Assembly: GCA_004293485.1 (NCBI GenBank)
Contig: RDYW01000031.1
Location: 62,001 to 126,000, forward strand
Origin: Sphingobacteriales bacterium
GTDB taxonomy: Bacteria; Bacteroidota; Bacteroidia; Sphingobacteriales; Sphingobacteriaceae
Direction: 5' to 3'
Length of the DNA: 64,000 nucleotides
Shown: positions 1 through 64,000 of the stretch, piece by piece
Numbering within the stretch: the first letter of the stretch is position 1
Layout of the letters: the number at the start of each line of letters is the position of its first letter
Translations under genes and position numbers: made by a program
The notes under the pieces: model-generated
Seen by the model: the letters and a program-made list of their open reading frames with translations, nothing else
Database searches by the model: none
What the model was told of the DNA's origin: nothing

Positions 1-1
1 T

Positions 2-3000
2 AATGGCGCAGGTGTAGCCATTGGCGATATAAATAACGATGGCCTAGCCGATGTTTTTTTTACCGCCAACCAAGGCAATAACAAGCTATACCTCAATAAA
101 GGAAATTGGAAATTCGAAGATATTACCGCAAAAGCAGGGGTAAAAGGCATACATAAATGGCATACAGGCGTAAGCATGGTTGATATTAATGCCGATGGTT
201 GGCTAGATATATATGTATGTAATAGTGGCGATATTAACGGCGACGATAAAGCCAACGAATTATACATTAACCAACAAAACGGTACTTTTAAAGAGCAAGC
301 ACAGCAATATGGCTTAAACGATAAAGGGCTATCAACCCATGCCGCATTTTTTGATTACGACCACGATGGTGATTTAGATTGTTACATCCTCAACAACAGT
401 TACCGCCCCATAGAGAGTTTTGGCTTTAGCGTAAAATTACGTTACGAACGAGATGCCCTAGGGGGGCACCGCTTATACCGAAACGATAAATCTAAATTTG
501 TAGATGTAAGCGAAAAGGCAGGTATTTATGGCAGTGCCATTGGCTTTGGCTTAGGCCTAAGTGTGGGCGATGTAAATAACGATGGCTGGGACGATATATA
601 TGTATCGAACGATTTTTTTGAAAAAGATTACCTATACATCAACCAAAAAAATGGCACATTTAAAGAAGTTATTGCCGATGCTATGGGGCATATAAGCCAA
701 GCATCTATGGGCTCCGATATGATGGATGTAAATAACGATGGCTACCTCGATATTTTTACTACCGATATGCTGCCCGAACCCGATGTTAAGCTAAAAACCA
801 CCACCGTGTTTGATGATTATAACCTATCAAATGCCAAAATACGAAGCGATTTTCACCATCAGTTTGCCGCCAATTGTTTACAGCTAAACAACGGCGATGG
901 TACCTTTAGCGAAGTAGCAGCTTACGCAGGGGTAAACGCTACCGACTGGAGCTGGGGTGCCTTATCATTCGATTTTAATAACGATGGCTGGAAAGATTTA
1001 TTTGTAAGCAATGGCATTAGTAAAGACCTTACCGACCAAGATTTTTTAAATTATTTTAGCAGTAGTGTGGTTATGGATAATGCCAAGGCGGGTATTGTAG
1101 ATTTTGAGGGAATGCTAAACAAAATGAAATCGAACCCAATACCCAATTACGGTTTTATCAATCAAAAAAACCTAACCTTTAAAAACGCTACGCTTGAAAT
1201 GGGTTTTGATGCCCCAAGTTTTAGCAATGGTGCCGCTTATGGCGATTTAGATAACGATGGCGATTTAGATTTAGTGGTTAACAACGAAAACGCCGAAGCT
1301 TTTGTTTACCGAAATACAGCTTCTGAAACACTAAAAACCAACTTTTTAAAAGTAAAACTTAAAGGGCACTCGCCCAATACTTTTGGCTACGGTGTTAGGG
1401 TAACTATTTATTCCAAAAATGACATACAAGTTTTGCAGCAAATGCCTAGCAGGGGTTTCCAAAGTTCGGTAGAGCCCATACTTAATTTTGGCCTGGGTAA
1501 CACAAAACAAATAGATAGCCTAGTAGTGCTGTGGCCTAATTTAAAAACACAATCAATCAAAAATATAATTGGCAATAAAACAATAGTGCTACAACAAGCC
1601 AATGCACATCAAAAATTTGAACCTCAGAAAGTATCAGGCAACCCTTTTTTCAACCCATTAAAAGTATCCCAATTTATTGCTGGCAACATCCTACACAAAG
1701 AAAACAATTTTATTGATTTTAATATCGAAAGGCTTATACCCAAAATGCTATCGGCCGATGGCCCTAAAATAACCGTTGCCGATGTAAACGGCGACGGTCT
1801 CGATGATTTTTTAATAGGAGCTGCCAAAGGCGATGTAAATAAACTTTTTTTGGCTTTGCCCAATGGCAAAGGCTTTAAACTAAGCATACAGCCCGTACTG
1901 CAAATGCCCAATGCAAGCGACAATACCGATGCAGTTTTTTTAGATGCCGATAATGATGGTGATAAGGATTTTCTGTTGGTGTATGGCGGTAACGAAGATA
2001 AATTAGGCAGCATTTCGCTTATCCCCAAATTGTTTTTAAACGATGGCAAAGGAAATTTTACCAGAGCCGCATCCATACCTTTTTTAAGTATAAATGCAGC
2101 CTGTGCCAAGGCCTCCGACTTTGATAACGATGGCGATATAGATGTTTTTATAGGCGCCCGCAGCATACCTGGTTTTTACGGACTTAGCCCCAATAGTGTA
2201 TTGCTACAAAACGATGGTAAGGGAGGTTTTAATGATGTTACCACCGCTGTAGCTCCTCAGCTTGCAAAGTTGGGTATGGTAACCGATGCCCAATGGGCCG
2301 ATATTGACCAAGATGGAACCCAAGAGTTAATTGTTGTAGGCGATTGGATGCCTATTACTATATTAAAATACCAAAACAAAAAACTAAAATTATTTAAAAC
2401 CTTGGCCAATTCATCGGGCTGGTGGAATTGCTTAAACATAAGCGATATTGATGGCGATGGCAAGCCCGATATAATTGCAGGTAACTTAGGCCAAAACTCT
2501 AAAATAAAAGCCGATGCCAAGCATCCCGCTAGGTTATACACAAATGATTTTGACAAAAATGGACAAACCGAGCCCATAGCCGTGTATTACAAAACCGATG
2601 GTAAGGCATATCCTTTTAACCTTAGGGCCGATTTGGTAGCACAACTGCCCCAACTAAAAAAGAAATTTTTACGTTACGATGCCTATGCCGGTAAAGCCAT
2701 CGAAGATGTTTTTACCGAAGATGAATTAAGCAGTTCGCAATTATTACAAGTGCAAGAAACCCGTTCGTGTATTTTTAGAAATATAGGAACGGGCAATTTT
2801 GTAAAGCAGCCCTTACCTATGCAAGCGCAGCTGTCGCCAGTATATGCTATTTTAGTTTCCGATTTTAACAACGATAAAATACCCGATATGTTTTTAGGAG
2901 GTAATTTTTATGGCCTAAAACCCGAAGTAGGCCGCTACGATGCCTGCTATGGCTTAACCTTTTTGGGGACTAAAAACCATTCATTTACCTATAAAAATCC

Positions 3001-3124
3001 CACACAAAGTGGGCTACTGGTTACGGGCGAAGTAAGAGATGTAAAAGAAATAAAACTAAAAAACAAAAGTTTTCTTTTACTATCTCGCAATAACGATAGC
3101 GTGTTGCTGTTTGAGAAAAAGTAG
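2..3124 (+). CDS. FG-GAP/VCBS repeat protein with ASPIC/UnbV domain (5' partial)
   Basis: The reading frame is open to the left window edge; position 2 begins the first complete in-frame codon, so the true start and probable signal peptide lie outside. About 1040 residues are visible. Many D-x-N-x-D-G-x-x-D calcium-type loops recur (for example DINADGWLD, DVNNDGWDD, DLDNDGDLD, DVNGDGLDD, DFDNDGDID), typical of FG-GAP/VCBS beta-propeller blades. Between roughly nucleotides 1345 and 1560 the chain has the features of the ASPIC/UnbV domain (a gARVtiy-like strand, then RGFQSS, LNFGLGN and VLWP). Further propeller repeats follow. Such proteins in Bacteroidota are exported and often occur with SusC/SusD systems, but their function is not established. 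An internal ATG at 176 is not the start, because the repeat pattern continues upstream of it. The family is clear; the role is unknown. Confidence 0.9.
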   Translation, partial: NGAGVAIGDINNDGLADVFFTANQGNNKLYLNKGNWKFEDITAKAGVKGIHKWHTGVSMVDINADGWLDIYVCNSGDINGDDKANELYINQQNGTFKEQAQQYGLNDKGLSTHAAFFDYDHDGDLDCYILNNSYRPIESFGFSVKLRYERDALGGHRLYRNDKSKFVDVSEKAGIYGSAIGFGLGLSVGDVNNDGWDDIYVSNDFFEKDYLYINQKNGTFKEVIADAMGHISQASMGSDMMDVNNDGYLDIFTTDMLPEPDVKLKTTTVFDDYNLSNAKIRSDFHHQFAANCLQLNNGDGTFSEVAAYAGVNATDWSWGALSFDFNNDGWKDLFVSNGISKDLTDQDFLNYFSSSVVMDNAKAGIVDFEGMLNKMKSNPIPNYGFINQKNLTFKNATLEMGFDAPSFSNGAAYGDLDNDGDLDLVVNNENAEAFVYRNTASETLKTNFLKVKLKGHSPNTFGYGVRVTIYSKNDIQVLQQMPSRGFQSSVEPILNFGLGNTKQIDSLVVLWPNLKTQSIKNIIGNKTIVLQQANAHQKFEPQKVSGNPFFNPLKVSQFIAGNILHKENNFIDFNIERLIPKMLSADGPKITVADVNGDGLDDFLIGAAKGDVNKLFLALPNGKGFKLSIQPVLQMPNASDNTDAVFLDADNDGDKDFLLVYGGNEDKLGSISLIPKLFLNDGKGNFTRAASIPFLSINAACAKASDFDNDGDIDVFIGARSIPGFYGLSPNSVLLQNDGKGGFNDVTTAVAPQLAKLGMVTDAQWADIDQDGTQELIVVGDWMPITILKYQNKKLKLFKTLANSSGWWNCLNISDIDGDGKPDIIAGNLGQNSKIKADAKHPARLYTNDFDKNGQTEPIAVYYKTDGKAYPFNLRADLVAQLPQLKKKFLRYDAYAGKAIEDVFTEDELSSSQLLQVQETRSCIFRNIGTGNFVKQPLPMQAQLSPVYAILVSDFNNDKIPDMFLGGNFYGLKPEVGRYDACYGLTFLGTKNHSFTYKNPTQSGLLVTGEVRDVKEIKLKNKSFLLLSRNNDSVLLFEKK

Positions 3125-3168
3125 CAAACTAGCCCATGTGCTGGATGAGCTTTTAGGCTTATATAGCT

Positions 3169-4476
3169 TTACACCACCCTGTTTACGTCCCACGCTTCTA
3201 AATAATCGGCCACTTTTTTAATAAAAGCACCGCCAAGCGAACCATCAACTACCCTATGGTCGTACGACATGGATAGGTACATTTTATGCCTTATAGCAAT
3301 AACATCTCCAAACTGCGTTTCTAATACGGCGGGTTTTTTTTGTATAACCCCTACAGCCAATATTGCTACTTGTGGTTGGTTAATAATAGGGGTACCCATA
3401 ATATTGCCAAAAGCACCTAGGTTGGTTAAAGTAAATGTGCCGCCTTGCACCTCGTCGGGTTGTAGTTTATTTATGCGGGCTCGGCTGGCTAGGTCGTTTA
3501 CTGCTTTTGTGAGGCCTAATAAACTTAGCTGGTCGGCGTTTTTTATTACAGGTACAATTAAGTTACCCGTAGGCAAAGCTGTAGCCATACCGATGTTTAT
3601 ATTTTTCTTTTTAATAATTTGTGTGCCGTTTACCGATACGTTTACCATTGGCATATTTTTTAAAGCTTTGGCTACTGCCTCCACAAAAATAGGGGTAAAA
3701 GTAATTTTAATACCTTCTCTTTTTTCGAAACTGTTTTTTATTTTATTTCGCCATTGCACTACATCGGTAACATCAACTTCTATAAACGAAGTAACATGTG
3801 GGGCGGTATGTAGGCTAGTTACCATGTGTTCGGCAATAATTTTACGCATCCTATCCATTTCTACAATTTCATCGGTATTGCTTTCGGGGGCTTGTGCAGT
3901 TATGCTTTGTTGGGCAATGGTAGTTTTTATTTCGCTTTGGGCGGATTTATGGTGGGCTATAAAATCTAATACATCGTGTTTGGTAACTCGGTTATCGGCA
4001 CCAGTACCTACAATGGTATCTAATTGTTGCAAGGTAATGCCTTCCTCTTGTGCCATACTTTTTACCAATGGTGAGTAAAATTTACCTCCATCGTAAGCAA
4101 CAAATGATTTTACATCTTTTATGGTTTGTTCTTTTTGCTGTACTACGGTTTCAGTGGTTTCAATATCAACAGGGATAATTTCTGCCTTTGGCACATCATT
4201 TTTTGATTGCTCGAGTGCATCACTTCTGGTTTCTTCATTAGTTTCAATAATGGCAATTACATCACCCACACGGGCTATATCGTTTTCGGCAAAAAACTGT
4301 TTTATTACCCTTCCTGCCACGGGCGATGGCACCTCCGAATCTACTTTATCGGTAGCTATCTCTACCAAAATATCATCTATAGCAACTGTATCGCCTTCGT
4401 GTTTCTCCCATTTTATAATGGTAGCTTCTGCAACACTTTCTCCCATTTTGGGTAATAAAACTTCGTATTGTGCCAT
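3169..4476 (-). CDS. 2-oxo acid dehydrogenase complex E2 (dihydrolipoyllysine acyltransferase)
   Basis: A 435-residue E2 protein of a pyruvate, 2-oxoglutarate or branched-chain 2-oxoacid dehydrogenase complex, which transfers the acyl group from lipoamide to CoA. The N-terminal lipoyl domain (about 1-78) carries the modifiable lysine in EIATDKVDSEV, near residue 44. A peripheral subunit-binding domain lies near 132-173. The catalytic acyltransferase domain covers about 205-435 and ends with the active-site HRVVDG motif. Family length is normal for a single-lipoyl E2. The substrate cannot be told from sequence by eye; the branched-chain type is common in this phylum. It is monocistronic here: no E1 or E3 gene is adjacent, and the next gene in this direction is over 800 bp away. 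Confidence 0.93.
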   Translation of the reverse strand: MAQYEVLLPKMGESVAEATIIKWEKHEGDTVAIDDILVEIATDKVDSEVPSPVAGRVIKQFFAENDIARVGDVIAIIETNEETRSDALEQSKNDVPKAEIIPVDIETTETVVQQKEQTIKDVKSFVAYDGGKFYSPLVKSMAQEEGITLQQLDTIVGTGADNRVTKHDVLDFIAHHKSAQSEIKTTIAQQSITAQAPESNTDEIVEMDRMRKIIAEHMVTSLHTAPHVTSFIEVDVTDVVQWRNKIKNSFEKREGIKITFTPIFVEAVAKALKNMPMVNVSVNGTQIIKKKNINIGMATALPTGNLIVPVIKNADQLSLLGLTKAVNDLASRARINKLQPDEVQGGTFTLTNLGAFGNIMGTPIINQPQVAILAVGVIQKKPAVLETQFGDVIAIRHKMYLSMSYDHRVVDGSLGGAFIKKVADYLEAWDVNRVV

Positions 4477-5293
4477 ATTTTATTTTTGAATACTTAGGTT
4501 TTCGGGCTTATGGTAAAGGGCTTTTTTAAACCGTTAACCTAAACATTTAACTTTTTTTAAGGTTTAAAGCCCTAACCAGTTATTAACCAAGCTTTTAATG
4601 TATATTGTGTTATTTTTTGCTAATGTTTATATCAAATTAATTTTGTTAAGCTAACTGCAAGTAAGTTATGTTACTTATTTTCTTACCCGGCTAAAGCTTT
4701 ATTTTTAGTGTCTAAAGATATTTTAACTCCCATGTTTTTAATCAGTATTACAGCGTAAAATATTTTACAATTTTTGGTTAGTAAATGTTTTTTTTATGGC
4801 TTCAATAATTTAGAAAGTATTTAGGGTTTCTTGTTTATATTATTTAATAACCAAACTGCAAGCTTGCACAACTGTTCCCTTTTTTTAAATTTTTGTTAAA
4901 AATTACCACTAATTTTAATGTGTAAAAATTTTATTTTTTATTTATTTTTTCGGTACAAAGGTAGTTAAAAAGGTTCTACTCTCAAATGCAATATAGCTAG
5001 CTGTAGCATTACATATAAGTTGAGTACTTGGCTAAGGTAGCAAATTAAAATTGCGTAAAGCCACAAAAGCAAAATGTAAATAAACACCCATATAGTACCA
5101 AAATTATTACTGTAAATTAAATTATTGTTTTTAGCACTTTTGTGTTAACCTAAATATAACTATCTACTTTGTAGTAGTTTGGTTTTTATAAAGTTTTTAC
5201 ATAGTTTTAACGTTGTAGCTGCCTAACTTAGGTTGCAATTGTAACTTGTGCAATGCTTACCAGCAAACAAGAAACGTTTTAATTAATATTTAA
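4477..5293. other. 817-bp AT-rich intergenic region, nothing recognised
   Basis: This spacer lies upstream of the E2 gene and downstream of tilS. I found no convincing ORF, tRNA or repeat in it. A 12-bp palindrome, TGCAAGCTTGCA, sits near 4857-4868 but has no adjacent T-tract to make it a terminator. The E2 promoter probably lies in the left part. Confidence 0.5.
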
Positions 5294-6631
5294 CTATCGA
5301 ACTTGGTTTTGTAGCATCTCAATTGATACAATTTTTGTTGTTGTAGCACTAATCTTAAATCTATCATCGCTGCGGAGGCCACAAACCCAAATTATTTGGC
5401 CATTGCCGTTTACCAAAATGGGTGTTTCGGCTTTTTGGAAAACAGAGAGCTTTAGGTTGATAAAAAAATCGCTTACTTTTTTTTTGTTATTCATCCCGTA
5501 AGGAATAAAAACATCGCCTTGCTGCCAAGTGCGTAGGGTTAATGGGTAAATAAGTTTATCGGCATCAACAAAAAGAGTGTTTAAATTTATTTTTAAATTA
5601 TTAGGAACTTGCTTTAAAACAGCTTGGGTAAAGCGTTTTTCTATAAAAAAAACTTCGCTACTGCTGGGCTCAATATTAATTGTAGTTGCTGGGGCAGTTG
5701 TTATTGGTTTGATAATGATATTTTCCCTATCTAAAACCAACTGGTGTGTAGCCGAAAAAAACTGCCTGCCCGAATGTTTTTTTAAAACCGACACCATATT
5801 GTTTACCGTAGTATTATTAAACCCAAAAGGGTTAAATAGTTCATAAATAATTAATGGCTGTAATTTTTTTATTTCGTTTACGCTTACGCTGATGCTGGTA
5901 TGTTGGTAAACAAAAAGCTGATTTCGGATTTTTTCTACCTCTTGTTTCAAAAAACCTTCGAGTTGCGAAAAATAAGCTAGGTTGTTTTTAAATGTGGTTT
6001 CTAAAGCTGGGTTTAGTTTTTTTAGTTCAGGAATAACGGCCAACCTTATGCGGTTACGCATATATTTTGTGCTGGCGTTAGAGCTATCCTCCATGTAAGT
6101 GAAATTATATTGCTGTATAATTTGGGTAATTTCATCGCTGGTAAAGCATAAAAAGGGGCGAATTATATTAGCCCGATTTTGCGAAATACCGTGTAGGCCA
6201 GCAATACCTGTACCTCTAACTAGGTTAATTAAAACGGTTTCGATGGCATCGTTTTGGTGTTGGGCTATGGCAATTTTTTGGTAGTTGTATTGCTGCCTAA
6301 GTTGCTCAAAAAATTGGTAACGCAGGGTTCGGGCGGCCATTTGTATGCTTATTTTATGGGTAATTGCGTAGGTAAGGGTATCAAAATTTACGAAATAAAA
6401 GGGCACCTGCAAACTATCGGCCAGGGCTTTAACAAAACTTTGGTCTCGCATGCTTTCATCGCCCCGCAGGCCAAAATTGCAATGTGCAATGCCAAAATTG
6501 TAGCCCGCTTGTTTAAAAAAATGTGCCATAAGTACCGAATCTTTACCGCCACTTACGCCCAGCAAAACCTTATCGCCTTTGGCAAACAAGTAATTTTGTT
6601 GGATAAAATTGGTAAAACGAGTTAAAAACAT
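5294..6631 (-). CDS. tilS: tRNA(Ile)-lysidine synthase TilS
   Basis: An ATP-dependent enzyme that converts C34 of the tRNA(Ile) CAU anticodon to lysidine, which changes its charging and decoding to isoleucine; it is normally essential. The 445-residue product has the N-type ATP pyrophosphatase P-loop SGGKDS at residues 27-32, followed by a family-typical region (HCNFGLRGDES, AIAQHQNDAIET). The C-terminal part has the TilS substrate-binding layout, ending near a PYGMNNKKKVSDFF segment. It starts only 6 bp after the yoeB stop, so it now forms the last gene of a yefM-yoeB-tilS transcription unit. Its first about 22 codons are duplicated upstream of yefM (7374-7443), which indicates that the toxin-antitoxin module was inserted at the tilS start. 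Confidence 0.95.
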   Translation of the reverse strand: MFLTRFTNFIQQNYLFAKGDKVLLGVSGGKDSVLMAHFFKQAGYNFGIAHCNFGLRGDESMRDQSFVKALADSLQVPFYFVNFDTLTYAITHKISIQMAARTLRYQFFEQLRQQYNYQKIAIAQHQNDAIETVLINLVRGTGIAGLHGISQNRANIIRPFLCFTSDEITQIIQQYNFTYMEDSSNASTKYMRNRIRLAVIPELKKLNPALETTFKNNLAYFSQLEGFLKQEVEKIRNQLFVYQHTSISVSVNEIKKLQPLIIYELFNPFGFNNTTVNNMVSVLKKHSGRQFFSATHQLVLDRENIIIKPITTAPATTINIEPSSSEVFFIEKRFTQAVLKQVPNNLKINLNTLFVDADKLIYPLTLRTWQQGDVFIPYGMNNKKKVSDFFINLKLSVFQKAETPILVNGNGQIIWVCGLRSDDRFKISATTTKIVSIEMLQNQVR

Positions 6632-6635
6632 GTTT
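6566..6635 (-). repeat. 70-bp direct repeat, copy A (functional tilS 5' end)
   Basis: The first codons of tilS together with four bases ahead of the ATG. It matches copy B at 7374-7443 at 67 of 70 positions by my alignment; differences are at 6569, 6576 and 6620. Together the copies bracket the yefM-yoeB module in direct orientation, with a repeat unit of 808 bp. Confidence 0.9.
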
Positions 6636-6637
6636 TT

Positions 6638-6922
6638 TTATTCATCATAATGAAACCTACATTGTACAATAATACATTTTTGATTTAAGCCTTTTGTACC
6701 CGTAATTTGATACACCAAGCGGTGTTCGCCAGTAATTCGGCGAGACCAAAAACCTTTTAAATTATATTTTAATGGTTCGGGTTTGCCTAAGCCATTAAAT
6801 GGTGTTTGCTTAATAGATTTTATGAGGTTTCTAATTTTAACCGTAACGCTTTCATCGTTTTGTATCCAATACTCAAAATCTTCCCAACCTTTGGGAGTAA
6901 ATTCGATATTCATTTTAAACAA
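6638..6922 (-). CDS. yoeB: Type II toxin YoeB (Txe/YoeB family mRNA interferase)
   Basis: A 94-residue RelE-fold endoribonuclease that in studied homologues cleaves mRNA in the ribosomal A site. The family signature is very clear: [18 protein letters not shown] followed by [12 protein letters not shown] and a C-terminal CRFHYDE that carries the catalytic His-Tyr pair. Translation probably starts at the second Met ([10 protein letters not shown]), which fits family length better, although the first Met overlaps the antitoxin gene by 8 bp. It is directly downstream of its antitoxin and 6 bp upstream of tilS. All residues expected for an active toxin appear present. Confidence 0.93.
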
Positions 6923-7190
6923 TAACTAAAGCCTCATCCTCAAAGGTGTAAGGAATATTATTACCACTATTTATTTGTTTGATAGATGATTCTAACCGGT
7001 TACGGTTAGCCACAGTTGATAATAAATGTGCTGTTTCGTTAAGCGAATTGTACTCTTTTATAGAAATTATTACCACCGCATCGTTCTCGTTATTATTACG
7101 AGGAACTACCACAACATCATCGTTACTACTTACGGCATCTAAATAGGTTTTCATATTGTTACGCAAAGCGGATATAGTTATAGCTTTCAT
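6915..7190 (-). CDS. yefM: Antitoxin of YefM/Phd family
   Basis: A 91-residue antitoxin that pairs with YoeB. The N-terminal DNA-binding part ([20 protein letters not shown]) and the following strand with [16 protein letters not shown] match the Phd/YefM fold; the C-terminal tail is the likely toxin-neutralising segment. Members repress their own operon by binding operator sites at the promoter. The gene overlaps yoeB by 8 bp, as expected for coupled translation. Upstream, at 7191-7225, the sequence contains repeats of TGTACA/TTGTAC character (tgtacagttaattgtacaaacaaatgtacg) that could be the YefM operator; this is an inference. Confidence 0.92.
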
Positions 7191-7193
7191 ATT

Positions 7194-7228
7194 TTATATG
7201 TACAGTTAATTGTACAAACAAATGTACG
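7194..7228 (-). promoter_or_regulatory. Candidate YefM operator/promoter
   Basis: Immediately upstream of yefM are three TGTAC-containing half sites (in tatgTACAg, ttgTACAaa and atgTACgt contexts) within about 30 bp. YefM of E. coli binds TGTACA palindromes in its own promoter, so the match is suggestive. No footprint or promoter assay is available. Confidence 0.5.
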
Positions 7229-7373
7229 TTTTTTTACTTAAATTACTTTTTTGAACAAAATTTAATGCTATTAAAGCTAAATAAAGCAATTTTTTAATGG
7301 CATGTTAGGGATGCGGTTTAATTGGATTGAGTTTAACAAAGAGTGTTGCGTGAGGACACGCACCACAGCGGTG

Positions 7374-7443
7374 AACTTTATCGGCTTTGGCAAACAAGTA
7401 ATTTTGTTGGATAAAATTGGTAAAACGGGTTAAAAACATGTTT
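7374..7443 (-). repeat. 70-bp direct repeat, copy B (tilS 5' fragment)
   Basis: A near copy of the tilS start in the same orientation, including an ATG at 7437-7439. Read on the minus strand it encodes about 22 TilS-like residues (MFLTRFTNFIQQNYLFAK...), then diverges into unrelated sequence and stops within about 25 further codons. A small hairpin (TGCGTG-agga-CACGCA, 7347-7362) lies just beyond the point of divergence. It is a remnant of tilS left on the far side of the TA module, next to the presumed original tilS promoter that would share the 47-bp gap with the divergent OstA-like gene. Confidence 0.88.
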
Positions 7444-7490
7444 CAAAAATAAACCTTTAAAATGGTTAGCAAAAAAGTAATTTTACCACC

Positions 7491-9497
7491 GTGAAAAAAC
7501 TGTTGCTCGTTTTCTTTATTTTAAATTCGGTAATTGGCTTTGCCCAAAAAATTACAAGGGTAAATTTGCTACAATCCGAAAGTTTTATTGGTATAAAAGT
7601 AAACGGCAAAAACACCCAAAAGGTTATTAAACCTGTTTTTAGCCAAGATAATGCCACCCTAATTTGCGATAGCGCATTGTTTTATATCGAAAAAAATAGT
7701 TTCGATGCTTTTGGAAATGTGCACATTAACCAAGCCGATACCATTAATATTTATTCGGATTTGTTAAACTACAATGGAAATACCAAAATGGCAATCTTAA
7801 AAAACAATGTGCGTATGATTGATAAAGACGCTGTTTTAACCACCAACGATTTAGATTACAATATGCAAACCAAAGTAGGCCATTATTATAATGGGGGTAA
7901 AATTATAAACGGCGATAACACGCTTACCAGCACCAATGGTTATTATTTTTCTAACTCGAGGGATGCTTATTTTAGGTATAATGTAAAAGTAAAATCGCCC
8001 GAGGCGCTTATTTTATCGGATACTTTAAAGTACAATACCCAATCTAAAATCGCCTACTTTTTTGGCCCTACCAATATTTATGGTAAAGATGACACCCTTT
8101 ATACCGAAAACGGGCAGTACAATACCCTTACCAATCAAGCCGCATTTGGCAAGCGCAACCTGTACCGCCAAGGGAGCAAAAGCCTAAAAGGCGATAGCTT
8201 ATTTTATGATGGTAAAGCGGGTTATGGCAGGGCAGTAAAAAATATTTTATTTAAAGATACCGCCCAAAAAATAGAGTTGCGTGGCGATTTAGGCCTTTAT
8301 CGCAAAAAAGACGAAAGCATAGAAGTAACCAAAAATGCCTTTGTAGTTATAGAATCCGAAAAAGATTCGGTAACCAAAGATAGCATGTACCTAACCGCCG
8401 ATACCCTAAAAAGTAGGGTGCTGCGCAAAACCGAACTCTACAAATTAAAAATAAAAAACGAGGAAATAAACACCGCTTTAATAGCCGCTAGCGAAAAAAA
8501 AATAGACTATAACGATGCCCCGCAAAATGATACCGAGCCTTTAACAACCAATAAAATAGCTATCGATAGTATAAAAACCAAAACCATAAAAGATAGTTTA
8601 ACAATATCAAAACCCAAAAATGCAGATACGGTATTGCTTACAAAACCAAAGCAAATTTTACCAAAGCAAAACCTAAAACCAAGCCCCTTAAACATACAAT
8701 TGGTAGTGCTTGCGCCCAACATAAAAACAGCAATACCCAAGTTAGAAATTATAAATAAAAAAAAGCTAGGTATTAAAGCTATTGAGTTAAAAACCAATAA
8801 CATAATTACTGCCATAAAACCACCCTTACCGCCCGAAGCTAGCGATACCACAAAAATTAGGGTGTTAAGTGCGTATAAAAAAGTAAAAATTTTTAAATCA
8901 GATTTGCAGGCTGTGGCCGATTCGGCATTTTTTAGCTACGGCGACTCGGTATTGCGTATTTATCAAAAACCTATGTTGTGGGCGCAAGGAAGCCAAATTG
9001 CTGCCGATACCATGTACCTACAAATGAAACATAAAAAGGTAGATAATATGGATTTAATAAAAAATGCCATTATTGTAAACACCGAAAAAGATTCGCTTAC
9101 CTTTAACCAAGTGGCAGGCAAAAAAATGAAAGGTTATTTTGTAAAAGATAAGCTCGACCGTGTTTTTGTAGATGGCAATGCCGAAAGTATTTATTTTCCG
9201 CAAGATAGTGCACAAAAAGGAAGCATGCTACGCACCATAGCTGCCCGCATGCGGGTTAATTTTGCAAAAGATAGCCTAAAATCTATTTTATGGATCAGAA
9301 AACCCGAGGTAAAAGTTTATCCCAAAGAAAAACTTACCGAAGAGCTTAAAACCTTATCCAATTTTAGTTGGAAACCTAAAGATAGGCCAATATCTAAAGA
9401 ACAAATTATACCATCGTTACGCAAAGCGATTGTAAAACCTAACGTAAAAAAAACGAAAACACCTTTGGCCAAGCCTAAAGTTGCCGTAAAAAAGTAA
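7491..9497 (+). CDS. OstA/LptA-like LPS-transport periplasmic protein
   Basis: A 668-residue exported protein with signal peptide (MKKLLLVFFILNSVIGFAQ, cleavage after about residue 19). The start is GTG at 7491. The body shows the repeating strand pattern of the OstA N-terminal/LptA domain, with recurring phrases such as ALFYIEKNSFDAFGNVHI, TDTLKYN-like and GYYF. LptA bridges lipopolysaccharide from the inner membrane to LptD. It is far longer than E. coli LptA (about 185 residues), and a K/P/T-rich, probably disordered stretch at about 340-460 separates two OstA-like portions; Bacteroidota OstA-like proteins are generally long. It ends with a lysine-rich tail and overlaps the 3' end of rdgB by 23 bp in convergent orientation. 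Confidence 0.8.
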   Translation: MKKLLLVFFILNSVIGFAQKITRVNLLQSESFIGIKVNGKNTQKVIKPVFSQDNATLICDSALFYIEKNSFDAFGNVHINQADTINIYSDLLNYNGNTKMAILKNNVRMIDKDAVLTTNDLDYNMQTKVGHYYNGGKIINGDNTLTSTNGYYFSNSRDAYFRYNVKVKSPEALILSDTLKYNTQSKIAYFFGPTNIYGKDDTLYTENGQYNTLTNQAAFGKRNLYRQGSKSLKGDSLFYDGKAGYGRAVKNILFKDTAQKIELRGDLGLYRKKDESIEVTKNAFVVIESEKDSVTKDSMYLTADTLKSRVLRKTELYKLKIKNEEINTALIAASEKKIDYNDAPQNDTEPLTTNKIAIDSIKTKTIKDSLTISKPKNADTVLLTKPKQILPKQNLKPSPLNIQLVVLAPNIKTAIPKLEIINKKKLGIKAIELKTNNIITAIKPPLPPEASDTTKIRVLSAYKKVKIFKSDLQAVADSAFFSYGDSVLRIYQKPMLWAQGSQIAADTMYLQMKHKKVDNMDLIKNAIIVNTEKDSLTFNQVAGKKMKGYFVKDKLDRVFVDGNAESIYFPQDSAQKGSMLRTIAARMRVNFAKDSLKSILWIRKPEVKVYPKEKLTEELKTLSNFSWKPKDRPISKEQIIPSLRKAIVKPNVKKTKTPLAKPKVAVKK

Positions 9498-10050
9498 TGA
9501 GTTTTTGCAAAGCCAAACCACGGTGGCTTATTTTATTTTTTTCTTTTAAGACCATCTCGGCAAACGTAATACCGTAGCCATTGGGTTCAAAAATAGCATC
9601 GTACCCAAAACCACCTGTACCGCTACGCTGGTGGCGTATAGTGCCGTTTACAATCCCTTCAAAAATGTATTCTTTGCTGTTAATTATCAAAGAAATTACG
9701 GTTCTAAAACGGGCATTGCGGTTGCTACTATGCGCTAATTTTTGTAGTACCAAATCAATATTTTTTTCGCTATCGCGAGTGCCGCTGTACCTTGCCGAGT
9801 AAACACCTGGTTGGTTATCTAAGGCTTCGATTTCTAAACCCGTATCATCACCAAAGCAATTAAGCTGGTAATTATCAAAAATATAGCGGCTTTTTATGCT
9901 TGCATTTTCATCAAGCGTAAGGCCTGTTTCGGCAATATCGTGGGTACAATTAATATCGGCAAGGCTTAAAATTTTAAAGGCTGCACCTACTTTGGCCTGC
10001 ACTTCTTGCTGCTTGTTAGGGTTATTGGTGGCAAATACTAGGGTTATCAT
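9475..10050 (-). CDS. rdgB: XTP/dITP diphosphatase (RdgB/HAM1 family)
   Basis: A 191-residue house-cleaning pyrophosphatase that hydrolyses non-canonical purine nucleotides (XTP, dITP, ITP) to monophosphates and so keeps them out of DNA. The substrate-binding motif TNNPNKQQEV at the N-terminus, FGDDTGLEIEAL with its catalytic acidic residues, GVYSARYSG, and GFGYDAIFEPNG are all conserved. Length is normal. The gene overlaps the upstream 194-residue gene by ATGA, so the two are translationally coupled. Its 3' end overlaps the convergent OstA-like gene. Confidence 0.95.
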   Translation of the reverse strand: MITLVFATNNPNKQQEVQAKVGAAFKILSLADINCTHDIAETGLTLDENASIKSRYIFDNYQLNCFGDDTGLEIEALDNQPGVYSARYSGTRDSEKNIDLVLQKLAHSSNRNARFRTVISLIINSKEYIFEGIVNGTIRHQRSGTGGFGYDAIFEPNGYGITFAEMVLKEKNKISHRGLALQKLITFLRQL

Positions 10051-10631
10051 AACAGGGTTTTAAATTGTGCCCAAAAAACTAGTTTCTTTTTTTCATCAAG
10101 TTGCATTTGTTTAAGATGCCAAGTGCCCAAAATAGGTACACCCTCAAAAGCGCAAATTTGGTTGGCCACTATGCCCGTAATACCCAAATCTTTAGGGTTA
10201 ATGCCAAAAAGCAACAGTTTATTAAAGCCAAAAAAACCGCTTAGTTGGGTAAAATTTAGGTGCGTATTTTTTTGAATATTTAAAATGGCAACATCTTTTT
10301 GCTCGAGCTTGCGAGCTGCCAAAAGTTTGTTTAATGCCAATAAATCATCTTTATTTAATAGTTCGGCATCGGTTTCGTTTACCAAAATAAGTATCGATTT
10401 ATGGTTATCGCCTACGTATTGGTAGTTTGGTTTATCAATTTTGGGCAGCTGCGGTATAGTTTGCTCGGCTGGTTTTGGTAAGCTATTTGGCGTAACTTCG
10501 GCTGGTTTTACCTCCTCGGTTTGCGCTGCAACGGCATCGGCAGCAGCCAAAACAGGTGCATTTATATGGTAAATATCTTCGTTTATAAGCAGGCTTAATG
10601 CCACGTAATTTTGTGCTAAAAGGCTGTTCAT
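10047..10631 (-). CDS. Conserved hypothetical protein, possible DNA polymerase III psi-like
   Basis: A 194-residue cytoplasmic protein without signal peptide or membrane segment. An N-terminal part is followed by an A/E/P-rich linker (about 28-65). The C-terminal part (about 75-194) resembles an alpha/beta Rossmann-like fold: SILILVNETDAELL, DVAILNIQKN, NKLLLFGINPKDLGI and VPILGTWHLKQMQ, with a terminal segment KKKLVFWAQFKTLL. This order recalls the HolD/uracil-DNA-glycosylase-like fold, where a late LP-x-T-x-H segment precedes a final helix, but the match is by eye only. Its coupling with rdgB by a 4-bp overlap fits a nucleotide or replication role. I do not claim a function. Confidence 0.6.
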   Translation of the reverse strand: MNSLLAQNYVALSLLINEDIYHINAPVLAAADAVAAQTEEVKPAEVTPNSLPKPAEQTIPQLPKIDKPNYQYVGDNHKSILILVNETDAELLNKDDLLALNKLLAARKLEQKDVAILNIQKNTHLNFTQLSGFFGFNKLLLFGINPKDLGITGIVANQICAFEGVPILGTWHLKQMQLDEKKKLVFWAQFKTLL

Positions 10632-10856
10632 TGGCTACAAAAATAAATAATATTGCGTGTTTTTATTTAGTGTTTTAAAAATTAACAAGATAAAACAGGC
10701 GCTAAAGGGTAAAATATTTTAAATAATGTGTATGTGGCTACCTTTTTAAATTATAAATGTGGTTATAAAAGCAAATATTTTACCAATATTATTTACAAAG
10801 GTTACACCCAATTTTTAAATCTAAAATAATTAAATTGTTTGTAAACATTACACAGT

Positions 10857-10994
10857 TTAAGGCTTTTCAAATTCGACTTTACATTTTGTACAATGGTTTG
10901 CACAGCCTTTGCTTGCCGTAAAACTTTTGTACAACAAACTTGCCAAATAGCCCAAGGCAGCAATAAATAGGATAAAAACAAAGAGGCTTTGCAT
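10857..10994 (-). CDS. FeoB-associated Cys-rich membrane protein
   Basis: A 45-residue protein. Residues 2-22 form one hydrophobic membrane helix (QSLFVFILFIAALGYLASLL), followed by a basic stretch and a cysteine cluster, C-x3-C-x2-C (CANHCTKC, residues 31-38). This layout is that of the small FeoB-associated Cys-rich proteins of Bacteroidota and Firmicutes, which accompany ferrous iron transporters; their role is not proven. Here it is about 12 kb away from feoAB (22894-25261) rather than next to it. The start is ATG at 10994, and the stop is TAA. It stands alone between the rdgB pair and typA. Confidence 0.75.
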   Translation of the reverse strand: MQSLFVFILFIAALGYLASLLYKSFTASKGCANHCTKCKVEFEKP

Positions 10995-11086
10995 AAAACG
11001 TATGCTTCGAAGATAGGCTATTTTTGGTTTAAAAAGCCATTAAATTTACAATTGTATATTGGTAGTATTTTTTAACATTAAAACCT

Positions 11087-11094
11087 TAGCTTTG
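11087..11094 (+). promoter_or_regulatory. Candidate -7 box of typA promoter
   Basis: TAGCTTTG matches the Bacteroidota consensus TAnnTTTG and lies 26 bp ahead of the typA ATG. A TTG for the -33 element is at 11059-11061, which gives a spacing a few bases longer than usual, so the promoter is tentative. Confidence 0.4.
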
Positions 11095-11120
11095 CAAAAA
11101 AATTTAAACGCATCATTTTA

Positions 11121-12932
11121 ATGCAAAAGATAAGAAATATAGCGATTATCGCTCACGTTGACCACGGTAAAACTACCTTGGTTGATAAAATTTTACACAG
11201 CTGTTCGATTTTTAGAGATAACGAACAAACGGGCGAATTGATATTAGATAACAACGATTTAGAGCGTGAACGTGGCATTACCATTGTATCTAAAAACGTG
11301 TCGGTAATGTATAAAGATGTTAAAATAAACATTATTGATACGCCTGGCCACGCCGATTTTGGTGGCGAGGTTGAGCGTGTTTTAAAAATGGCCGATGGCG
11401 TTTTACTACTGTGCGATGCCTTTGAAGGAGCCATGCCACAAACCCGTTTTGTAACTCAAAAAGCTTTGGCATTAGGCTTAAAGCCAATTGTGGTAGTAAA
11501 CAAAGTGGACAAAGAAAACTGCCGTCCCGAGGAAGTGTATGAACAAATTTTTGAGCTGTTTTTTAACCTCGAAGCCACCGAAGACCAATTAGATTTTCCG
11601 GTAATTTACGGTTCATCAAAACAAGGATGGATGAGTACCGACTATAAAGTTAAAACCGACGATATTTTCCCATTGATGGATACCATTTTAGCAACCATTC
11701 CGCCAGCACCTATAGCCGAAGGAACCTTGCAAATGCAAATTACATCTTTAGAGTATTCGAGCTTTGTAGGCCGTATAGCCGTAGGCCGTGTTGCCCGTGG
11801 TACGGTTAAAGAAAACCAGCCAGTATCGTTGGTAAAACGTGATGGCAAAATTGTAAAATCACGCATTAAAGAACTTTATACCTTTGAGGGTTTAGGTAAG
11901 ATAAAAGCTACCGAAGTTTCGGCAGGCGATATTTGTGCTGTGGTAGGTATCGATGGTTTTGATATTGGCGATACCATTGCCGATTTTAACGAACCCGAGC
12001 AGTTAGAAGTTATCCATATTGATGAACCCACCATGAATATGTTGTTTACCATTAACAACTCTCCGTTTTTTGGTAAAGAAGGCAAATTTGTAACCTCGCA
12101 ACGTTTGCGTGAGCGTTTGTTTAAAGAAATGGAAAAAAACTTGGCCTTAAAGGTGGTAGAAACCGAATCACCAGATGCGTATTTGGTATATGGTCGTGGT
12201 ATTTTGCATTTATCGGTACTTATCGAAACCATGCGCCGCGAAGGTTACGAAATGCAAGTAGGCCAGCCACAGGTTATTGTTAAAATGATTGATGGCGTTA
12301 AATGCGAACCCATAGAAACCCTAATTGTTGATGTGCCAGCCGAAGTATCGGGCAAAGTAATTGAACTGGTAACGCAGCGCAAAGGCGACCTTTTAATTAT
12401 GGAGCCTAAAGGCGATTTACAACATCTGGAGTTTGAAATACCAGCCCGTGGCATCATCGGTTTACGTAACAATGTGTTAACCGCTACGGCAGGAGAAGCC
12501 ATTATGGCACACCGTTTTAAAGATTACGAACCTTGGAAAGGCCCCATACCCGGCCGCTTAAATGGCGTTTTAATATCAATGGATAAAGGAATGACTACCG
12601 CTTATGCCATTGATAAACTGCAAGATAGAGGCCGCTTTTTTATCGATCCAGGGGTAGATATTTACGAAGGCCAAATACTGGGCGAGCATATACGCGATAA
12701 CGATTTGGTGATTAATATTACCAAAGGCAAGCAATTAACCAACATGCGGGCTTCGGGTACTGATGATAATACGCGTATTGCACCGGCTATAAAATTTTCG
12801 TTAGAGGAGTGTATGGAATACATACAAGCCGACGAGTATATAGAGGTTACACCACAAAGCATACGTTTACGTAAAATTTACCTTACCGAAAACGAACGTA
12901 AAATAAACGGCAAAAGGTTTATAAACCAATAA
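11121..12932 (+). CDS. typA: Ribosome-associated GTPase TypA/BipA
   Basis: A 603-residue translational GTPase that associates with the ribosome and assists 50S assembly and stress adaptation. The G1 motif AHVDHGKTT is at residues 11-19, followed by [22 protein letters not shown] (G3) and NKVDKENC (G4). The EF-G-like domains II, III and V follow, and the C-terminal BipA-specific domain contains [17 protein letters not shown] and [13 protein letters not shown]. Length matches the family. It is monocistronic, with its own terminator at 12951-12989. Confidence 0.97.
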
Positions 12933-12950
12933 AATTTAAATAGGTGTATA

Positions 12951-12989
12951 AAAAGAGAATTGAACTTAGGTTTGATTCTCTTTTTTTTT
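12951..12989 (+). terminator. Rho-independent terminator after typA
   Basis: A perfect 10-bp stem (AAAAGAGAAT at 12951-12960 with ATTCTCTTTT at 12975-12984) closes a 14-nt loop and runs into nine Ts. It lies 18 bp past the typA stop. Confidence 0.85.
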
Positions 12990-13226
12990 GGTGGGGGATA
13001 AAAAGTAATATATTTGAAAAAATTAACGTATTATTTTGGTTATGATGTTTATAAACTGATGTTGTTTTATAAGATTAACCCAATTAAAGCCAAATAAACG
13101 CACTATATATTTTATATAAAAATAATTACAACTTAGTTTATTATTAATTTTAAACAAGTGAACATAAATTTGTAATTGGTTAAATTATACACCCTTTACA
13201 AATAATATTTAACATTAAAATTAAAT

Positions 13227-13916
13227 ATGCGGCATAATAAAAACACCCGGTTAAAGCCATCTTTGCTATCTACGCGTTATGTACATTTAACCAAATTACG
13301 CAACCAAACATTAAACGAAATTAAAGCAATAACTTCAGAAAATGAGGTTAAGATTTTGGTTGATTTTGGGTGTGGAGATATGCCCTATCGAAGTATTATT
13401 GAACCCTTGGTGGGGAAATATTTGGGGGTAGATTTGGAAATGAACCATTTGGCCGAACACCACATTGGCTTCGATAGTAAAACATCGTTGCCAAACAGTT
13501 ACTGCGATATCATATTATCAAACCAAGTTTTAGAACACGTTGATTCGCCACAAGGTTATTTAGAAGAAGCTTATCGAATATTAAAGCCAGGCGGCACAGC
13601 CATTATTACTACACATGGCTATTGGTTTTATCACCCTACGCCCAATGATTATTGGAGATGGACAAGTGCAGGGTTAAAAAAAACAGTACAAGAAGCTAAC
13701 TTTACTATAAATTCTTTTTTTGGGATAATGGGTTTAGCAGCAAGTGGAATACAGTTATTCCAAGATGCTATTATTAATAAGTTGCCGAAGTTTATGGTGC
13801 CGCCAATAGCATTTTTTTTTCAATTATGTATCAGATTGTTTGATAAAATACATACTCAAGAACAACGAAATAGAGATGCCTCTTTATATATAGTGGTTGC
13901 ACAAAAGCCTTTTTAG
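13227..13916 (+). CDS. Class I SAM-dependent methyltransferase
   Basis: A 229-residue Methyltransf_11-type enzyme. The SAM-binding motif I appears as ILVDFGCGDMPYRS, followed by the acidic end of beta2 (YLGVDLE) and CDIILSNQVLEHVDSP with the usual post-I and motif II order, then RILKPGGTAIITTHG. The C-terminal part has an amphipathic segment near residue 165-205. It is the first gene of a forward cluster: it lies 5 bp ahead of the GT4 gene, so a role in modifying a surface glycan or its lipid carrier is likely. The acceptor is unknown. A TAAATTTG sequence at 13165-13172 could be the -7 element of the cluster promoter. Confidence 0.8.
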   Translation: MRHNKNTRLKPSLLSTRYVHLTKLRNQTLNEIKAITSENEVKILVDFGCGDMPYRSIIEPLVGKYLGVDLEMNHLAEHHIGFDSKTSLPNSYCDIILSNQVLEHVDSPQGYLEEAYRILKPGGTAIITTHGYWFYHPTPNDYWRWTSAGLKKTVQEANFTINSFFGIMGLAASGIQLFQDAIINKLPKFMVPPIAFFFQLCIRLFDKIHTQEQRNRDASLYIVVAQKPF

Positions 13917-13921
13917 TAGTA

Positions 13922-15058
13922 ATGGATAGCTATAATCTATGTATAATAAAACCCAATAAGTCAGTTTTTTCTGAAACATTTATAGCCGAGCATATCCATA
14001 GGTTAAGTGGAAATAAAAAAGTGTTGTACGGTGGGGCATTCCCTGTTTATGACCATCGCCACAAATTTTTAATTTCATCTAAAGTTGGTTTAATAAGTTA
14101 TTTAATCCAAAAAAGATTATTAAATAAAAAGAGTATAAGCGTACGTACGCAGGCTTTGGTTAAGTACTTTAAAAAAGAAGCAATTAATGTAGTTTTCGCC
14201 GAGTATGGAACTACTGGGGCTATGGTAACCGAGGCATGTAAAATTGCTAAAGTTCCGCTAGTAATTCACTTTCATGGGGCTGATGCTTACCACCAAAAAA
14301 CGTTAATTAAATACGCCAAATTATACACTTCGTGTTTTAAATACGCAAGTGCAGTTATAGCTGTTTCGTTAGATATGGTTGAAAAACTTGTTCAACTAGG
14401 AGTATCTAGGCATAAAATTACATTTATTTCTTGCGGTGTAGATATTCAAAAATTTTCTTTAAGTGGTTTAAGTACTCAAAATAACTTTATTTCTGTTGGC
14501 AGGTTTGTAGAAAAAAAATCACCATTATCGGTAATTAAAGCATTTAACATAGTTGCCAAAAAATTACCAGATTGTAAATTATGGATGGTAGGTAATGGTC
14601 CATTATTTAACTCGTGTAAAAAGTTAATAAAAAAGTTAGATTTAGAATCTAAAATAACATTAACAGGTGTGGTTAATCAGGCCCAAATTAAAAGCTTATT
14701 TAATACTAGTAAATGTTACATTCAACATTCGCTTACGGCAGCTGATGGAGACAAAGAGGGTACACCTGTAGCTATTTTAGAGGCAGCGGCATCGGGTTTA
14801 CCTATCGTAAGCACTAGGCATGGAGGGATAAACGAGGCCGTTATTGATGGTGTTACAGGTTATCTTGTTGATGAGTTTGATATTGTTGCAATGGCCAATA
14901 AAATAGAGAAAATAGCTACCACACCTATTTATACCTTGGAAATTATGGGCAATGCTGGCAGAAACCATATCATACAAAACTATGATATAGCTAAACAAAT
15001 ACAAAAACTAGATGCTATTATAAAGGCAAGTATCAATTTTAATCAACAAATTAATTAA
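13922..15058 (+). CDS. Glycosyltransferase family 4 (GT-B)
   Basis: A 378-residue retaining GT-B glycosyltransferase. The N-terminal half has HFHGADAYHQ and ASAVIAVSLDMVEKL; the C-terminal half has FISVGRFVEKKSP, LWMVGNGP, and the nucleotide-sugar E-x7-E motif in EGTPVAILEAAASG. It acts at the cytoplasmic face in building a glycan. The donor and acceptor cannot be read from the sequence. It sits between two methyltransferase genes within a surface-glycan cluster. Cleaner GT4 motifs make the fold assignment firm, even though the specific linkage is unknown. Confidence 0.88.
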   Translation: MDSYNLCIIKPNKSVFSETFIAEHIHRLSGNKKVLYGGAFPVYDHRHKFLISSKVGLISYLIQKRLLNKKSISVRTQALVKYFKKEAINVVFAEYGTTGAMVTEACKIAKVPLVIHFHGADAYHQKTLIKYAKLYTSCFKYASAVIAVSLDMVEKLVQLGVSRHKITFISCGVDIQKFSLSGLSTQNNFISVGRFVEKKSPLSVIKAFNIVAKKLPDCKLWMVGNGPLFNSCKKLIKKLDLESKITLTGVVNQAQIKSLFNTSKCYIQHSLTAADGDKEGTPVAILEAAASGLPIVSTRHGGINEAVIDGVTGYLVDEFDIVAMANKIEKIATTPIYTLEIMGNAGRNHIIQNYDIAKQIQKLDAIIKASINFNQQIN

Positions 15059-15084
15059 CATTATAAGAAAATAATTTAAAAATT

Positions 15085-15849
15085 ATGGTGAAAAAAATAA
15101 TTCAAAAAATTTTAAAAAAATATGGGTATGAAATTGTAAAGCCCGATAGCCGATTGGTTGTTAATGGCTTACCAGCCGATTTTGATGCTCAAACCCAAAA
15201 AATTATTCAACAAACCAAACCATACACATTAACAACGCCCGAACGTATAGCCTCGCTTGTTAATGCAGTTAATTATGTGGTTGATAACAATATTGATGGC
15301 GATATTGTAGAGTGTGGTGTTTGGAGAGGTGGAAGTAGCATGGCTGCGATAGCTACATTAAAACATAAAAAAGATTTTTCAAGAAATATATTTTTATACG
15401 ATACCTACGAAGGCATGTCAGACCCAACAGATGATGATAAAGTAATTACAGGTACAAGTGCCAAAACGATGATGCAAAACAGTAATATTAACGATTCGGG
15501 TTCGGTATGGTGCTATTCATCTATTGAAGAAGTAAAAACAAATATTGCTAGCTTAAATTATCCTACACAAAAACTGCATTTTATAAAAGGAAAAGTTGAG
15601 GATACTATACCACAAAATATACCCACCAAAATTGCCATTTTAAGGTTAGATACCGATTGGTACCAATCTACCAAACACGAGTTGGTGCATTTATACCCCT
15701 TGTTGGTAAGTGGTGGTGTTTTAATTATTGATGACTACGGGCATTGGGATGGTGCCCGTAAGGCTGTAGACGAGTATATAGCCGAACACAAACTCCAAAT
15801 TCTTTTAAACCGTATTGATTATACAGGCCGAATAGCCATAAAATCATAA
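15085..15849 (+). CDS. TylF/MycF-family O-methyltransferase
   Basis: A 254-residue enzyme of the macrocin-O-methyltransferase (TylF) family, which methylates sugar hydroxyls using SAM and a metal ion. Features include DIVECGVWRGGSSMAAIAT (SAM site, residues about 72-90), LYDTYEGMSDPTDDD, LRLDTDWYQST and LIIDDYGHWDGARKAVDEY, with the acidic residues that bind metal in this family. Family length is about 250, so it is complete. Its position between a GT4 and a flippase gene suggests methylation of a glycan sugar, perhaps a chain-terminating one; this last point is inference. Confidence 0.85.
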   Translation: MVKKIIQKILKKYGYEIVKPDSRLVVNGLPADFDAQTQKIIQQTKPYTLTTPERIASLVNAVNYVVDNNIDGDIVECGVWRGGSSMAAIATLKHKKDFSRNIFLYDTYEGMSDPTDDDKVITGTSAKTMMQNSNINDSGSVWCYSSIEEVKTNIASLNYPTQKLHFIKGKVEDTIPQNIPTKIAILRLDTDWYQSTKHELVHLYPLLVSGGVLIIDDYGHWDGARKAVDEYIAEHKLQILLNRIDYTGRIAIKS

Positions 15850-15853
15850 TATA

Positions 15854-17332
15854 ATGAACCTTATTAAAAAACAAGGCTTTTACAATAGCATTATTTTATA
15901 TGCAGGTACTGCGCTTGGCTTTTTTAACCTCATTATACTTTTTCAAAGGTTTTTAACGGCCCAGCAAATTGGGTTTTTTAACCTTATTATAGCTGTTTCG
16001 TTACTGTTTGTACAAATTACAAGCCTAGGTTTTGGAAGCGTAATTATAAGGTATTTTCCTTATTTTAAAACCGACGATAAAAAGCATAACGGCTTTCCGT
16101 TGTATGTTTTTAAAGTAACGCTTATTGCATTTATCGTAGCTGCCTTATTATACGTTAGTGGTAAAGAGTTTTTTTTTAAGGAAAAAGTAGCCAACAGCAC
16201 ATCGTTATTTTACCAATACTACTATTATATTATACCTGTGGCACTTTTTACGCTTTGGTATAACCTCGCCGAAACTTTCGCCAGGGCATCATTTAACAAT
16301 ATTTTTCCCTCGTTTTTACGCGAAGTGGTTTTAAAACTACTAACCAGCATAGCCGTAATGCTAATTTTTTACCAAGTAATAGTTTACCAGCAATTTGTGT
16401 ATTGGTATCTAGCGGCAAATGCCTTAATACTATTTATTTTATTAGGATATTTAAAAAATAAAAATCTACTTAGGTTTGGTTTGATAACAAAAGAGGTAAA
16501 AACACAATCGCCCGAAATATTAAAATATGGCATTTACGCTATGCTGGCAGGTGGTTCTTTTGCTATGATACAAAATATTGATACCCTGTTACTAAAAGTT
16601 TTTTCGGGCGAAGCAGCGGTAGGGTATTACGGTACTTTTTTTGGGATGGCAATGGTAGTAAGCCTTCCTGCAAAGGCTTTGAGCACTACATCGTACCCCA
16701 TTATTGCCAATGCTTGGCAAAGCAACGATTTATTTAAAATCAATAAAATTTATAAAAAAACATCGTTGGTACAGTTTTTAATTGGTTGCTTGCTCCTAAT
16801 TGGCTTAATTGCCAATTGGCAAAATATATTAGTTTTACTGTATAAACCCCAATATGCCAATTTTTATACCGTATTTATTGTAATTGGGTTAGGCTTTTTG
16901 TGCGATATTACTGGTGGCTTAAACGGTGCCATCATTAGTTTTTCAAAACATTATAAACTGGTAATGTATATTTTACTAGGCGCAGCTTTTTTATGTGCCC
17001 TGCTTAATATTATTTTAATACCCAAACTGGGTATGCTAGGTGCGGCAATTGCTTACACAGGTACAATGTTTGCCCTTAATTTTACTTATTGGTTATACCT
17101 TTTGCTTAAATATAAATTACAACCATTTGATTTTCAGTTTTTAAAATTGATAATTATAGCTTTAATAGCTTTAGGTATTGGATTATTTTTGCCCTATTTT
17201 TTTAATTTTTATGTTGATGTTATTGTGAGATCGTTTTTGTTAGCAACAATATATTTGGGTTTATGTTATGGTTTTAAAATATCGCCCGATATTAATGATT
17301 TTATTGATCAAATAATTGCTAAGCTAAAATAG
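15854..17332 (+). CDS. Polysaccharide/lipid-linked oligosaccharide flippase (Wzx-like, MOP superfamily)
   Basis: A 492-residue polytopic membrane protein with about 12-14 hydrophobic segments along its whole length. The N-terminal GFYNSIILYAGTALGFFNLI and the GVSA-like layout fit oligosaccharide flippases of the MATE/MOP superfamily. It would move undecaprenyl-linked glycan across the inner membrane. It begins 4 bp after the TylF-like gene, and its stop TAG at 17330-17332 is followed directly by the in-frame TTG of the next gene. It is the first of two flippases in the window; the other is at 49854, in the second cluster. Confidence 0.85.
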   Translation: MNLIKKQGFYNSIILYAGTALGFFNLIILFQRFLTAQQIGFFNLIIAVSLLFVQITSLGFGSVIIRYFPYFKTDDKKHNGFPLYVFKVTLIAFIVAALLYVSGKEFFFKEKVANSTSLFYQYYYYIIPVALFTLWYNLAETFARASFNNIFPSFLREVVLKLLTSIAVMLIFYQVIVYQQFVYWYLAANALILFILLGYLKNKNLLRFGLITKEVKTQSPEILKYGIYAMLAGGSFAMIQNIDTLLLKVFSGEAAVGYYGTFFGMAMVVSLPAKALSTTSYPIIANAWQSNDLFKINKIYKKTSLVQFLIGCLLLIGLIANWQNILVLLYKPQYANFYTVFIVIGLGFLCDITGGLNGAIISFSKHYKLVMYILLGAAFLCALLNIILIPKLGMLGAAIAYTGTMFALNFTYWLYLLLKYKLQPFDFQFLKLIIIALIALGIGLFLPYFFNFYVDVIVRSFLLATIYLGLCYGFKISPDINDFIDQIIAKLK

Positions 17333-17348
17333 TTGAAATATTTATTAG

Positions 17349-17359
17349 CCCCCCCCCCC
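17349..17359 (+). repeat. Poly-C tract (11 C) at a gene start
   Basis: Eleven consecutive C bases just upstream of the ATG at 17366, in otherwise AT-rich DNA. A tract of this length is prone to slipped-strand change in length. Confidence 0.9.
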
Positions 17360-17365
17360 ACCACC

Positions 17366-18451
17366 ATGAAAAATAAATTTAAACACGTATTCACTTTTGT
17401 ATTTGTAGCACACTTTGCGCCTTTACTGGCACAAATTGAACCCGCTATTATTGCACCCGATAAAATATGGAGTGTACAAAAAGCAAACCAATGGTATAAA
17501 AATTATGCTTGGATAAATGGAGCCAATTTTTTACCCAGTACAGCTATTAATCAATTAGAAATGTGGCAAAAAGAAACTTTTGATACCAATACTATTGATA
17601 AAGAACTAGGTTGGGCCAATAATATTGGTATAAATACCATGCGGGTTTATTTACATAGCATAGCTTGGCGGCAAGATGCTAAAGGGTTTAAAAACCGAAT
17701 AGAAACGTATCTAGGCATCGCCGAAAGGCATAATATTAAAACCATTTTTGTGTTTTTTGATGATTGTTGGAACAAGAAAGCCTATCCTGGTAAACAGCCC
17801 GAACCCAAAATAGGCATACATAACTCAGGCTGGGTACAAGACCCTGGCGACCCAAACTCAAATCAACCCGAAAATTACCCCGAACTACAAAAGTATGTAA
17901 GCGATATACTCAACCATTTTAAAACCGACCATCGTATTTTACTATGGGATTTATACAACGAACCTGGCAATTCTGGAAAGAACAAAAATTCGCTTACGCT
18001 GTTACAAAAAGTATTTGAGTGGGCTAGGGCTGTTAACCCCAAACAACCCCTTAGTGCAGGTTTATGGAACTGGGAGTTTACAGAATTTAATGCTTTTCAA
18101 GCTTTAAATTCCGACATTATTACCTACCACAACTACGAAGAACAACCTTTACATCAGCGTACTATTAACCTATTACAAACTTTTGCTAAACCATTAATAT
18201 GTACCGAGTATATGGCTAGGCCTCGTAATAGTAGGTTTTCTACTATTTTACCTATGCTTAAAAATCAAAATATTGGGGCAATAAACTGGGGCTTAGTAGC
18301 CGGAAAATCAAACACAATTTACGCTTGGGACACACCTTTGCCCCATGGCGAGCAACCTGTAGAGTGGTTCCACGATATTTTTAACCCCGATGGTACTGCT
18401 TATAGAAATGATGAAATACTTCTATTTAAAAAATTAAATAGCAAGAAATAA
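17366..18451 (+). CDS. Glycoside hydrolase, GH5/cellulase-like
   Basis: A 361-residue exported hydrolase from the ATG at 17366 (signal peptide ending near LLAQIEP). A TTG at 17333 would add 11 residues encoded partly by the poly-C tract and spoil the signal peptide, so I prefer the ATG. The (beta/alpha)8 pattern includes GINTMRVYLHSIAW, IFVFFDDCWN, the acid/base glutamate in WDLYNEPGN, and the nucleophile in ICTEYMAR. The N-terminal region WYKNYAWINGANFLPS is family-typical. These are clan GH-A features; homologues are usually annotated as cellulase or 1,4-beta-xylanase, but substrate is not certain. Next to galM it may act in beta-glycan breakdown. Confidence 0.78.
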   Translation: MKNKFKHVFTFVFVAHFAPLLAQIEPAIIAPDKIWSVQKANQWYKNYAWINGANFLPSTAINQLEMWQKETFDTNTIDKELGWANNIGINTMRVYLHSIAWRQDAKGFKNRIETYLGIAERHNIKTIFVFFDDCWNKKAYPGKQPEPKIGIHNSGWVQDPGDPNSNQPENYPELQKYVSDILNHFKTDHRILLWDLYNEPGNSGKNKNSLTLLQKVFEWARAVNPKQPLSAGLWNWEFTEFNAFQALNSDIITYHNYEEQPLHQRTINLLQTFAKPLICTEYMARPRNSRFSTILPMLKNQNIGAINWGLVAGKSNTIYAWDTPLPHGEQPVEWFHDIFNPDGTAYRNDEILLFKKLNSKK

Positions 18452-18540
18452 TTTTTTAGTTTTAAGCCAATATATAAATCTTAAAAACGTATAATTTTAG
18501 ATTAACACTTTCTTTTTACCTTACACCCCACCCACATAAA

Positions 18541-19677
18541 ATGAAAAAATTAATTGTATTAATGCCCTTACTTGTATTTTTATTGTTAGCGGCTTGTAAC
18601 AATAGGGCTAAAAAAGTAACACCAAGCCAAGTATCAACAAATTTTGATACCACCATTAATAACAAACTCGTAAAACTTTATACCATAAAAAACAATAAAA
18701 TTGAAGCCAAAATTACCAACTACGGCGGCCGGTTAGTAAGCCTAAAGGTGCCCAGTAAAAACCAAAAAATGGTAAATGTAACAGTAGGTTTTTCATCGCT
18801 ACGCGATTATATAAAATCAATCGAACCCTATTATGGTGCCACCATAGGCAGGTTTGCTAACCGTATTGCCAAAGGCAAGTTTACCTTACAAGGCAAAAGT
18901 TATACACTTTTTAATAACAATGGCCCCAATAGTTTACACGGTGGCAAAAAAGGCTTTCAGTATGTGGTATGGGATGCCCAACAACCTAACGATAGCACTT
19001 TGGTATTAAAATATGTAAGTAAAGATGGCGAAGAGGGCTTCCCAGGCAACCTACATGTTACCGTAACCTACAGCGTATGTGGTGGCCAAGGCTTAAAAAT
19101 AGCCTACCAAGCCACTACCGATAAACCAACCATAATAAACCTAACTAACCACGCTTTTTTTAACCTTAACGGCCAAGGTAAGGGCGATATATTAAAACAT
19201 TGTTTGCAAATTAATGCCGATAAATATACCCCCGTTGATAGCACCTTAATCCCTACAGGGAAATTAGAAAATGTAAAAAATACCCCATTTGATTTTTTAA
19301 ATCTTACCGAAATAGGTGCCCACATTAAAGCCCCAAACCAACAACTTATATACGGTAATGGTTACGACCATAACTATATACTTGGCCTAAAAAAACAATG
19401 GGGTTTAAACTACGCCTCAACTGCCAAAGGCGAAAAAAGCGGCATAGTGATGGATGTATATACCACCGAACCAGGCTTACAATTTTATAGCGGCAACTAT
19501 ATGGCTAGCCAAAATACACTTTCTAATGGTTCAAAAGACGCCCACCAAACTGCTTTTTGTTTAGAAACCCAGCACTTTCCTAATTCGCCCAACCAAGTTA
19601 GTTTTCCTAGTACTGTATTAAACCCAGGCGAGGTGTATAAAAGTATGTCGTTGTATAAATTTAGTGTAAAACCCTAA
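18541..19677 (+). CDS. galM: Aldose 1-epimerase (mutarotase), lipoprotein
   Basis: A 378-residue GalM-family enzyme that interconverts alpha and beta anomers of aldoses such as galactose and glucose. The N-terminus has a lipoprotein signal with lipobox LLAAC (cysteine near residue 19), so the mature enzyme is membrane-anchored in the periplasm or at the surface, unlike cytosolic GalM. The catalytic histidine lies in NLTNHAFFNLNG and the catalytic glutamate in CLETQHFPNSPN; GATIGRFANRIA and NNGPNSLHGG are family hallmarks. It follows the GH5-like gene by 89 bp. Exported GalM is common in Bacteroidota polysaccharide-use loci. Confidence 0.93.
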   Translation: MKKLIVLMPLLVFLLLAACNNRAKKVTPSQVSTNFDTTINNKLVKLYTIKNNKIEAKITNYGGRLVSLKVPSKNQKMVNVTVGFSSLRDYIKSIEPYYGATIGRFANRIAKGKFTLQGKSYTLFNNNGPNSLHGGKKGFQYVVWDAQQPNDSTLVLKYVSKDGEEGFPGNLHVTVTYSVCGGQGLKIAYQATTDKPTIINLTNHAFFNLNGQGKGDILKHCLQINADKYTPVDSTLIPTGKLENVKNTPFDFLNLTEIGAHIKAPNQQLIYGNGYDHNYILGLKKQWGLNYASTAKGEKSGIVMDVYTTEPGLQFYSGNYMASQNTLSNGSKDAHQTAFCLETQHFPNSPNQVSFPSTVLNPGEVYKSMSLYKFSVKP

Positions 19678-19698
19678 ACTGCCCGAAGCAATAAAAAT

Positions 19699-20715
19699 AT
19701 GCAAATATCCTACCGCCCTTACCAGCTTAAACTAAAACACCCCTTTACTATTTCGGGTTTTAGCCGTACCGCCACGCCTTTACTTTTGCTCGAAATTAAA
19801 TACCAAAACTACACTGGTTATGGCGAAGCTTCTATGGTGCCTTACTTGGGCGAAACTATCGAAACGGCCACCGCATTTTTAAATAAAATAGATTTAAATA
19901 GTTTTAATTTTCCTTTTAAAATGGATGAATTAATGGCCTATTTGGATGATATAGCACCCGGCCTACCTGCCATAAAAGCCGCCATTGATATTGCACTACA
20001 CGATTTAAGTGGCAAAATATTGGATATACCCTGCTATAAAATTTACGGTGCACACCTAGCACAAATGCCCCTAACAAGTTATACTTTAGGTATTGATGAA
20101 CCTGCCGTAATGCTACAAAAAGCCAACGAAGCCATAGCTTTAGGATTTAAAATATTAAAAATAAAACTGGGTAGTAACAACGATAAATTACTGATAAACA
20201 CCGTACGCCAAGTTACTAATTTACCACTTTACGTAGATGCAAACCAAGGCTGGCAAAGTAAACACGAAGGGCTAGAAATGGTAAACTGGCTGGCTAGCAA
20301 AGGCGTAGTATTGGTTGAACAACCTATGCTAAAAACCAATACTGAAGGAAACCGATACATTACCCAACACAGCCCCATACCCATTATTGCCGATGAAGCT
20401 GTACAACGCTTAGCCGATGTGGCCAAAGCTGCAGGCAGTTACCACGGTATAAATATTAAACTAATGAAAGCTGGCGGCATGTACGAAGCCCATTTAATGC
20501 TACAAAAAGCCCGACAGTTAGGGCTAAAAGTAATGATAGGTTGTATGAGCGAAACCAGCATAGCCACCCTTGCCGCCGCAGCTTTGGCTCCTTTATGCGA
20601 TTTTGTAGATTTAGACGGCCCATTTTTAACCACCAATAACCCCTACAAAACCCCATTTTTTTTACACGGTAAATATATTTTAAATAACAATGCAGGCTTA
20701 GGGCTTATTATGTAA
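19699..20715 (+). CDS. Dipeptide epimerase (L-Ala-D/L-Glu epimerase, enolase superfamily)
   Basis: A 338-residue enolase-superfamily protein of the muconate-lactonizing subgroup. The KxK catalytic motif appears in ILKIKLGSNN, metal ligands in LYVDANQGW (Asp), VLVEQPM (Glu) and PIIADEAVQ (Asp), and the second catalytic lysine in GINIKLMKAGG. The N-terminal capping domain has FTISGFSRTATPLLLLEI. Homologues recycle peptidoglycan-derived L-Ala-D-Glu to L-Ala-L-Glu; other dipeptide specificities are known, so the exact substrate is not certain. It lies 21 bp after galM. A DUF3800 remnant follows. Confidence 0.88.
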   Translation: MQISYRPYQLKLKHPFTISGFSRTATPLLLLEIKYQNYTGYGEASMVPYLGETIETATAFLNKIDLNSFNFPFKMDELMAYLDDIAPGLPAIKAAIDIALHDLSGKILDIPCYKIYGAHLAQMPLTSYTLGIDEPAVMLQKANEAIALGFKILKIKLGSNNDKLLINTVRQVTNLPLYVDANQGWQSKHEGLEMVNWLASKGVVLVEQPMLKTNTEGNRYITQHSPIPIIADEAVQRLADVAKAAGSYHGINIKLMKAGGMYEAHLMLQKARQLGLKVMIGCMSETSIATLAAAALAPLCDFVDLDGPFLTTNNPYKTPFFLHGKYILNNNAGLGLIM

Positions 20716-20797
20716 TGTTACACAAAAATGTAGGGTTAATATACATTTATACAAAGTTGTGATATTGGCTGAATACTTTCAACTAATATCAGCCTGA

Positions 20798-21022
20798 GGT
20801 ACAGGTTATATTAGTGCCGAAAGAATGAGTAAATACCACTTATCAATTAGTTTTAAAACCTCAAAAGAAAACATTAATGGTTTACAATTGGCCGATTTGC
20901 TTGCTTACCCAATTGCTCGGCACATTTTAGAACCAAAAAGGATAAACCCAGCTTATGCTATTTTTAAAGCTAAATTTTACACCGTTGCAGGTAAACGGTA
21001 CGGGCTTAAAATTTTCCCTTAA
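20798..21022 (+). pseudogene. DUF3800 protein, C-terminal remnant
   Basis: Codons from 20798 encode the last about 74 residues of a DUF3800 protein: YISAERMSKYHLSISFKT, then GLQLADLLAYPIARHIL, and the terminal RYGLKIFP, all hallmarks of that family's C-terminus. A TGA at 20795-20797 cuts the frame upstream, and no matching N-terminal part (family length about 220-250) is present. The internal ATG at 20825 gives a 65-residue ORF, but I regard it as debris rather than a gene. DUF3800 proteins are often found with phage or mobile DNA. A short hairpin (AAGCCAG...CTGGCTT) sits just past the end at about 21029-21048. Confidence 0.75.
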
Positions 21023-21243
21023 AAAACAAAGCCAGTATTACCTGGCTTCATTCAGTTTGGGTGCTCACTTGTATAATATTATTTTGTATTTCGAGTATGG
21101 CTTTAAACCAATTTATCCTTATTTTTAACGATAACTAAAATACAAACTTTTTTACTTACACATTTAATAAGGCAGCGTTCTTGCCCCTTAAAACCTTTAA
21201 AAAAGCAAATAAAAAATACCTTTAAATTACCACTATGTAACTT

Positions 21244-21720
21244 TTAAAACGTAAACCTAATGCCTAAGCCAATATCGCCACTGTAAAAACCCGAGTTGGG
21301 GGAAATTTGAAATGTAGGTATCCAATCTAACGATAGGTTAATTGGAGCGTCTTTAAATTTATAATCTAAGCCCAAAACACCATTTAAACCCAAATATACA
21401 TCACCTTTAAATCCTTTGGCTTTGGCCGAGCCAATAGAACCACCACCACCATAATACCAAGTTAAACCTGCTGCACCCTTTATAGGATTATAAACTTCGT
21501 ACAAGGCAGTTAAGTTGGCGTACGAAAAGTTATCGTTACTTCTAAAGTTACCGATTAGTTCAAGCATGGCATTATTTTTTAAGCCTGTTTTAAACGAAAC
21601 ACCGTTGGCGTTGCCAAATCGTCCGCCAATAGCATTTTTGTAATTTTGTGCATTTGCATGGCTAATAGTTAGGGTTAATAGTGCCGAAACTACAAAGAGT
21701 GTAAAAGTTAATTTTTTCAT
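21244..21720 (-). CDS. Small outer-membrane beta-barrel-like protein
   Basis: A 158-residue exported protein with a clear signal peptide (MKKLTFTLFVVSALLTLTIS..ANAQ). The mature 133 residues alternate polar and hydrophobic residues in short strands (ALYEVYNPI, AGLTWYYGGGG, YLGLNGVLGLDYKF, LSLDWIPTF) and end with LGIRFTF, a typical barrel C-terminus with a terminal aromatic. It would be a small outer-membrane protein; no function can be given. It is monocistronic and transcribed towards the DUF3800 remnant. Confidence 0.75.
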   Translation of the reverse strand: MKKLTFTLFVVSALLTLTISHANAQNYKNAIGGRFGNANGVSFKTGLKNNAMLELIGNFRSNDNFSYANLTALYEVYNPIKGAAGLTWYYGGGGSIGSAKAKGFKGDVYLGLNGVLGLDYKFKDAPINLSLDWIPTFQISPNSGFYSGDIGLGIRFTF

Positions 21721-22008
21721 AATACATTATATTTAGTACACACAAATGTAAAAACATTGTTGTAAAGAATATATTTTTTAAACTACATTGGTTTTGTTAA
21801 TTATATACCTTTACCACTCAAATGTAATTCACTAGCCAAGCTAAGTATAATTAAATTACAATGCCTACCAGTTAATATTTACATTTGTGTTTACAAAATA
21901 ATAGCTAACAACAAACTAAATATCTTATATAAAATTTATTTATACTAATATTTGAACCATATTTTTACAATATAAAATTAGCATCAAACATCACACAAAA
22001 ACCAACTA

Positions 22009-22791
22009 GTGAATATATTAGATAAAATAGTAGCCCGTAAAGCACAAGAAGTAGCCCAAGCTAAAGCAAAAACAAGCGTACAAACATTAGAAAAACAAAA
22101 ATATTTTAGCCGCGAAACCTACGCATTAAAAGCTTTTTTACTTGATGCTACTAAAACAGGTATTATTGCCGAGTATAAGCGAAAATCTCCCTCCAAGGGG
22201 ATAATAAACAATTTTTCGACTGTTGAGGAAGTAACCACAGGCTATGCCAAAGCTGGCGCATCGGCTTTATCGGTTTTAACCGATATTGATTTTTTTATGG
22301 GTAACCCCGATGATGTGCTATCTGCTAGGGCTGTAAATAATATACCTATATTAAGGAAAGAGTTTATTATTGATGAATACCAAATTATTGAAGCCAAGGC
22401 TTTAGGTGCCGATATTATTTTATTAATAGCCGCCATATTAACGCCACAGCAAATTACGCAATTCGCTAAACTAGCCCAAAGTTTAGGCCTAAGCACCTTG
22501 TTAGAGGTACACGACCGTGTAGAGCTTGAGCGAAATTGTAACCCATACCTTGATGTAATAGGCGTTAACAACCGTAATCTTAAAGATTTTTCGGTAAGTG
22601 TAAATACCAGCCTAAAGCTTGCGCCACATATTCCCAAAGAGTTTTTAAAAATATCAGAAAGTGCCATTAGCGATTTCGAAACTATTAATTTACTTAAAAA
22701 GGCTGGATTTAATGGGTTTTTAATTGGCGAAAACTTTATGAAAACCCAAAACCCTGGTAAAGCAATGCAAGATTTTGTAGCTTCGTTTTAG
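22009..22791 (+). CDS. trpC: Indole-3-glycerol phosphate synthase
   Basis: A 260-residue (beta/alpha)8 enzyme that cyclises 1-(2-carboxyphenylamino)-deoxyribulose 5-phosphate to indole-3-glycerol phosphate in tryptophan synthesis. IIAEYKRKSPSKG carries the catalytic lysine, followed by ALSVLTDIDFFMG, LRKEFIIDEYQI, ADIILLIAAIL, and VIGVNNRNLKDFSV, with ISESAI near the phosphate site. The start is GTG. Length is normal. No other trp gene is in the window, so it is detached from any tryptophan operon here. No leader peptide or attenuator is evident in the 288 bp upstream, which also contains the promoter of the divergent beta-barrel gene. Confidence 0.95.
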   Translation: MNILDKIVARKAQEVAQAKAKTSVQTLEKQKYFSRETYALKAFLLDATKTGIIAEYKRKSPSKGIINNFSTVEEVTTGYAKAGASALSVLTDIDFFMGNPDDVLSARAVNNIPILRKEFIIDEYQIIEAKALGADIILLIAAILTPQQITQFAKLAQSLGLSTLLEVHDRVELERNCNPYLDVIGVNNRNLKDFSVSVNTSLKLAPHIPKEFLKISESAISDFETINLLKKAGFNGFLIGENFMKTQNPGKAMQDFVASF

Positions 22792-22893
22792 GCCTTTTTG
22801 CAACCATTAATTTTACTTTACTATAAATTATATCGGCAAAGCCCTATTTTGAATAAGTATAAATAAATACTATTTTGCGTTTTTAATTAATAC

Positions 22894-23109
22894 ATGAAAC
22901 TATCGCAGTTAAAAATAGGCCAAACAGGTATTATCAAAGAATTTACCGATTTGGCCATGTCGGTAAAGTTAATGGAAATGGGCTGTTTGCCAGGCGAACA
23001 AATTAAACTTAACCGTGTAGCCCCTTTGGGTTGCCCTATAGCCGTTTCGGTGGCGGGCTATCAATTAAGCTTGCGCAAAAGAGAAGCTGCTACCATCGAA
23101 TTATTTTAG
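22894..23109 (+). CDS. feoA: Ferrous iron transport protein A
   Basis: A 71-residue SH3-like protein of the FeoA family that is thought to regulate or scaffold FeoB at the cytoplasmic face. LSQLKIGQTGIIKEF, KLMEMGCLPGEQIKL and LGCPIAVSVAGYQLSLRKREA fit the family pattern. It starts 102 bp after trpC and 40 bp ahead of feoB, so feoA and feoB form one operon. Confidence 0.93.
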   Translation: MKLSQLKIGQTGIIKEFTDLAMSVKLMEMGCLPGEQIKLNRVAPLGCPIAVSVAGYQLSLRKREAATIELF

Positions 23110-23149
23110 CCATTGCTTACTTACATTGCCTTAAAGCCATAAAATTACT

Positions 23150-25261
23150 ATGAAAAGCAACCTTAAAGTAGCATTGTTAGGAAACCCAAATACAGGGAAA
23201 TCTACGTTGTTTAATTTGCTTACGGGGCTTAACCAAAAAATAGGAAATTTTGCTGGAGTTACGGTTGATAAAAAATCGGGTTTTTGTAAATTGCCCGATG
23301 GCCAAACAGCCGAAATTATAGATTTGCCAGGTACTTATAGCCTTTACCCCAAAAGTGCCGATGAAGGAATTGTTTTAGAAATACTTACTTATAAAGATAA
23401 TCCATCGTTCCCCGATTTAATTATCGTAGTGCTTGATGCTACCAACTTAAAACGTAATCTGTTGTTATACACCCAAATTGCCGATTTACAAATCCCCGTA
23501 ATTATTGCCCTAAACATGATTGATTTGGCCGATAAAAGTAGTATCAAAATTGATATTAACGTACTAGCCAAACGCTTAAACGTACCCATTGTAGCACTCG
23601 CCGCCCGAAAAAATATAGGCATTACCGAAATAAAAAAAGCAATACTTCACCGTTCAACTATTGCGCTTCAAAATCCTACAATTGCGGTAGAAAGCATTGC
23701 ACCCGAACTAATTGCCAAAATCGGCCTTGAGCTAAAAATTAAAAACCCTTACATAGCCTTACATACCGTACATCAACACCATAACTTAAAACACCTTAAT
23801 AAAAGCCAACATTTACTTATCGAAGACGTAAAAAAACAATATCATTTTCACGCTCAAAAAGCGCAAGCTGCCGAAACTATTGCCAGGTATAATTATATAA
23901 ACGATGTGTTGGCCGATACCGTAAAATATCCCGCCATAGCGTTAGAAGAAAATATAAGCAATAAAATAGACCACTTGCTTACCCACAAAGTATGGGGTTT
24001 GGTAATTTTTTTGGCTATTTTATCGGCCATTTTTCAATCTATTTTTTCGTGGGCAAGTTACCCAATGCAACTAATAGAAAATGCTTTTGTGGGCTTAGAA
24101 AGTATCAGCCACAGCTACTTACCTAAAGGGGCATTAACCAATTTACTGGTCGATGGGGTTTTGGCAGGCCTAAGTGGTGTATTTGTTTTTATCCCACAAA
24201 TAGCCCTATTGTTTGCCTTTATTGCAGTTTTGGAGGATACAGGTTATATGGCCAGAGTTACATTTATGATGGATAAGCTGATGCGAAAGGTAGGGCTAAA
24301 CGGAAAATCGGTAGTGCCACTTATTGGTGGCTTGGCTTGTGCCGTACCTTCAATAATGAGTACCCGCACCATCGAAAACTGGAAAAATCGTATCATCACC
24401 ATTATGGTAACGCCACTTGTAAGTTGTAGTGCTAGGCTGCCTATTTATACTTTATTAATAGCCTTGGTGGTACCCAATAAATATGTATTAGGCATTATAA
24501 ACCTGCAGGGCTTAGTATTAATGGCCATGTATGTTTTAAGTATGCTAATGGCTATTGTAGTGGCTTGGGTTATGAAAAAAATTATCAGAAGCCGCGAGCA
24601 GGGTTATTTTATTATGGAATTGCCAGTGTACCGTATGCCTCGTTGGCACAATGTGGGCATTACTATGTACGAAAGTGTAAAAAGTTTTGTTACTCAAGCG
24701 GGCAAGGTTATAATTGCTATTGCTATAATATTGTGGGTGTTGGCATCGTATGGGCCGGGTAACACTTTTAATACTATTGATAATAAATACCATAGCCTAG
24801 CATTTAAAAATATAGGTGTTGATGAAATAAATAAACAAAAAGCCGCTGAAAAACTTGAGCACTCGTATGCAGGTGTATTGGGTAAAAGCATCGAACCGGC
24901 TATTAAACCTTTGGGTTTTGATTGGAAAATTGGCATTGCTTTAATTACTTCGTTTGCTGCCCGTGAGGTTTTTGTAGGTACTATGGCTACCCTTTATTCG
25001 GTAGATGGTGATGATACCAAAACCGAACCTGTACGCCATAAAATGGCACAAGCCCGCAATGCCCAAACGGGCCAATTGGTATTTACTACGGCTACGGCAT
25101 TTTCGTTAATGATATTTTACGCCTTTGCTATGCAATGTATGAGCACAATGGCGGTAGTGTACCGCGAAACTAAAAATATAAAATGGCCTATTATACAATT
25201 TGTGTACATGTTATTATTGGCTTATGGATGTAGTTTTTTGGTGTACCAAGTTTTGAAGTAA
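23150..25261 (+). CDS. feoB: Ferrous iron transporter FeoB
   Basis: A 703-residue inner-membrane Fe(II) transporter with an N-terminal G-protein domain. The G1 loop GNPNTGKST is at residues 11-19, G3 appears as DLPGTYSL and G4 as NMIDLAD. The membrane part has the FeoB gate regions (FVFIPQIALLFAFIAVLEDTGYMARV, PLIGGLACAVPSIMSTRT, SCSARLPIYTLLIALVV) and ends with GITSF-like ALITSFAAREVFVGTMATLY. This is the usual length for the Bacteroidota type. No Fur box is obvious upstream. Its small Cys-rich partner is not downstream as in many relatives; instead a DUF1016 fragment follows, and a Cys-rich partner lies at 10857. Confidence 0.96.
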   Translation: MKSNLKVALLGNPNTGKSTLFNLLTGLNQKIGNFAGVTVDKKSGFCKLPDGQTAEIIDLPGTYSLYPKSADEGIVLEILTYKDNPSFPDLIIVVLDATNLKRNLLLYTQIADLQIPVIIALNMIDLADKSSIKIDINVLAKRLNVPIVALAARKNIGITEIKKAILHRSTIALQNPTIAVESIAPELIAKIGLELKIKNPYIALHTVHQHHNLKHLNKSQHLLIEDVKKQYHFHAQKAQAAETIARYNYINDVLADTVKYPAIALEENISNKIDHLLTHKVWGLVIFLAILSAIFQSIFSWASYPMQLIENAFVGLESISHSYLPKGALTNLLVDGVLAGLSGVFVFIPQIALLFAFIAVLEDTGYMARVTFMMDKLMRKVGLNGKSVVPLIGGLACAVPSIMSTRTIENWKNRIITIMVTPLVSCSARLPIYTLLIALVVPNKYVLGIINLQGLVLMAMYVLSMLMAIVVAWVMKKIIRSREQGYFIMELPVYRMPRWHNVGITMYESVKSFVTQAGKVIIAIAIILWVLASYGPGNTFNTIDNKYHSLAFKNIGVDEINKQKAAEKLEHSYAGVLGKSIEPAIKPLGFDWKIGIALITSFAAREVFVGTMATLYSVDGDDTKTEPVRHKMAQARNAQTGQLVFTTATAFSLMIFYAFAMQCMSTMAVVYRETKNIKWPIIQFVYMLLLAYGCSFLVYQVLK

Positions 25262-25269
25262 AATAATGA

Positions 25270-25529
25270 TATAAAGGGCAAATGGAGCTGTACTTAAAAT
25301 GGCTAGAAAATACGAAAAACAAGAAGACGAAAATAGTCCAATTGGTTTAATTCTTTGTGCCGAAAAAAGCCACGAACAAGTAGAATTGTTAGAAATGCAC
25401 AAAGACGGAATTATGGTAGCCGAATATTATACAGATTTGCCGCCAAAAAAAGAATTGGAAAAAAAACTGCATGCTTTAATAATTGAAGTAAAACATCGAT
25501 TAAAAAACAGAAAACAATTAGTTATATGA
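25270..25529 (+). pseudogene. DUF1016 (YhcG-type PDDEXK nuclease) C-terminal remnant, frameshifted
   Basis: The C-terminal end of a DUF1016 protein lies 9 bp after the feoB stop. Codons from 25270 read YKGQMELYLKWLE, then the frame must shift within the A-run near 25306-25310 to continue KYEKQEDENSPIGLILCAEK...VAEYYTDLPPKKELEKKL. These are consecutive parts of the conserved DUF1016 C-terminus, so the 76-residue ORF starting at 25299 is not a real gene but the end of a broken one. About 75% of a complete (roughly 340-residue) protein is missing. Such nucleases travel with restriction and other defence genes. Confidence 0.8.
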
Positions 25530-25619
25530 CATTTAGGCTCGAGTGCTCACTTAATTATCTATATATTATTTTTAAACGTACTATTCCCCTCCACTGCCAA
25601 TAAATAATAGCCCTTACCA

Positions 25620-26243
25620 ATGCCCGACCATAATATAAACATATTAGAAAAATATATTCCCGAAGCTGCTGCACCATGTATAGCACAATGGATAAACGAC
25701 TACAAATGCCAATTTAAGATATCGAGAAGCCGAAGCACAAAACTTGGCGATTATACCCCACCACAACAAGGAAAGGGGCATAAAATATCGGTAAACCATA
25801 ACCTTAACAAATACGCATTTTTGGTTACTACCGTACACGAATTTGCCCATTTACATACCTGGAACCAGCACCAAAATAAAGTACCACCCCACGGGGCCGA
25901 GTGGAAAGCCAATTTTAAAACCTTGATGCATCCATTTTTTGTATTAGATGTTTTTCCGCCCGATTTAAAAAAAGTAATTGTACAATATTTACAAAACCCA
26001 GCTGCCTCAAGCTGTTCGGATATAAGCCTACTAAAAGCCCTAAACCAACACAATATAAACGAACAACCAGTTTTTACCGTAGAAAGTTTACCCTTAAATA
26101 GCCTGTTCGAGTTTAAGCCTGGTAAGGTATTTAAAAAAACAGAACGCGTAAGAAAACGCTATAAGTGTATTGAGGTTTCAACAAACTTGGTATATTTATT
26201 TAGCCCATTGGCCGAGGTTAAACCGCTGAAAACTAACGAATAG
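25620..26243 (+). CDS. SprT-like zinc metalloprotease-family protein
   Basis: A 207-residue SprT-like domain protein. The zinc site is HEFAH at residues 73-77, with a third ligand likely His91 in PHGAEWK, the HG-x-x-W context typical of the family. A C-terminal segment has RVRKRYKCIEV, where many SprT proteins have a zinc ribbon; here only one cysteine of that region is obvious, so the ribbon is degenerate. Eukaryotic Spartan proteases repair DNA-protein crosslinks, but bacterial SprT-like proteins are poorly studied. The start ATG at 25620 fits the family N-terminus. Confidence 0.82.
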   Translation: MPDHNINILEKYIPEAAAPCIAQWINDYKCQFKISRSRSTKLGDYTPPQQGKGHKISVNHNLNKYAFLVTTVHEFAHLHTWNQHQNKVPPHGAEWKANFKTLMHPFFVLDVFPPDLKKVIVQYLQNPAASSCSDISLLKALNQHNINEQPVFTVESLPLNSLFEFKPGKVFKKTERVRKRYKCIEVSTNLVYLFSPLAEVKPLKTNE

Positions 26244-26294
26244 TTTTTTTAATTTTTAATTTTGAATTAAAAATTTACTTTTATATTAGCAACC

Positions 26295-26864
26295 GTGAAA
26301 AAGCTAACCGCAATTTTATTCCTAAGCCTATTTGTTTTTAACCTTTTGGGTTTAAAACTGGTTTACTTTGTGTTGCAACAAAATGCCGATAGCCAATTTA
26401 TGGTTTTGGTAGATAACAAGCAATTTGATAGCCGAGATTTAATCGAAATAACAATACCCAACCCCATACCTTACACCAAGGCTTCGGCTAATTTTGATAG
26501 GGTTGATGGCGAGATAAATTATAAAAACAAAGTTTACAAATACGTTTACCGCAAAATATCCGAAAACTATATTCGCATTTTATGCCTGCCCGATGCTAAA
26601 AAAACAGGGCTTAAGCAAGCGCAACAAAAATTTGAACGCAACGCCAACAATGCTGGGCAAGCAACAAAATCAAACAAACAAAGCAATAGCACAGTAAAAG
26701 TAAACCTAAGCGATTTTGATTATACACAATGCCTATTTTTGTTTAAAAACAGCGAAATTAATATCCACAAAAACCTATTTCCCGATAATTTTAAATTAAA
26801 AACACAAGCACAAAAAGTAGCTTTGCTACCGCCCGAAAATATAGTAGCAAACCCTATTGTATAA
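26295..26864 (+). CDS. Hypothetical membrane-anchored protein
   Basis: A 189-residue protein with a GTG start and one N-terminal hydrophobic segment (LTAILFLSLFVFNLLGLKLVYFVL, residues 3-27). The rest is soluble, with a strand-rich region (FDRVDGEINYKNKVYKYVYRK) and an asparagine/lysine-rich low-complexity stretch around 110-140. I do not recognise a family. It is the first gene of a forward group with the following barrel protein and PAP2 lipoprotein (70-bp and 4-bp spacings), all three apparently extracytoplasmic. Confidence 0.65.
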   Translation: MKKLTAILFLSLFVFNLLGLKLVYFVLQQNADSQFMVLVDNKQFDSRDLIEITIPNPIPYTKASANFDRVDGEINYKNKVYKYVYRKISENYIRILCLPDAKKTGLKQAQQKFERNANNAGQATKSNKQSNSTVKVNLSDFDYTQCLFLFKNSEINIHKNLFPDNFKLKTQAQKVALLPPENIVANPIV

Positions 26865-26933
26865 TATATTTTTTGTGTAACACAAAGCAGGTAAAGCCTT
26901 GGCTTATACGCTGTTTTTAAATCTTAAATTTTA

Positions 26934-27869
26934 ATGAAATTTCTTAAAAAAAATAATGGCAAGCATTTGCTAATGCTTGCTATATGCGGCTTTACCATCA
27001 TCGCCGCCAAGGCACAAACCGAAACCGATGCCTTAATGATGAAGCAAAATGAACTGTGTATAGCAGGTGTTTACGCCCACAACAGCTGGTCCAATTACTG
27101 GGAAGGTACGCTAAAACGTAACAATGCAAATATAGGTAGCGTAACCTCTAACGAGTACCATTTAATGGGAAACTACGGTATAAAAAACAACTTAAACGTG
27201 ATGTTTAATGTACCTTATATTACCACCAAAGCCAGTGCAGGTACGCTAAGTGGCTTGCATGGTTTCCAAGATATTAGCTTTGCTATAAAATGGAAACCGC
27301 TATCAAAAAAAATGGGTGCGGGTAATTTGGGCGTGTTTTTGGGTACAGGTTTTAGTACCCCTTTAAGCAATTATGTGGCCGATTTTCAGCCCCTATCTAT
27401 TGGTATGGGCAGTACCAATTTTAATGGTCGCCTTACGGTTGATTATTTAGTAAAACGATTTTTTGTAACCCTAAGCAGCGCATATATACGCCGTAGCAAT
27501 ATTAAAATTGATAGAACCACCTACTTTACCGATAGGCAAATACAATCAAACCAAGTGGCAATGCCCGATATGTTGCAATTTAATTTTGGCACAGGTTACC
27601 GCTATGGCCGAACCATTGCCGAAATTTCGCTGGCTAATATGACCTCGCTAAACGGGTTTGATATGCGCCGAAACGATATGCCTTTTCCTAGCAACCGCAT
27701 GAATGCCACTATGGTGGGAGGTAATATCAAATATAATTTAGCCAAACTACCAGCCCTTACTTTGCAAGGTGGTGCTAGCCATGTAGTAGCAGGCCGCAAT
27801 TTTGGACAAAACACCAATATTAACGCTGGCTTGTTATACATTATCAATTTTAAAAAATCTAAAAACTAA
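26934..27869 (+). CDS. Outer-membrane beta-barrel protein (transporter-like)
   Basis: A 311-residue exported protein with a signal peptide (cleavage near IIAAKAQ). The mature chain has long alternating amphipathic strands (NNLNVMFNVPYITTKAS, GFQDISFAIKWKPLSK, FNGRLTVDYLVKRFFVTLSSAYIRR, FNFGTGYRYGRTIAEIS) consistent with a barrel of about 12-14 strands. It resembles the MetA/phenol-pathway type of putative outer-membrane transporters, but only by general pattern. It ends 4 bp ahead of the PAP2/haloperoxidase lipoprotein, so the two are very likely co-transcribed and may work together. Confidence 0.72.
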   Translation: MKFLKKNNGKHLLMLAICGFTIIAAKAQTETDALMMKQNELCIAGVYAHNSWSNYWEGTLKRNNANIGSVTSNEYHLMGNYGIKNNLNVMFNVPYITTKASAGTLSGLHGFQDISFAIKWKPLSKKMGAGNLGVFLGTGFSTPLSNYVADFQPLSIGMGSTNFNGRLTVDYLVKRFFVTLSSAYIRRSNIKIDRTTYFTDRQIQSNQVAMPDMLQFNFGTGYRYGRTIAEISLANMTSLNGFDMRRNDMPFPSNRMNATMVGGNIKYNLAKLPALTLQGGASHVVAGRNFGQNTNINAGLLYIINFKKSKN

Positions 27870-27873
27870 AACG

Positions 27874-29421
27874 ATGAAAAAATTTAACGCTTTTATATAT
27901 ACACTCCTTTTATTTACGGCCATATCTTGCAAAAAAGATATTATTGAACAAACCGAAGGCATAGCCGCCTTAAACCCTACCACCACCGATATAAATGCTG
28001 GCGATTGGAAAACAATTTTATTAAGCTCGGGGGCCGAAATTGCCGTACCCGCCCCATTACCCATTACTAACCCACTTTACATAGGCGAACTAAACGAAAT
28101 AAAAGGCTTGCAACAAAATATTAGTAAAGACCAGCAAAAACAAATTACTTACTGGGCAGCTGGTGGCTTATTACGTTGGAACGAAATAATGCGAGAACTG
28201 GTGGCCAAATACAACCTGCCACCTTACCAAAACGAAGATGGTACTTACCCTTTTCCGCAAGCTAACAACCCTTTTGCCTACCCACTTTTCCCTTTCTCTA
28301 ACCCGCCGTATGCGGCAAGGGCTTATGCCTATATTGCTGCTGCACAATACGATGCCTTGGTAGCTGCTTGGCATTATAAAAAAATGTACAATCGCCCAGC
28401 TCCGTACAAAAATACCACAGGCATTAATGCAATGGTTACCCCAACCGATTTACCAAGTTATCCATCCGAAGCGGCAGTAATAGCTGGCACAACAGCCGAA
28501 ATGATGAAACTATTGTTTCCTACCGAGATTGCCAATATCGAGCAAAAAGCCGCCAGCCAACAGTTAAGTATGATGAGAGCAGGTGCCGCCACCCGTAGCG
28601 ATATGCTAGCTGGCGAAGCACTTGGCCGAGCCGTAGCCCAAAAATTTATAGCCCGAGCAAGGCTTGATAAAACAGGTACTCCAGCAACAATAGGAAACCC
28701 AGATAGCTGGACAAAATTAACAGACAATGCCTTAAAATACAACTTAACGCCATGGGTGAGTTTAGAATCGCCCAAACGACCGCCCATGTTGCCCGGGTTT
28801 GGTAATGTAACGCCTATATTAATGCCTGCTAACGATTTAATTGCTTTACGCCCTGGCCCTCCGCCGGCATCTGGTAGCGCACAATTAAGCAAAGAAACAC
28901 AAGAAATATATGATTTTGTGAAAAACCCAAGTCGCGAAAATATTAGAATTGCACATTTTTGGGCCGATGGTGTGGGCACTTACTCGCCCCCAGGCCACTG
29001 GAACGCTATTGCCGCCAAAGATTTTATAGCCCAAAACCTTAGCGAAGTAAAATGGAGCCGTAATATGGCTTTGTTAAATTTATGTATGATGGATGCTGCC
29101 ATTATCACATGGGATACCAAATATTTTTATTTTAACGCTCGCCCTTGCCAAGTAAACCCTGCTATAAAAACATTTACTGGTACGCCAAATTTCCCAGCTT
29201 ATATATCAGGTCATTCCACATTTAGTGCCGCGGCGGCAACGGTTTTGGGTTATTTAACTCCTGCCCGAGCAGCCGATTATAACAATATGGCCAACGAAGC
29301 TTCACGATCACGTTTAGTAGCTGGCATACATTTCCGTAGCGATTGTGAGGAAGGGTTAAAGGTTGGAAAAAAAGTAGGCGATTATTTTGTAGCCCGAGGT
29401 AAAACCGACGGTGCGCAATAG
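27874..29421 (+). CDS. PAP2/vanadium-haloperoxidase-superfamily lipoprotein
   Basis: A 515-residue lipoprotein from the ATG at 27874; the signal peptide ends in lipobox TAISC. An in-frame Met at 27802 lies inside the preceding gene and lacks a signal peptide, so I reject it. The C-terminal third has the PAP2/vanadium haloperoxidase active-site order: a KYFYFNARPCQ segment, then PAYISGHSTFSAAA (SGH motif) and SRLVAGIHFRSDCEEG (R, H and D). The family includes phosphatases and haloperoxidases; this is the large Bacteroidota type related to chloroperoxidase. The substrate is unknown. A hairpin terminator follows. Confidence 0.85.
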   Translation: MKKFNAFIYTLLLFTAISCKKDIIEQTEGIAALNPTTTDINAGDWKTILLSSGAEIAVPAPLPITNPLYIGELNEIKGLQQNISKDQQKQITYWAAGGLLRWNEIMRELVAKYNLPPYQNEDGTYPFPQANNPFAYPLFPFSNPPYAARAYAYIAAAQYDALVAAWHYKKMYNRPAPYKNTTGINAMVTPTDLPSYPSEAAVIAGTTAEMMKLLFPTEIANIEQKAASQQLSMMRAGAATRSDMLAGEALGRAVAQKFIARARLDKTGTPATIGNPDSWTKLTDNALKYNLTPWVSLESPKRPPMLPGFGNVTPILMPANDLIALRPGPPPASGSAQLSKETQEIYDFVKNPSRENIRIAHFWADGVGTYSPPGHWNAIAAKDFIAQNLSEVKWSRNMALLNLCMMDAAIITWDTKYFYFNARPCQVNPAIKTFTGTPNFPAYISGHSTFSAAAATVLGYLTPARAADYNNMANEASRSRLVAGIHFRSDCEEGLKVGKKVGDYFVARGKTDGAQ

Positions 29422-29431
29422 AACACTTTTT

Positions 29432-29474
29432 AAAATGCGGTGTTACCTTGCATTAAAAGCACACACCGCATTTT
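29432..29474 (+). terminator. Terminator-like hairpin after the PAP2 gene
   Basis: A perfect 12-bp stem: AAAATGCGGTGT (29432-29443) pairs with ACACCGCATTTT (29463-29474) around a 19-nt loop, 11 bp after the PAP2 stop. The T-run is within the stem, so it is less canonical than the typA terminator. Confidence 0.65.
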
Positions 29475-29682
29475 GAAATTTTATGGTACAAATAGCTCTC
29501 TTCAATAAAATATAAAATTTTTAAAACTAATTTAGTTTGTAGTTTTATTTATCAAAAGCTAACATTTGGTTCGCACAATTAAGAAAAATAGTTGCTTTAT
29601 TGTTTCCTTTTAAGATATTTTGATTAAAATTGAACTCTTAGAGTTTCTAATACAAATTATACTAAATATCTTAACATTACAG

Positions 29683-31056
29683 ATGAAAACTTTGGCCGAT
29701 AATTTTTTAGATACAACTGGGGTTAAAGCATTTGATTTAAACCACCGAAAAATTATAAATAACAATATTGGCAAATATGATATTGCAGTAAAACGTGGTC
29801 TATCAAGGCTTGATAACCTCGAACACGTAAAAAAGAAAGCCCACGTAATAAAGTGGAAAGTGATAGAAAATTTAGACAAGTATTTGCCCGAGTTTGAAGC
29901 AAATTTTATGAAACGGGGCGGAAAAGTTATTTGGGCAAATAACAGCCAAGAAGCCAACCAAGCAATTTTAGAAATCACAAAAAAAGCAAATGCTAAAACA
30001 GTAATTAAATCTAAATCAATGGTTACCGAAGAAATTCATTTAAACGAATTTTTAGAAAACCATAAAATCGAATCGTTAGAGTCGGACTTGGGCGAATACA
30101 TAGTGCAATTATTGGGGCAAAAACCCTACCACATTGTTACGCCTGCCATGCACCTAAGTAAAGATGATATAGCCAAACTTTTTAATCAAAAATTTGGCAC
30201 CCCTATTGATGCTACTCCGCAACAGCTTACCCTTAAAGCTAGAGAGTTGCTACGCGATAAATACCTAAGTGCCGATGTAGGCATAACTGGTGCAAACTTT
30301 TTAATAGCCGATACGGGCGGCGTGTGCATTACCGAAAACGAAGGAAATGCCCGCTTAACCACCACTTTCCCCAAAATACATATTGCCATAGTAGGTATCG
30401 AAAAAATTATACCTACAACTGCAGATTTAGATTTGTTTTGGCCAATGTTAGCAACCCATGGTACAGGGCAAAACTTAACGGTTTACAATACCATATGCAA
30501 TGGGCCAAGGCAAGCCAACGAAACCGACGGCCCCGAGGAAATGTATGTAATTTTGTTAGACAATGGGCGTAGCGATTTATTAGCTCAAAAAGACCAACGT
30601 CAGGGCTTATATTGCATACGCTGTGGTGCTTGCCTTAATGCATGCCCTATTTATAAAAACATTGGTGGCCATAGCTACGAAACTACCTATAGTGGCCCCA
30701 TAGGTTCTATTATTACGCCACACTTAAAAGGTATCGATAACTTTAAGCACCTTAGCTACGCATCAAGCCTTTGTGGAAAATGTAGCGAAGTATGCCCTGT
30801 TAAAATTGATATTCATAAAATGTTATTGCTTAATAGGAGAGATGCGGTTAAAAAAAACTTCACTTCACATACCGAAAAAATAGGGTGGTATGTAGCTTCT
30901 AAGGCACTAAATAATCGTAAATGGATGGATTATTTTAGCGGTAAAACCAAAAATTTTTTCATTAAATATTTATTTAAAAAAACTTGGGGCAAAAAAAGAA
31001 GTTTGCCCAAAATAGCCGACAAATCTTTTAGTAAGCAATGGAAAGAAGGTAAATAA
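29683..31056 (+). CDS. lutB: LutB-like iron-sulfur lactate-utilisation protein
   Basis: A 457-residue LUD-domain/4Fe-4S protein from the ATG at 29683 (a TTG at 29620 gives a non-family N-terminal extension). Residues about 65-290 form the LUD domain (SKSMVTEEIHLNEFLE, DVGITGANFLIADTGGVCITENEGN). Two cluster motifs follow, CIRCGACLNACP and CGKCSEVCP. LutB acts with LutA and LutC to oxidise L-lactate in studied bacteria. Neither LutA nor LutC is adjacent here: a 512-bp gap and nuoF follow, and PAP2 precedes. It may partner with distant copies. Confidence 0.9.
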   Translation: MKTLADNFLDTTGVKAFDLNHRKIINNNIGKYDIAVKRGLSRLDNLEHVKKKAHVIKWKVIENLDKYLPEFEANFMKRGGKVIWANNSQEANQAILEITKKANAKTVIKSKSMVTEEIHLNEFLENHKIESLESDLGEYIVQLLGQKPYHIVTPAMHLSKDDIAKLFNQKFGTPIDATPQQLTLKARELLRDKYLSADVGITGANFLIADTGGVCITENEGNARLTTTFPKIHIAIVGIEKIIPTTADLDLFWPMLATHGTGQNLTVYNTICNGPRQANETDGPEEMYVILLDNGRSDLLAQKDQRQGLYCIRCGACLNACPIYKNIGGHSYETTYSGPIGSIITPHLKGIDNFKHLSYASSLCGKCSEVCPVKIDIHKMLLLNRRDAVKKNFTSHTEKIGWYVASKALNNRKWMDYFSGKTKNFFIKYLFKKTWGKKRSLPKIADKSFSKQWKEGK

Positions 31057-31568
31057 ACACAAAAGCCTTTTTGCTTCATCCATTTTAGTTTATTTAGTAA
31101 AGCATTATCCGAACTTTAAAATATTAATATAGTTTTTTTCTTAAAAACTAATAAAAAGGATAAACTAATTAGAGCCAAATATAGTAGTAACTTCAAACAG
31201 TTAAAGGGTTTATATATAAAAACGTATTTACTGTTGCCAAAGCACCAAAGCTACCGCTACTTGTATTAATAAAATGCAATATTTAATTGGGGGCTACTGT
31301 TGCCTCTCCAGTTATACCTACACCAAGCAGCTATCTAACCACTACACATGTTAAAAATAAAGCTTCACTCATCATTAAGAATTGTTCTAAATTAGATTAT
31401 TGCTCCAAGCATAAATAATTTGTTAATAAATTGCGACTTTGTTTTAAAATCATAAAAATCATTTAACATTATAAAAACAACTACTTATTTAAAATAGATG
31501 AGCAATATTAAAGCAATAAACCTACCTTCCATTAAAAATTTAACACAAGCCAGCAAAGCATAAAAAAT
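31057..31568. other. 512-bp intergenic region ahead of nuoF, nothing recognised
   Basis: AT-rich spacer with many short frames. I see no NuoE-like ORF, so nuoE is not upstream of nuoF here. The promoter of the nuo operon should lie in its right part, but I found no clear TAnnTTTG box. Confidence 0.5.
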
Positions 31569-32924
31569 ATGGGACGCAAATTATTATTAGAACATATAAA
31601 CGTACCCGGCATAAATACTTTGGCCGTTTATAAAGAAAAAGGCGGTTACCGAGCGGTAGAAAAAGCGTTAAAAACAATGAGTACCGATGATGTTGTGGAG
31701 GAAGTAAAAAAATCGGGTTTGCGTGGCCGTGGTGGTGCAGGTTTCCCTACCGGGATGAAGTGGAGCTTTTTAGCCAAGCCCGAAGGTGTAGCCCGCTACT
31801 TAGTTTGCAACGCAGATGAAAGCGAACCTGGTACTTTTAAAGACCGTTATTTAATGACGCACATTCCTCACGCCTTAATTGAGGGAATGATTGTAGGCAG
31901 CTATGCCTTAGGCGCAAACGTAAGCTATATATATGTACGTGGCGAAATGATGCCACAAATTAGAATTTTAGAAAAAGCCATTGCCGAAGCAAAAGCAGCT
32001 GGCTATTTGGGTAAAAATATTTTAGGTACAGGTTACGATTTAGAACTGTACGTACAACCCGGCGGCGGTGCTTATATATGTGGCGAAGAAACCGCTTTGT
32101 TAGAATCGCTAGAAGGTAAACGTGGCAATCCACGTATTAAACCTCCTTTTCCAGCTATTGCTGGATTGTATGGTTGCCCAACGGTGGTAAATAATGTAGA
32201 ATCTATTGCTGCCGTAGTACCCATTATTAACAACGGTGGCGACGAATATGCCAAAACAGGCATTGGTCGCTCCACAGGTACAAAACTAATTTCGGCATCG
32301 GGTAATATCAATAAACCAGGCGTTTACGAAATTGAGTTAGGCATAACCGTAGAAGATTTTATTTATAGTGATGAATATTGCGGCGGCATAGCCAAAGGAA
32401 AAAGACTAAAAGCGGTGGTTGCTGGTGGTTCATCGGTACCGGTTTTACCCGCCAACTTAATTTTAAATACCGTAAACGGCGAAAAACGTTTAATGAGCTA
32501 CGAAAGCCTTGCCGACGGTGGTTTTGTAAGTGGTACAATGTTAGGTTCGGGAGGTTTTGTGGTGTACGATGAAGACCAATGTATGGTGCGCAATACTTGG
32601 AATTTTGCCCGTTTTTACCACCACGAAAGTTGTGGCCAATGTTCGCCTTGCCGCGAGGGTACAGGCTGGATGGAAAAAGTTTTACACCGTTTAGAGTACG
32701 GCCACGGCAAAATGAGCGATATGGATTTATTGGTTGATGTTTCTAAAAAAATAGAAGGAAACACCATTTGCCCATTGGGCGATGCCGCAGCTTGGCCAGT
32801 AGCAAGTGCCATACGTCATTTTAGAGAAGAGTTTGAGTATCACGTACAACAACCTGTTTTAGCATTAACGCAAAACTTTGGGATTGGGAAGTATGCGGAT
32901 GCGTTGCCGGAGTTGGTTAGTTAA
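31569..32924 (+). CDS. nuoF: NADH:quinone oxidoreductase subunit F
   Basis: A 451-residue peripheral-arm subunit that binds NADH, FMN and the N3 4Fe-4S cluster. Features are [17 protein letters not shown] (NADH/FMN loop), [26 protein letters not shown], and the C-terminal cluster [12 protein letters not shown] followed by [10 protein letters not shown]. It opens the nuo operon, with no nuoE next to it. The next operon gene, nuoG, is displaced about 1.8 kb downstream by inserted cargo genes. Confidence 0.97.
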
Positions 32925-32959
32925 GTTAAAATATATAAGATAAACAGTTTAATTTGTAT

Positions 32960-33406
32960 ATGCCTGCAATACTCGAAACTCTTGTTAAATTAATAACCAT
33001 TGCAGGTATTGTTATAGCTGTTTTTACATATCTTAAAAACACTAAATTATCCCAAGCAAAATGGTTAAGCGAGTTGTTCGAAAAGTTTTATGAAAAAGAA
33101 ACGTATAAAGAAGTACGACTTTTAATAGATTATAAAACAGCACAATACCAAAATTTAATAAACAGTATTAAGGCAGATACCGAACCCGAATTACAAGAAA
33201 AATTAGTTGATTACCTAAATTTTTTCGAATTTATCTCAACGCTAAATGTAGAAAAGCAATTAAGCTTAAGGCAAATAAATTTAGTGTTTGGTTATTACAT
33301 TAACGCAATCAGCCAAAGCGAAGAAATAATGGATTTTATAAAAAAATCGGGCTTTCAAAATTTACCAGACTTGATTAGAAGTATGAATAATTTAAGGAGT
33401 AATTAA
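32960..33406 (+). CDS. Hypothetical single-pass membrane protein in nuo cargo
   Basis: A 148-residue protein from the ATG at 32960 (a TTG two codons earlier is also in frame). Residues about 5-25 are hydrophobic (LETLVKLITIAGIVIAVFTY), giving an N-terminal membrane anchor, followed by a helix-rich acidic cytoplasmic part (KFYEKETYKEVRLLIDY, LQEKLVDYLNFFEFI). It resembles DUF4760-type proteins in layout, but I do not assign a family. It begins 35 bp after nuoF and ends 2 bp before the next cargo gene, so both are likely co-transcribed with nuoF. Confidence 0.6.
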   Translation: MPAILETLVKLITIAGIVIAVFTYLKNTKLSQAKWLSELFEKFYEKETYKEVRLLIDYKTAQYQNLINSIKADTEPELQEKLVDYLNFFEFISTLNVEKQLSLRQINLVFGYYINAISQSEEIMDFIKKSGFQNLPDLIRSMNNLRSN

Positions 33407-33408
33407 TT

Positions 33409-33810
33409 ATGGAGCATTTATTTGTTTATGGCACCTTATTAAATCATTTTAAACACGATACTTTATTATCTATTGAAAAGTTTTTAAAATTTAAAAGCAA
33501 TGGATACTTAAAAGGTAAACTATACGATTTGGGCGAATACCCAGCTGTTGTAGAGGATGCTGACACGTTAGAAAAAGTAAAGGGAGAAGTATATTTAATT
33601 AATAATCCTGAAAAGGTATTTAATATTTTAGATGAATACGAGGGTGTTAATGATGTTGAAGCCGAATACAAGAGAAAAAAAAAGGTAGTAACACTAAACG
33701 AGGGAAAAAACATTAAAAGTTGGGTTTATGTGTATAAAAAACAAATTGAACCTAATTTAAAAAAGATTGTGGGTGGCGATTATGTTAGTTTTATGAAGAA
33801 TAAAATATAA
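33409..33810 (+). CDS. Gamma-glutamylcyclotransferase (AIG2-like) family protein
   Basis: A 133-residue GGCT-fold protein. The signature FVYGTLL near the N-terminus is followed by GKLYDLGEYPAVV, then VKGEVYLI, and LDEYEGV in which the glutamate is the catalytic residue in this fold. Typical members cleave gamma-glutamyl amide bonds, releasing 5-oxoproline, but small members can have other substrates. It is one of the cargo genes between nuoF and nuoG, starting 2 bp after the membrane protein gene, and has no evident connection to complex I. Confidence 0.82.
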   Translation: MEHLFVYGTLLNHFKHDTLLSIEKFLKFKSNGYLKGKLYDLGEYPAVVEDADTLEKVKGEVYLINNPEKVFNILDEYEGVNDVEAEYKRKKKVVTLNEGKNIKSWVYVYKKQIEPNLKKIVGGDYVSFMKNKI

Positions 33811-33840
33811 AAAAATTGCGATTTAAAGTTTTTATAAAAT

Positions 33841-34002
33841 ATGGAGAACATTAAAAATACAGAAACTGCAATTAAAGATTTTGAGGCCGTACAGTTTATG
33901 AGGTATGAGCGTGATAAAATAAGCAATGATGTTAAGGATATGGATTTTGAACAAATAAAAAAGTATTTAAAAAAAGAAGTGCCGAGTTTCAAAGTCAAAT
34001 AA
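33841..34002 (+). CDS. 53-residue antitoxin-like small protein
   Basis: A short ORF with an ATG 30 bp after the GGCT-fold gene. The predicted product has residues FEAVQFMRYERDKIS and DMDFEQIKKYLKKE, which match my recollection of small Bacteroidota proteins (about 55-70 residues) encoded next to RelE-type toxins. No toxin gene adjoins it here, so it may be an orphan antitoxin or the remnant of a module. The assignment rests on pattern memory only. Confidence 0.5.
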   Translation: MENIKNTETAIKDFEAVQFMRYERDKISNDVKDMDFEQIKKYLKKEVPSFKVK

Positions 34003-34023
34003 AATAGTTGTAATTTTAAAATA

Positions 34024-34048
34024 ATGGTATCACAATTTGTGACACCAT
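34024..34048. repeat. 25-bp palindrome 1
   Basis: Imperfect palindrome centred at 34036, 11 of 12 pairs match. Core TCACAATTTGTGA. It lies in the noncoding gap ahead of the broken ORF6N gene and shares its core with palindromes 2 and 3. Confidence 0.85.
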
Positions 34049-34124
34049 CAAAACATTTAAAGCGATAAATAAAAACTAGCAATAAAAATGATTGCTGTTG
34101 TTTTTGAACAAAAAAATTAAAAAA

Positions 34125-34153
34125 TTCTAAGGTCACAAATTGCAACCTTAGAA
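34125..34153. repeat. 29-bp palindrome 2
   Basis: Imperfect palindrome centred at 34139, 12 of 14 pairs match. Outer arms TTCTAAGGT and ACCTTAGAA are identical to those of palindrome 3; overall 26 of 29 bases agree with that copy. It lies about 90 bp upstream of the ORF6N domain. Confidence 0.88.
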
Positions 34154-34179
34154 TAAAAATGTTTTAAACAATGGATTAA

Positions 34180-34694
34180 GATATATCTATAATCCCGAAT
34201 GAGATAATTATTAATAAAATTTATCTGTTTAGAGGAGTTAAGGTAATGATGGATGTAGATTTAGCTGAAATATTTGGTGTTGAAACTAAACATCTTAAAG
34301 AGCAAGTTAGAAGAAATATAAATCGTTTTCCCGAGCATTTTATGTTTGAGTTAACAAAAGAAGAAAATGAAGTTCTAAGGTCGCAATTTGCGACCTTAGA
34401 AACTGGAAAATATTCGAAATACCTACCATTTGCATTTAGCGAACACGGTATTTTGCAAAGTCAAACGTTTTAAAAAGTACAAGAGCGGTTGAAGTGAGTA
34501 TTAAAATTATAGATGTGTTTGTGCAACTTAGAACAATGGTTTTAAGTAACACACAACTACGTTTAGAAATAGAAAAAATAAAGAAAAAAGTAGATAATCA
34601 AGATAAAAACATTGAAGTTATTTTCAAATATTTTGATGAATTGTTAGAACAAAAACAAAAGCCGAGGCAACAAATAGGGTATAAAAATTTCTGA
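34180..34694 (+). pseudogene. ORF6N-domain protein, broken
   Basis: An ORF6N DNA-binding-domain gene with damage. Frame one (from about 34180) reads IIPNEIIINKIYLFRGVK, then VDLAEIFGVETKHLKEQVRRNINRFPEHFMFEL, the family core, followed by SKYLPFAFSEHGIL. A TAA at 34177-34179 cuts the presumed start, and a frameshift near 34455 ends the frame at 34473. Frame two (34464-34694) continues NVLKSTRAVEVSIKIIDVFVQLR and a coiled segment to a QQIGYKNF end. Combined, the two parts make a complete ORF6N protein of about 170 residues. The short internal ORFs at 34246 and 34494 could still be translated. Such proteins are phage-linked regulators; this one interrupts the nuo operon. Confidence 0.82.
34373..34401. 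repeat. 29-bp perfect palindrome 3, inside the ORF6N coding sequence
   Basis: A perfect palindrome, 14 of 14 pairs around a central T at 34387, core GGTCGCAATTTGCGACC. It encodes LRSQFATLE within the ORF6N protein. Palindrome 2 is a diverged copy 248 bp upstream. Confidence 0.92.
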
Positions 34695-34708
34695 TAAGAA
34701 ATAATATA

Positions 34709-35710
34709 ATGAGTGATAAAATTAAAGTAACCATAGACGGTATTCCGGTAGAAGTATCTCCCGGAACAACTATACTAAATGCAGCAAGGCAAATAGGTGG
34801 CGATATTGTGCCGCCAGCAATGTGCTATTATTCTAAACTAGAAGGTAGTGGCGGCAAGTGCCGTACTTGTTTGGTAAAAGTGAGCAAAGGCTCCGATAAA
34901 GATCCTCGGCCTATGCCAAAACTTATTGCCAGCTGCCGTACAACGGTAATGGACGGTATGGAGGTGCAAAACATTACATCGCCCGAGGTAGTTGAAGCCC
35001 GCAAAGGTGTGGTAGAAATGTTACTGATTAACCACCCGCTAGATTGCCCCGTGTGCGACCAAGCCGGCGAATGCCATTTGCAAGATTTAGCTTTCGACCA
35101 CGGCAGCCAAGCCACCCGTTACGAGTTCGACCGACGAACGTTTGACAAAATAGATATTGGCGATAAAATTCAATTGCACATGACACGCTGTATTTTATGC
35201 TACCGCTGTGTTTTTGTGGCCGACCAAATTACCAACACCCGCCTACACGGTATTTTAAACCGTGGCGACCATTCCGAAATTTCAACCTACATATCTAAAG
35301 CGGTGGACAACGATTTTTCGGGAAACGTAATTGATGTGTGCCCAGTAGGTGCATTAACCGATAAAACCTTTAGGTTTAAAAACCGTGTGTGGTTTACCAA
35401 ACCTGTTGAAGCACACCGCAATTGCCCTACGTGTACTGGTAAAGTAACCCTTTGGTATAAAGGAAACGAGGTGCTAAGGGTAACAGGCCGTAAAGATACC
35501 TACGGCGAAGTAGCCGATTTTATTTGTAATACTTGCCGTTTCGATAAAAAAGCAACAAGCGATTGGGTGATAGAAGGCCCTACAAAAGTTGCCCGTACAT
35601 CGGTAATTAACAGCAACCATTACGATACTTTGCAACCGTTACCTGTAATTAAAAAGAATTTGGTGCTTATGGCAGCCAATAAAGTTGAATTTGAAAAAGC
35701 CGTAAAATAG
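34709..35710 (+). CDS. nuoG: NADH:quinone oxidoreductase subunit G (short form)
   Basis: A 333-residue iron-sulfur subunit. The 2Fe-2S site appears as CYYSKLEGSGGKCRTC, a His-ligated 4Fe-4S site as HPLDCPVCDQAGEC, and another 4Fe-4S site as CILCYRCVFVAD...CPVGAL. A further NCPTC...CNTCRF segment lies at about 240-275. The large molybdopterin-oxidoreductase-like C-terminal domain of E. coli NuoG (about 900 residues) is absent, as I believe is usual in Bacteroidota of this kind. It is followed after 2 bp by nuoH, so it is in the operon proper. Confidence 0.93.
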   Translation: MSDKIKVTIDGIPVEVSPGTTILNAARQIGGDIVPPAMCYYSKLEGSGGKCRTCLVKVSKGSDKDPRPMPKLIASCRTTVMDGMEVQNITSPEVVEARKGVVEMLLINHPLDCPVCDQAGECHLQDLAFDHGSQATRYEFDRRTFDKIDIGDKIQLHMTRCILCYRCVFVADQITNTRLHGILNRGDHSEISTYISKAVDNDFSGNVIDVCPVGALTDKTFRFKNRVWFTKPVEAHRNCPTCTGKVTLWYKGNEVLRVTGRKDTYGEVADFICNTCRFDKKATSDWVIEGPTKVARTSVINSNHYDTLQPLPVIKKNLVLMAANKVEFEKAVK

Positions 35711-35712
35711 TA

Positions 35713-36750
35713 ATGGAACTCGCATTTTTAATAGAAAAAGTTGCCGTAGTGGTAATATTGTTTGTACTAACGCTAACCATAGCCGCTTACAGCACCCTGG
35801 CCGAACGTAAAGTTGCCGCCTTTTTACAAGATAGGGTAGGCCCCGATAGGGCCGGACCTTTTGGCGTTTTCCAACCCCTTGCCGATGGTGGTAAAATGTT
35901 TTTTAAGGAAGAAACTACACCCAATGGCGCCAACAAATGGCTGTTTATTGCCGGCCCATCTTTGGCTTTGCTCACCTCGTTTTTGGGGAGTGCCGTTATC
36001 CCGTGGGGGCAGCCCATTAATTTTTTTGGTAGGATAGTTCCGCTTCAAGTTACCGATATTAATGTAGGCATTCTTTATATTTTTGGCGTAGTATCGTTAG
36101 GCGTTTACGGCATTATGATAGGTGGCTGGGCATCAAACAACAAATATTCGCTAATGGGAGCGGTACGTGGCGCATCGCAAAATATCAGTTACGAAATTGC
36201 TATGGGCTTATCTATCATAGCTTTACTATTGGTTACCAACTCGCTTAGTTTTAAAGTAATTGCCGAGCAACAACACGGCATCAACTGGAATTTTTGGTAC
36301 CAGCCTTTAGGTTTTTTGATTTTTTTAGTCTGCGCTTTCGCCGAAACTAACCGTGTGCCCTTTGATTTACCCGAGTGCGAAACCGAGCTAATTGGCGGTT
36401 ACAATACCGAATATTCGGGCTTTAAAATGGGTGCTTATATGTTTGCCGAATACATCAATATGTTTGTATCGTCGGCCGTTATGGCCACCCTATATTTTGG
36501 CGGTTACAATTACCCAGGTATGGATTTTGTGAACCAACATTTAGGCACAACTTGGGGGCCGCTAGTAGGCGTAGCCGTTTTGTTAGGTAAAATATTGGCC
36601 TTCATTTTCTTTTTTATGTGGGTGCGCTGGACAGTGCCACGTTTCCGGTACGACCAGCTGATGAACCTAGGATGGAAAATCCTCATCCCATTAGCCATAG
36701 CCAACATTGTAATAACGGCTTGTGTAATTACATTTTTTGATAAATTTTAA
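35713..36750 (+). CDS. nuoH: NADH:quinone oxidoreductase subunit H
   Basis: A 345-residue inner-membrane subunit that forms part of the quinone chamber. Eight or so transmembrane helices; the conserved loops AERKVAAFLQDRVGPDRAGPFG and CAFAETNRVPFDLPECETELIGGYNTEYSG (with the glutamates implicated in quinone coupling) are intact. It is 2 bp after nuoG. Confidence 0.97.
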   Translation: MELAFLIEKVAVVVILFVLTLTIAAYSTLAERKVAAFLQDRVGPDRAGPFGVFQPLADGGKMFFKEETTPNGANKWLFIAGPSLALLTSFLGSAVIPWGQPINFFGRIVPLQVTDINVGILYIFGVVSLGVYGIMIGGWASNNKYSLMGAVRGASQNISYEIAMGLSIIALLLVTNSLSFKVIAEQQHGINWNFWYQPLGFLIFLVCAFAETNRVPFDLPECETELIGGYNTEYSGFKMGAYMFAEYINMFVSSAVMATLYFGGYNYPGMDFVNQHLGTTWGPLVGVAVLLGKILAFIFFFMWVRWTVPRFRYDQLMNLGWKILIPLAIANIVITACVITFFDKF

Positions 36751-36789
36751 AATATTTTTTCCCTTTCGGGGGATGCTAAAAACATACAA

Positions 36790-37314
36790 ATGGAATCGTT
36801 AAGCGGAAGAAAAAAAGTTTTAGAACAAAAACCAATGACCTTTATGGAGCGCATTTATTTGCCTGCCATTTTTAAAGGTATGGGCATAACTTTTATGCAC
36901 ATGTTCAAGAAAAAAGAAACTACCTATTACCCCGAACAAGAACGTGAGTTTTCGGAAAACTGGCGTGGTATGCACTCGCTAAAGCGGGATGAAAACGGCA
37001 AAGAACGCTGCACCGCCTGTGGTTTATGTGCGCTAAGTTGCCCCGCCGAAGCTATTACAATGACATCAGCCGAAAGGCAAAAAGGCGAAGAACACCTTTA
37101 TCGTGAAGAAAAATACGCCGCCGTTTACGAAATTAATATGTTGCGTTGCATTTTTTGCGGCCTTTGCGAAGAAGCTTGCCCTAAAGAAGCCATTTATTTA
37201 GATGGCCCAATTGTACCATCGGAGTTTTTACGTAAAGATTTTATTTACGGAAAAGATAAACTGGTGGAATTATCTATCACCGACCTAGAAGCCCAAAAAG
37301 GTGTTTTAGCATAA
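36790..37314 (+). CDS. nuoI: NADH:quinone oxidoreductase subunit I
   Basis: A 174-residue peripheral-arm subunit carrying clusters N6a and N6b. The two ferredoxin motifs are CTACGLCALSCPAEAI and CIFCGLCEEACPKEAI. The N-terminal part (residues 1-40) is an amphipathic membrane-associating helix. It is 39 bp after nuoH. Confidence 0.96.
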   Translation: MESLSGRKKVLEQKPMTFMERIYLPAIFKGMGITFMHMFKKKETTYYPEQEREFSENWRGMHSLKRDENGKERCTACGLCALSCPAEAITMTSAERQKGEEHLYREEKYAAVYEINMLRCIFCGLCEEACPKEAIYLDGPIVPSEFLRKDFIYGKDKLVELSITDLEAQKGVLA

Positions 37315-37396
37315 TCGCAATTGGATGTATAAATGTTTAGACAAAAATTTTACCTTTGCCCATCAAAATTTAGGCAATATTTTTTATCATAATTAA

Positions 37397-37897
37397 ATGA
37401 TTTTATTTTACCTCGTTTCGCTTTTAACAATCACGTTTTCGTTGTTGGTAATTTTTACCAAAAACCCCATTTATAGCGTATTGTATTTAATAGCCACATT
37501 TTTTACGTTTACCATTCACTACGTTTTATTAAACGCCCAATTTTTGGCGGTGGTAAATTTTATTGTGTATATGGGAGCCATAATGGTGCTGTTTCTTTTT
37601 GTTTTAATGTTAATGAATTTAAACAAAGAAACCGAGCCAATGAAATCAACCCTTATAAAAATTATTGCTGTAATTGCTGGCGGTAGTTTGCTGGTAACTT
37701 TAATAGGTTCGTTTAAACAACTAGACGCACTGGGCATAAGCACCATAAATAAACCCGAAATTGGCTTGGTAGAAAACCTAGGCAAAGTGCTTTTCAGCGA
37801 TTTTTTATTGCCTTTCGAGGTATCATCAATATTACTGTTATCGGCTATGGTGGGTGCAGTATTATTAGCTAAAAAAGATAAAACAGATAATGGATAA
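37397..37897 (+). CDS. nuoJ: NADH:quinone oxidoreductase subunit J
   Basis: A 166-residue membrane subunit with five predicted helices. The glycine/methionine-rich [21 protein letters not shown] segment is the family hallmark (the pi-bulge helix). Its 3' end overlaps the nuoK start by 8 bp, so the two are translationally coupled. Confidence 0.94.
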
Positions 37898-38219
37898 TTT
37901 TGTAAGCAGCATACAAACTGTACCGCTAAACCACTACTTAATTTTAAGTAGTATAATTTTTACGATTGGTGTTATTGGCGTATTAATCCGCAGAAATGCG
38001 ATTATCATTTTTATGTCGGTAGAGTTGATGTTAAACGCTGTAAACCTGTTACTAACGGCATTTTCGGCTTATTATGGCGATGCTGCTGGGCAGGTTTTTG
38101 TGTTTTTTATTATGGCTTTGGCTGCCGCCGAAGTAGCCGTAGGTTTGGCCATAATTGTAATGGTTTACCGCAATACCAGTTCGGTAGATATAAATATTTT
38201 AAACAGATTGAAGTGGTAA
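37890..38219 (+). CDS. nuoK: NADH:quinone oxidoreductase subunit K
   Basis: A 109-residue antiporter-like membrane subunit with three helices. Conserved glutamates lie in [14 protein letters not shown] and [17 protein letters not shown]. It is smaller than the other antiporter-type subunits and starts inside the nuoJ stop region. Confidence 0.95.
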
Positions 38220-38232
38220 TTTTTGTTGCACA

Positions 38233-40128
38233 ATGATAAATTTAGCGTGGTTAATTCCAATATTTCCTTTACTTGGTTTCGTTATCAACGGATTAGGTAG
38301 AAACCTTTTCCCAAAATTTGTAATTGGTGCATTGGCCACTTTGGGCGTAATGTTACCTTTTACCATAAGTTTGGGCATATTTTTTGAATTTACTGGCCCC
38401 GAAGCCGTAATTATTCCCCTTTTCGATTGGATAAAGGTAGGTAGCTTAAACATCCCTTTTTCGTTCCAAATAGACCAGTTAAGCATTTTAATGTTGTTGA
38501 TTATAACGGGTATAGGTTCGTTAATACATATATATTCAATGGGTTATATGAGCCACGATGCTGGCTTTGGTAAGTTTTTTGCCTACCTCAACCTGTTTAT
38601 TTTCTTTATGTTATTGCTGGTTTTGGGCTCAAACTATATCATTATGTTTATAGGTTGGGAGGGCGTAGGTTTATGTTCGTACCTATTAATTGGTTTTTGG
38701 TACACCAATGGCGCTTACGCCGATGCTGCCAAAAAAGCCTTCATTATGAACCGCATTGGCGATTTAGGTTTTTTAATTGGCGTATTTTTAATAGTTACCA
38801 CTTTTGGTTCGGCTACTTTTGCTGATATTTTTCCGCAAGCACAAAACATAGTTTCGGGCGATGCTACTTTAACCTTAATTACCATTTTATTGTTTATTGG
38901 TGCAACGGGTAAATCGGCACAGTTGCCACTATTTACTTGGCTACCCGATGCAATGGCAGGGCCAACCCCAGTTTCGGCATTAATACACGCCGCCACAATG
39001 GTAACGGCTGGTATTTATATGATAGCCCGTTCAAATATTTTGTTCACATTATCGCCAATAACGCTAAGTATTATTGCGGTGGTAGGTTTGTCAACAGCCA
39101 TTGTAGCAGCCATCATCGCGTTAACGCAAACCGATATTAAAAAAGTTTTGGCTTATTCTACCGTATCGCAATTGGGCTATATGTTTTTAGGATTAGGCGT
39201 AGGTGCTTATACAGGTGCATTTTTCCACGTATTAACCCACGCATTTTTTAAAGCCTTATTGTTTTTAGGCGCAGGGTCGGTTATACACGCTATGAGTAAC
39301 GAGCAAGATATGCGCAATATGGGCGGCTTACGTAAAAAACTACCCATTACTTTTATTACTATGTTTTTAGGCACATTGGCTATTGCTGGTTTGCCTCCTT
39401 TTGCAGGATTTTTCTCTAAAGACGAAATTTTGGCCCACGTGTACGAGCATAACCAACTGCTATGGGCAATAGGTGTTTTAGGCGCAATGCTTACGGCATT
39501 TTATATGTTTAGAATGTTGTTTTTAACCTTTTGGGGGAGTTTTAGAGGAACAAAAGAACAAGCACACCATTTACACGAATCGCCATTTTCGATGACTTTC
39601 CCTTTAATTGTTTTGGCAGTATTATCGGTAGTGGGTGGTTTTATAGGCGTACCCGAAGTATTACACGGACATAATTGGTTGGCTTCTTATTTAGCCCCAA
39701 TATTTGAAGCCAGCAATGCCAAAATGGAAGCTGGCGTATTAAGCCACAGCACCGAATATGCTTTAATGGCTGTTTCGGTAGGCGGAGTTGCAATAGCCAT
39801 AATTTATGCAAGCATCCGTTATGTAAGCAAAGCACACGTACCCGCTTTAGATAGCCAGCCAAAATCGGCCTTAGCCAACCTTAGCTACAATAAATTTTAT
39901 TTTGATGAATTTTATAACGCCATTATCCAAAAACCATTGGATATTTTATCCAACTTTTTTTATAAAATTGTGGATAAAGCAGGTATAGATGGCTTGGTAA
40001 ACGGCTTAGGCACAGGCTCGCAAGAGGCAAGCAAAACATTTAGGTTGTTACAAAGCGGCAATGTAGGTTTCTACATTTTTGCAATGGTTATAGGTATAAT
40101 TAGCGTGTTGTTATATAGCTTATTTTAA
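38233..40128 (+). CDS. nuoL: NADH:quinone oxidoreductase subunit L
   Basis: A 631-residue proton-pumping membrane subunit with about 16 helices and the long lateral amphipathic helix near the C-terminus. The hallmark region GWEGVGLCSYLLIGFWY contains the key glutamate; TGKSAQLPLFTWLPDAMAGPTPVSALIHAATMVTAG is conserved, with the essential lysine. It lies 13 bp after nuoK. Confidence 0.97.
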   Translation: MINLAWLIPIFPLLGFVINGLGRNLFPKFVIGALATLGVMLPFTISLGIFFEFTGPEAVIIPLFDWIKVGSLNIPFSFQIDQLSILMLLIITGIGSLIHIYSMGYMSHDAGFGKFFAYLNLFIFFMLLLVLGSNYIIMFIGWEGVGLCSYLLIGFWYTNGAYADAAKKAFIMNRIGDLGFLIGVFLIVTTFGSATFADIFPQAQNIVSGDATLTLITILLFIGATGKSAQLPLFTWLPDAMAGPTPVSALIHAATMVTAGIYMIARSNILFTLSPITLSIIAVVGLSTAIVAAIIALTQTDIKKVLAYSTVSQLGYMFLGLGVGAYTGAFFHVLTHAFFKALLFLGAGSVIHAMSNEQDMRNMGGLRKKLPITFITMFLGTLAIAGLPPFAGFFSKDEILAHVYEHNQLLWAIGVLGAMLTAFYMFRMLFLTFWGSFRGTKEQAHHLHESPFSMTFPLIVLAVLSVVGGFIGVPEVLHGHNWLASYLAPIFEASNAKMEAGVLSHSTEYALMAVSVGGVAIAIIYASIRYVSKAHVPALDSQPKSALANLSYNKFYFDEFYNAIIQKPLDILSNFFYKIVDKAGIDGLVNGLGTGSQEASKTFRLLQSGNVGFYIFAMVIGIISVLLYSLF

Positions 40129-40155
40129 TTTTAAGGTTAGCGATAAATAAAATAG

Positions 40156-41604
40156 ATGAACGTATTGATTTTAATTTTTATGCCCCTATTGGGTGCGCTG
40201 CTAGCCTTAGTAGCCAAAAACTATGCTAAGCAAACGGCATTGCTATCATCGTTAGTAACCTTAGCGGTTGCAAGTTTTTTATTATGCGGCTTTACGCCCG
40301 ATGCCAGCACACAATACTTGGTAAACTACCCTTGGATACCGCAAATGGGCATCAACTTTAAAGCCGGTATTGATGGCATAAGTATGCTAATGGTATTGCT
40401 TACGGCAGGTTTAGTCCCCATTATTATCTTATCAACTTTTAAACACAAATACGAAAACTCGAGTGCATTTTACGCTTTGGTTTTGTTTATGCAAAGCGGC
40501 TTGCTAGTAGTTTTTACCGCTTTAGATGGCTTTTTATTTTACATAGGTTGGGAAGCCGCCTTAATTCCTATTTATTTTATTTGCTCGTTATGGGGTGGCG
40601 AAAATCGCATACAAGTAAATATGAAATTTTTTATTTACACCATTGCTGGCTCGCTTTTTATGTTGCTAGGTATCATTTACCTGCATTTACAAACGCCTAC
40701 CCACAGTTACGATATTGCCGATTTTTACGCTTTACAGCTAGATAGTCAAACGCAATCGTGGTTGTTTTGGTGTTTCTTTTTAGCCTTTGCTATTAAAATG
40801 CCCATCTTCCCGTTTCATACTTGGCAACCCGATACCTATACCGAAGCGCCAACGGCAGGTACCATGTTGCTATCGGGCATTATGCTAAAAATGGGTATTT
40901 ATGGCGTAATAAGGTGGTTAATACCCGTGGTGCCTTTGGGCTTTCAACAATGGGGGCATCTAGCCATAATTTTATCCGTCATTGGGATTGTGTATGCATC
41001 TATCATCGCGTTTACGCAAAAAGATATGAAACGTTTAATCGCCTATTCGTCTATAGCACACGTAGGTTTAATAGCCGCAGGTATTTTTGTATGGAATGCA
41101 CAAGGCTTGCAAGGCGCAATGGTACAAATGATTAGCCACGGTATAAACGTGGTAGGTTTGTTTTTTATAGCCGATATCATCATCAATCGTACCCAAACCC
41201 GAGAATTAGCTTTGCTAGGCGGTGTTGCCAAACCTGCGCCAAAATTAGCCATTGCCTTTTTAATTATTACTTTGGGTACGGTAGCTTTGCCATTAACCAA
41301 CGGTTTTATTGGCGAGTTTTTATTGCTAAACGGTGTGTACCAATATTGCATTTATTATGCCGCTGTGGCGGGATTAACCATCATTTTTGGCTCGGTGTAT
41401 ATGTTGCGCATGTACAAGGCAATTATGCAAGGCAATACCAATGATTTAACGGTAAACTTTAAAGATATTTCGGGAACAGAAATTGTTACTTTGTTTATCA
41501 TCACGTTTTTAATTATTGTAATAGGCGTATATCCGCAACCTATTTTACACATTTCCGAAGCGGCCATCACTCATTTAATAGCAACTGTAAACGCAAAATT
41601 ATAG
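40156..41604 (+). CDS. nuoM: NADH:quinone oxidoreductase subunit M
   Basis: A 482-residue antiporter-like subunit, about 14 helices. The conserved key residues are in GWEAALIPIYFI, FAIKMPIFPFHTWQPDTYTEAPTAGTMLLSGIMLKMG and AYSSIAHVG. It follows nuoL by 27 bp. Confidence 0.97.
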   Translation: MNVLILIFMPLLGALLALVAKNYAKQTALLSSLVTLAVASFLLCGFTPDASTQYLVNYPWIPQMGINFKAGIDGISMLMVLLTAGLVPIIILSTFKHKYENSSAFYALVLFMQSGLLVVFTALDGFLFYIGWEAALIPIYFICSLWGGENRIQVNMKFFIYTIAGSLFMLLGIIYLHLQTPTHSYDIADFYALQLDSQTQSWLFWCFFLAFAIKMPIFPFHTWQPDTYTEAPTAGTMLLSGIMLKMGIYGVIRWLIPVVPLGFQQWGHLAIILSVIGIVYASIIAFTQKDMKRLIAYSSIAHVGLIAAGIFVWNAQGLQGAMVQMISHGINVVGLFFIADIIINRTQTRELALLGGVAKPAPKLAIAFLIITLGTVALPLTNGFIGEFLLLNGVYQYCIYYAAVAGLTIIFGSVYMLRMYKAIMQGNTNDLTVNFKDISGTEIVTLFIITFLIIVIGVYPQPILHISEAAITHLIATVNAKL

Positions 41605-41637
41605 ACCCAAGGGTTTGTAATAAATAGATACAAAAAT

Positions 41638-43020
41638 ATGAATACCTTAATTGTAATATCGGTTTTAGCCCTTGTGGTGCTGTATTTAGGCTTGTTTAAA
41701 GCAGGTAAAAGCTTGCTGCCGGTATCGGTAATGGGTTTATTATTGGCCTTAGGTTTGGCTGTTGCCGAGTGGAATGTAAACCCTGCACCCATTTACAAAG
41801 GGATGATGTTGTTCGATAATTTTGCCATTGCGTTTTCGGCCATTACCATTTTGGGTACCATACTCATCTTATTATTATCAAAAAACTATTTCGAAAAAAT
41901 TAGCGAACACGTAGCCGAATATTATACCATTATTTTGTTTGCCTTGGCAGGGATAATGGTAATGGTATCGTACCATAACCTATCAATGTTGTTTATTGGT
42001 GTCGAAATTATGAGCGTAAGTTTATACATATTGGCAGGTATAAAACGCCGAGATTTTGCCTCGAACGAAGCGGCATTAAAATATTTTTTAATGGGTGCTT
42101 TTTCTACTGGATTTTTGTTGTTTGGCATTACGCTAATTTATGGTAGCGCACATTCGTTTGATTTAGAAGTGATTAAACAATATGTTTTAAACAATGCCAA
42201 TGGCGGCATAAGTCCAATGTTTTACACAGGTTTATCGCTTATACTTATAGGTTTGTGCTTTAAAATTGGTGCAGCACCTTTCCATTTTTGGACACCCGAT
42301 GTGTATGAAGGTTCGCCAACGTTAATAACAGCCTTTATGAGCACCGTAGTAAAAACCGCAGGCTTTGCCGCATTTTTACGTTTGTTTATCACTTGTTTTG
42401 CCCCCCTTGCCGATTTTTGGGTACCCACCATCATTGTAATAACCGCCCTAACTTTATTTATTGGCAACATTACTGCACTGTACCAAAGCAGCTTTAAACG
42501 TATGTTGGCTTATTCTAGCATTTCACACGCTGGCTATATGTTGTTTGCCATTATAGGTTTAGGCAATGCAGCCATCAACGCTGTTTTGGTTTACGCCACG
42601 GCATACACCATAGCTTCCATTATTGCTTTTGCAGTATTAATTTTAGTAAAAAAACAAACCGGCAGCGATAATTACGAAGGCTTTAACGGCCTGGCCAAAA
42701 AGAACCCTTTTGTAGCTTTTACCTTAACTATTGCTATGCTATCCTTGGCAGGCATCCCGCTAACCGCAGGCTTTATAGGCAAGTTTTTTATGTTTTCATC
42801 CGCCGTAGCGCAATACCAAATATGGCTGGTGGTAATAGCCATTATAAACGCCATTATTGGCATATTCTATTATTTTAGAGTTATAGTGGCGATGTATTTT
42901 AAAGAAGGCAAAAACTTAATTTTAGCTACACCCATACAGTTTAGGTTTGTGTTGGCGGTGAGTGCAATTTTAACCTTAGTTTTTGGGTTATATCCAACTA
43001 TAATTTCAGAGTTAATTTAA
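41638..43020 (+). CDS. nuoN: NADH:quinone oxidoreductase subunit N
   Basis: A 460-residue antiporter-like subunit and the last gene of the operon. VEIMSVSLYILAG, FKIGAAPFHFWTPDVYEGSPT and LAYSSISHAGYML are the family signatures. It is 33 bp after nuoM, and the spacer that follows contains a strong hairpin. Confidence 0.96.
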   Translation: MNTLIVISVLALVVLYLGLFKAGKSLLPVSVMGLLLALGLAVAEWNVNPAPIYKGMMLFDNFAIAFSAITILGTILILLLSKNYFEKISEHVAEYYTIILFALAGIMVMVSYHNLSMLFIGVEIMSVSLYILAGIKRRDFASNEAALKYFLMGAFSTGFLLFGITLIYGSAHSFDLEVIKQYVLNNANGGISPMFYTGLSLILIGLCFKIGAAPFHFWTPDVYEGSPTLITAFMSTVVKTAGFAAFLRLFITCFAPLADFWVPTIIVITALTLFIGNITALYQSSFKRMLAYSSISHAGYMLFAIIGLGNAAINAVLVYATAYTIASIIAFAVLILVKKQTGSDNYEGFNGLAKKNPFVAFTLTIAMLSLAGIPLTAGFIGKFFMFSSAVAQYQIWLVVIAIINAIIGIFYYFRVIVAMYFKEGKNLILATPIQFRFVLAVSAILTLVFGLYPTIISELI

Positions 43021-43351
43021 AACGATTTAAGCGATTTTATTTTCTAAATTTTATAAGTTGCAACTAAAATTATATTTTTTTACAGCTTTACAATTATGTA
43101 TTACTTAAAGTGTAAATTTAATTAATACCAATTTATTGTATTAAATTGTGCAATAAAATTAATAACCTCGAAAATTTAAAAGCTAAGCTTAAACTATAAA
43201 ACCTAATACTTATGATTTATAGTTTTAGGTACAAAAATCAAATATAGGTTAGCAACCTTAAACATTGGTAACTTATATTATAAAAGCTGGTGTAATAGCA
43301 TTAATTTAAATTGTTTTATAATTTAACCAACGGTATACTTTTTTTTACTTA

Positions 43352-43398
43352 AAGCAGCTATAAAATTTGGCTTTTAATTACAAATTTTATAGCTGCTT
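43352..43398. terminator. 18-bp perfect hairpin between convergent genes
   Basis: Left arm 43352-43369 pairs with right arm 43381-43398 over all 18 bp (both arms contain AAGCAGCTATAAAATTTG or its complement), with an 11-nt loop. It lies in the 463-bp spacer between the nuoN 3' end and the GH39 3' end, so it could terminate transcription from both sides. There is no proper T-tract on either side, so it is not a standard Rho-independent terminator. Otherwise the spacer (43021-43483) is AT-rich and shows nothing I recognise. Confidence 0.5.
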
Positions 43399-43483
43399 GC
43401 TTAAATATATTTTTGTGATGTAATAAATACCTGAATTTAAGATTTTAAACCCTAAATTATCACACTTTTAACGTGTGCGTAGC

Positions 43484-45115
43484 TTAATTACTTTTCGATT
43501 TTTCGCCTTGCAATAATTCCCATCGTTTTAATTCCTCGGGATCTACGTTTCGTTTTATACTGGTTTCGGCTGGTGGCGATAATTCAAAATACTGTACTTC
43601 GCCTGGTTTTAAGGTAAAATTTAGTGTGGTAATTTTATTTTTAGGAGTTAAGGTGTTAAACAAAAACAAAGGTTCGGAATGTGCTTTTAGTAAATCGAAC
43701 TGGGTTGGGCTAAGGTTTTGCGGCCTGCCCATTACTTGCCACGTTTCCCAGGGGCTACCGTGGCCTATACCAATGGTTGTTTGTATTACATTTAAAGCAG
43801 TATCTGCACCGCTGGGTAATTGTACAGTGCCACTCCAACTTTTATGTTTTTTTATCTCTGGAAAATTTTGGTTCCAAAGCAATACTTTGGTTACGCTTTG
43901 TTCTTTAACTATAAAGCAGCCCGTACCTAAAGGTAAAGCATCATTAGGTTTTACGGTCATTACATTGCCTGTTAATTTGCGTAAAATTTTAAAGGCGTTA
44001 AAAGATGCTTTGGGTAATCCGTGTATGCTTATTAATCCATAAGTGCTCGAAAACGGACTATGTGGTATGCCTCCCTCATCAAAAATATCGCTTATTACCC
44101 AGTAGGCTAGGCTTTTAGCAGCGTCGTCTAACTCAAGGCAATTTCGGGCAATAAACGATGCGGCGTAAAGGTTATCAACATAAATATTATCACCCCAGGT
44201 AATTTGCTTTGCTGTGGCGGCGGTTTGGGTGTTCCATTCGGTCCAATGTATTTCTAGGTTTGGTTTTTCCGATTTTCGTACTACTTCTTCTACCTCTCGA
44301 ACCGTTGCGCTAAAAAAATCGCCTATTCGGTGCGGACTACCTACACGGTCGGGATATTGTACTTGCTCATCTTGCGGGTACAAGTGCGTAGAAACAAAAT
44401 CTAAAGGTAAATTATGTGTAGTAGTATAAGTAATAATTTCTTTTACCCAGTTTCCTTTTGATGATGCTGGGCCACCAATACGTATTTGTGCATCAACTTT
44501 TTTTACGGCTAAGGCCGATGCTTTGTAAAGTTCCCAATAATCGGCCTGTGAGCCACTCCAAAAACCGCTTAAGTTTGGCTCATTCCATACCTCAAAATAC
44601 CAACTTCTTACCTCATCAATACCATAACGTTCTACCAAATGGCGGGTAAACGTTTCTATTAAATAACCCCACTCTTGGTTCGATTTTGGGGGCGTAACAT
44701 TCATACCATAATTAAACATGGTTTGCGTACCCGATGCCATTACTTTGGGCATAGGGTTAAGTTCTACAAAAGGTTTAATACCTAGTTTTAGCAGGGCATC
44801 GTAAACTTGATCTACCTCATGCCATTGAAAAACAAGTTTCCCAGTTTTTTCGTTGCGTTGTACCACCTTCATCTCATCATCAAAAATAGCGTGGAAACGA
44901 CAAAAACGGTAGCCCATTATTTTTTGGGCGTACGCCAAATGTGCTAAAATATCGGCCCGTAATAAATTATTAGCTCTTCCTACGGCAATAATATTACGCC
45001 ATGGCATAGCTAATTGCTTGCTGGTAAGGGTTTCTGCTTTTATTATGCTGTGTTGTATTTGCGCATGTAAGCCAATACTGGCAAATAATAGGGTGGTTAA
45101 AAAAAATCGTTTCAT
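43484..45115 (-). CDS. Glycoside hydrolase family 39 (beta-xylosidase-like)
   Basis: A 543-residue exported glycosidase from the ATG at 45115 (MKRFFLTTLLFASIGLHAQ as signal peptide; an upstream Met at 45139 adds eight residues without purpose). The clan GH-A catalytic acid/base is in WYFEVWNEPNLSGFW and the nucleophile in EIHWTEWNTQ, with YGIDEVRSW before the first, as in GH39 xylosidases and iduronidases. A C-terminal beta-sandwich is likely (ITTLNFTLKPGEVQYFEL). It is monocistronic. The exact substrate is not determinable here. Confidence 0.85.
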   Translation of the reverse strand: MKRFFLTTLLFASIGLHAQIQHSIIKAETLTSKQLAMPWRNIIAVGRANNLLRADILAHLAYAQKIMGYRFCRFHAIFDDEMKVVQRNEKTGKLVFQWHEVDQVYDALLKLGIKPFVELNPMPKVMASGTQTMFNYGMNVTPPKSNQEWGYLIETFTRHLVERYGIDEVRSWYFEVWNEPNLSGFWSGSQADYWELYKASALAVKKVDAQIRIGGPASSKGNWVKEIITYTTTHNLPLDFVSTHLYPQDEQVQYPDRVGSPHRIGDFFSATVREVEEVVRKSEKPNLEIHWTEWNTQTAATAKQITWGDNIYVDNLYAASFIARNCLELDDAAKSLAYWVISDIFDEGGIPHSPFSSTYGLISIHGLPKASFNAFKILRKLTGNVMTVKPNDALPLGTGCFIVKEQSVTKVLLWNQNFPEIKKHKSWSGTVQLPSGADTALNVIQTTIGIGHGSPWETWQVMGRPQNLSPTQFDLLKAHSEPLFLFNTLTPKNKITTLNFTLKPGEVQYFELSPPAETSIKRNVDPEELKRWELLQGEKSKSN

Positions 45116-45597
45116 TTTTATCTTAAAATTGGTACGCAATAATAAGGCAATATTTTAAATATTAAGGGCTTTGTATTTATTTTCATTGTTTGCTATAACT
45201 CCCCCTTTGGGGGTTGGGGGACAATAAAAGCAAAAAAAAAGATACTTGCCTACCGGCAAGCATGTAGCGGAAAGCGTGTTACTTTGCCTGCCATGCCTTT
45301 TGGAAGGCAAAACGGCAAGTAGGAAACGCCCTTATTAATCATTATAAAATATTTAATTATCGAATTAAGGTTAGCAGACAACTAATGAACTATCTTTATG
45401 TATATCGTTTTGTAGAAAACCATTAAACTAGTTGGGTAACTTTTAGCCGAACAAATTAAAGTTGCTAACTGTTTATTTTAACTTTTATAAGTATTTAAAA
45501 GGGTGGGGGATACTTTTTAAGAACACTTAAAACAGTATTTAAAAAATACTAAACATAGATAAATACAGAACATGAGATTATAGCTGGCACCAATAAT
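45116..45597. other. 482-bp intergenic region with an inverted-repeat-rich block
   Basis: From about 45199 to 45345 the sequence is far richer in G+C than its surroundings. It includes CCCCCTTTGGGGG (45201-45213) followed by another G run, CTTGCC-tacc-GGCAAG (about 45246-45261), and TGCCTT-ttgg-AAGGCA (about 45294-45309). This suggests a small non-coding repeated element (a MITE-like or REP-like sequence). Nothing else was recognised in the spacer. Confidence 0.6.
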
Positions 45598-46686
45598 TTA
45601 ATTTAATTTATACACCTTGCCAGGTAAAGCAATAATTATTGTTTGCATTTCGAGGTTTAAAATGGCCATAGCCATTTTACTTTGTGGCATATCTAGGTTA
45701 TTTTGTAAATCATCAAAGCTAACGCTATTTTTTTCAGCTATAAGCTTTACTATTTTTTGCTCATCGCTGCTAAGGTTAGGGTAAATGCTAAGTTGCTGTG
45801 GCTTTGGCGTTAGTTTTGCCTGTACCCAGCCAAGTATGTACTCAATATCTTCAACTTTGGTAATTAATTGTGCTCGATTGGTTTTAATAAGGTAATTGCA
45901 GCCCTCCGAAAATTCTTCATCTACTCGGCCTGGCAGGGCAAACACATCGCGGTTATAGCTGTTGGCAATTTGGGCGGTAATTAACGCACCGCCAGTTACG
46001 GCGGCTTCAACCACTATGGTAGCATCGGCCATGCCAGCAATAATGCGGTTACGTTTCGGAAAATTTTGCCTATCGGGATTGGTTTCGGATGGAAATTCGG
46101 TAATCAATCCGCCGCAGTCCAACATTTTTTCGGCAGTACTACGGTGTAAAGCAGGGTAAATCCTATCTAAACCATGGCCTAGCACACCTAGCGTTTGTAC
46201 CTGATGGCCTAACGCGGCTTTGTGTGCGGCAATATCAATACCATAAGCCAAACCGCTTACTACTAGTAAATTATATTTTTTAAGCCCGCTAATTAATTTT
46301 TCGCAAAAAATTTTGCCATAAGGTGTAGCGTTACGCGTACCTACAACAGCTATTATTTTTTGATTGTTGATATTGGCATTGCCTTTAAAATATAGCATTG
46401 CTGGCGCATCTTCGCAATTGTGTAATCGTTTTGGGAAATCGGTGTCGGTAAAAAACAGAGGCTTAATTTTATATTTTTCTATAAAAGCAAGCTCTTTTTC
46501 GGCCCGGGCAAATGTTTGTTTTGATAAGATGGCTTGGGCTGTTTTGGGGCCTATGCCTGGTATTTTTTTAAGTGTTTCGGCTTGGGCTTTAAACACATTT
46601 TGGGCATCGCCACAATGGCTAATAAGGCTACGCAAGTTATAATCGCCTACGCCTTTTACCAAGGTTAAGGCTATATTGTATAACAT
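45598..46686 (-). CDS. dprA: DNA-processing protein DprA
   Basis: A 362-residue Rossmann-fold protein that loads RecA on incoming single-stranded DNA during natural transformation. An N-terminal helix-hairpin-helix (LKKIPGIGPKTAQAIL) precedes the core with VVGTRNATPYGK, SGLAYGIDIAAHKAAL, FPKRNRIIAGMADATIVVEA and GALITAQIANSYNRDVFALPG. A C-terminal winged-helix domain (about 300-362) is present. Length is complete. It reads towards the 45.2 kb repeat block and follows rsmG by 3 bp in the same direction. Confidence 0.95.
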   Translation of the reverse strand: MLYNIALTLVKGVGDYNLRSLISHCGDAQNVFKAQAETLKKIPGIGPKTAQAILSKQTFARAEKELAFIEKYKIKPLFFTDTDFPKRLHNCEDAPAMLYFKGNANINNQKIIAVVGTRNATPYGKIFCEKLISGLKKYNLLVVSGLAYGIDIAAHKAALGHQVQTLGVLGHGLDRIYPALHRSTAEKMLDCGGLITEFPSETNPDRQNFPKRNRIIAGMADATIVVEAAVTGGALITAQIANSYNRDVFALPGRVDEEFSEGCNYLIKTNRAQLITKVEDIEYILGWVQAKLTPKPQQLSIYPNLSSDEQKIVKLIAEKNSVSFDDLQNNLDMPQSKMAMAILNLEMQTIIIALPGKVYKLN

Positions 46687-46689
46687 AAG

Positions 46690-47331
46690 TTATTGTTTTG
46701 CAGGAAAGTATAGCACATATTTAGTTTCAAAAAAATCTTCATCAAAAAAATTTTTAATAGGAAAAAGCTGTATATTTTTTAAACCCGACTGGGTTATCTC
46801 ATCACTTAAATCGCCACCTTTTAGATACAATACGCCGTTTTTAAATTTATTATCCTTTTTTTGCGGAGTAAATTTATTGTGTATCCAAGGGTAAAATTCT
46901 TTTAAGCTGGTAACGGCTCGCGAAACCACAAAATCAAATTTTTTATTTATTTTATCGGCTCGGCTGTGTAGGGCGGTTACATTTTTTAAGCTCAATGCTT
47001 CGGCTACATGGCTTACCACTTTTATTTTTTTGCCTATGGCATCTACCAGTGTAAAATGTGTTTCGGGGAAAAGTATAGCCAAGGGGATGCCCGGAAAACC
47101 GCCACCAGTACCTACATCAAGCACCTGCGCTTGGGGGTTAAAGGTGCACACTTTGGCAATAGCCAGCGAGTGTAAAATATGCCTTTCGTAAAGTAAATCA
47201 ATGTCTTTGCGACTAATAACGTTTATTTGGGCGTTCCAAAATACATACACCTCAAACAAATTATCAAATTGTGCTTGCTGTTGCTTGCTTAAATTGGGGA
47301 AGTATTTTAATAGGATATGATTTACTTCCAT
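46690..47331 (-). CDS. rsmG: 16S rRNA (guanine527-N7)-methyltransferase
   Basis: A 213-residue SAM-dependent enzyme that methylates G527 of 16S rRNA. QVLDVGTGGGFPGIPLAIL is the SAM-binding motif, preceded by RKDIDLLYERHILHSLAI and followed by FDFVVSRAVTSLKEFYPW, all diagnostic for GidB/RsmG. Length fits. It overlaps the upstream GT2 gene by 10 bp and precedes dprA by 3 bp. Confidence 0.96.
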   Translation of the reverse strand: MEVNHILLKYFPNLSKQQQAQFDNLFEVYVFWNAQINVISRKDIDLLYERHILHSLAIAKVCTFNPQAQVLDVGTGGGFPGIPLAILFPETHFTLVDAIGKKIKVVSHVAEALSLKNVTALHSRADKINKKFDFVVSRAVTSLKEFYPWIHNKFTPQKKDNKFKNGVLYLKGGDLSDEITQSGLKNIQLFPIKNFFDEDFFETKYVLYFPAKQ

Positions 47332-48557
47332 GTAGTTTTTTTAGTAAAAAGGCTGGCCACGCTCCATAAAAAAATTGTGGCGTAATACAGTGGGTCGGTA
47401 AAAATTATCCAGCCTAGTAAATTTTTAGATTGTAATTTAACCAATCCCTTTTGGTAAATAATTAATTGTAAAAAATATCTTAACATCAATATGGCAATTA
47501 CCCATAGGAACATAAATTTTAACACAAGCAACAACACCGCTAATACATAAAATAAGCAGCCACTTAAAAACTGTAAGGTTAGGCGTTGCTTATCTACACG
47601 TTTATAGTTTTGGCCGGCCCCTAAGTGGCGTATTTTTTGTTTCCATAAGCTTGTAAAGCTAGTTTTAGGCTGGCTTAATACCTGCGCATCGGCACTATAT
47701 TCAATAGCTACATTATGCCTTTTGGCATGTTGGTTTACAAATAAATCATCATCGCCCGATGGTATGTGCATGTGCGATGCAAAACCTTTGCCTTTAAAAA
47801 AAACCGATTTTTTGTACGATAAATTTCGGCCTATACCCATATATGCTTTACCTATAATGGCGCAAGCCAAATAATTGATAGCCGTAATACAGGTTTCGTA
47901 CCGTATTAATTTATTTAAAAACCCGTTTTTGGCTTCGTAAGGCGAAAATCCTAAAACAATTTCGATATTGGGGTTGTGGTAATGCGCCACCATTTTGCCT
48001 AGCCATTGTGGCGATTGCGGCCTACAATCGGCATCGGTAAACACCAATATTTCGTGTGCCGATGCTTTTATGCCTAAGGTGGCTGCAAATTTTTTGGATG
48101 TTTTGTGCCGCGGATGTTCGCTAATATGTACTACTTTTAATAAGTTAGGATATTGTTCTACAAAAGTTTTAAGCACATCTTCTGTGGTATCGTACGAGCA
48201 ATCGTTTACCACAATAACTTCAAAACTTGGATATTGCTGGGCTAAAATGTAGCTTAAATTTTTTTCTAAATTTTTAGCTTCGTTGCGGGCACAAATAATT
48301 ACCGATACGCTTTGGATATTGGTTTGGCTGCTTTCGCCTATTTTATGCAAACAAAATTTAGCCTGTAAGCCCAACAAATAATAGGCTTGCAAGCAAAAAC
48401 ACAATATAAAGATGCCGAATAATGTAAAGTAAACAATGGTGTGCAAAAGGCGATTTATTAAAATACAATTTTTTTCAAAAATAAATAAAAATATAATGCT
48501 GGTATAAACTTTAAAAAGATAATAACCTTTATATACCGCATTTGAAATTAATTGCAT
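47322..48557 (-). CDS. Membrane-bound family 2 glycosyltransferase
   Basis: An ORF of 411 residues. The catalytic domain has SVSVIICARNEAKNLEKNL, the VVNDCSYDTTEDVL donor-site D-x-S-type segment, FTDADCRPQSP and GDDDLFVNQ, matching processive-type GT2 enzymes. It is followed by two or three C-terminal hydrophobic segments (residues about 330-405). The N-terminus contains one or two further membrane helices. The start is uncertain; residues 1-36 look unlike the family and an internal start at VYFTLFGIFILCF could be the real one. Its 3' end overlaps rsmG by 10 bp. Role: probably a lipid or surface-glycan sugar transfer; donor unknown. Confidence 0.82.
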   Translation of the reverse strand: MQLISNAVYKGYYLFKVYTSIIFLFIFEKNCILINRLLHTIVYFTLFGIFILCFCLQAYYLLGLQAKFCLHKIGESSQTNIQSVSVIICARNEAKNLEKNLSYILAQQYPSFEVIVVNDCSYDTTEDVLKTFVEQYPNLLKVVHISEHPRHKTSKKFAATLGIKASAHEILVFTDADCRPQSPQWLGKMVAHYHNPNIEIVLGFSPYEAKNGFLNKLIRYETCITAINYLACAIIGKAYMGIGRNLSYKKSVFFKGKGFASHMHIPSGDDDLFVNQHAKRHNVAIEYSADAQVLSQPKTSFTSLWKQKIRHLGAGQNYKRVDKQRLTLQFLSGCLFYVLAVLLLVLKFMFLWVIAILMLRYFLQLIIYQKGLVKLQSKNLLGWIIFTDPLYYATIFLWSVASLFTKKTTWK

Positions 48558-48795
48558 TTATTTTAATGCTTTGTAAAACGATTGTGATGAATAAAACAAC
48601 GGTAATTTCATATATCAAGCGCAATATATTGCCTTGCTTTGGTACCTAAATACACATACCATGGCTTTTGCGTAGGTAGTAAAAAAAGGTTTAAAACAAC
48701 AACAAATTAAAGAGCCTAAAAAAAACCTATTAAAAAAGCCAATAAATACCTACTATTGTATCCATCAATTTTAAACATATTAAACAGGCCAACCA

Positions 48796-49854
48796 ATGCC
48801 CGAACAACAGCAAAAGCCCGACGAAATTTCGTTACACGACCTAGTTTTAAAACTAAAAAGCTGGTACAAATACCTTTTAACCAAATGGTTTATTATTGTA
48901 CTGGCTGGTGTTATTGGAGGCATTTTAGGTTTTAGTTATGCCTATTTTAAAAAACTTAATTACACCGCCAACTGTACGTTTGTGCTTGAAGAAGGCGATG
49001 GCGGTGGTGGCTTGGGCGAGTATGCTGGCCTAGCATCTATGGTAGGTATTGATTTAGGTGGTGGCGGTGGCGGCATATTTAAAGGAGATAATATACTACA
49101 ACTGTACCAATCACGAAAAATGATTGAAGAAACGTTACTTACAAAAGATACATTTGATAATAAAACCCAGTTACTTATTAACCGTTTTATAGATTTTAAC
49201 GAACTGCAAGCTAAATGGAAAAGAAGGGTAGATTTATCGAAGCTAAACTTTAGTGTTCCTAAAAGCCAATTTACCAGAGCGCAAGACTCGGTAATTAATC
49301 AATTAGTTATCATCATTAATAAACAATATTTAAGTGTAGCAAAAATTGATAAAAAGCTATCTATTATAAAAGTATCGGTAAGTAGTAAAGATGAGCAATT
49401 TGCAAAATCGTTTAGCGATAATATTGTACGAAAAGTAAACCAGTTTTATGTAGATACCAAAACTAAAAAATCGGCCGAAAACCTTGCTATTTTACAAAAA
49501 CAAGCCGATAGCGTAAAAGCTGTTTTAAATAATAGCCTAGGTGGCGTAGCCGCCGCCATTGATGCTAACCCAAACATGAACCCTGCTTACCAAACTTTAC
49601 GTGTACCCTCGCAACGCCGCCAAGTAGATGTACAAGCAAGCGGAGCCGTTTACCAAGAAATTATTAAAAACCTTGAACTAGCCAAAATTACGTTTAGAAA
49701 AGATAAACCTTTAATACAGATAATAGATGAGCCAGTATTACCCTTGGAGAGTGATAGGGTAGGTAAATTGATAGGCTTGGTGGTAGGAGGCTTGTTAGGC
49801 TGGGTGATAGTAGTGGGTTGGTTATCAATAAAAAAGGGTTTAAAAGCTGAATAA
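48796..49854 (+). CDS. Polysaccharide chain-length regulator (Wzz/BexD-like)
   Basis: A 352-residue protein of the Wzz chain-length-determinant superfamily in the Bacteroidota form. One N-terminal helix near residues 33-52 (WFIIVLAGVIGGILGFSYAY), a periplasmic part containing a glycine-rich stretch (GDGGGGLGEYAG, DLGGGGGG) and a probable coiled region (about 220-250), and a C-terminal helix (LIGLVVGGLLGWVIVVGWL). It sets polymer length in Wzx/Wzy systems. It is the first gene of the second glycan cluster, ending 1 bp into the flippase start, and the promoter should lie in the 48558-48795 gap. Confidence 0.88.
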   Translation: MPEQQQKPDEISLHDLVLKLKSWYKYLLTKWFIIVLAGVIGGILGFSYAYFKKLNYTANCTFVLEEGDGGGGLGEYAGLASMVGIDLGGGGGGIFKGDNILQLYQSRKMIEETLLTKDTFDNKTQLLINRFIDFNELQAKWKRRVDLSKLNFSVPKSQFTRAQDSVINQLVIIINKQYLSVAKIDKKLSIIKVSVSSKDEQFAKSFSDNIVRKVNQFYVDTKTKKSAENLAILQKQADSVKAVLNNSLGGVAAAIDANPNMNPAYQTLRVPSQRRQVDVQASGAVYQEIIKNLELAKITFRKDKPLIQIIDEPVLPLESDRVGKLIGLVVGGLLGWVIVVGWLSIKKGLKAE

Positions 49855-51368
49855 TGTTACAAAAAATAAATGCGTATTACAAAAACCATCGCTTGGTTTG
49901 CAACGCCCTTTTTTCTGTTGCTCAAATAGTTTTTGTAGGGCTTACATATTTTATTATATACACGCTGCTGTTACATAAATTAGGGTCTGAAAAACTTGGC
50001 ATTTGGTCGCTAATTCTTTCAACTACCTCGGTAGCTAATGTTGCAACCACAGGTTTAGCTTTAAGTTTAGTAAAGTATATTGCCATGTATAATGCCGATA
50101 TAGACCATATCAAAATCAATAAATACATAAAAACTGGTTTGTTTATAATTAGCCTATTAACAGGCGTAATTATAATTATAGTGTATATTTTGGGAAAGTT
50201 TTTTTTGCCAAAAGTGATGCCTTTAAATAATGTACAAGAAGCAATTAGCCTTTTACCCTTATCTTTAATGTCGCTATTTCTTAATGCGATTGGAGGGGTA
50301 TTTCTTTCCACTTTAGAGGGGCTTCATCACAGTGCTTTTAGAAGCATATCTTATATAGTATCTTCAATACTTTTTACAATAGTAGCTTTTTTATTAATTG
50401 ACCAATATGGCCTTATGGGAATAGCTATTGCCCAAGTTATACAAGCGATTATGCTTATATTGCTGGGTGTGTTTTTTTTAAAGTTACTTTTTAGAAAGGT
50501 ATCTCTTTTTCCGATAGTTTTTGATAAAATAATTTTTAAGGAAATATTTGGTTATAGTGCGAGTTTCCAGTTTATAGGAGTTTGTACTATATTAATCGAA
50601 CCAGTTGTAAAATTCATGATATCACGTTTTGGTGGCTTATCTTTCGTTGGGTTTTACGAAATGGGGAGTAGGCTTGTTAGCCAAATAAGGGCATTAATTA
50701 TTTCGGCAAATCAAGTTATGGTGCCTTATATATCTAAAATTTCAGCTTCGCAAAATAGCAAAAATGATTTTACCTATCCAATAATTTTAAAATTGGTATA
50801 TTATTTAACGGTATGTTTAATGGTTTTTATTATACTTTTATCACCCGTAATATCGGTATTATGGATTGGTACGTACAACGAAGTTTTTGTTAAAACCTTA
50901 ATAATACTTAGTGCTGCAACAACAATAAACTTGATTAGTACGCCAGCTTATTTTTCGAGTATGGGTTTGGGCAAATTAAATGGGATTTTGTATTCTCATG
51001 CGATATTTTTAGTGTTAAATATTATTTTAGGTTATTTTTTGGGAATTAATTTTGGAGGTTGGGGTGTAATTGTAAGCTACTCCTTATCATATCTAGTGTG
51101 CTCATTTGTAACAATATTTTATTATCACAAAATATATAATATAAAAATCTTAAGGTTATTTAATAGTAACGGCGAAAGAAGATGGATTATATTAAATTTT
51201 CTAATATATATTGGTTTAAGCATTTCACTAATTACATTTAGTAATCTAATGCCGCAAGCTTTTTATATTTTAATGAGTTTTGTAGTTAGTTTTTTATTTA
51301 TTTATATTGCTTACAATAAAGATACTTCTTTACAGAAAACATTTATTAAGATTCGAGATAAAGTTTAA
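49854..51368 (+). CDS. O-antigen/capsule flippase (Wzx-like)
   Basis: A 504-residue polytopic protein of the MOP flippase superfamily with about 12-14 helices. The start ATG overlaps the wzz stop (TAATG). It would flip the lipid-linked repeat unit made by the downstream glycosyltransferases. Its sequence is visibly more AT-rich than the wzz gene, which marks the start of the low-GC core. Confidence 0.86.
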   Translation: MLQKINAYYKNHRLVCNALFSVAQIVFVGLTYFIIYTLLLHKLGSEKLGIWSLILSTTSVANVATTGLALSLVKYIAMYNADIDHIKINKYIKTGLFIISLLTGVIIIIVYILGKFFLPKVMPLNNVQEAISLLPLSLMSLFLNAIGGVFLSTLEGLHHSAFRSISYIVSSILFTIVAFLLIDQYGLMGIAIAQVIQAIMLILLGVFFLKLLFRKVSLFPIVFDKIIFKEIFGYSASFQFIGVCTILIEPVVKFMISRFGGLSFVGFYEMGSRLVSQIRALIISANQVMVPYISKISASQNSKNDFTYPIILKLVYYLTVCLMVFIILLSPVISVLWIGTYNEVFVKTLIILSAATTINLISTPAYFSSMGLGKLNGILYSHAIFLVLNIILGYFLGINFGGWGVIVSYSLSYLVCSFVTIFYYHKIYNIKILRLFNSNGERRWIILNFLIYIGLSISLITFSNLMPQAFYILMSFVVSFLFIYIAYNKDTSLQKTFIKIRDKV

Positions 51369-51385
51369 AAGTATGAAAAATTAAA

Positions 51386-52000
51386 ATGATTATAATCAAA
51401 TTAAAGAAAATTATTTCTACCTTAATTGAAATGCGATTTAAGTTAACTAGTATGTTAATGATACTTATTATCAAAATTTTAAATAAGGAAGCCACCATAG
51501 GAAAGGGGTTTACATCAAACGGATTGATGAGTTTAAACTTACATAGGAATTCAACTATTTTATTTGGACAAAAAGTAGTTTTTAATAATACCACTAGAAG
51601 TAATTTCATTGGACTAAATAAAAAATCAACGATTTTTGTTGGGAATAATGCAAAATTAGAAATTGGTGACAATTCTGGCTTTAGTAATGTTTCATTACAT
51701 GCTATTAAAGCGATAAAAATCGGTAAATATTGCAATATCGGTGGAAACTGTTTTATATGGGATAGTGATTTTCATCCAATAGATTATATTAAAAGGAGAG
51801 AACATATCGAAAGTAAAATCAACTCTCTGCCAGTAGTTATAGGAGATGATGTTTTCATAGGAGCAAATTCTATAATTTTGAAAGGCGTTAGTATTGGTAA
51901 TATGTCTGTCATTGGAGCTGGTAGTGTGGTAACTAAATCAATTCCAGATAAAGAACTTTGGGCTGGAAATCCAGCTAAATTTATTAGAAAAATTGTCTGA
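51386..52000 (+). CDS. Acyltransferase, left-handed beta-helix (CatB-related)
   Basis: A 204-residue hexapeptide-repeat acyltransferase. After a hydrophobic N-terminal region the repeats include FVGNNAKLEIGDNSGFSNV, KIGKYCNIGGNCFIWDSD, and VVIGDDVFIGANSIILKGVSIG, followed by GAGSVVTKSIPDKELWAGNPAKFI; the catalytic histidine is the H in SDFHPID. It most likely acetylates a sugar of the glycan. Its 3' end is followed by a 215-bp gap before the GT2 gene. Confidence 0.88.
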   Translation: MIIIKLKKIISTLIEMRFKLTSMLMILIIKILNKEATIGKGFTSNGLMSLNLHRNSTILFGQKVVFNNTTRSNFIGLNKKSTIFVGNNAKLEIGDNSGFSNVSLHAIKAIKIGKYCNIGGNCFIWDSDFHPIDYIKRREHIESKINSLPVVIGDDVFIGANSIILKGVSIGNMSVIGAGSVVTKSIPDKELWAGNPAKFIRKIV

Positions 52001-52215
52001 CAGAATTCTAATATTTGTAAGCTATTCAACCGATTTTACTTTATTAAAGGATATTAATAAACGGTTTGTGAATTTCTTAATTGTTAAGCGATTCGATTTT
52101 TTTTTTAATTCTTAATATTTTAAAAATCGAATGTTTTAAAATTGGGTAGTTTTAGTGTTGTTAGAATAATTTAATCCTAACTGATTTTTAAACTATAAAT
52201 ATTGTATGGGTTAGC

Positions 52216-52968
52216 ATGAAAATTTCAATTATTACAGTTGTTTACAACAGAAAAAAATATATTGAAAACACCATTTTAAGTGTTTTAAAACAGTCATATA
52301 AAAATATAGAGTATATCATTATAGACGGTGGCTCTAATGATGGAACTATTGAAATAATAGAAAAATATAAAGAGAACATTTTTTATTGGGTATCTGAAGA
52401 AGATACAAGTATGTATCACGCCATTAATAAGGGTATGCTAAAGTCCACAGGCGATTATATTCTTAATTTAAATTCTGATGATTGGTTATTAGATAATAAA
52501 GTGATTGAAAAAGTTGTTGAAGGAATTAAATGTAACCACAAATACAAAGCTTTTTTTGGTAATATTATACGGTATTATGAAAGTAAAAATTATTCTAGAA
52601 AGATTTTGTTAAAGGATGTGTCATACAAAAAACTATTGTTATCAGAGCATTCTACTTTTATTCCTCACTCATCTTTATTAATTTCAAAAGACATATTGCA
52701 AACTATAGGTTTTTATAATTTAGAATATAAATATGCTAGTGATTTTGAGTTTATCCTTAGAATTATCAAAAACTACAAGGTAAAGCACTTATCGTTATTT
52801 ATTACTGTATTTAGAGAACACCCTGAAAGTATAACTTCATCAGGCAAAATTGATTTAGAACGTAAAGCAATTTTGACCAAGTATAATTTATACGACATTA
52901 ACTTTATCATCAGAAAATATAGTTATTACAAAGAATGGATTTTGTATAAACTTAAAAATCTTAACTAA
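52216..52968 (+). CDS. Family 2 glycosyltransferase (GT-A)
   Basis: A 250-residue WcaA-type glycosyltransferase. SIITVVYNRKKYIENTILSVL at the start, YIIIDGGSNDGT, and the DxD-like ILNLNSDDWLLD are conserved; ASDFEFILRI and FREHPESIT follow in the acceptor half. It acts at the inner face of the cytoplasmic membrane on a nucleotide-sugar donor that cannot be named from sequence. It opens the right half of the AT-rich core, 4 bp before the polymerase gene. Confidence 0.88.
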   Translation: MKISIITVVYNRKKYIENTILSVLKQSYKNIEYIIIDGGSNDGTIEIIEKYKENIFYWVSEEDTSMYHAINKGMLKSTGDYILNLNSDDWLLDNKVIEKVVEGIKCNHKYKAFFGNIIRYYESKNYSRKILLKDVSYKKLLLSEHSTFIPHSSLLISKDILQTIGFYNLEYKYASDFEFILRIIKNYKVKHLSLFITVFREHPESITSSGKIDLERKAILTKYNLYDINFIIRKYSYYKEWILYKLKNLN

Positions 52969-52971
52969 AAG

Positions 52972-54252
52972 GTGAAAAATATAAACACTTTATTAATAGC
53001 CATATTTTGTTTTGTTATTTCATGTACAAGTGCATTTGCAATTACTACTGTAGTTACATTACCACTAATTTTAACAATTGGAATAATATTTTTATTTGTT
53101 ATACAAATAAATCTCAAAACACTAAAAACATCTTTCAGTTATCTTGACTTGTTTTTGTTGTTGTTTTTAGTTTTTTCTTTCTGCACATCTTTATACAATA
53201 ATTTTACATGGTACAGTAGTAAATCAATTAATCATACAATAGCGTATTTTTATGTTATTGTTGGCACTTACTTTCTTCTCAAACTAGCTTTTTTAAACTT
53301 ACATTACAGTAAAAAAGTTATTTACACCTCAATTGTGCTTGGTGTTTTTACAGCTAGTTGTTTTGGTTGTTTAGAATTTGTACTCAAAGGATTTTATGAG
53401 ATTAAATTAGATGAATTAATTCCAAGAGCGGCTGTAATTAAATATAACCCAACGGCTTTGGGTGAACTAGTAAGAATTAGGTCTTTTATGGAAGAGTCTG
53501 GTCATTTTTCTTTTTATCTCGAACTGTTATACCCAATTTGTATTTTAATAATTAGGAATAAATTATCAAGCTCAATTCTGGGTTTTAAATTTAGTATCCT
53601 ATTTGCTTTAACAAGCCTTGTAGCTTTTATATTAACATTTAGTAGTGCTGGTATTGCTATTGTAATTTTAGCATATTTTATTATTTTTTTTCCTCAAAAA
53701 TTTTGGGTTATACTCAAAAACATATTCTTCAACCCTGTAAAAAGGTTATATTTTTTTTTAACATTACTTTTCCTTCTTTTTTTGGTTGAGGTATTCTTTA
53801 CTAATATTATAATTGTTTATGATATTTTTGATGAAATTGTATTTGGAAAATTAAACGAAGGCTCAGCCGATGATAGACAAGATAGGATAGTAGGTGCGCT
53901 TCAACTTTTTGATAATAGCAACATCATTCACAAACTTATAGGCTACGGCCCCGGTGCTTATGATAAGTTAAAAATTGAAAGTATAGTTTCACTATATTTC
54001 ACTTATCTATTAGAGGTTGGTTATATAGGTTTATTTATATTTACATTATTTACGTTTTTTTTATTTCAAAAAGTATTTTATGCCTTCGAGGGTATGAATA
54101 GAAAATTATTCTTATTTTCAATTTTTTGTGCAATTGTACATTTTTTATTTATTTCTAACTATTGGTATCCTTGGTTTTGGTTTGTTATTATAATGATTGA
54201 CGTAATAGCGAAAGATTTATATGAAATTGCAAATTTTAAAAAGCAGAATTAA
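52972..54252 (+). CDS. O-antigen polymerase/ligase-like protein (Wzy-type)
   Basis: A 426-residue polytopic membrane protein (about 10-12 helices) with a GTG start. The central periplasmic region includes RIRSFMEESGHFSFYLELLYP, and a further conserved loop has GYGPGAYDKL. These are typical of the O-antigen ligase/polymerase superfamily; position next to a flippase and Wzz-like gene favours polymerase. Sequence conservation in this family is very low, so the distinction from a ligase is not firm. The stop overlaps the start of the next GT4 gene. Confidence 0.8.
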   Translation: MKNINTLLIAIFCFVISCTSAFAITTVVTLPLILTIGIIFLFVIQINLKTLKTSFSYLDLFLLLFLVFSFCTSLYNNFTWYSSKSINHTIAYFYVIVGTYFLLKLAFLNLHYSKKVIYTSIVLGVFTASCFGCLEFVLKGFYEIKLDELIPRAAVIKYNPTALGELVRIRSFMEESGHFSFYLELLYPICILIIRNKLSSSILGFKFSILFALTSLVAFILTFSSAGIAIVILAYFIIFFPQKFWVILKNIFFNPVKRLYFFLTLLFLLFLVEVFFTNIIIVYDIFDEIVFGKLNEGSADDRQDRIVGALQLFDNSNIIHKLIGYGPGAYDKLKIESIVSLYFTYLLEVGYIGLFIFTLFTFFLFQKVFYAFEGMNRKLFLFSIFCAIVHFLFISNYWYPWFWFVIIMIDVIAKDLYEIANFKKQN

Positions 54253-55346
54253 TGAAAGTTTTACACGTTATCAATTCTTTAATAATTGGGGGTGCAGAAA
54301 AGCTTATTAGCGAATCGCTTACTTACTATTCAAAATTTGGACTTGAAGTAGAATTGCTCACATTTAAGCATTATGATAATTTTTTATTTGAAGACCTAAA
54401 AAAGGATAAAATAAAAGTTAATACTTTAAACTCATCTTCAGTATATAATCCCATAAATATTTTTAAGTTAATACCGTATCTAAGTAAATTCGACATTATT
54501 CATGTTCATCTTTTCCCCGCACAATATTGGGTAGCTTTTGCCAAAATTATTACTTTATCAAAAGTTAAATTAATTTTTACTGAACATAATACTACAAATA
54601 GGCGACGTAATAATTCCCTTTTTAAGGTATTTGATAAATACACTTATAGCTGTTATTCGAAAATTGGCTGTATAACTTATGATGTAAAAGAATCATTTGA
54701 GAACTATTTGCCCTCATTAAATGAAAGGTTAGTTATCATACAAAATGGTATAAGAATTAATAAGTACAAAGAAGCGGTAAAAATTTCTAAATGTAGTATC
54801 TCCTCTACTTTTAATAAAACAGACAGGTTACTTTTGCAAGTATCATCATTCAGACCTCAAAAAAATCAAGAAACGCTTATTAATGCAATGAAAAAGCTCC
54901 CGCCAAATGTTAAACTAATATTTGTGGGTGATGGTGAGAGGAAAATGATATGCCAAAAGTTAAGTGCTAGTTTAGGTTTAGAAAATCGAGTTCGTTTCTT
55001 GGGGAATAGAGAGGATGTACCTACATTATTAAAAAGTGTTGATGTTTCTGTTTTAAGCTCTCTTTGGGAAGGTTTTGGTTTAGTAGCTGTCGAAAGCATG
55101 GCTGCAGGCACTCCCGTTATTGGGTCTAATGTCCCTGGCCTTTCGAGCGTTATTGGCGACAAAAGACTCCTTTTTGAAGTTGGCGACGATACAGCACTTG
55201 CGAATAAGTTAATGGCTATACTTTTTGATAAAGCATTGTATGCAGAATTGAAAACTTACTGTGAAGAAAGAGTTTCTGATTTTGATATAAAAAAAATGGT
55301 TAACATATACGTTAATTTATATTATGAAGTTTTAAAAATAGAATAG
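54252..55346 (+). CDS. Family 4 glycosyltransferase (GT-B)
   Basis: A 364-residue GT4 enzyme. VLHVINSLIIGGAEKLISESL is the N-terminal acceptor-side motif and HVHLFPAQYWVAF follows; the donor-side half has LLQVSSFRPQKNQETLI, IFVGDGERK, and EGFGLVAVESMAAGTPVIGS containing the E-x7-E. It starts inside the polymerase stop codon. The donor sugar is unknown. Base composition (AT-rich, many TTA/AAT codons) matches the rest of the core. Confidence 0.9.
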   Translation: MKVLHVINSLIIGGAEKLISESLTYYSKFGLEVELLTFKHYDNFLFEDLKKDKIKVNTLNSSSVYNPINIFKLIPYLSKFDIIHVHLFPAQYWVAFAKIITLSKVKLIFTEHNTTNRRRNNSLFKVFDKYTYSCYSKIGCITYDVKESFENYLPSLNERLVIIQNGIRINKYKEAVKISKCSISSTFNKTDRLLLQVSSFRPQKNQETLINAMKKLPPNVKLIFVGDGERKMICQKLSASLGLENRVRFLGNREDVPTLLKSVDVSVLSSLWEGFGLVAVESMAAGTPVIGSNVPGLSSVIGDKRLLFEVGDDTALANKLMAILFDKALYAELKTYCEERVSDFDIKKMVNIYVNLYYEVLKIE

Positions 55347-55378
55347 TTTAAGTTTTATAGTGATTATAAAAATAAAAA

Positions 55379-56482
55379 ATGAAAGTATTATTTGTAATAA
55401 CAAGAGGTGATGAGATTGGGGGTGCGCAAATACATGTTTTAACATTAGTAAAATTATTGCAGCGTAATGGTAATAGTGTTTTAGTGGCCTACGGTGGTGA
55501 TAGTAGTGGGCCGTTTAGTAAATTACTCACACAAGCTGATATTGATCATATTTCTATAAGGGTTTTGAAAAGAGAAATTTCTCTTTTCAAAGATTTAATC
55601 TCAATTTTTAAATTAAAAAATATCGTTAGCGTTTACAAACCAGATATTGTAACATTACACTCTAGTAAAGCAGGTTTTTTAGGTAGAATTAGTTTATTGT
55701 TTACAAATATCCCAGTTTTATACACAGTTCATGGTTGGGCTTTTACAGATGGAATTGCAAAAAACAAAGCAAAATTTTACAACAAACTTGAAAAGCTTTT
55801 AGCGTATATCACTAATAAAATTATTGTAGTTTCAGAGTACGATAAATCTTTAGCATTAAAACATCATATAATGTGTTCAGATAAAATTGAAGTGGTTCAC
55901 AATGGTATAAAAACTAATGATTTACATAGAGACGACACTTTAAAAGAGAATTTAAATTTAATTATGGTGGCTCGCTTCGATGAACAAAAAGATCACGAGT
56001 CTTTAATCCTAGCATGTAAAAATATTGAAAAAATTAAACTGCATCTTTTAGGTGGTGGGCCTAATCTAGGACGTATAGAAAAATTAGTCCATGATCTTAA
56101 AATAGAAAGCAAAGTAGTTTTTTATGGATATAGTAACCAAGTTGATAGTATTTTAAAAGAAGCGGATATATTTCTACTTATATCTAATTGGGAAGGCTTC
56201 CCAATTTCTACATTAGAAGCAATGAATTATTCTTTACCTGTTATTATTTCAGATGTGGGTGGTTCAAGTGAGGCGGTTGATAACAACAAAACTGGATACT
56301 TAGTTGAGAAAAAAAACATCAATCAAATTACAAATAAGATCAAATTATTGATAGAAAACAGAGAGCTTAGATTAAACATGGGCATATTAGGCAAAGCGAA
56401 GCTATTAAATAACTTTACTGAAGAAAAGATGTACCAAAAAACTTTTAAAATTTATTTGGATTTAATAAAATCCAAATCTTAA
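55379..56482 (+). CDS. Family 4 glycosyltransferase (GT-B)
   Basis: A 367-residue GT4 enzyme. The N-terminus VLFVITRGDEIGGAQIHVLTL and HSSKAGFLGRISLLF resemble the PelF/capsular type, with YTVHGWAFTDG close by; LIMVARFDEQKDHESLI and EGFPISTLEAMNYSLPVIIS (E-x7-E) form the donor site. It is the last gene of the AT-rich core, 33 bp after the previous GT4. Confidence 0.9.
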   Translation: MKVLFVITRGDEIGGAQIHVLTLVKLLQRNGNSVLVAYGGDSSGPFSKLLTQADIDHISIRVLKREISLFKDLISIFKLKNIVSVYKPDIVTLHSSKAGFLGRISLLFTNIPVLYTVHGWAFTDGIAKNKAKFYNKLEKLLAYITNKIIVVSEYDKSLALKHHIMCSDKIEVVHNGIKTNDLHRDDTLKENLNLIMVARFDEQKDHESLILACKNIEKIKLHLLGGGPNLGRIEKLVHDLKIESKVVFYGYSNQVDSILKEADIFLLISNWEGFPISTLEAMNYSLPVIISDVGGSSEAVDNNKTGYLVEKKNINQITNKIKLLIENRELRLNMGILGKAKLLNNFTEEKMYQKTFKIYLDLIKSKS

Positions 56483-56493
56483 TAGGATAACCT

Positions 56494-57378
56494 ATGACCC
56501 TCCTCCTCACCGGCTCCACAGGTTTCCTAGGCCAAACCCTCTTAAAAAACCTACCCAGCTATACCATTACCACCCTTGGCCGTAAAAACGCAACCATAAT
56601 AGCCAATTTAGCTGCACAAATACCCCTACTACCACAAACCGATTTAGTAATACACGCAGCAGGCAAAGCCCACATTGTCCCCAAAACCGAGGCAGAAAAA
56701 CAAGACTTTTTTGATGTAAACGTAACAGGTACACAAAACCTATTGGCAGGCTTAGAAAATAATCCACCCAAAGCATTTGTATTTATAAGCTCCGTTGCCG
56801 TGTATGGCTTAAACGAAGGGCAACTTATTAACGAAAATAAACCACTAAACGCTAAAGACCCTTACGGCCTTAGCAAAATAAAAGCCGAAGAAATTATAAC
56901 CCAATGGTGCCAAAAGCATCATGTAATATGCACCATTTTACGTTTGCCACTTTTGGTAGCTGAAAACCCGCCAGGCAATTTAGGTGCGATGATAAAAGGA
57001 ATAAAAAAGGGCTATTATTTTAATATTGCAGGCGGCTTAGCCCAAAAAAGTATGGTAATGGCTAGCTGTGTTGCAAAAGCAATAGAAAAAGTTGCACCCA
57101 TTGGCGGTATTTATAACCTAACAGATGGCTATCACCCAAATTTTAAACAACTTAGCGCACACATAGCCACACAACTTGGCAAAAAAATCCCTGCAAATAT
57201 CCCTAACTGGTTAGCCATGTTTTTAGCTAAAGTTGGTGATGCCCTCGGCAAAAAAGCCCCATTTAACACCTACAAACTTTCCAAAATTAAAGCCCCGCTC
57301 ACTTTTGATGACAGCAAAGCCCGCAAAGCGTTCGGCTGGCAACCACAGCAGGTATTACAAGTATTTAGGGTGTATTAA
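56494..57378 (+). CDS. NAD-dependent nucleotide-sugar epimerase/dehydratase
   Basis: A 294-residue extended SDR protein. The dinucleotide-binding TGSTGFLG is at residues 6-13; HAAGKAH, VFISSVAVYG and YGLSKIKAE (Tyr-x3-Lys catalytic pair) follow. Such enzymes make 4-epimers or 4-keto sugars for surface glycans. Base composition returns to that of the chromosome, with CCC- and ACC-rich codons at the start, unlike the gene before it. No initiating undecaprenyl-phosphate sugar transferase follows, although that is the frequent neighbour in Bacteroidota. Confidence 0.88.
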   Translation: MTLLLTGSTGFLGQTLLKNLPSYTITTLGRKNATIIANLAAQIPLLPQTDLVIHAAGKAHIVPKTEAEKQDFFDVNVTGTQNLLAGLENNPPKAFVFISSVAVYGLNEGQLINENKPLNAKDPYGLSKIKAEEIITQWCQKHHVICTILRLPLLVAENPPGNLGAMIKGIKKGYYFNIAGGLAQKSMVMASCVAKAIEKVAPIGGIYNLTDGYHPNFKQLSAHIATQLGKKIPANIPNWLAMFLAKVGDALGKKAPFNTYKLSKIKAPLTFDDSKARKAFGWQPQQVLQVFRVY

Positions 57379-57406
57379 TACTTTCGCTTAAAGCGAAGGC
57401 ATTAAT
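57374..57406. terminator. Palindrome at the epimerase stop
   Basis: A 33-bp near-palindrome overlaps the epimerase stop codon: outer arms ATTAAT (57374-57379, 57401-57406) and inner arms TTCGCTT/AAGCGAA (57383-57389, 57391-57397) around a single central base. It lies between two convergent genes and may act as a bidirectional terminator. Confidence 0.5.
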
Positions 57407-57423
57407 TTAAGATAAGAATAATT

Positions 57424-57726
57424 TTACTTTTTAATTTTTGTTTTTTCGGGATGTTGTTGTGTGTCAAACACGTTAATTATCTCAATACATCCCTTTTTTT
57501 CACGATAATAAATGGTATTATGTTTAGAAATTACACATTTTCTAATCTTAAATTTCGTATGTATTATTGGATACAGCTTAGGAAAAATTGAAATTTGATT
57601 TACCAAATTTTCAATAATATCAATATAGTCATTCGCAACTTTATTTCCCCAATTTGATATAAGATAATCCACCAATTCTAGCATATCATGCTTAGAATTA
57701 TTAGACCAAACAATTGGTTTAAGCAT
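57424..57726 (-). CDS. RelE/ParE-family toxin
   Basis: A 100-residue RelE/ParE-superfamily protein: IVWSNNSKHDMLELVDYLIS at the start, PKLYPIIHTKFKIRKCVIS and HNTIYYREKKGCIEIINVFDTQQHP at the end, matching the ParE-like fold (a basic patch and a C-terminal Fd-type strand). The target (ribosome or gyrase) cannot be inferred. The start overlaps the upstream antitoxin gene by 8 bp. It lies convergent with the epimerase gene at the end of the polysaccharide locus. Confidence 0.85.
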   Translation of the reverse strand: MLKPIVWSNNSKHDMLELVDYLISNWGNKVANDYIDIIENLVNQISIFPKLYPIIHTKFKIRKCVISKHNTIYYREKKGCIEIINVFDTQQHPEKTKIKK

Positions 57727-57967
57727 GGTTAGCCTTATTTCGCAATTCGTTTATTACGTTTTTATGGCTAGTAAATTTACCTGAATCTAATTGTATAATG
57801 CTTTCCTTTAAACGAGTTTTTTGTTCGTTAGAAAGTGTTGCCCAGTCATCAAGCTCGATTTCTTTTTGCTTTAAGTTTTTTAAATATCCTTTAATTTCAT
57901 GTAATTTATTTAAACCTAAGGTGTCAATACTTTTAAAAATATCTGCTTTTATTTCTAAGGTTGTCAT
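57719..57967 (-). CDS. Antitoxin of the RelE/ParE pair
   Basis: An 82-residue partner from the ATG at 57967; an upstream Met at 58003 adds a hydrophobic stretch and is unlikely. It begins MTTLEIKADIFKSIDTLG and has a helix-rich C-terminal part with DDWATLSNEQKTRLKESI and a basic tail. Bacteroidota antitoxins of this type typically occur directly ahead of RelE/ParE toxins and share this opening. The family assignment is by context and pattern. Confidence 0.78.
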   Translation of the reverse strand: MTTLEIKADIFKSIDTLGLNKLHEIKGYLKNLKQKEIELDDWATLSNEQKTRLKESIIQLDSGKFTSHKNVINELRNKANHA

Positions 57968-58174
57968 AATTGTTTTTTTCAAAAATAAATAGAATTGTAG
58001 CAATTACCAAATCGCTAATAGGTGTAATTTAATTACAACTGAGGTGGCTTAAAGCCCCCCTCACTTAAATCTAATAATCAACCTTATTAAACTTTACAAT
58101 TTATTTATAAATCAAAATATATTAAAACTTAAATTAACTTTGGCGGTTTAACAAAAAAACTGTTCACAAACTAT

Positions 58175-58903
58175 ATGTACATTTTATTATTTTTCTTTAC
58201 CCATTGGTTTTTCTCTTTATTTTCTCAAACATTTTTTTTACATCGATACGCATCGCACAAAATGTTTAGCCTAAGCAAGTTTTGGGAAAAGTTTTTTTAT
58301 ACGCTTACTTATGTTTCGCAGGGCTCATCGTACTTAAACCCCAAAGCCTATGCCATTATGCACCGTATGCACCATGCCTTTAGCGATACAGATAAAGACC
58401 CACATTCGCCCCATTTTTTTGAAGATGTATTTCAAATGATGTGGAACACACGTGGTATGTACGTGGGTTTCGAGCGGGGCATTGTACAACCCGAAAAAGA
58501 GTTTGCAGGCAATTACCCGATATGGAAAAGTATGGATACGTTTGCCACTTCTTACTTTTCGAGATTAACCTTTGCAGCAGGATATATTACTTTTTATATT
58601 GTTTTTGCTACCCATTGGTGGATGTTTTTACTGCTTCCCGTACATTTTATTATGGGGCCATTACATGGAGCTATTGTAAACTGGTGTGGCCATAAATACG
58701 GCTACGCAAATTTTGATAACAACGATAAATCTAAAAATACCACACCTTTAGGCTTTTTGATGCTAGGCGAATTGTTTCAAAACAACCACCACAAGTATCC
58801 TAACAGCCCAAACTTTGCAAAAAAATGGTACGAAATTGACCCTGTTTATCCGATATTAAAAACGTTACATTTTTGTAGGATAATTAGATTGAGGAAAGCG
58901 TAA
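58175..58903 (+). CDS. Fatty-acid (acyl-CoA) desaturase
   Basis: A 242-residue membrane di-iron desaturase. The three histidine boxes are HRYASH (residues about 23-28), HRMHHAFSD (about 66-74) and NNHHKYP (about 207-213), as in acyl-CoA delta-9 desaturases. Two hydrophobic pairs flank the second box. It is shorter than most (about 240 instead of 260-320), but all boxes are present, so it may be active. An upstream hairpin-forming stretch lies near 58038-58062. Confidence 0.88.
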   Translation: MYILLFFFTHWFFSLFSQTFFLHRYASHKMFSLSKFWEKFFYTLTYVSQGSSYLNPKAYAIMHRMHHAFSDTDKDPHSPHFFEDVFQMMWNTRGMYVGFERGIVQPEKEFAGNYPIWKSMDTFATSYFSRLTFAAGYITFYIVFATHWWMFLLLPVHFIMGPLHGAIVNWCGHKYGYANFDNNDKSKNTTPLGFLMLGELFQNNHHKYPNSPNFAKKWYEIDPVYPILKTLHFCRIIRLRKA

Positions 58904-58908
58904 GAGGC

Positions 58909-58955
58909 AACGGGTTTCGGACAACGGGCTTTCGGGCTTCGGGCTTTCGGGCAGT
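58909..58955 (+). repeat. CGGGCTTTCGGG-type micro-repeat array, left
   Basis: A G+C-rich array in AT-rich surroundings, built of repeats such as CGGGCTTTCGGGCTTCGGG. The related array at 59444-59487 lies on the other side of the PH-domain gene. Confidence 0.8.
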
Positions 58956-58999
58956 AGGATAAATAAAAAATCAACCATCAAAAATAAAAAATCTAATAC

Positions 59000-59377
59000 A
59001 TGGGACTATTTTCGAGCCTTTTAGGCAATGCAGGCGTGGCAAGCGCCGACGATTTACAAAAAGAATGTGGCAACTTATTAACCGATAGCGAAACTATTGA
59101 AATAGGCTTTAAGCTAATACGTGATGTTTTTGTATTTACCAATAAGCGGTTAATAGTTATTGATAAACAAGGTATTACTGGCCGCAAGGTCGAATATCTT
59201 TCGGTATCTTACAAAGCAATATCTAGGTTTAGTATCGAAACTGCTGGTAATTTTGAGTTAGATGCCGAACTAAAAATTTGGATTTCGGGCGAGGCCGAAC
59301 CAAGTATTTCTAAAAAGTTTGATAGAAATGTAAATATTTACGATGTACAAAAAGTATTGGCACAACATGTTTTGTAA
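59000..59377 (+). CDS. PH-domain protein (bacterial PH, YvbH-like)
   Basis: A 125-residue protein. After a short N-terminal segment (MGLFSSLLGNAGVASADDL), residues from about 30 follow the bacterial PH-domain pattern: ETIEIGFKLIRDVFVFTNKRLIVID, GITGRKVEYLSVSYKAISRFSIE, LKIWISG. Such proteins have unknown roles. The gene is flanked on both sides by the CGGGC micro-repeats. No signal peptide is present. Confidence 0.85.
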   Translation: MGLFSSLLGNAGVASADDLQKECGNLLTDSETIEIGFKLIRDVFVFTNKRLIVIDKQGITGRKVEYLSVSYKAISRFSIETAGNFELDAELKIWISGEAEPSISKKFDRNVNIYDVQKVLAQHVL

Positions 59378-59443
59378 GCCTGTATGGTAACATTAGTCTG
59401 AATTTTGAAATTGATTTAGGTTTATATATTTTAAATAAAATGC

Positions 59444-59487
59444 CTCGGGCGGCGGGCTTCGGGCAACGGGCTTTTGGGCAACGGGCA
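59444..59487 (+). repeat. CGGGCTTCGGG-type micro-repeat array, right
   Basis: Second array of the same kind of unit (GGGCTTCGGGCAACGGGC) downstream of the PH-domain gene; not identical in spacing to the left array. Confidence 0.78.
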
Positions 59488-59522
59488 TTATCACCTCAAC
59501 CCTTAAGCCCCTTAACAATCTA

Positions 59523-60656
59523 CTAGGCGTTATTTACTTTGTAAATACCACTACTCCCCGATACAAAATAAGAAATTACAGATGCTAAAGCAATAAAACA
59601 TCCTGAAGAAAACCCAAACATCTCTACACCTAATACTATACAAGCCAAAGGTGCTTTGCTTGCACCAGCAAATACGGCTACAAAACCCATTGCTGCCAAT
59701 ATACCCATTGGCAATGGGATAAAGCAAACCAGTGCATTGCCCAATGTGGCCCCTATAAAAAATAAAGGCGTTACTTCGCCCCCTTTAAAGCCTGCCGATA
59801 GCGTTACTATTGTAAATACCATTTTTAAAGCAAAAGTGTAGGTAGGCAAAGGTTGCCCAAACGAAGCCGAAATAGTAGGTATACCCAGCCCAATATAGGT
59901 GGTACTATCCATTAAAAAAACCGCCGAAGCTATAAGCACTCCACCTATAAATGGCCGCAAGGGAGCGTATTTAATTGTTGAAGTAAAAATACCGCTTAAC
60001 CAAAGCATATTTTTACAAAATAACCAGGCACATAAACCAAAAGCCAAGCCTGCTATAACGCAATACATAAGGGTTAAAAAAGTTATAGGTGGCAGCACAA
60101 CTACAGTGTAATTGGTATGCTCTACTCCAAAAAGTGTGCAAATAATATGGGCAAACATACCAGATAAAAAAGCCGGAAAAAAAGCTTTGTACCTAAACCT
60201 ACCCACCAAAGCTATTTCTAAGGCAAACACAGCTCCTGCATAGGGAGTACCAAACACCGACCCAAAACCTGCTGCTATAGCCGCAGTAAGTAATATTTTT
60301 TTTTCGCTAGCGCTTATTTTTAGTGGCTTAGCTAACTGATAGCTTATAGCCGTGGCCATTTGTAATGCAGTGCCTTCGCGGCCTGCACTGGCACCCAAAA
60401 AATGGCTTATCATAGTTCCTAAATACACAAATGGGGCCATTTTAAATGGTACCGTTTGCCCGGGTTGCTGTGAGGCATTTAACCATACCTTGTTGCCACC
60501 CCCGATATTTTTACCGTAGTAATGGTATAACAAGCCTACCAAAAAACCACCAATGGGTAGCAAGCCTACTAGCCATAAATGATGTTGGCGGTATTGGGTT
60601 GCCCAATGTAAACTGTATAAAAATACAGCCGAAGCCAAACCTACCAGTATCGCCAA
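59523..60656 (-). CDS. Voltage-gated chloride channel family (ClC) protein
   Basis: A membrane protein of the ClC chloride channel/antiporter family, at least 377 residues, with about 10 or more membrane segments. The GASAGREGTAL segment carries the gating glutamate, and GFGSVFGTPYAGAVFALE and GFKGGEVTPLFFIGATLG are the other selectivity motifs. The listed start is a TTG at 60656. The frame upstream still looks like protein (KTPPFFIAYPALKYIIKWVF) for about 30 codons back to a stop, but contains no ATG, so the real start codon is unclear or has been lost. Function: chloride or fluoride flux cannot be told apart. Confidence 0.86.
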   Translation of the reverse strand: MAILVGLASAVFLYSLHWATQYRQHHLWLVGLLPIGGFLVGLLYHYYGKNIGGGNKVWLNASQQPGQTVPFKMAPFVYLGTMISHFLGASAGREGTALQMATAISYQLAKPLKISASEKKILLTAAIAAGFGSVFGTPYAGAVFALEIALVGRFRYKAFFPAFLSGMFAHIICTLFGVEHTNYTVVVLPPITFLTLMYCVIAGLAFGLCAWLFCKNMLWLSGIFTSTIKYAPLRPFIGGVLIASAVFLMDSTTYIGLGIPTISASFGQPLPTYTFALKMVFTIVTLSAGFKGGEVTPLFFIGATLGNALVCFIPLPMGILAAMGFVAVFAGASKAPLACIVLGVEMFGFSSGCFIALASVISYFVSGSSGIYKVNNA

Positions 60657-60943
60657 AACAGAACTTATAAAAACCCATTTAATAATATACTTTAAGGCAG
60701 GGTAAGCAATAAAAAAAGGAGGCGTTTTAATGTTTAGTTGTTTTTATGATTTTTTAAAGATAGTTTTTTATAGGTGTAATTAAGAAATGAATTTTAAAAC
60801 AGTAAATATCAAATAAGCCTAAAATATTTAGTGTGTACATACCTACCAAAGCATTGAATAACAACGGTATAAGTTTAAAAAAATATATAGTTAAAGATGC
60901 TTACTTAAATCAATTTAGTATATTTGAACGTAAGAAAAAAATT

Positions 60944-61169
60944 ATGGCAAAAAATCCATCTGTTTCAATAGATAATTATTTTGTGAACTTTATTAATGAT
61001 AAAATTTCTTTTAGTCGATTTAGTTCAGCAAATGAAGTTGTACATTTTGCATTAAGGTTACTATAATTGGAAGAAAAGAATTAAAAAACTTAGTGAAGAA
61101 ATCGAAATCGGCGAAAAAAGTGACATGGTTTCAAATTTTGATGCTGAAGCTCGTTTGGCAAATTTATAA
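60944..61169 (+). pseudogene. ParD-type antitoxin, broken
   Basis: The ATG at 60944 begins MAKNPSVSIDNYFVNFIND, continuing KISFSRFSSANEVVHFALRLL, the family core of ParD/CopG antitoxins. A TAA at 61064-61066 cuts it; with a 1-base shift the frame from 61068 continues KKLSEEIEIGEKSDMVSNFD, the usual ParD C-terminal tail, to a stop at 61167-61169. Two disabling changes mark it as a pseudogene. No ParE gene follows. A 77-residue ORF listed from 60833 has 37 extra residues before this start and is unlikely. Confidence 0.8.
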
Positions 61170-61264
61170 TACCATCTTTTAATTTTTTTACCTAAAAAGA
61201 TATAGCTATTTCTTATCTTTCCATCACATGCCATTTTGTACTTTCGTTAAAATAGCTTTATTAA

Positions 61265-62917
61265 ATGAACAAAAATTTATTTAACCTAATTATAAAAAAT
61301 ACCTTCGTTGGTGGGTTATTAATTTTAACCCAAACCTCACAAGGCCAAAATTTTACACAAGCCGACACTTTAAGAGGTAGTTTAACCAGCCCTTTTAGAA
61401 CCTGCTACGATATAAACTATTACCACTTGGATATAAAAGTGGCAATAGATAAAAAATTTATTAGCGGAAGCAATCAATTTAATTTTACAGCTAATACCCG
61501 TTTTAAAACCTTACAGTTTGATTTATTTGCCAATATGCATATTAATAAAGTAGTGTATAACAATGCTATTATACCGTTTACACGAGTGCATAATGCTGTA
61601 TTTATTACTTTCCCCGATAGTATAAAAGCCTACAGTAAGCAGCAATTTACGGTTTACTATTCCGGTAATCCTACTTTGGCAAAAAATGCTCCTTGGGAGG
61701 GTGGTTTTGTGTTTTCATCGCACAATAATGGTAACCCATGGGTAGCTACAGCTTGCCAAGGTATTGGGGCAAGCCTTTGGTGGCCCAATAAAGACCAACA
61801 AGCCGACGAGGTAGATAGCATGCTCATAAGCCTAAGCGTAGCCAACAATTTAATGGCCGTATCCAACGGTAAATTACGCAACACCACTATTTTAAACGAT
61901 AACCATACCCAGTACAATTGGTTTGTAGCCAACCCCATAAATAACTATGGCGTAGCCCTAAACATAGCCAATTACGCCAAAATCAGCGAAAGCTACCATG
62001 GAATAAATGGTGCACTTGGCGTGGATTTTTACGTACTACCCCAAAACGTTGAAAAAGCAAAAACGCATCTTACCAAAAATGTAAAACAAATGCTCGAAGC
62101 CTTTGAATATTGGTTTGGGCCATATCCATTTTACACAGATGGGTATAAAATGGTTGAAACGCCTTTTTTGGGTATGGAACACCAAAGTTGCGTTGCCTAT
62201 GGTAACAATTACCTAAACGGCTATGCTAGCACCGACCTTTCGCATAGCGGCTGGGGGCTTAAATGGGATTTTATAGCAGTACACGAAAGCGGCCACGAGT
62301 GGTGGGGCAACAATATTACTGCCAAAGATATTGCCGATATGTGGATACACGAAAGTTTTACCAATTATAGCGAAGGGTTATTTACCGAATACTGGTACGG
62401 AAAACCCGCTGGCAAAGCATACATATTGGGTTTGCGCAAAAATATACGAAACGATAAACCTATTATTGGTACCTATGGCGTAAATAACCAAGGCTCGGCC
62501 GATATGTATTATAAAGGAGCCAATATGCTGCACACCATACGCACTATAATTAATAATGATAACACTTGGAAAACTATTTTAAAAGGCCTTAATACACAAT
62601 TTGCAAAGCAAACGGTAACTACCCAGCAAATTATACACTATATAAATACACTTGCCAAATACGATTTTACCCCCGTTTTCAACCAATACCTAATGCATAA
62701 TAACATACCTGTATTACAATATAAAATACATAATGGCTTATTGTTTTACCGCTACAAAGCCGATGTAAAAAGCTTTAACATGCCTATTGAAATTGTTTTT
62801 AACGGAATACATAAAAAACTTTATCCTACTCTAAAAATTAAAAAAATACCTGTAAATAAAAAAGTTACTTCAATACAATTAAGTGATAACTATTATGTGG
62901 TTTTAGGTAAAATGTAA
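61265..62917 (+). CDS. M1-family aminopeptidase
   Basis: A 550-residue exported zinc aminopeptidase. The signal peptide is MNKNLFNLI...LILTQTSQGQ. The substrate-binding GXMEN-type motif appears as FLGMEHQSCV, and the zinc site HESGHEWWGNNITAKDIADMWIHESF contains HExxH followed by the third ligand 18 residues later, as in gluzincins. The N-terminal saddle (residues about 40-230) is M1-like; a large C-terminal domain is absent, as in smaller Bacteroidota M1 members. It releases N-terminal residues from peptides, probably in the periplasm. Confidence 0.92.
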   Translation: MNKNLFNLIIKNTFVGGLLILTQTSQGQNFTQADTLRGSLTSPFRTCYDINYYHLDIKVAIDKKFISGSNQFNFTANTRFKTLQFDLFANMHINKVVYNNAIIPFTRVHNAVFITFPDSIKAYSKQQFTVYYSGNPTLAKNAPWEGGFVFSSHNNGNPWVATACQGIGASLWWPNKDQQADEVDSMLISLSVANNLMAVSNGKLRNTTILNDNHTQYNWFVANPINNYGVALNIANYAKISESYHGINGALGVDFYVLPQNVEKAKTHLTKNVKQMLEAFEYWFGPYPFYTDGYKMVETPFLGMEHQSCVAYGNNYLNGYASTDLSHSGWGLKWDFIAVHESGHEWWGNNITAKDIADMWIHESFTNYSEGLFTEYWYGKPAGKAYILGLRKNIRNDKPIIGTYGVNNQGSADMYYKGANMLHTIRTIINNDNTWKTILKGLNTQFAKQTVTTQQIIHYINTLAKYDFTPVFNQYLMHNNIPVLQYKIHNGLLFYRYKADVKSFNMPIEIVFNGIHKKLYPTLKIKKIPVNKKVTSIQLSDNYYVVLGKM

Positions 62918-63233
62918 AAAATAACTACATATTTTATTATTAAAAAACCTAAACTATAGCAATCCTTTTATTTCAATAGCTTAATCAGCTTTAGCCAGCC
63001 AAAACTCAAAGCGCTTTATTTTTTTTAAGAAAATGCCAGCTAAATATACTTTTGATAAAAGGTACCTCACTAGCTGTATGCAACATTAATTATGTCTCAA
63101 ATAATAATGCTAAGCCACCGCCAGCTTTAGCCAACAACTTAATTTGGTGTAGTATATAATTATAAGTGCACTTACTACTACAAAATCAATTGATTTTAAC
63201 ATAAATTTACAGTTTAAAAAAAAAACAAACACC
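62918..63233. other. 316-bp intergenic region, nothing recognised
   Basis: Spacer between the M1 peptidase and the next gene. It has a repeated CAGCTTTAGCCA word at 62990 and 63122, but I found no ORF or RNA gene. Confidence 0.45.
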
Positions 63234-64000
63234 ATGAAAATATTATTTGCTATACAAGGTACGGGTAATGGCCACATTAGCCGAGCCAGAGAAATTATTC
63301 CTTACTTACAGCAACATGGCGAGGTAGATATTTTAATAAGCGGTACACAGGCCGACGTAGTTTTATCGCACCCTATTAAATACAAGTTTCATGGTTTTAG
63401 TTTTGTATTTGGCAAAAATGGAGGAGTAAACCATTGGCAAACATTTAAAATTATAAATTTAAGGCAGTTTTGGAAAGATATGCACAGCATACCTATACAC
63501 GATTATAATTTGATAGTAAACGACTTTGAACCATTAACCGCGTGGGCATGCAAATTAAAAAAAGTAAAAAGTGTTTCGTTAAGTCACCAAGCCTCTTTTG
63601 TATCAAATAAAACGCCACGCCCACCAAAAGGTGGCCCTAAATACGCCGAATGGATTTTAAATTATTACGCCCCTACCAGCCACCACATTGGCTTTCACTT
63701 TAAACCTTACGATAGCTTTATACATACCCCAGTAATACGCTCGCAAATACGCGAGTTACAAACACAAAACTTAGGCCACTACACCGTTTACTTGCCCGCT
63801 GTAGACGATAAAAAACTGGTTAAACATTTACTAGCATTACCTAACACCCAATGGCAAGTATTTAGCAAACACCAAAAAACGCCTTATACTTACGCCAATG
63901 TAAAAGTAAGTGCCATAGCAAACGAAGCCTTTAATACTAGCCTAGCCACTTGCGAAGGACTACTTACTGGAGGCGGTTTTGAAGGGCCCGCCGAAGCACT
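63234..64000 (+). CDS. GT-B-fold glycosyltransferase-like protein (3' partial)
   Basis: An ATG at 63234 opens a frame that runs off the right edge with no stop, so at least 255 residues. The N-terminus AIQGTGNGHISRAREIIPYL matches GT28-like proteins, followed by the usual acceptor-half pattern (VDILISGTQADVVL, IHDYNLIVNDFEPLTAWACK, SLSHQASF). Near the right edge LATCEGLLTGGGFEGPAEAL carries the family's glycine-rich donor-site turn. Such genes in Bacteroidota are called conserved glycosyltransferases without a known substrate. Confidence 0.78.
   Translation, partial: MKILFAIQGTGNGHISRAREIIPYLQQHGEVDILISGTQADVVLSHPIKYKFHGFSFVFGKNGGVNHWQTFKIINLRQFWKDMHSIPIHDYNLIVNDFEPLTAWACKLKKVKSVSLSHQASFVSNKTPRPPKGGPKYAEWILNYYAPTSHHIGFHFKPYDSFIHTPVIRSQIRELQTQNLGHYTVYLPAVDDKKLVKHLLALPNTQWQVFSKHQKTPYTYANVKVSAIANEAFNTSLATCEGLLTGGGFEGPAEA

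Follow-up and report, generated by a model that had tools for sequence, protein, structure and literature searches.

The window analysed here is a stretch of 64,000 nucleotides of a Sphingobacteriales bacterium (contig RDYW01000031.1, positions 62,001 to 126,000). As presented in Table 1, it carries a complete tilS gene lying behind a yefM-yoeB pair, a second and truncated tilS start on the far side of that pair, and an ostA-like gene as the native divergent neighbour. The two domains of the YefM-YoeB family are encoded side by side with the antitoxin gene first, and on the basis of Pfam domains and gene order the genes are predicted to form a toxin-antitoxin (TA) pair, with a putative RNase toxicity and its neutralisation. 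The inverted repeat upstream of yefM is its probable operator/promoter.

Table 1. Features around tilS in the window (coordinates from the first letter of the window).
Feature	Position	Strand	Basis
tilS, complete, 445 aa	5294..6631	-	Pfam ATP_bind_3 4.6e-47; TilS_C 2.1e-9
Inner tilS-start copy, within the complete gene	6566..6635	-	Repeat comparison; differs from the outer copy at 3 positions
yoeB toxin gene, 91 aa	6638..6913	-	YoeB_toxin PF06769, E 1.5e-33
yefM antitoxin gene, 91 aa	6915..7190	-	PhdYeFM_antitox PF02604, E 2.1e-17
yefM upstream region, TGTACA-type inverted repeat	7191..7239	-	By eye; homology with genome G006 ends here
Stretch separating the TA unit from the outer copy	7240..7373	.	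Dispersed palindromic repeat at 7347-7373
Outer tilS-start copy, 22 codons + 4 bp	7374..7443	-	Aligned with native G016 sequence
Native tilS-ostA intergenic region, 51 bp	7440..7490	.	Promoter-like boxes
ostA-like gene, native divergent neighbour	7491..9497	+	OstA_2, E 4e-61

The two tilS starts form a direct repeat of 70 nt at a spacing of 808, which brackets yefM-yoeB and is identical at 67 of 70 positions (96%), the three differences falling in tilS codons 4, 19 and 21. The inner copy belongs to the complete gene. The outer one is a remnant whose 22 codons continue in frame into a 44-aa ORF (7305-7439) with no Pfam match, and alignment with the relative G016 showed that it is contiguous with the native tilS upstream region. 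Only 6 bp separate the yoeB stop codon (6638-6640) from the tilS ATG (6629-6631). These observations confirm a reading made earlier from the sequence alone, which had described the two copies around the pair, the complete gene at one and the dead fragment at the other, and tilS directly behind yoeB. No integrase was found in the 808-bp unit, and yefM and yoeB are the only recognisable genes among its ORFs. We searched 396,605 bases of the same genome (the window and 20 other stretches, about 18% of the genome) for direct repeats no shorter than 35 nt, with 80% identity or more and a spacing of up to 9 kb. Five repeats passed this filter and the tilS pair was the sole one above 90% identity, no similar bracketed unit of that identity being present elsewhere in these bases. 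The tilS repeat pair therefore exceeds chance expectation.

We compared the locus in a group of four genomes of 2.2-2.8 Mb, namely that of the window (G000), G016, G006 and G004, which were grouped by their TilS proteins; these share 64-94% identity with that of the window, all others reaching at most 54%. The nearest relative among the genomes compared, G016 (TilS 94% identical), has an empty site, with tilS and ostA directly divergent and no cargo between them. The same plain divergent arrangement was observed in 13/13 other genomes of the genus with both genes on one locus (G010 was not judgeable), and a by-eye reading of two family-wide tables found tilS and ostA as neighbours in most genomes. 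Comparing the tilS upstream regions of relatives, as the sequence-only reading had advised, thus revealed empty sites in G016 and in all 13 judgeable genomes, and bears out its proposal of an insertion at the tilS start. A second tilS start is present in the three group genomes other than G016. The empty G016 site could itself be a product of loss by recombination between the repeats. The G016 assembly breaks precisely at the tilS-ostA boundary (end of C134, start of C184), as if the sampled population varied at this point. The two contigs overlap by exactly 99 bp, which span the start of tilS, the intergenic region and the start of ostA. We also observed that the palindromic repeat TGCGTGAGGACACGCACCAC... 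at 7347-7373 is dispersed in these genomes. With up to 3 mismatches allowed, there are 2 copies in G000, 8 in G016, 2 in G006 and 0 in G004, and a reversed-pattern control gave 0 in each genome; the sites outside the window are at G000:C31:25239, on C91, C31, C17 and C129 of G016, and on C24 and C154 of G006.

A related yefM-yoeB pair was found in G006, with 87% DNA identity over window positions 6638-7239. It sits elsewhere in that genome, directly behind a PDDEXK_2-family nuclease gene, and no direct repeat of at least 25 nt brackets it within 1.5 kb; G016 has a counterpart of this locus without the pair. The homology between the window and G006 stops at the yoeB stop codon in both genomes, and the common part is therefore the bare operon of about 600 bp. 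A target-site duplication of 25 nt or more, as a transposon might make, does not accompany each insertion, the G006 unit being free of repeats of this length over the 1.5 kb. The nuclease gene in front of the G006 pair (L096 / L145, G006:C200) is one which we take to be Rpn-like, and related DNA occurs in all four group genomes, most commonly in G006.

The sequence-only reading had also called for a search for other yefM-yoeB units flanked by repeats. We collected 58 loci, some of them overlapping (L034-L091), as matches of the DNA query or of YoeB with 1.5-kb flanks, and a bracketing repeat of at least 25 nt was found in 4 of them: that of the window (L062), one in a region of tandem repeats (L043), one with a match of 29 nt (L051) and one with a different repeat system, in G006 (L055). 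None supports a TA pair that travels as a repeat-carrying unit, and this candidate was rejected. In L055 (G006:C146:18794-21874), a 145-nt repeat occurs three times (117-261, 1285-1429 and 2070-2214; 100, 88 and 99% identical to the first), its copies separating a 312-aa ORF and another yoeB-type pair in a cassette-array-like manner. No YefM relatives were found on scanning viral contigs, and PADLOC at E 0.001 gave no match for YoeB, YefM or the AlbA_2 protein of G004 described below.

In G004, the tilS-ostA boundary holds a gene for a 552-aa protein with SLFN_AlbA_2 and HATPase_c_4 domains, which is the sole long ORF of a 2004-bp unit with no integrase. The repeat around it consists of 93 perfect bp, from tilS codon 9 to ostA codon 5, and of 44 bp at 80%, at a spacing of 2004 bp. 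The perfect part takes in non-coding DNA and five ostA codons, and the full intergenic region is retained by both tilS and ostA. In G006, a 21-codon tilS remnant stands in front of ostA, and the complete tilS lies on another contig, adjoining gnd; gnd is found on tilS-free contigs in G000, G016 and G004. Because the G004 site is duplicated around an unrelated gene and the related pair of G006 has no bracketing repeat, the duplication belongs to the site and not to the toxin pair. The same two observations, with the lack of an integrase, speak against the earlier idea of a unit that carries its own gene end in the manner of islands at tRNA genes, and the site appears to be a local hotspot of recombination, not a novel type of mobile element. 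Since assemblers fail at repeats, the four genomes are drafts of 89 to about 220 contigs, and the contigs of G016 break at this very site, we considered an assembly artefact. This is highly improbable, as the window copies differ at three positions within a 145-kb contig and the independent G004 structure, with other cargo, lies inside a contig of 107 kb.

We analyzed the promoter-like boxes of the boundary using TAnnTTTG, which the excerpted text of PMC9723704 gives as the -7 consensus of flavobacterial sigma A. Across the 13 other loci of the genus, this box points toward tilS in all 13, and in 11 of them one also points toward ostA, immediately ahead of the ostA start. In the window, the tilS-ward box is TATTTTTG with an upstream TTTTTTG, and a tilS-ward TAnnTTTG is present throughout the group. 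Toward ostA, only TAATTTTA, with one mismatch to TAnnTTTG, was found in the window, G016, G004 and G006; the exact box being missing in the group, the case for a shared promoter is at its weakest in the very genomes that call for it. A candidate ostA promoter within the tilS coding region (TAATTTTG at 7399) was present in G000 and G016, absent from G004 and G006, and was not relied on. The two genes share about 50 bp with promoter-like boxes both ways, and insertions that leave a second copy can therefore keep both genes expressible. If both promoters do lie in these 50 bp, any insertion that failed to duplicate the region would leave one of the two genes without a promoter.

The window has retained the old tilS promoter region, which lies at about 7445-7480, upstream of and co-directional with yefM-yoeB-tilS. 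A simple scan of 6500-7600 found no terminator, a weak result in that shuffled sequences would give 0.9 by expectation, and the layout suggests that yefM-yoeB-tilS may be co-transcribed. The sequence-only reading had placed tilS behind the toxin gene and removed it from its old promoter. The first part stands; as to the second, the promoter region has been kept and is still directed toward tilS, across the remnant and the TA operon. It had further suggested that the consequences of losing the pair between the repeats might help to fix it. This proposal was not supported, because recombination between the repeats leaves tilS with its native upstream region, and a clean loss of the pair looks harmless to tilS.

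To place the group in the family, we used tables of 151 genomes each, with tilS detected in 149 and ostA in 148 at the cut-off, from which enlarged or broken boundaries were picked by eye, without a machine tally. Eight genomes not belonging to the group had an altered boundary (G067, G142, G138, G156, G113, G124, G100 and G020). The tilS start was duplicated in 0/8 of them, seven being compared with themselves and G020, whose genes are on two contigs, across contigs with G006 as positive control. Duplication is therefore not obligatory, and the promoter rule, if real, is not general. In G142, of another genus, a Fic-family gene stands between tilS and ostA (L114, G142:C1), bracketed by a 39-nt repeat of other sequence at 85% (1553-1591 / 2591-2629). 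In G156, a tandem repeat at about 1029-1487 fills the enlarged intergenic region (L116, G156:C21).

If an integrase had acted at a core at the distal end of the repeat, the copies would match best at that end. In G004, identity is complete for 27 nt from the ATG and for at least 60 nt upstream of it, and is then 15/24 over nt 30-54; in G006, it is complete for the first 33 nt and then 19/24 over the same stretch. The window copies are near-identical throughout, differing once in codon 4 and once each in codons 19 and 21, and the trend from the ATG to the distal end is therefore weak there. The identity in G004 and G006 is thus highest on the ATG side, yet short identical patches of 17 nt (G004) and 9 nt (G006) also occur distally, on a conserved tilS stretch. 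The TATCG[CG]C of this stretch lies at or slightly before the end of each of the three remnants, whose distal ends differ (21, 22 and 27 codons). The patches and this common neighbourhood of the ends may mark a short attachment core and are what a site-specific integration by an island-type integrase restoring the tilS 5' end, with only the cargo now left, could have produced, and its layout, with a new 5' end on the gene and the old one as a remnant, is that of the dusA islands in the excerpted text of PMC4482086. We nevertheless consider such an integration very unlikely. Neither the 808-bp nor the 2004-bp unit encodes an integrase, the identity falls before the distal patch, two of the three differences between the window copies lie in the last 12 nt, and the remnants do not end at the same nucleotide. 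In addition, no recombinase was seen by eye among the longer ORFs of five altered family loci (L113, L114, L115, L119 and L120).

The complete tilS of the window was then compared with that of G016. Codons 19-73 differ at 20/165 nt, against 4/54 in codons 1-18 and 27/1068 in codons 74-429, and this clustering was reached by 0/5000 permutations (0/3000 for synonymous changes alone). It suggests that a stretch of tilS may have come in with the cargo, as a homologous anchor at one end. Alongside this tract, ostA also contains patches below 90% identity to G016 (at 7751, 8411-8521 and 9181-9456), so that the divergent tract may be unrelated to the insertion, and the relative-rate counts for G000 vs G016 are uneven, 12 vs 5 with G006 as reference and 10 vs 9 with G004. 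At the other end the join is non-homologous, the outer copy running into unrelated sequence beyond codon 22. The two window copies agree with each other throughout codons 5-18, including states that G016 lacks, and a later gene conversion must therefore be assumed if a homology arm was used.

We propose that the tilS-ostA boundary acts as a local hotspot of insertion and rearrangement in these four close genomes, where cargo would enter by recombination with tilS-start homology on one side and a non-homologous join on the other. The route would be homology-facilitated illegitimate recombination, the donor DNA probably coming from a relative in which cargo already stood beside tilS; the homology arm is suggested by the divergent tract. 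The outer 22-codon remnant would then be the resident tilS start and the inner copy the one joined to the cargo, and the apparent cargo-borne repeat would be the overlap of resident and incoming tilS starts.

The identity of the window copies over codons 5-18 would also be expected from a staggered-break or replication duplication, in which the repair of a break across the boundary took up unrelated DNA and left a long target-site duplication with no tilS arm brought by the cargo, or if a tandem duplication had come first and received cargo between its copies. The perfect 93-bp repeat of G004, with its non-coding DNA and ostA codons, resembles such a duplication of resident DNA, and G006, too, has two copies of the boundary after its rearrangement. 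However, duplication by itself explains neither the divergent outer codons of G004 (15/24) nor the divergent tract of the window tilS, and we consider this origin rather unlikely. A single ancestral insertion-duplication in the group, followed by exchange of cargo through the shared flanks and by loss between the repeats in G016, is less probable still and in our view quite unlikely. It would account for the second tilS start in three of the four genomes, for remnants of 21, 22 and 27 codons and for the G016 site as the expected loss product. However, the remnant ends differ, the sequences beyond them do not align, and the inner ends also differ (4 bp, about 35 bp, and into ostA codon 5).

Under recombination at a hotspot, the products would survive since tilS and ostA share about 50 bp that may hold both divergent promoters. 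After insertion, the whole region would stay with ostA, and tilS would keep a copy of its own in G004 and G006; in the window, tilS would be read through from the TA operon and the old promoter. Overall, we hold this account, with insertion at a hotspot by recombination and products kept through the shared promoter region, as our tentative explanation, with a chance somewhat below even. The tilS gene is held to be essential, and the account offers a route by which a TA pair without a mobility gene comes to precede such a gene, the duplication belonging to the target, a compact divergent promoter region, and not to a mobile cargo. A broader proposal, which we regard as unlikely, is that compact bidirectional promoters of housekeeping genes are insertion hotspots for selfish or defence cargo, where only promoter-duplicating products survive, so that each gene gets its own copy and the cargo is trapped in an essential transcription unit. 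If this were true, the tilS-ostA boundary would serve as an example that has been traced, tilS having become part of a toxin-antitoxin operon, and, were the sharing of promoters real, the landing spots of small cargo between divergent housekeeping genes would be predictable.

Several known systems resemble this locus in part. As in other YefM-YoeB type II operons, the gene order, the Pfam families and a palindromic upstream region are found; in contrast to them, tilS is the next gene at 6 bp, the nearest copy is homologous only as far as the yoeB stop, and the window unit includes no mobility gene. Among the matches listed in the open-licence PMC literature (titles and abstract starts), no paper describes tilS as an insertion site, and the excerpted text of PMC8935386 names tilS solely for its being adjacent to, or a partner of, other genes. 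According to the excerpted text of PMC4482086, islands and prophages insert at the 5' end of dusA and supply a new 5' end, the old one becoming a remnant; they have a dedicated integrase and 21-bp attachment repeats, with putative promoters upstream before and after insertion. The tilS locus likewise concerns a tRNA-modification gene hit at its 5' end, with putative upstream promoters and with a new 5' end and a remnant in its layout, the inner copy presumably being the new one, but its units, with inserts of about 0.8 and 2 kb, have neither an integrase nor a constant end. For Vibrio cholerae, the displacement of T6SS effector-immunity modules has been proposed, in the excerpted text of PMC5361080, to be akin to homology-facilitated illegitimate recombination. 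Both cases would have a homologous anchor on one side, and they share an illegitimate join on the other and a part of the old locus that remains. In V. cholerae, however, the effector region is displaced and the immunity gene kept, whereas in the tilS case it is a housekeeping gene that has been rebuilt, with the sequence upstream of it duplicated. The tilS case is a variant of known gene-end-duplicating insertions, and by analogy its closest precedents would be the dusA islands for the layout and homology-facilitated illegitimate recombination for the mechanism.
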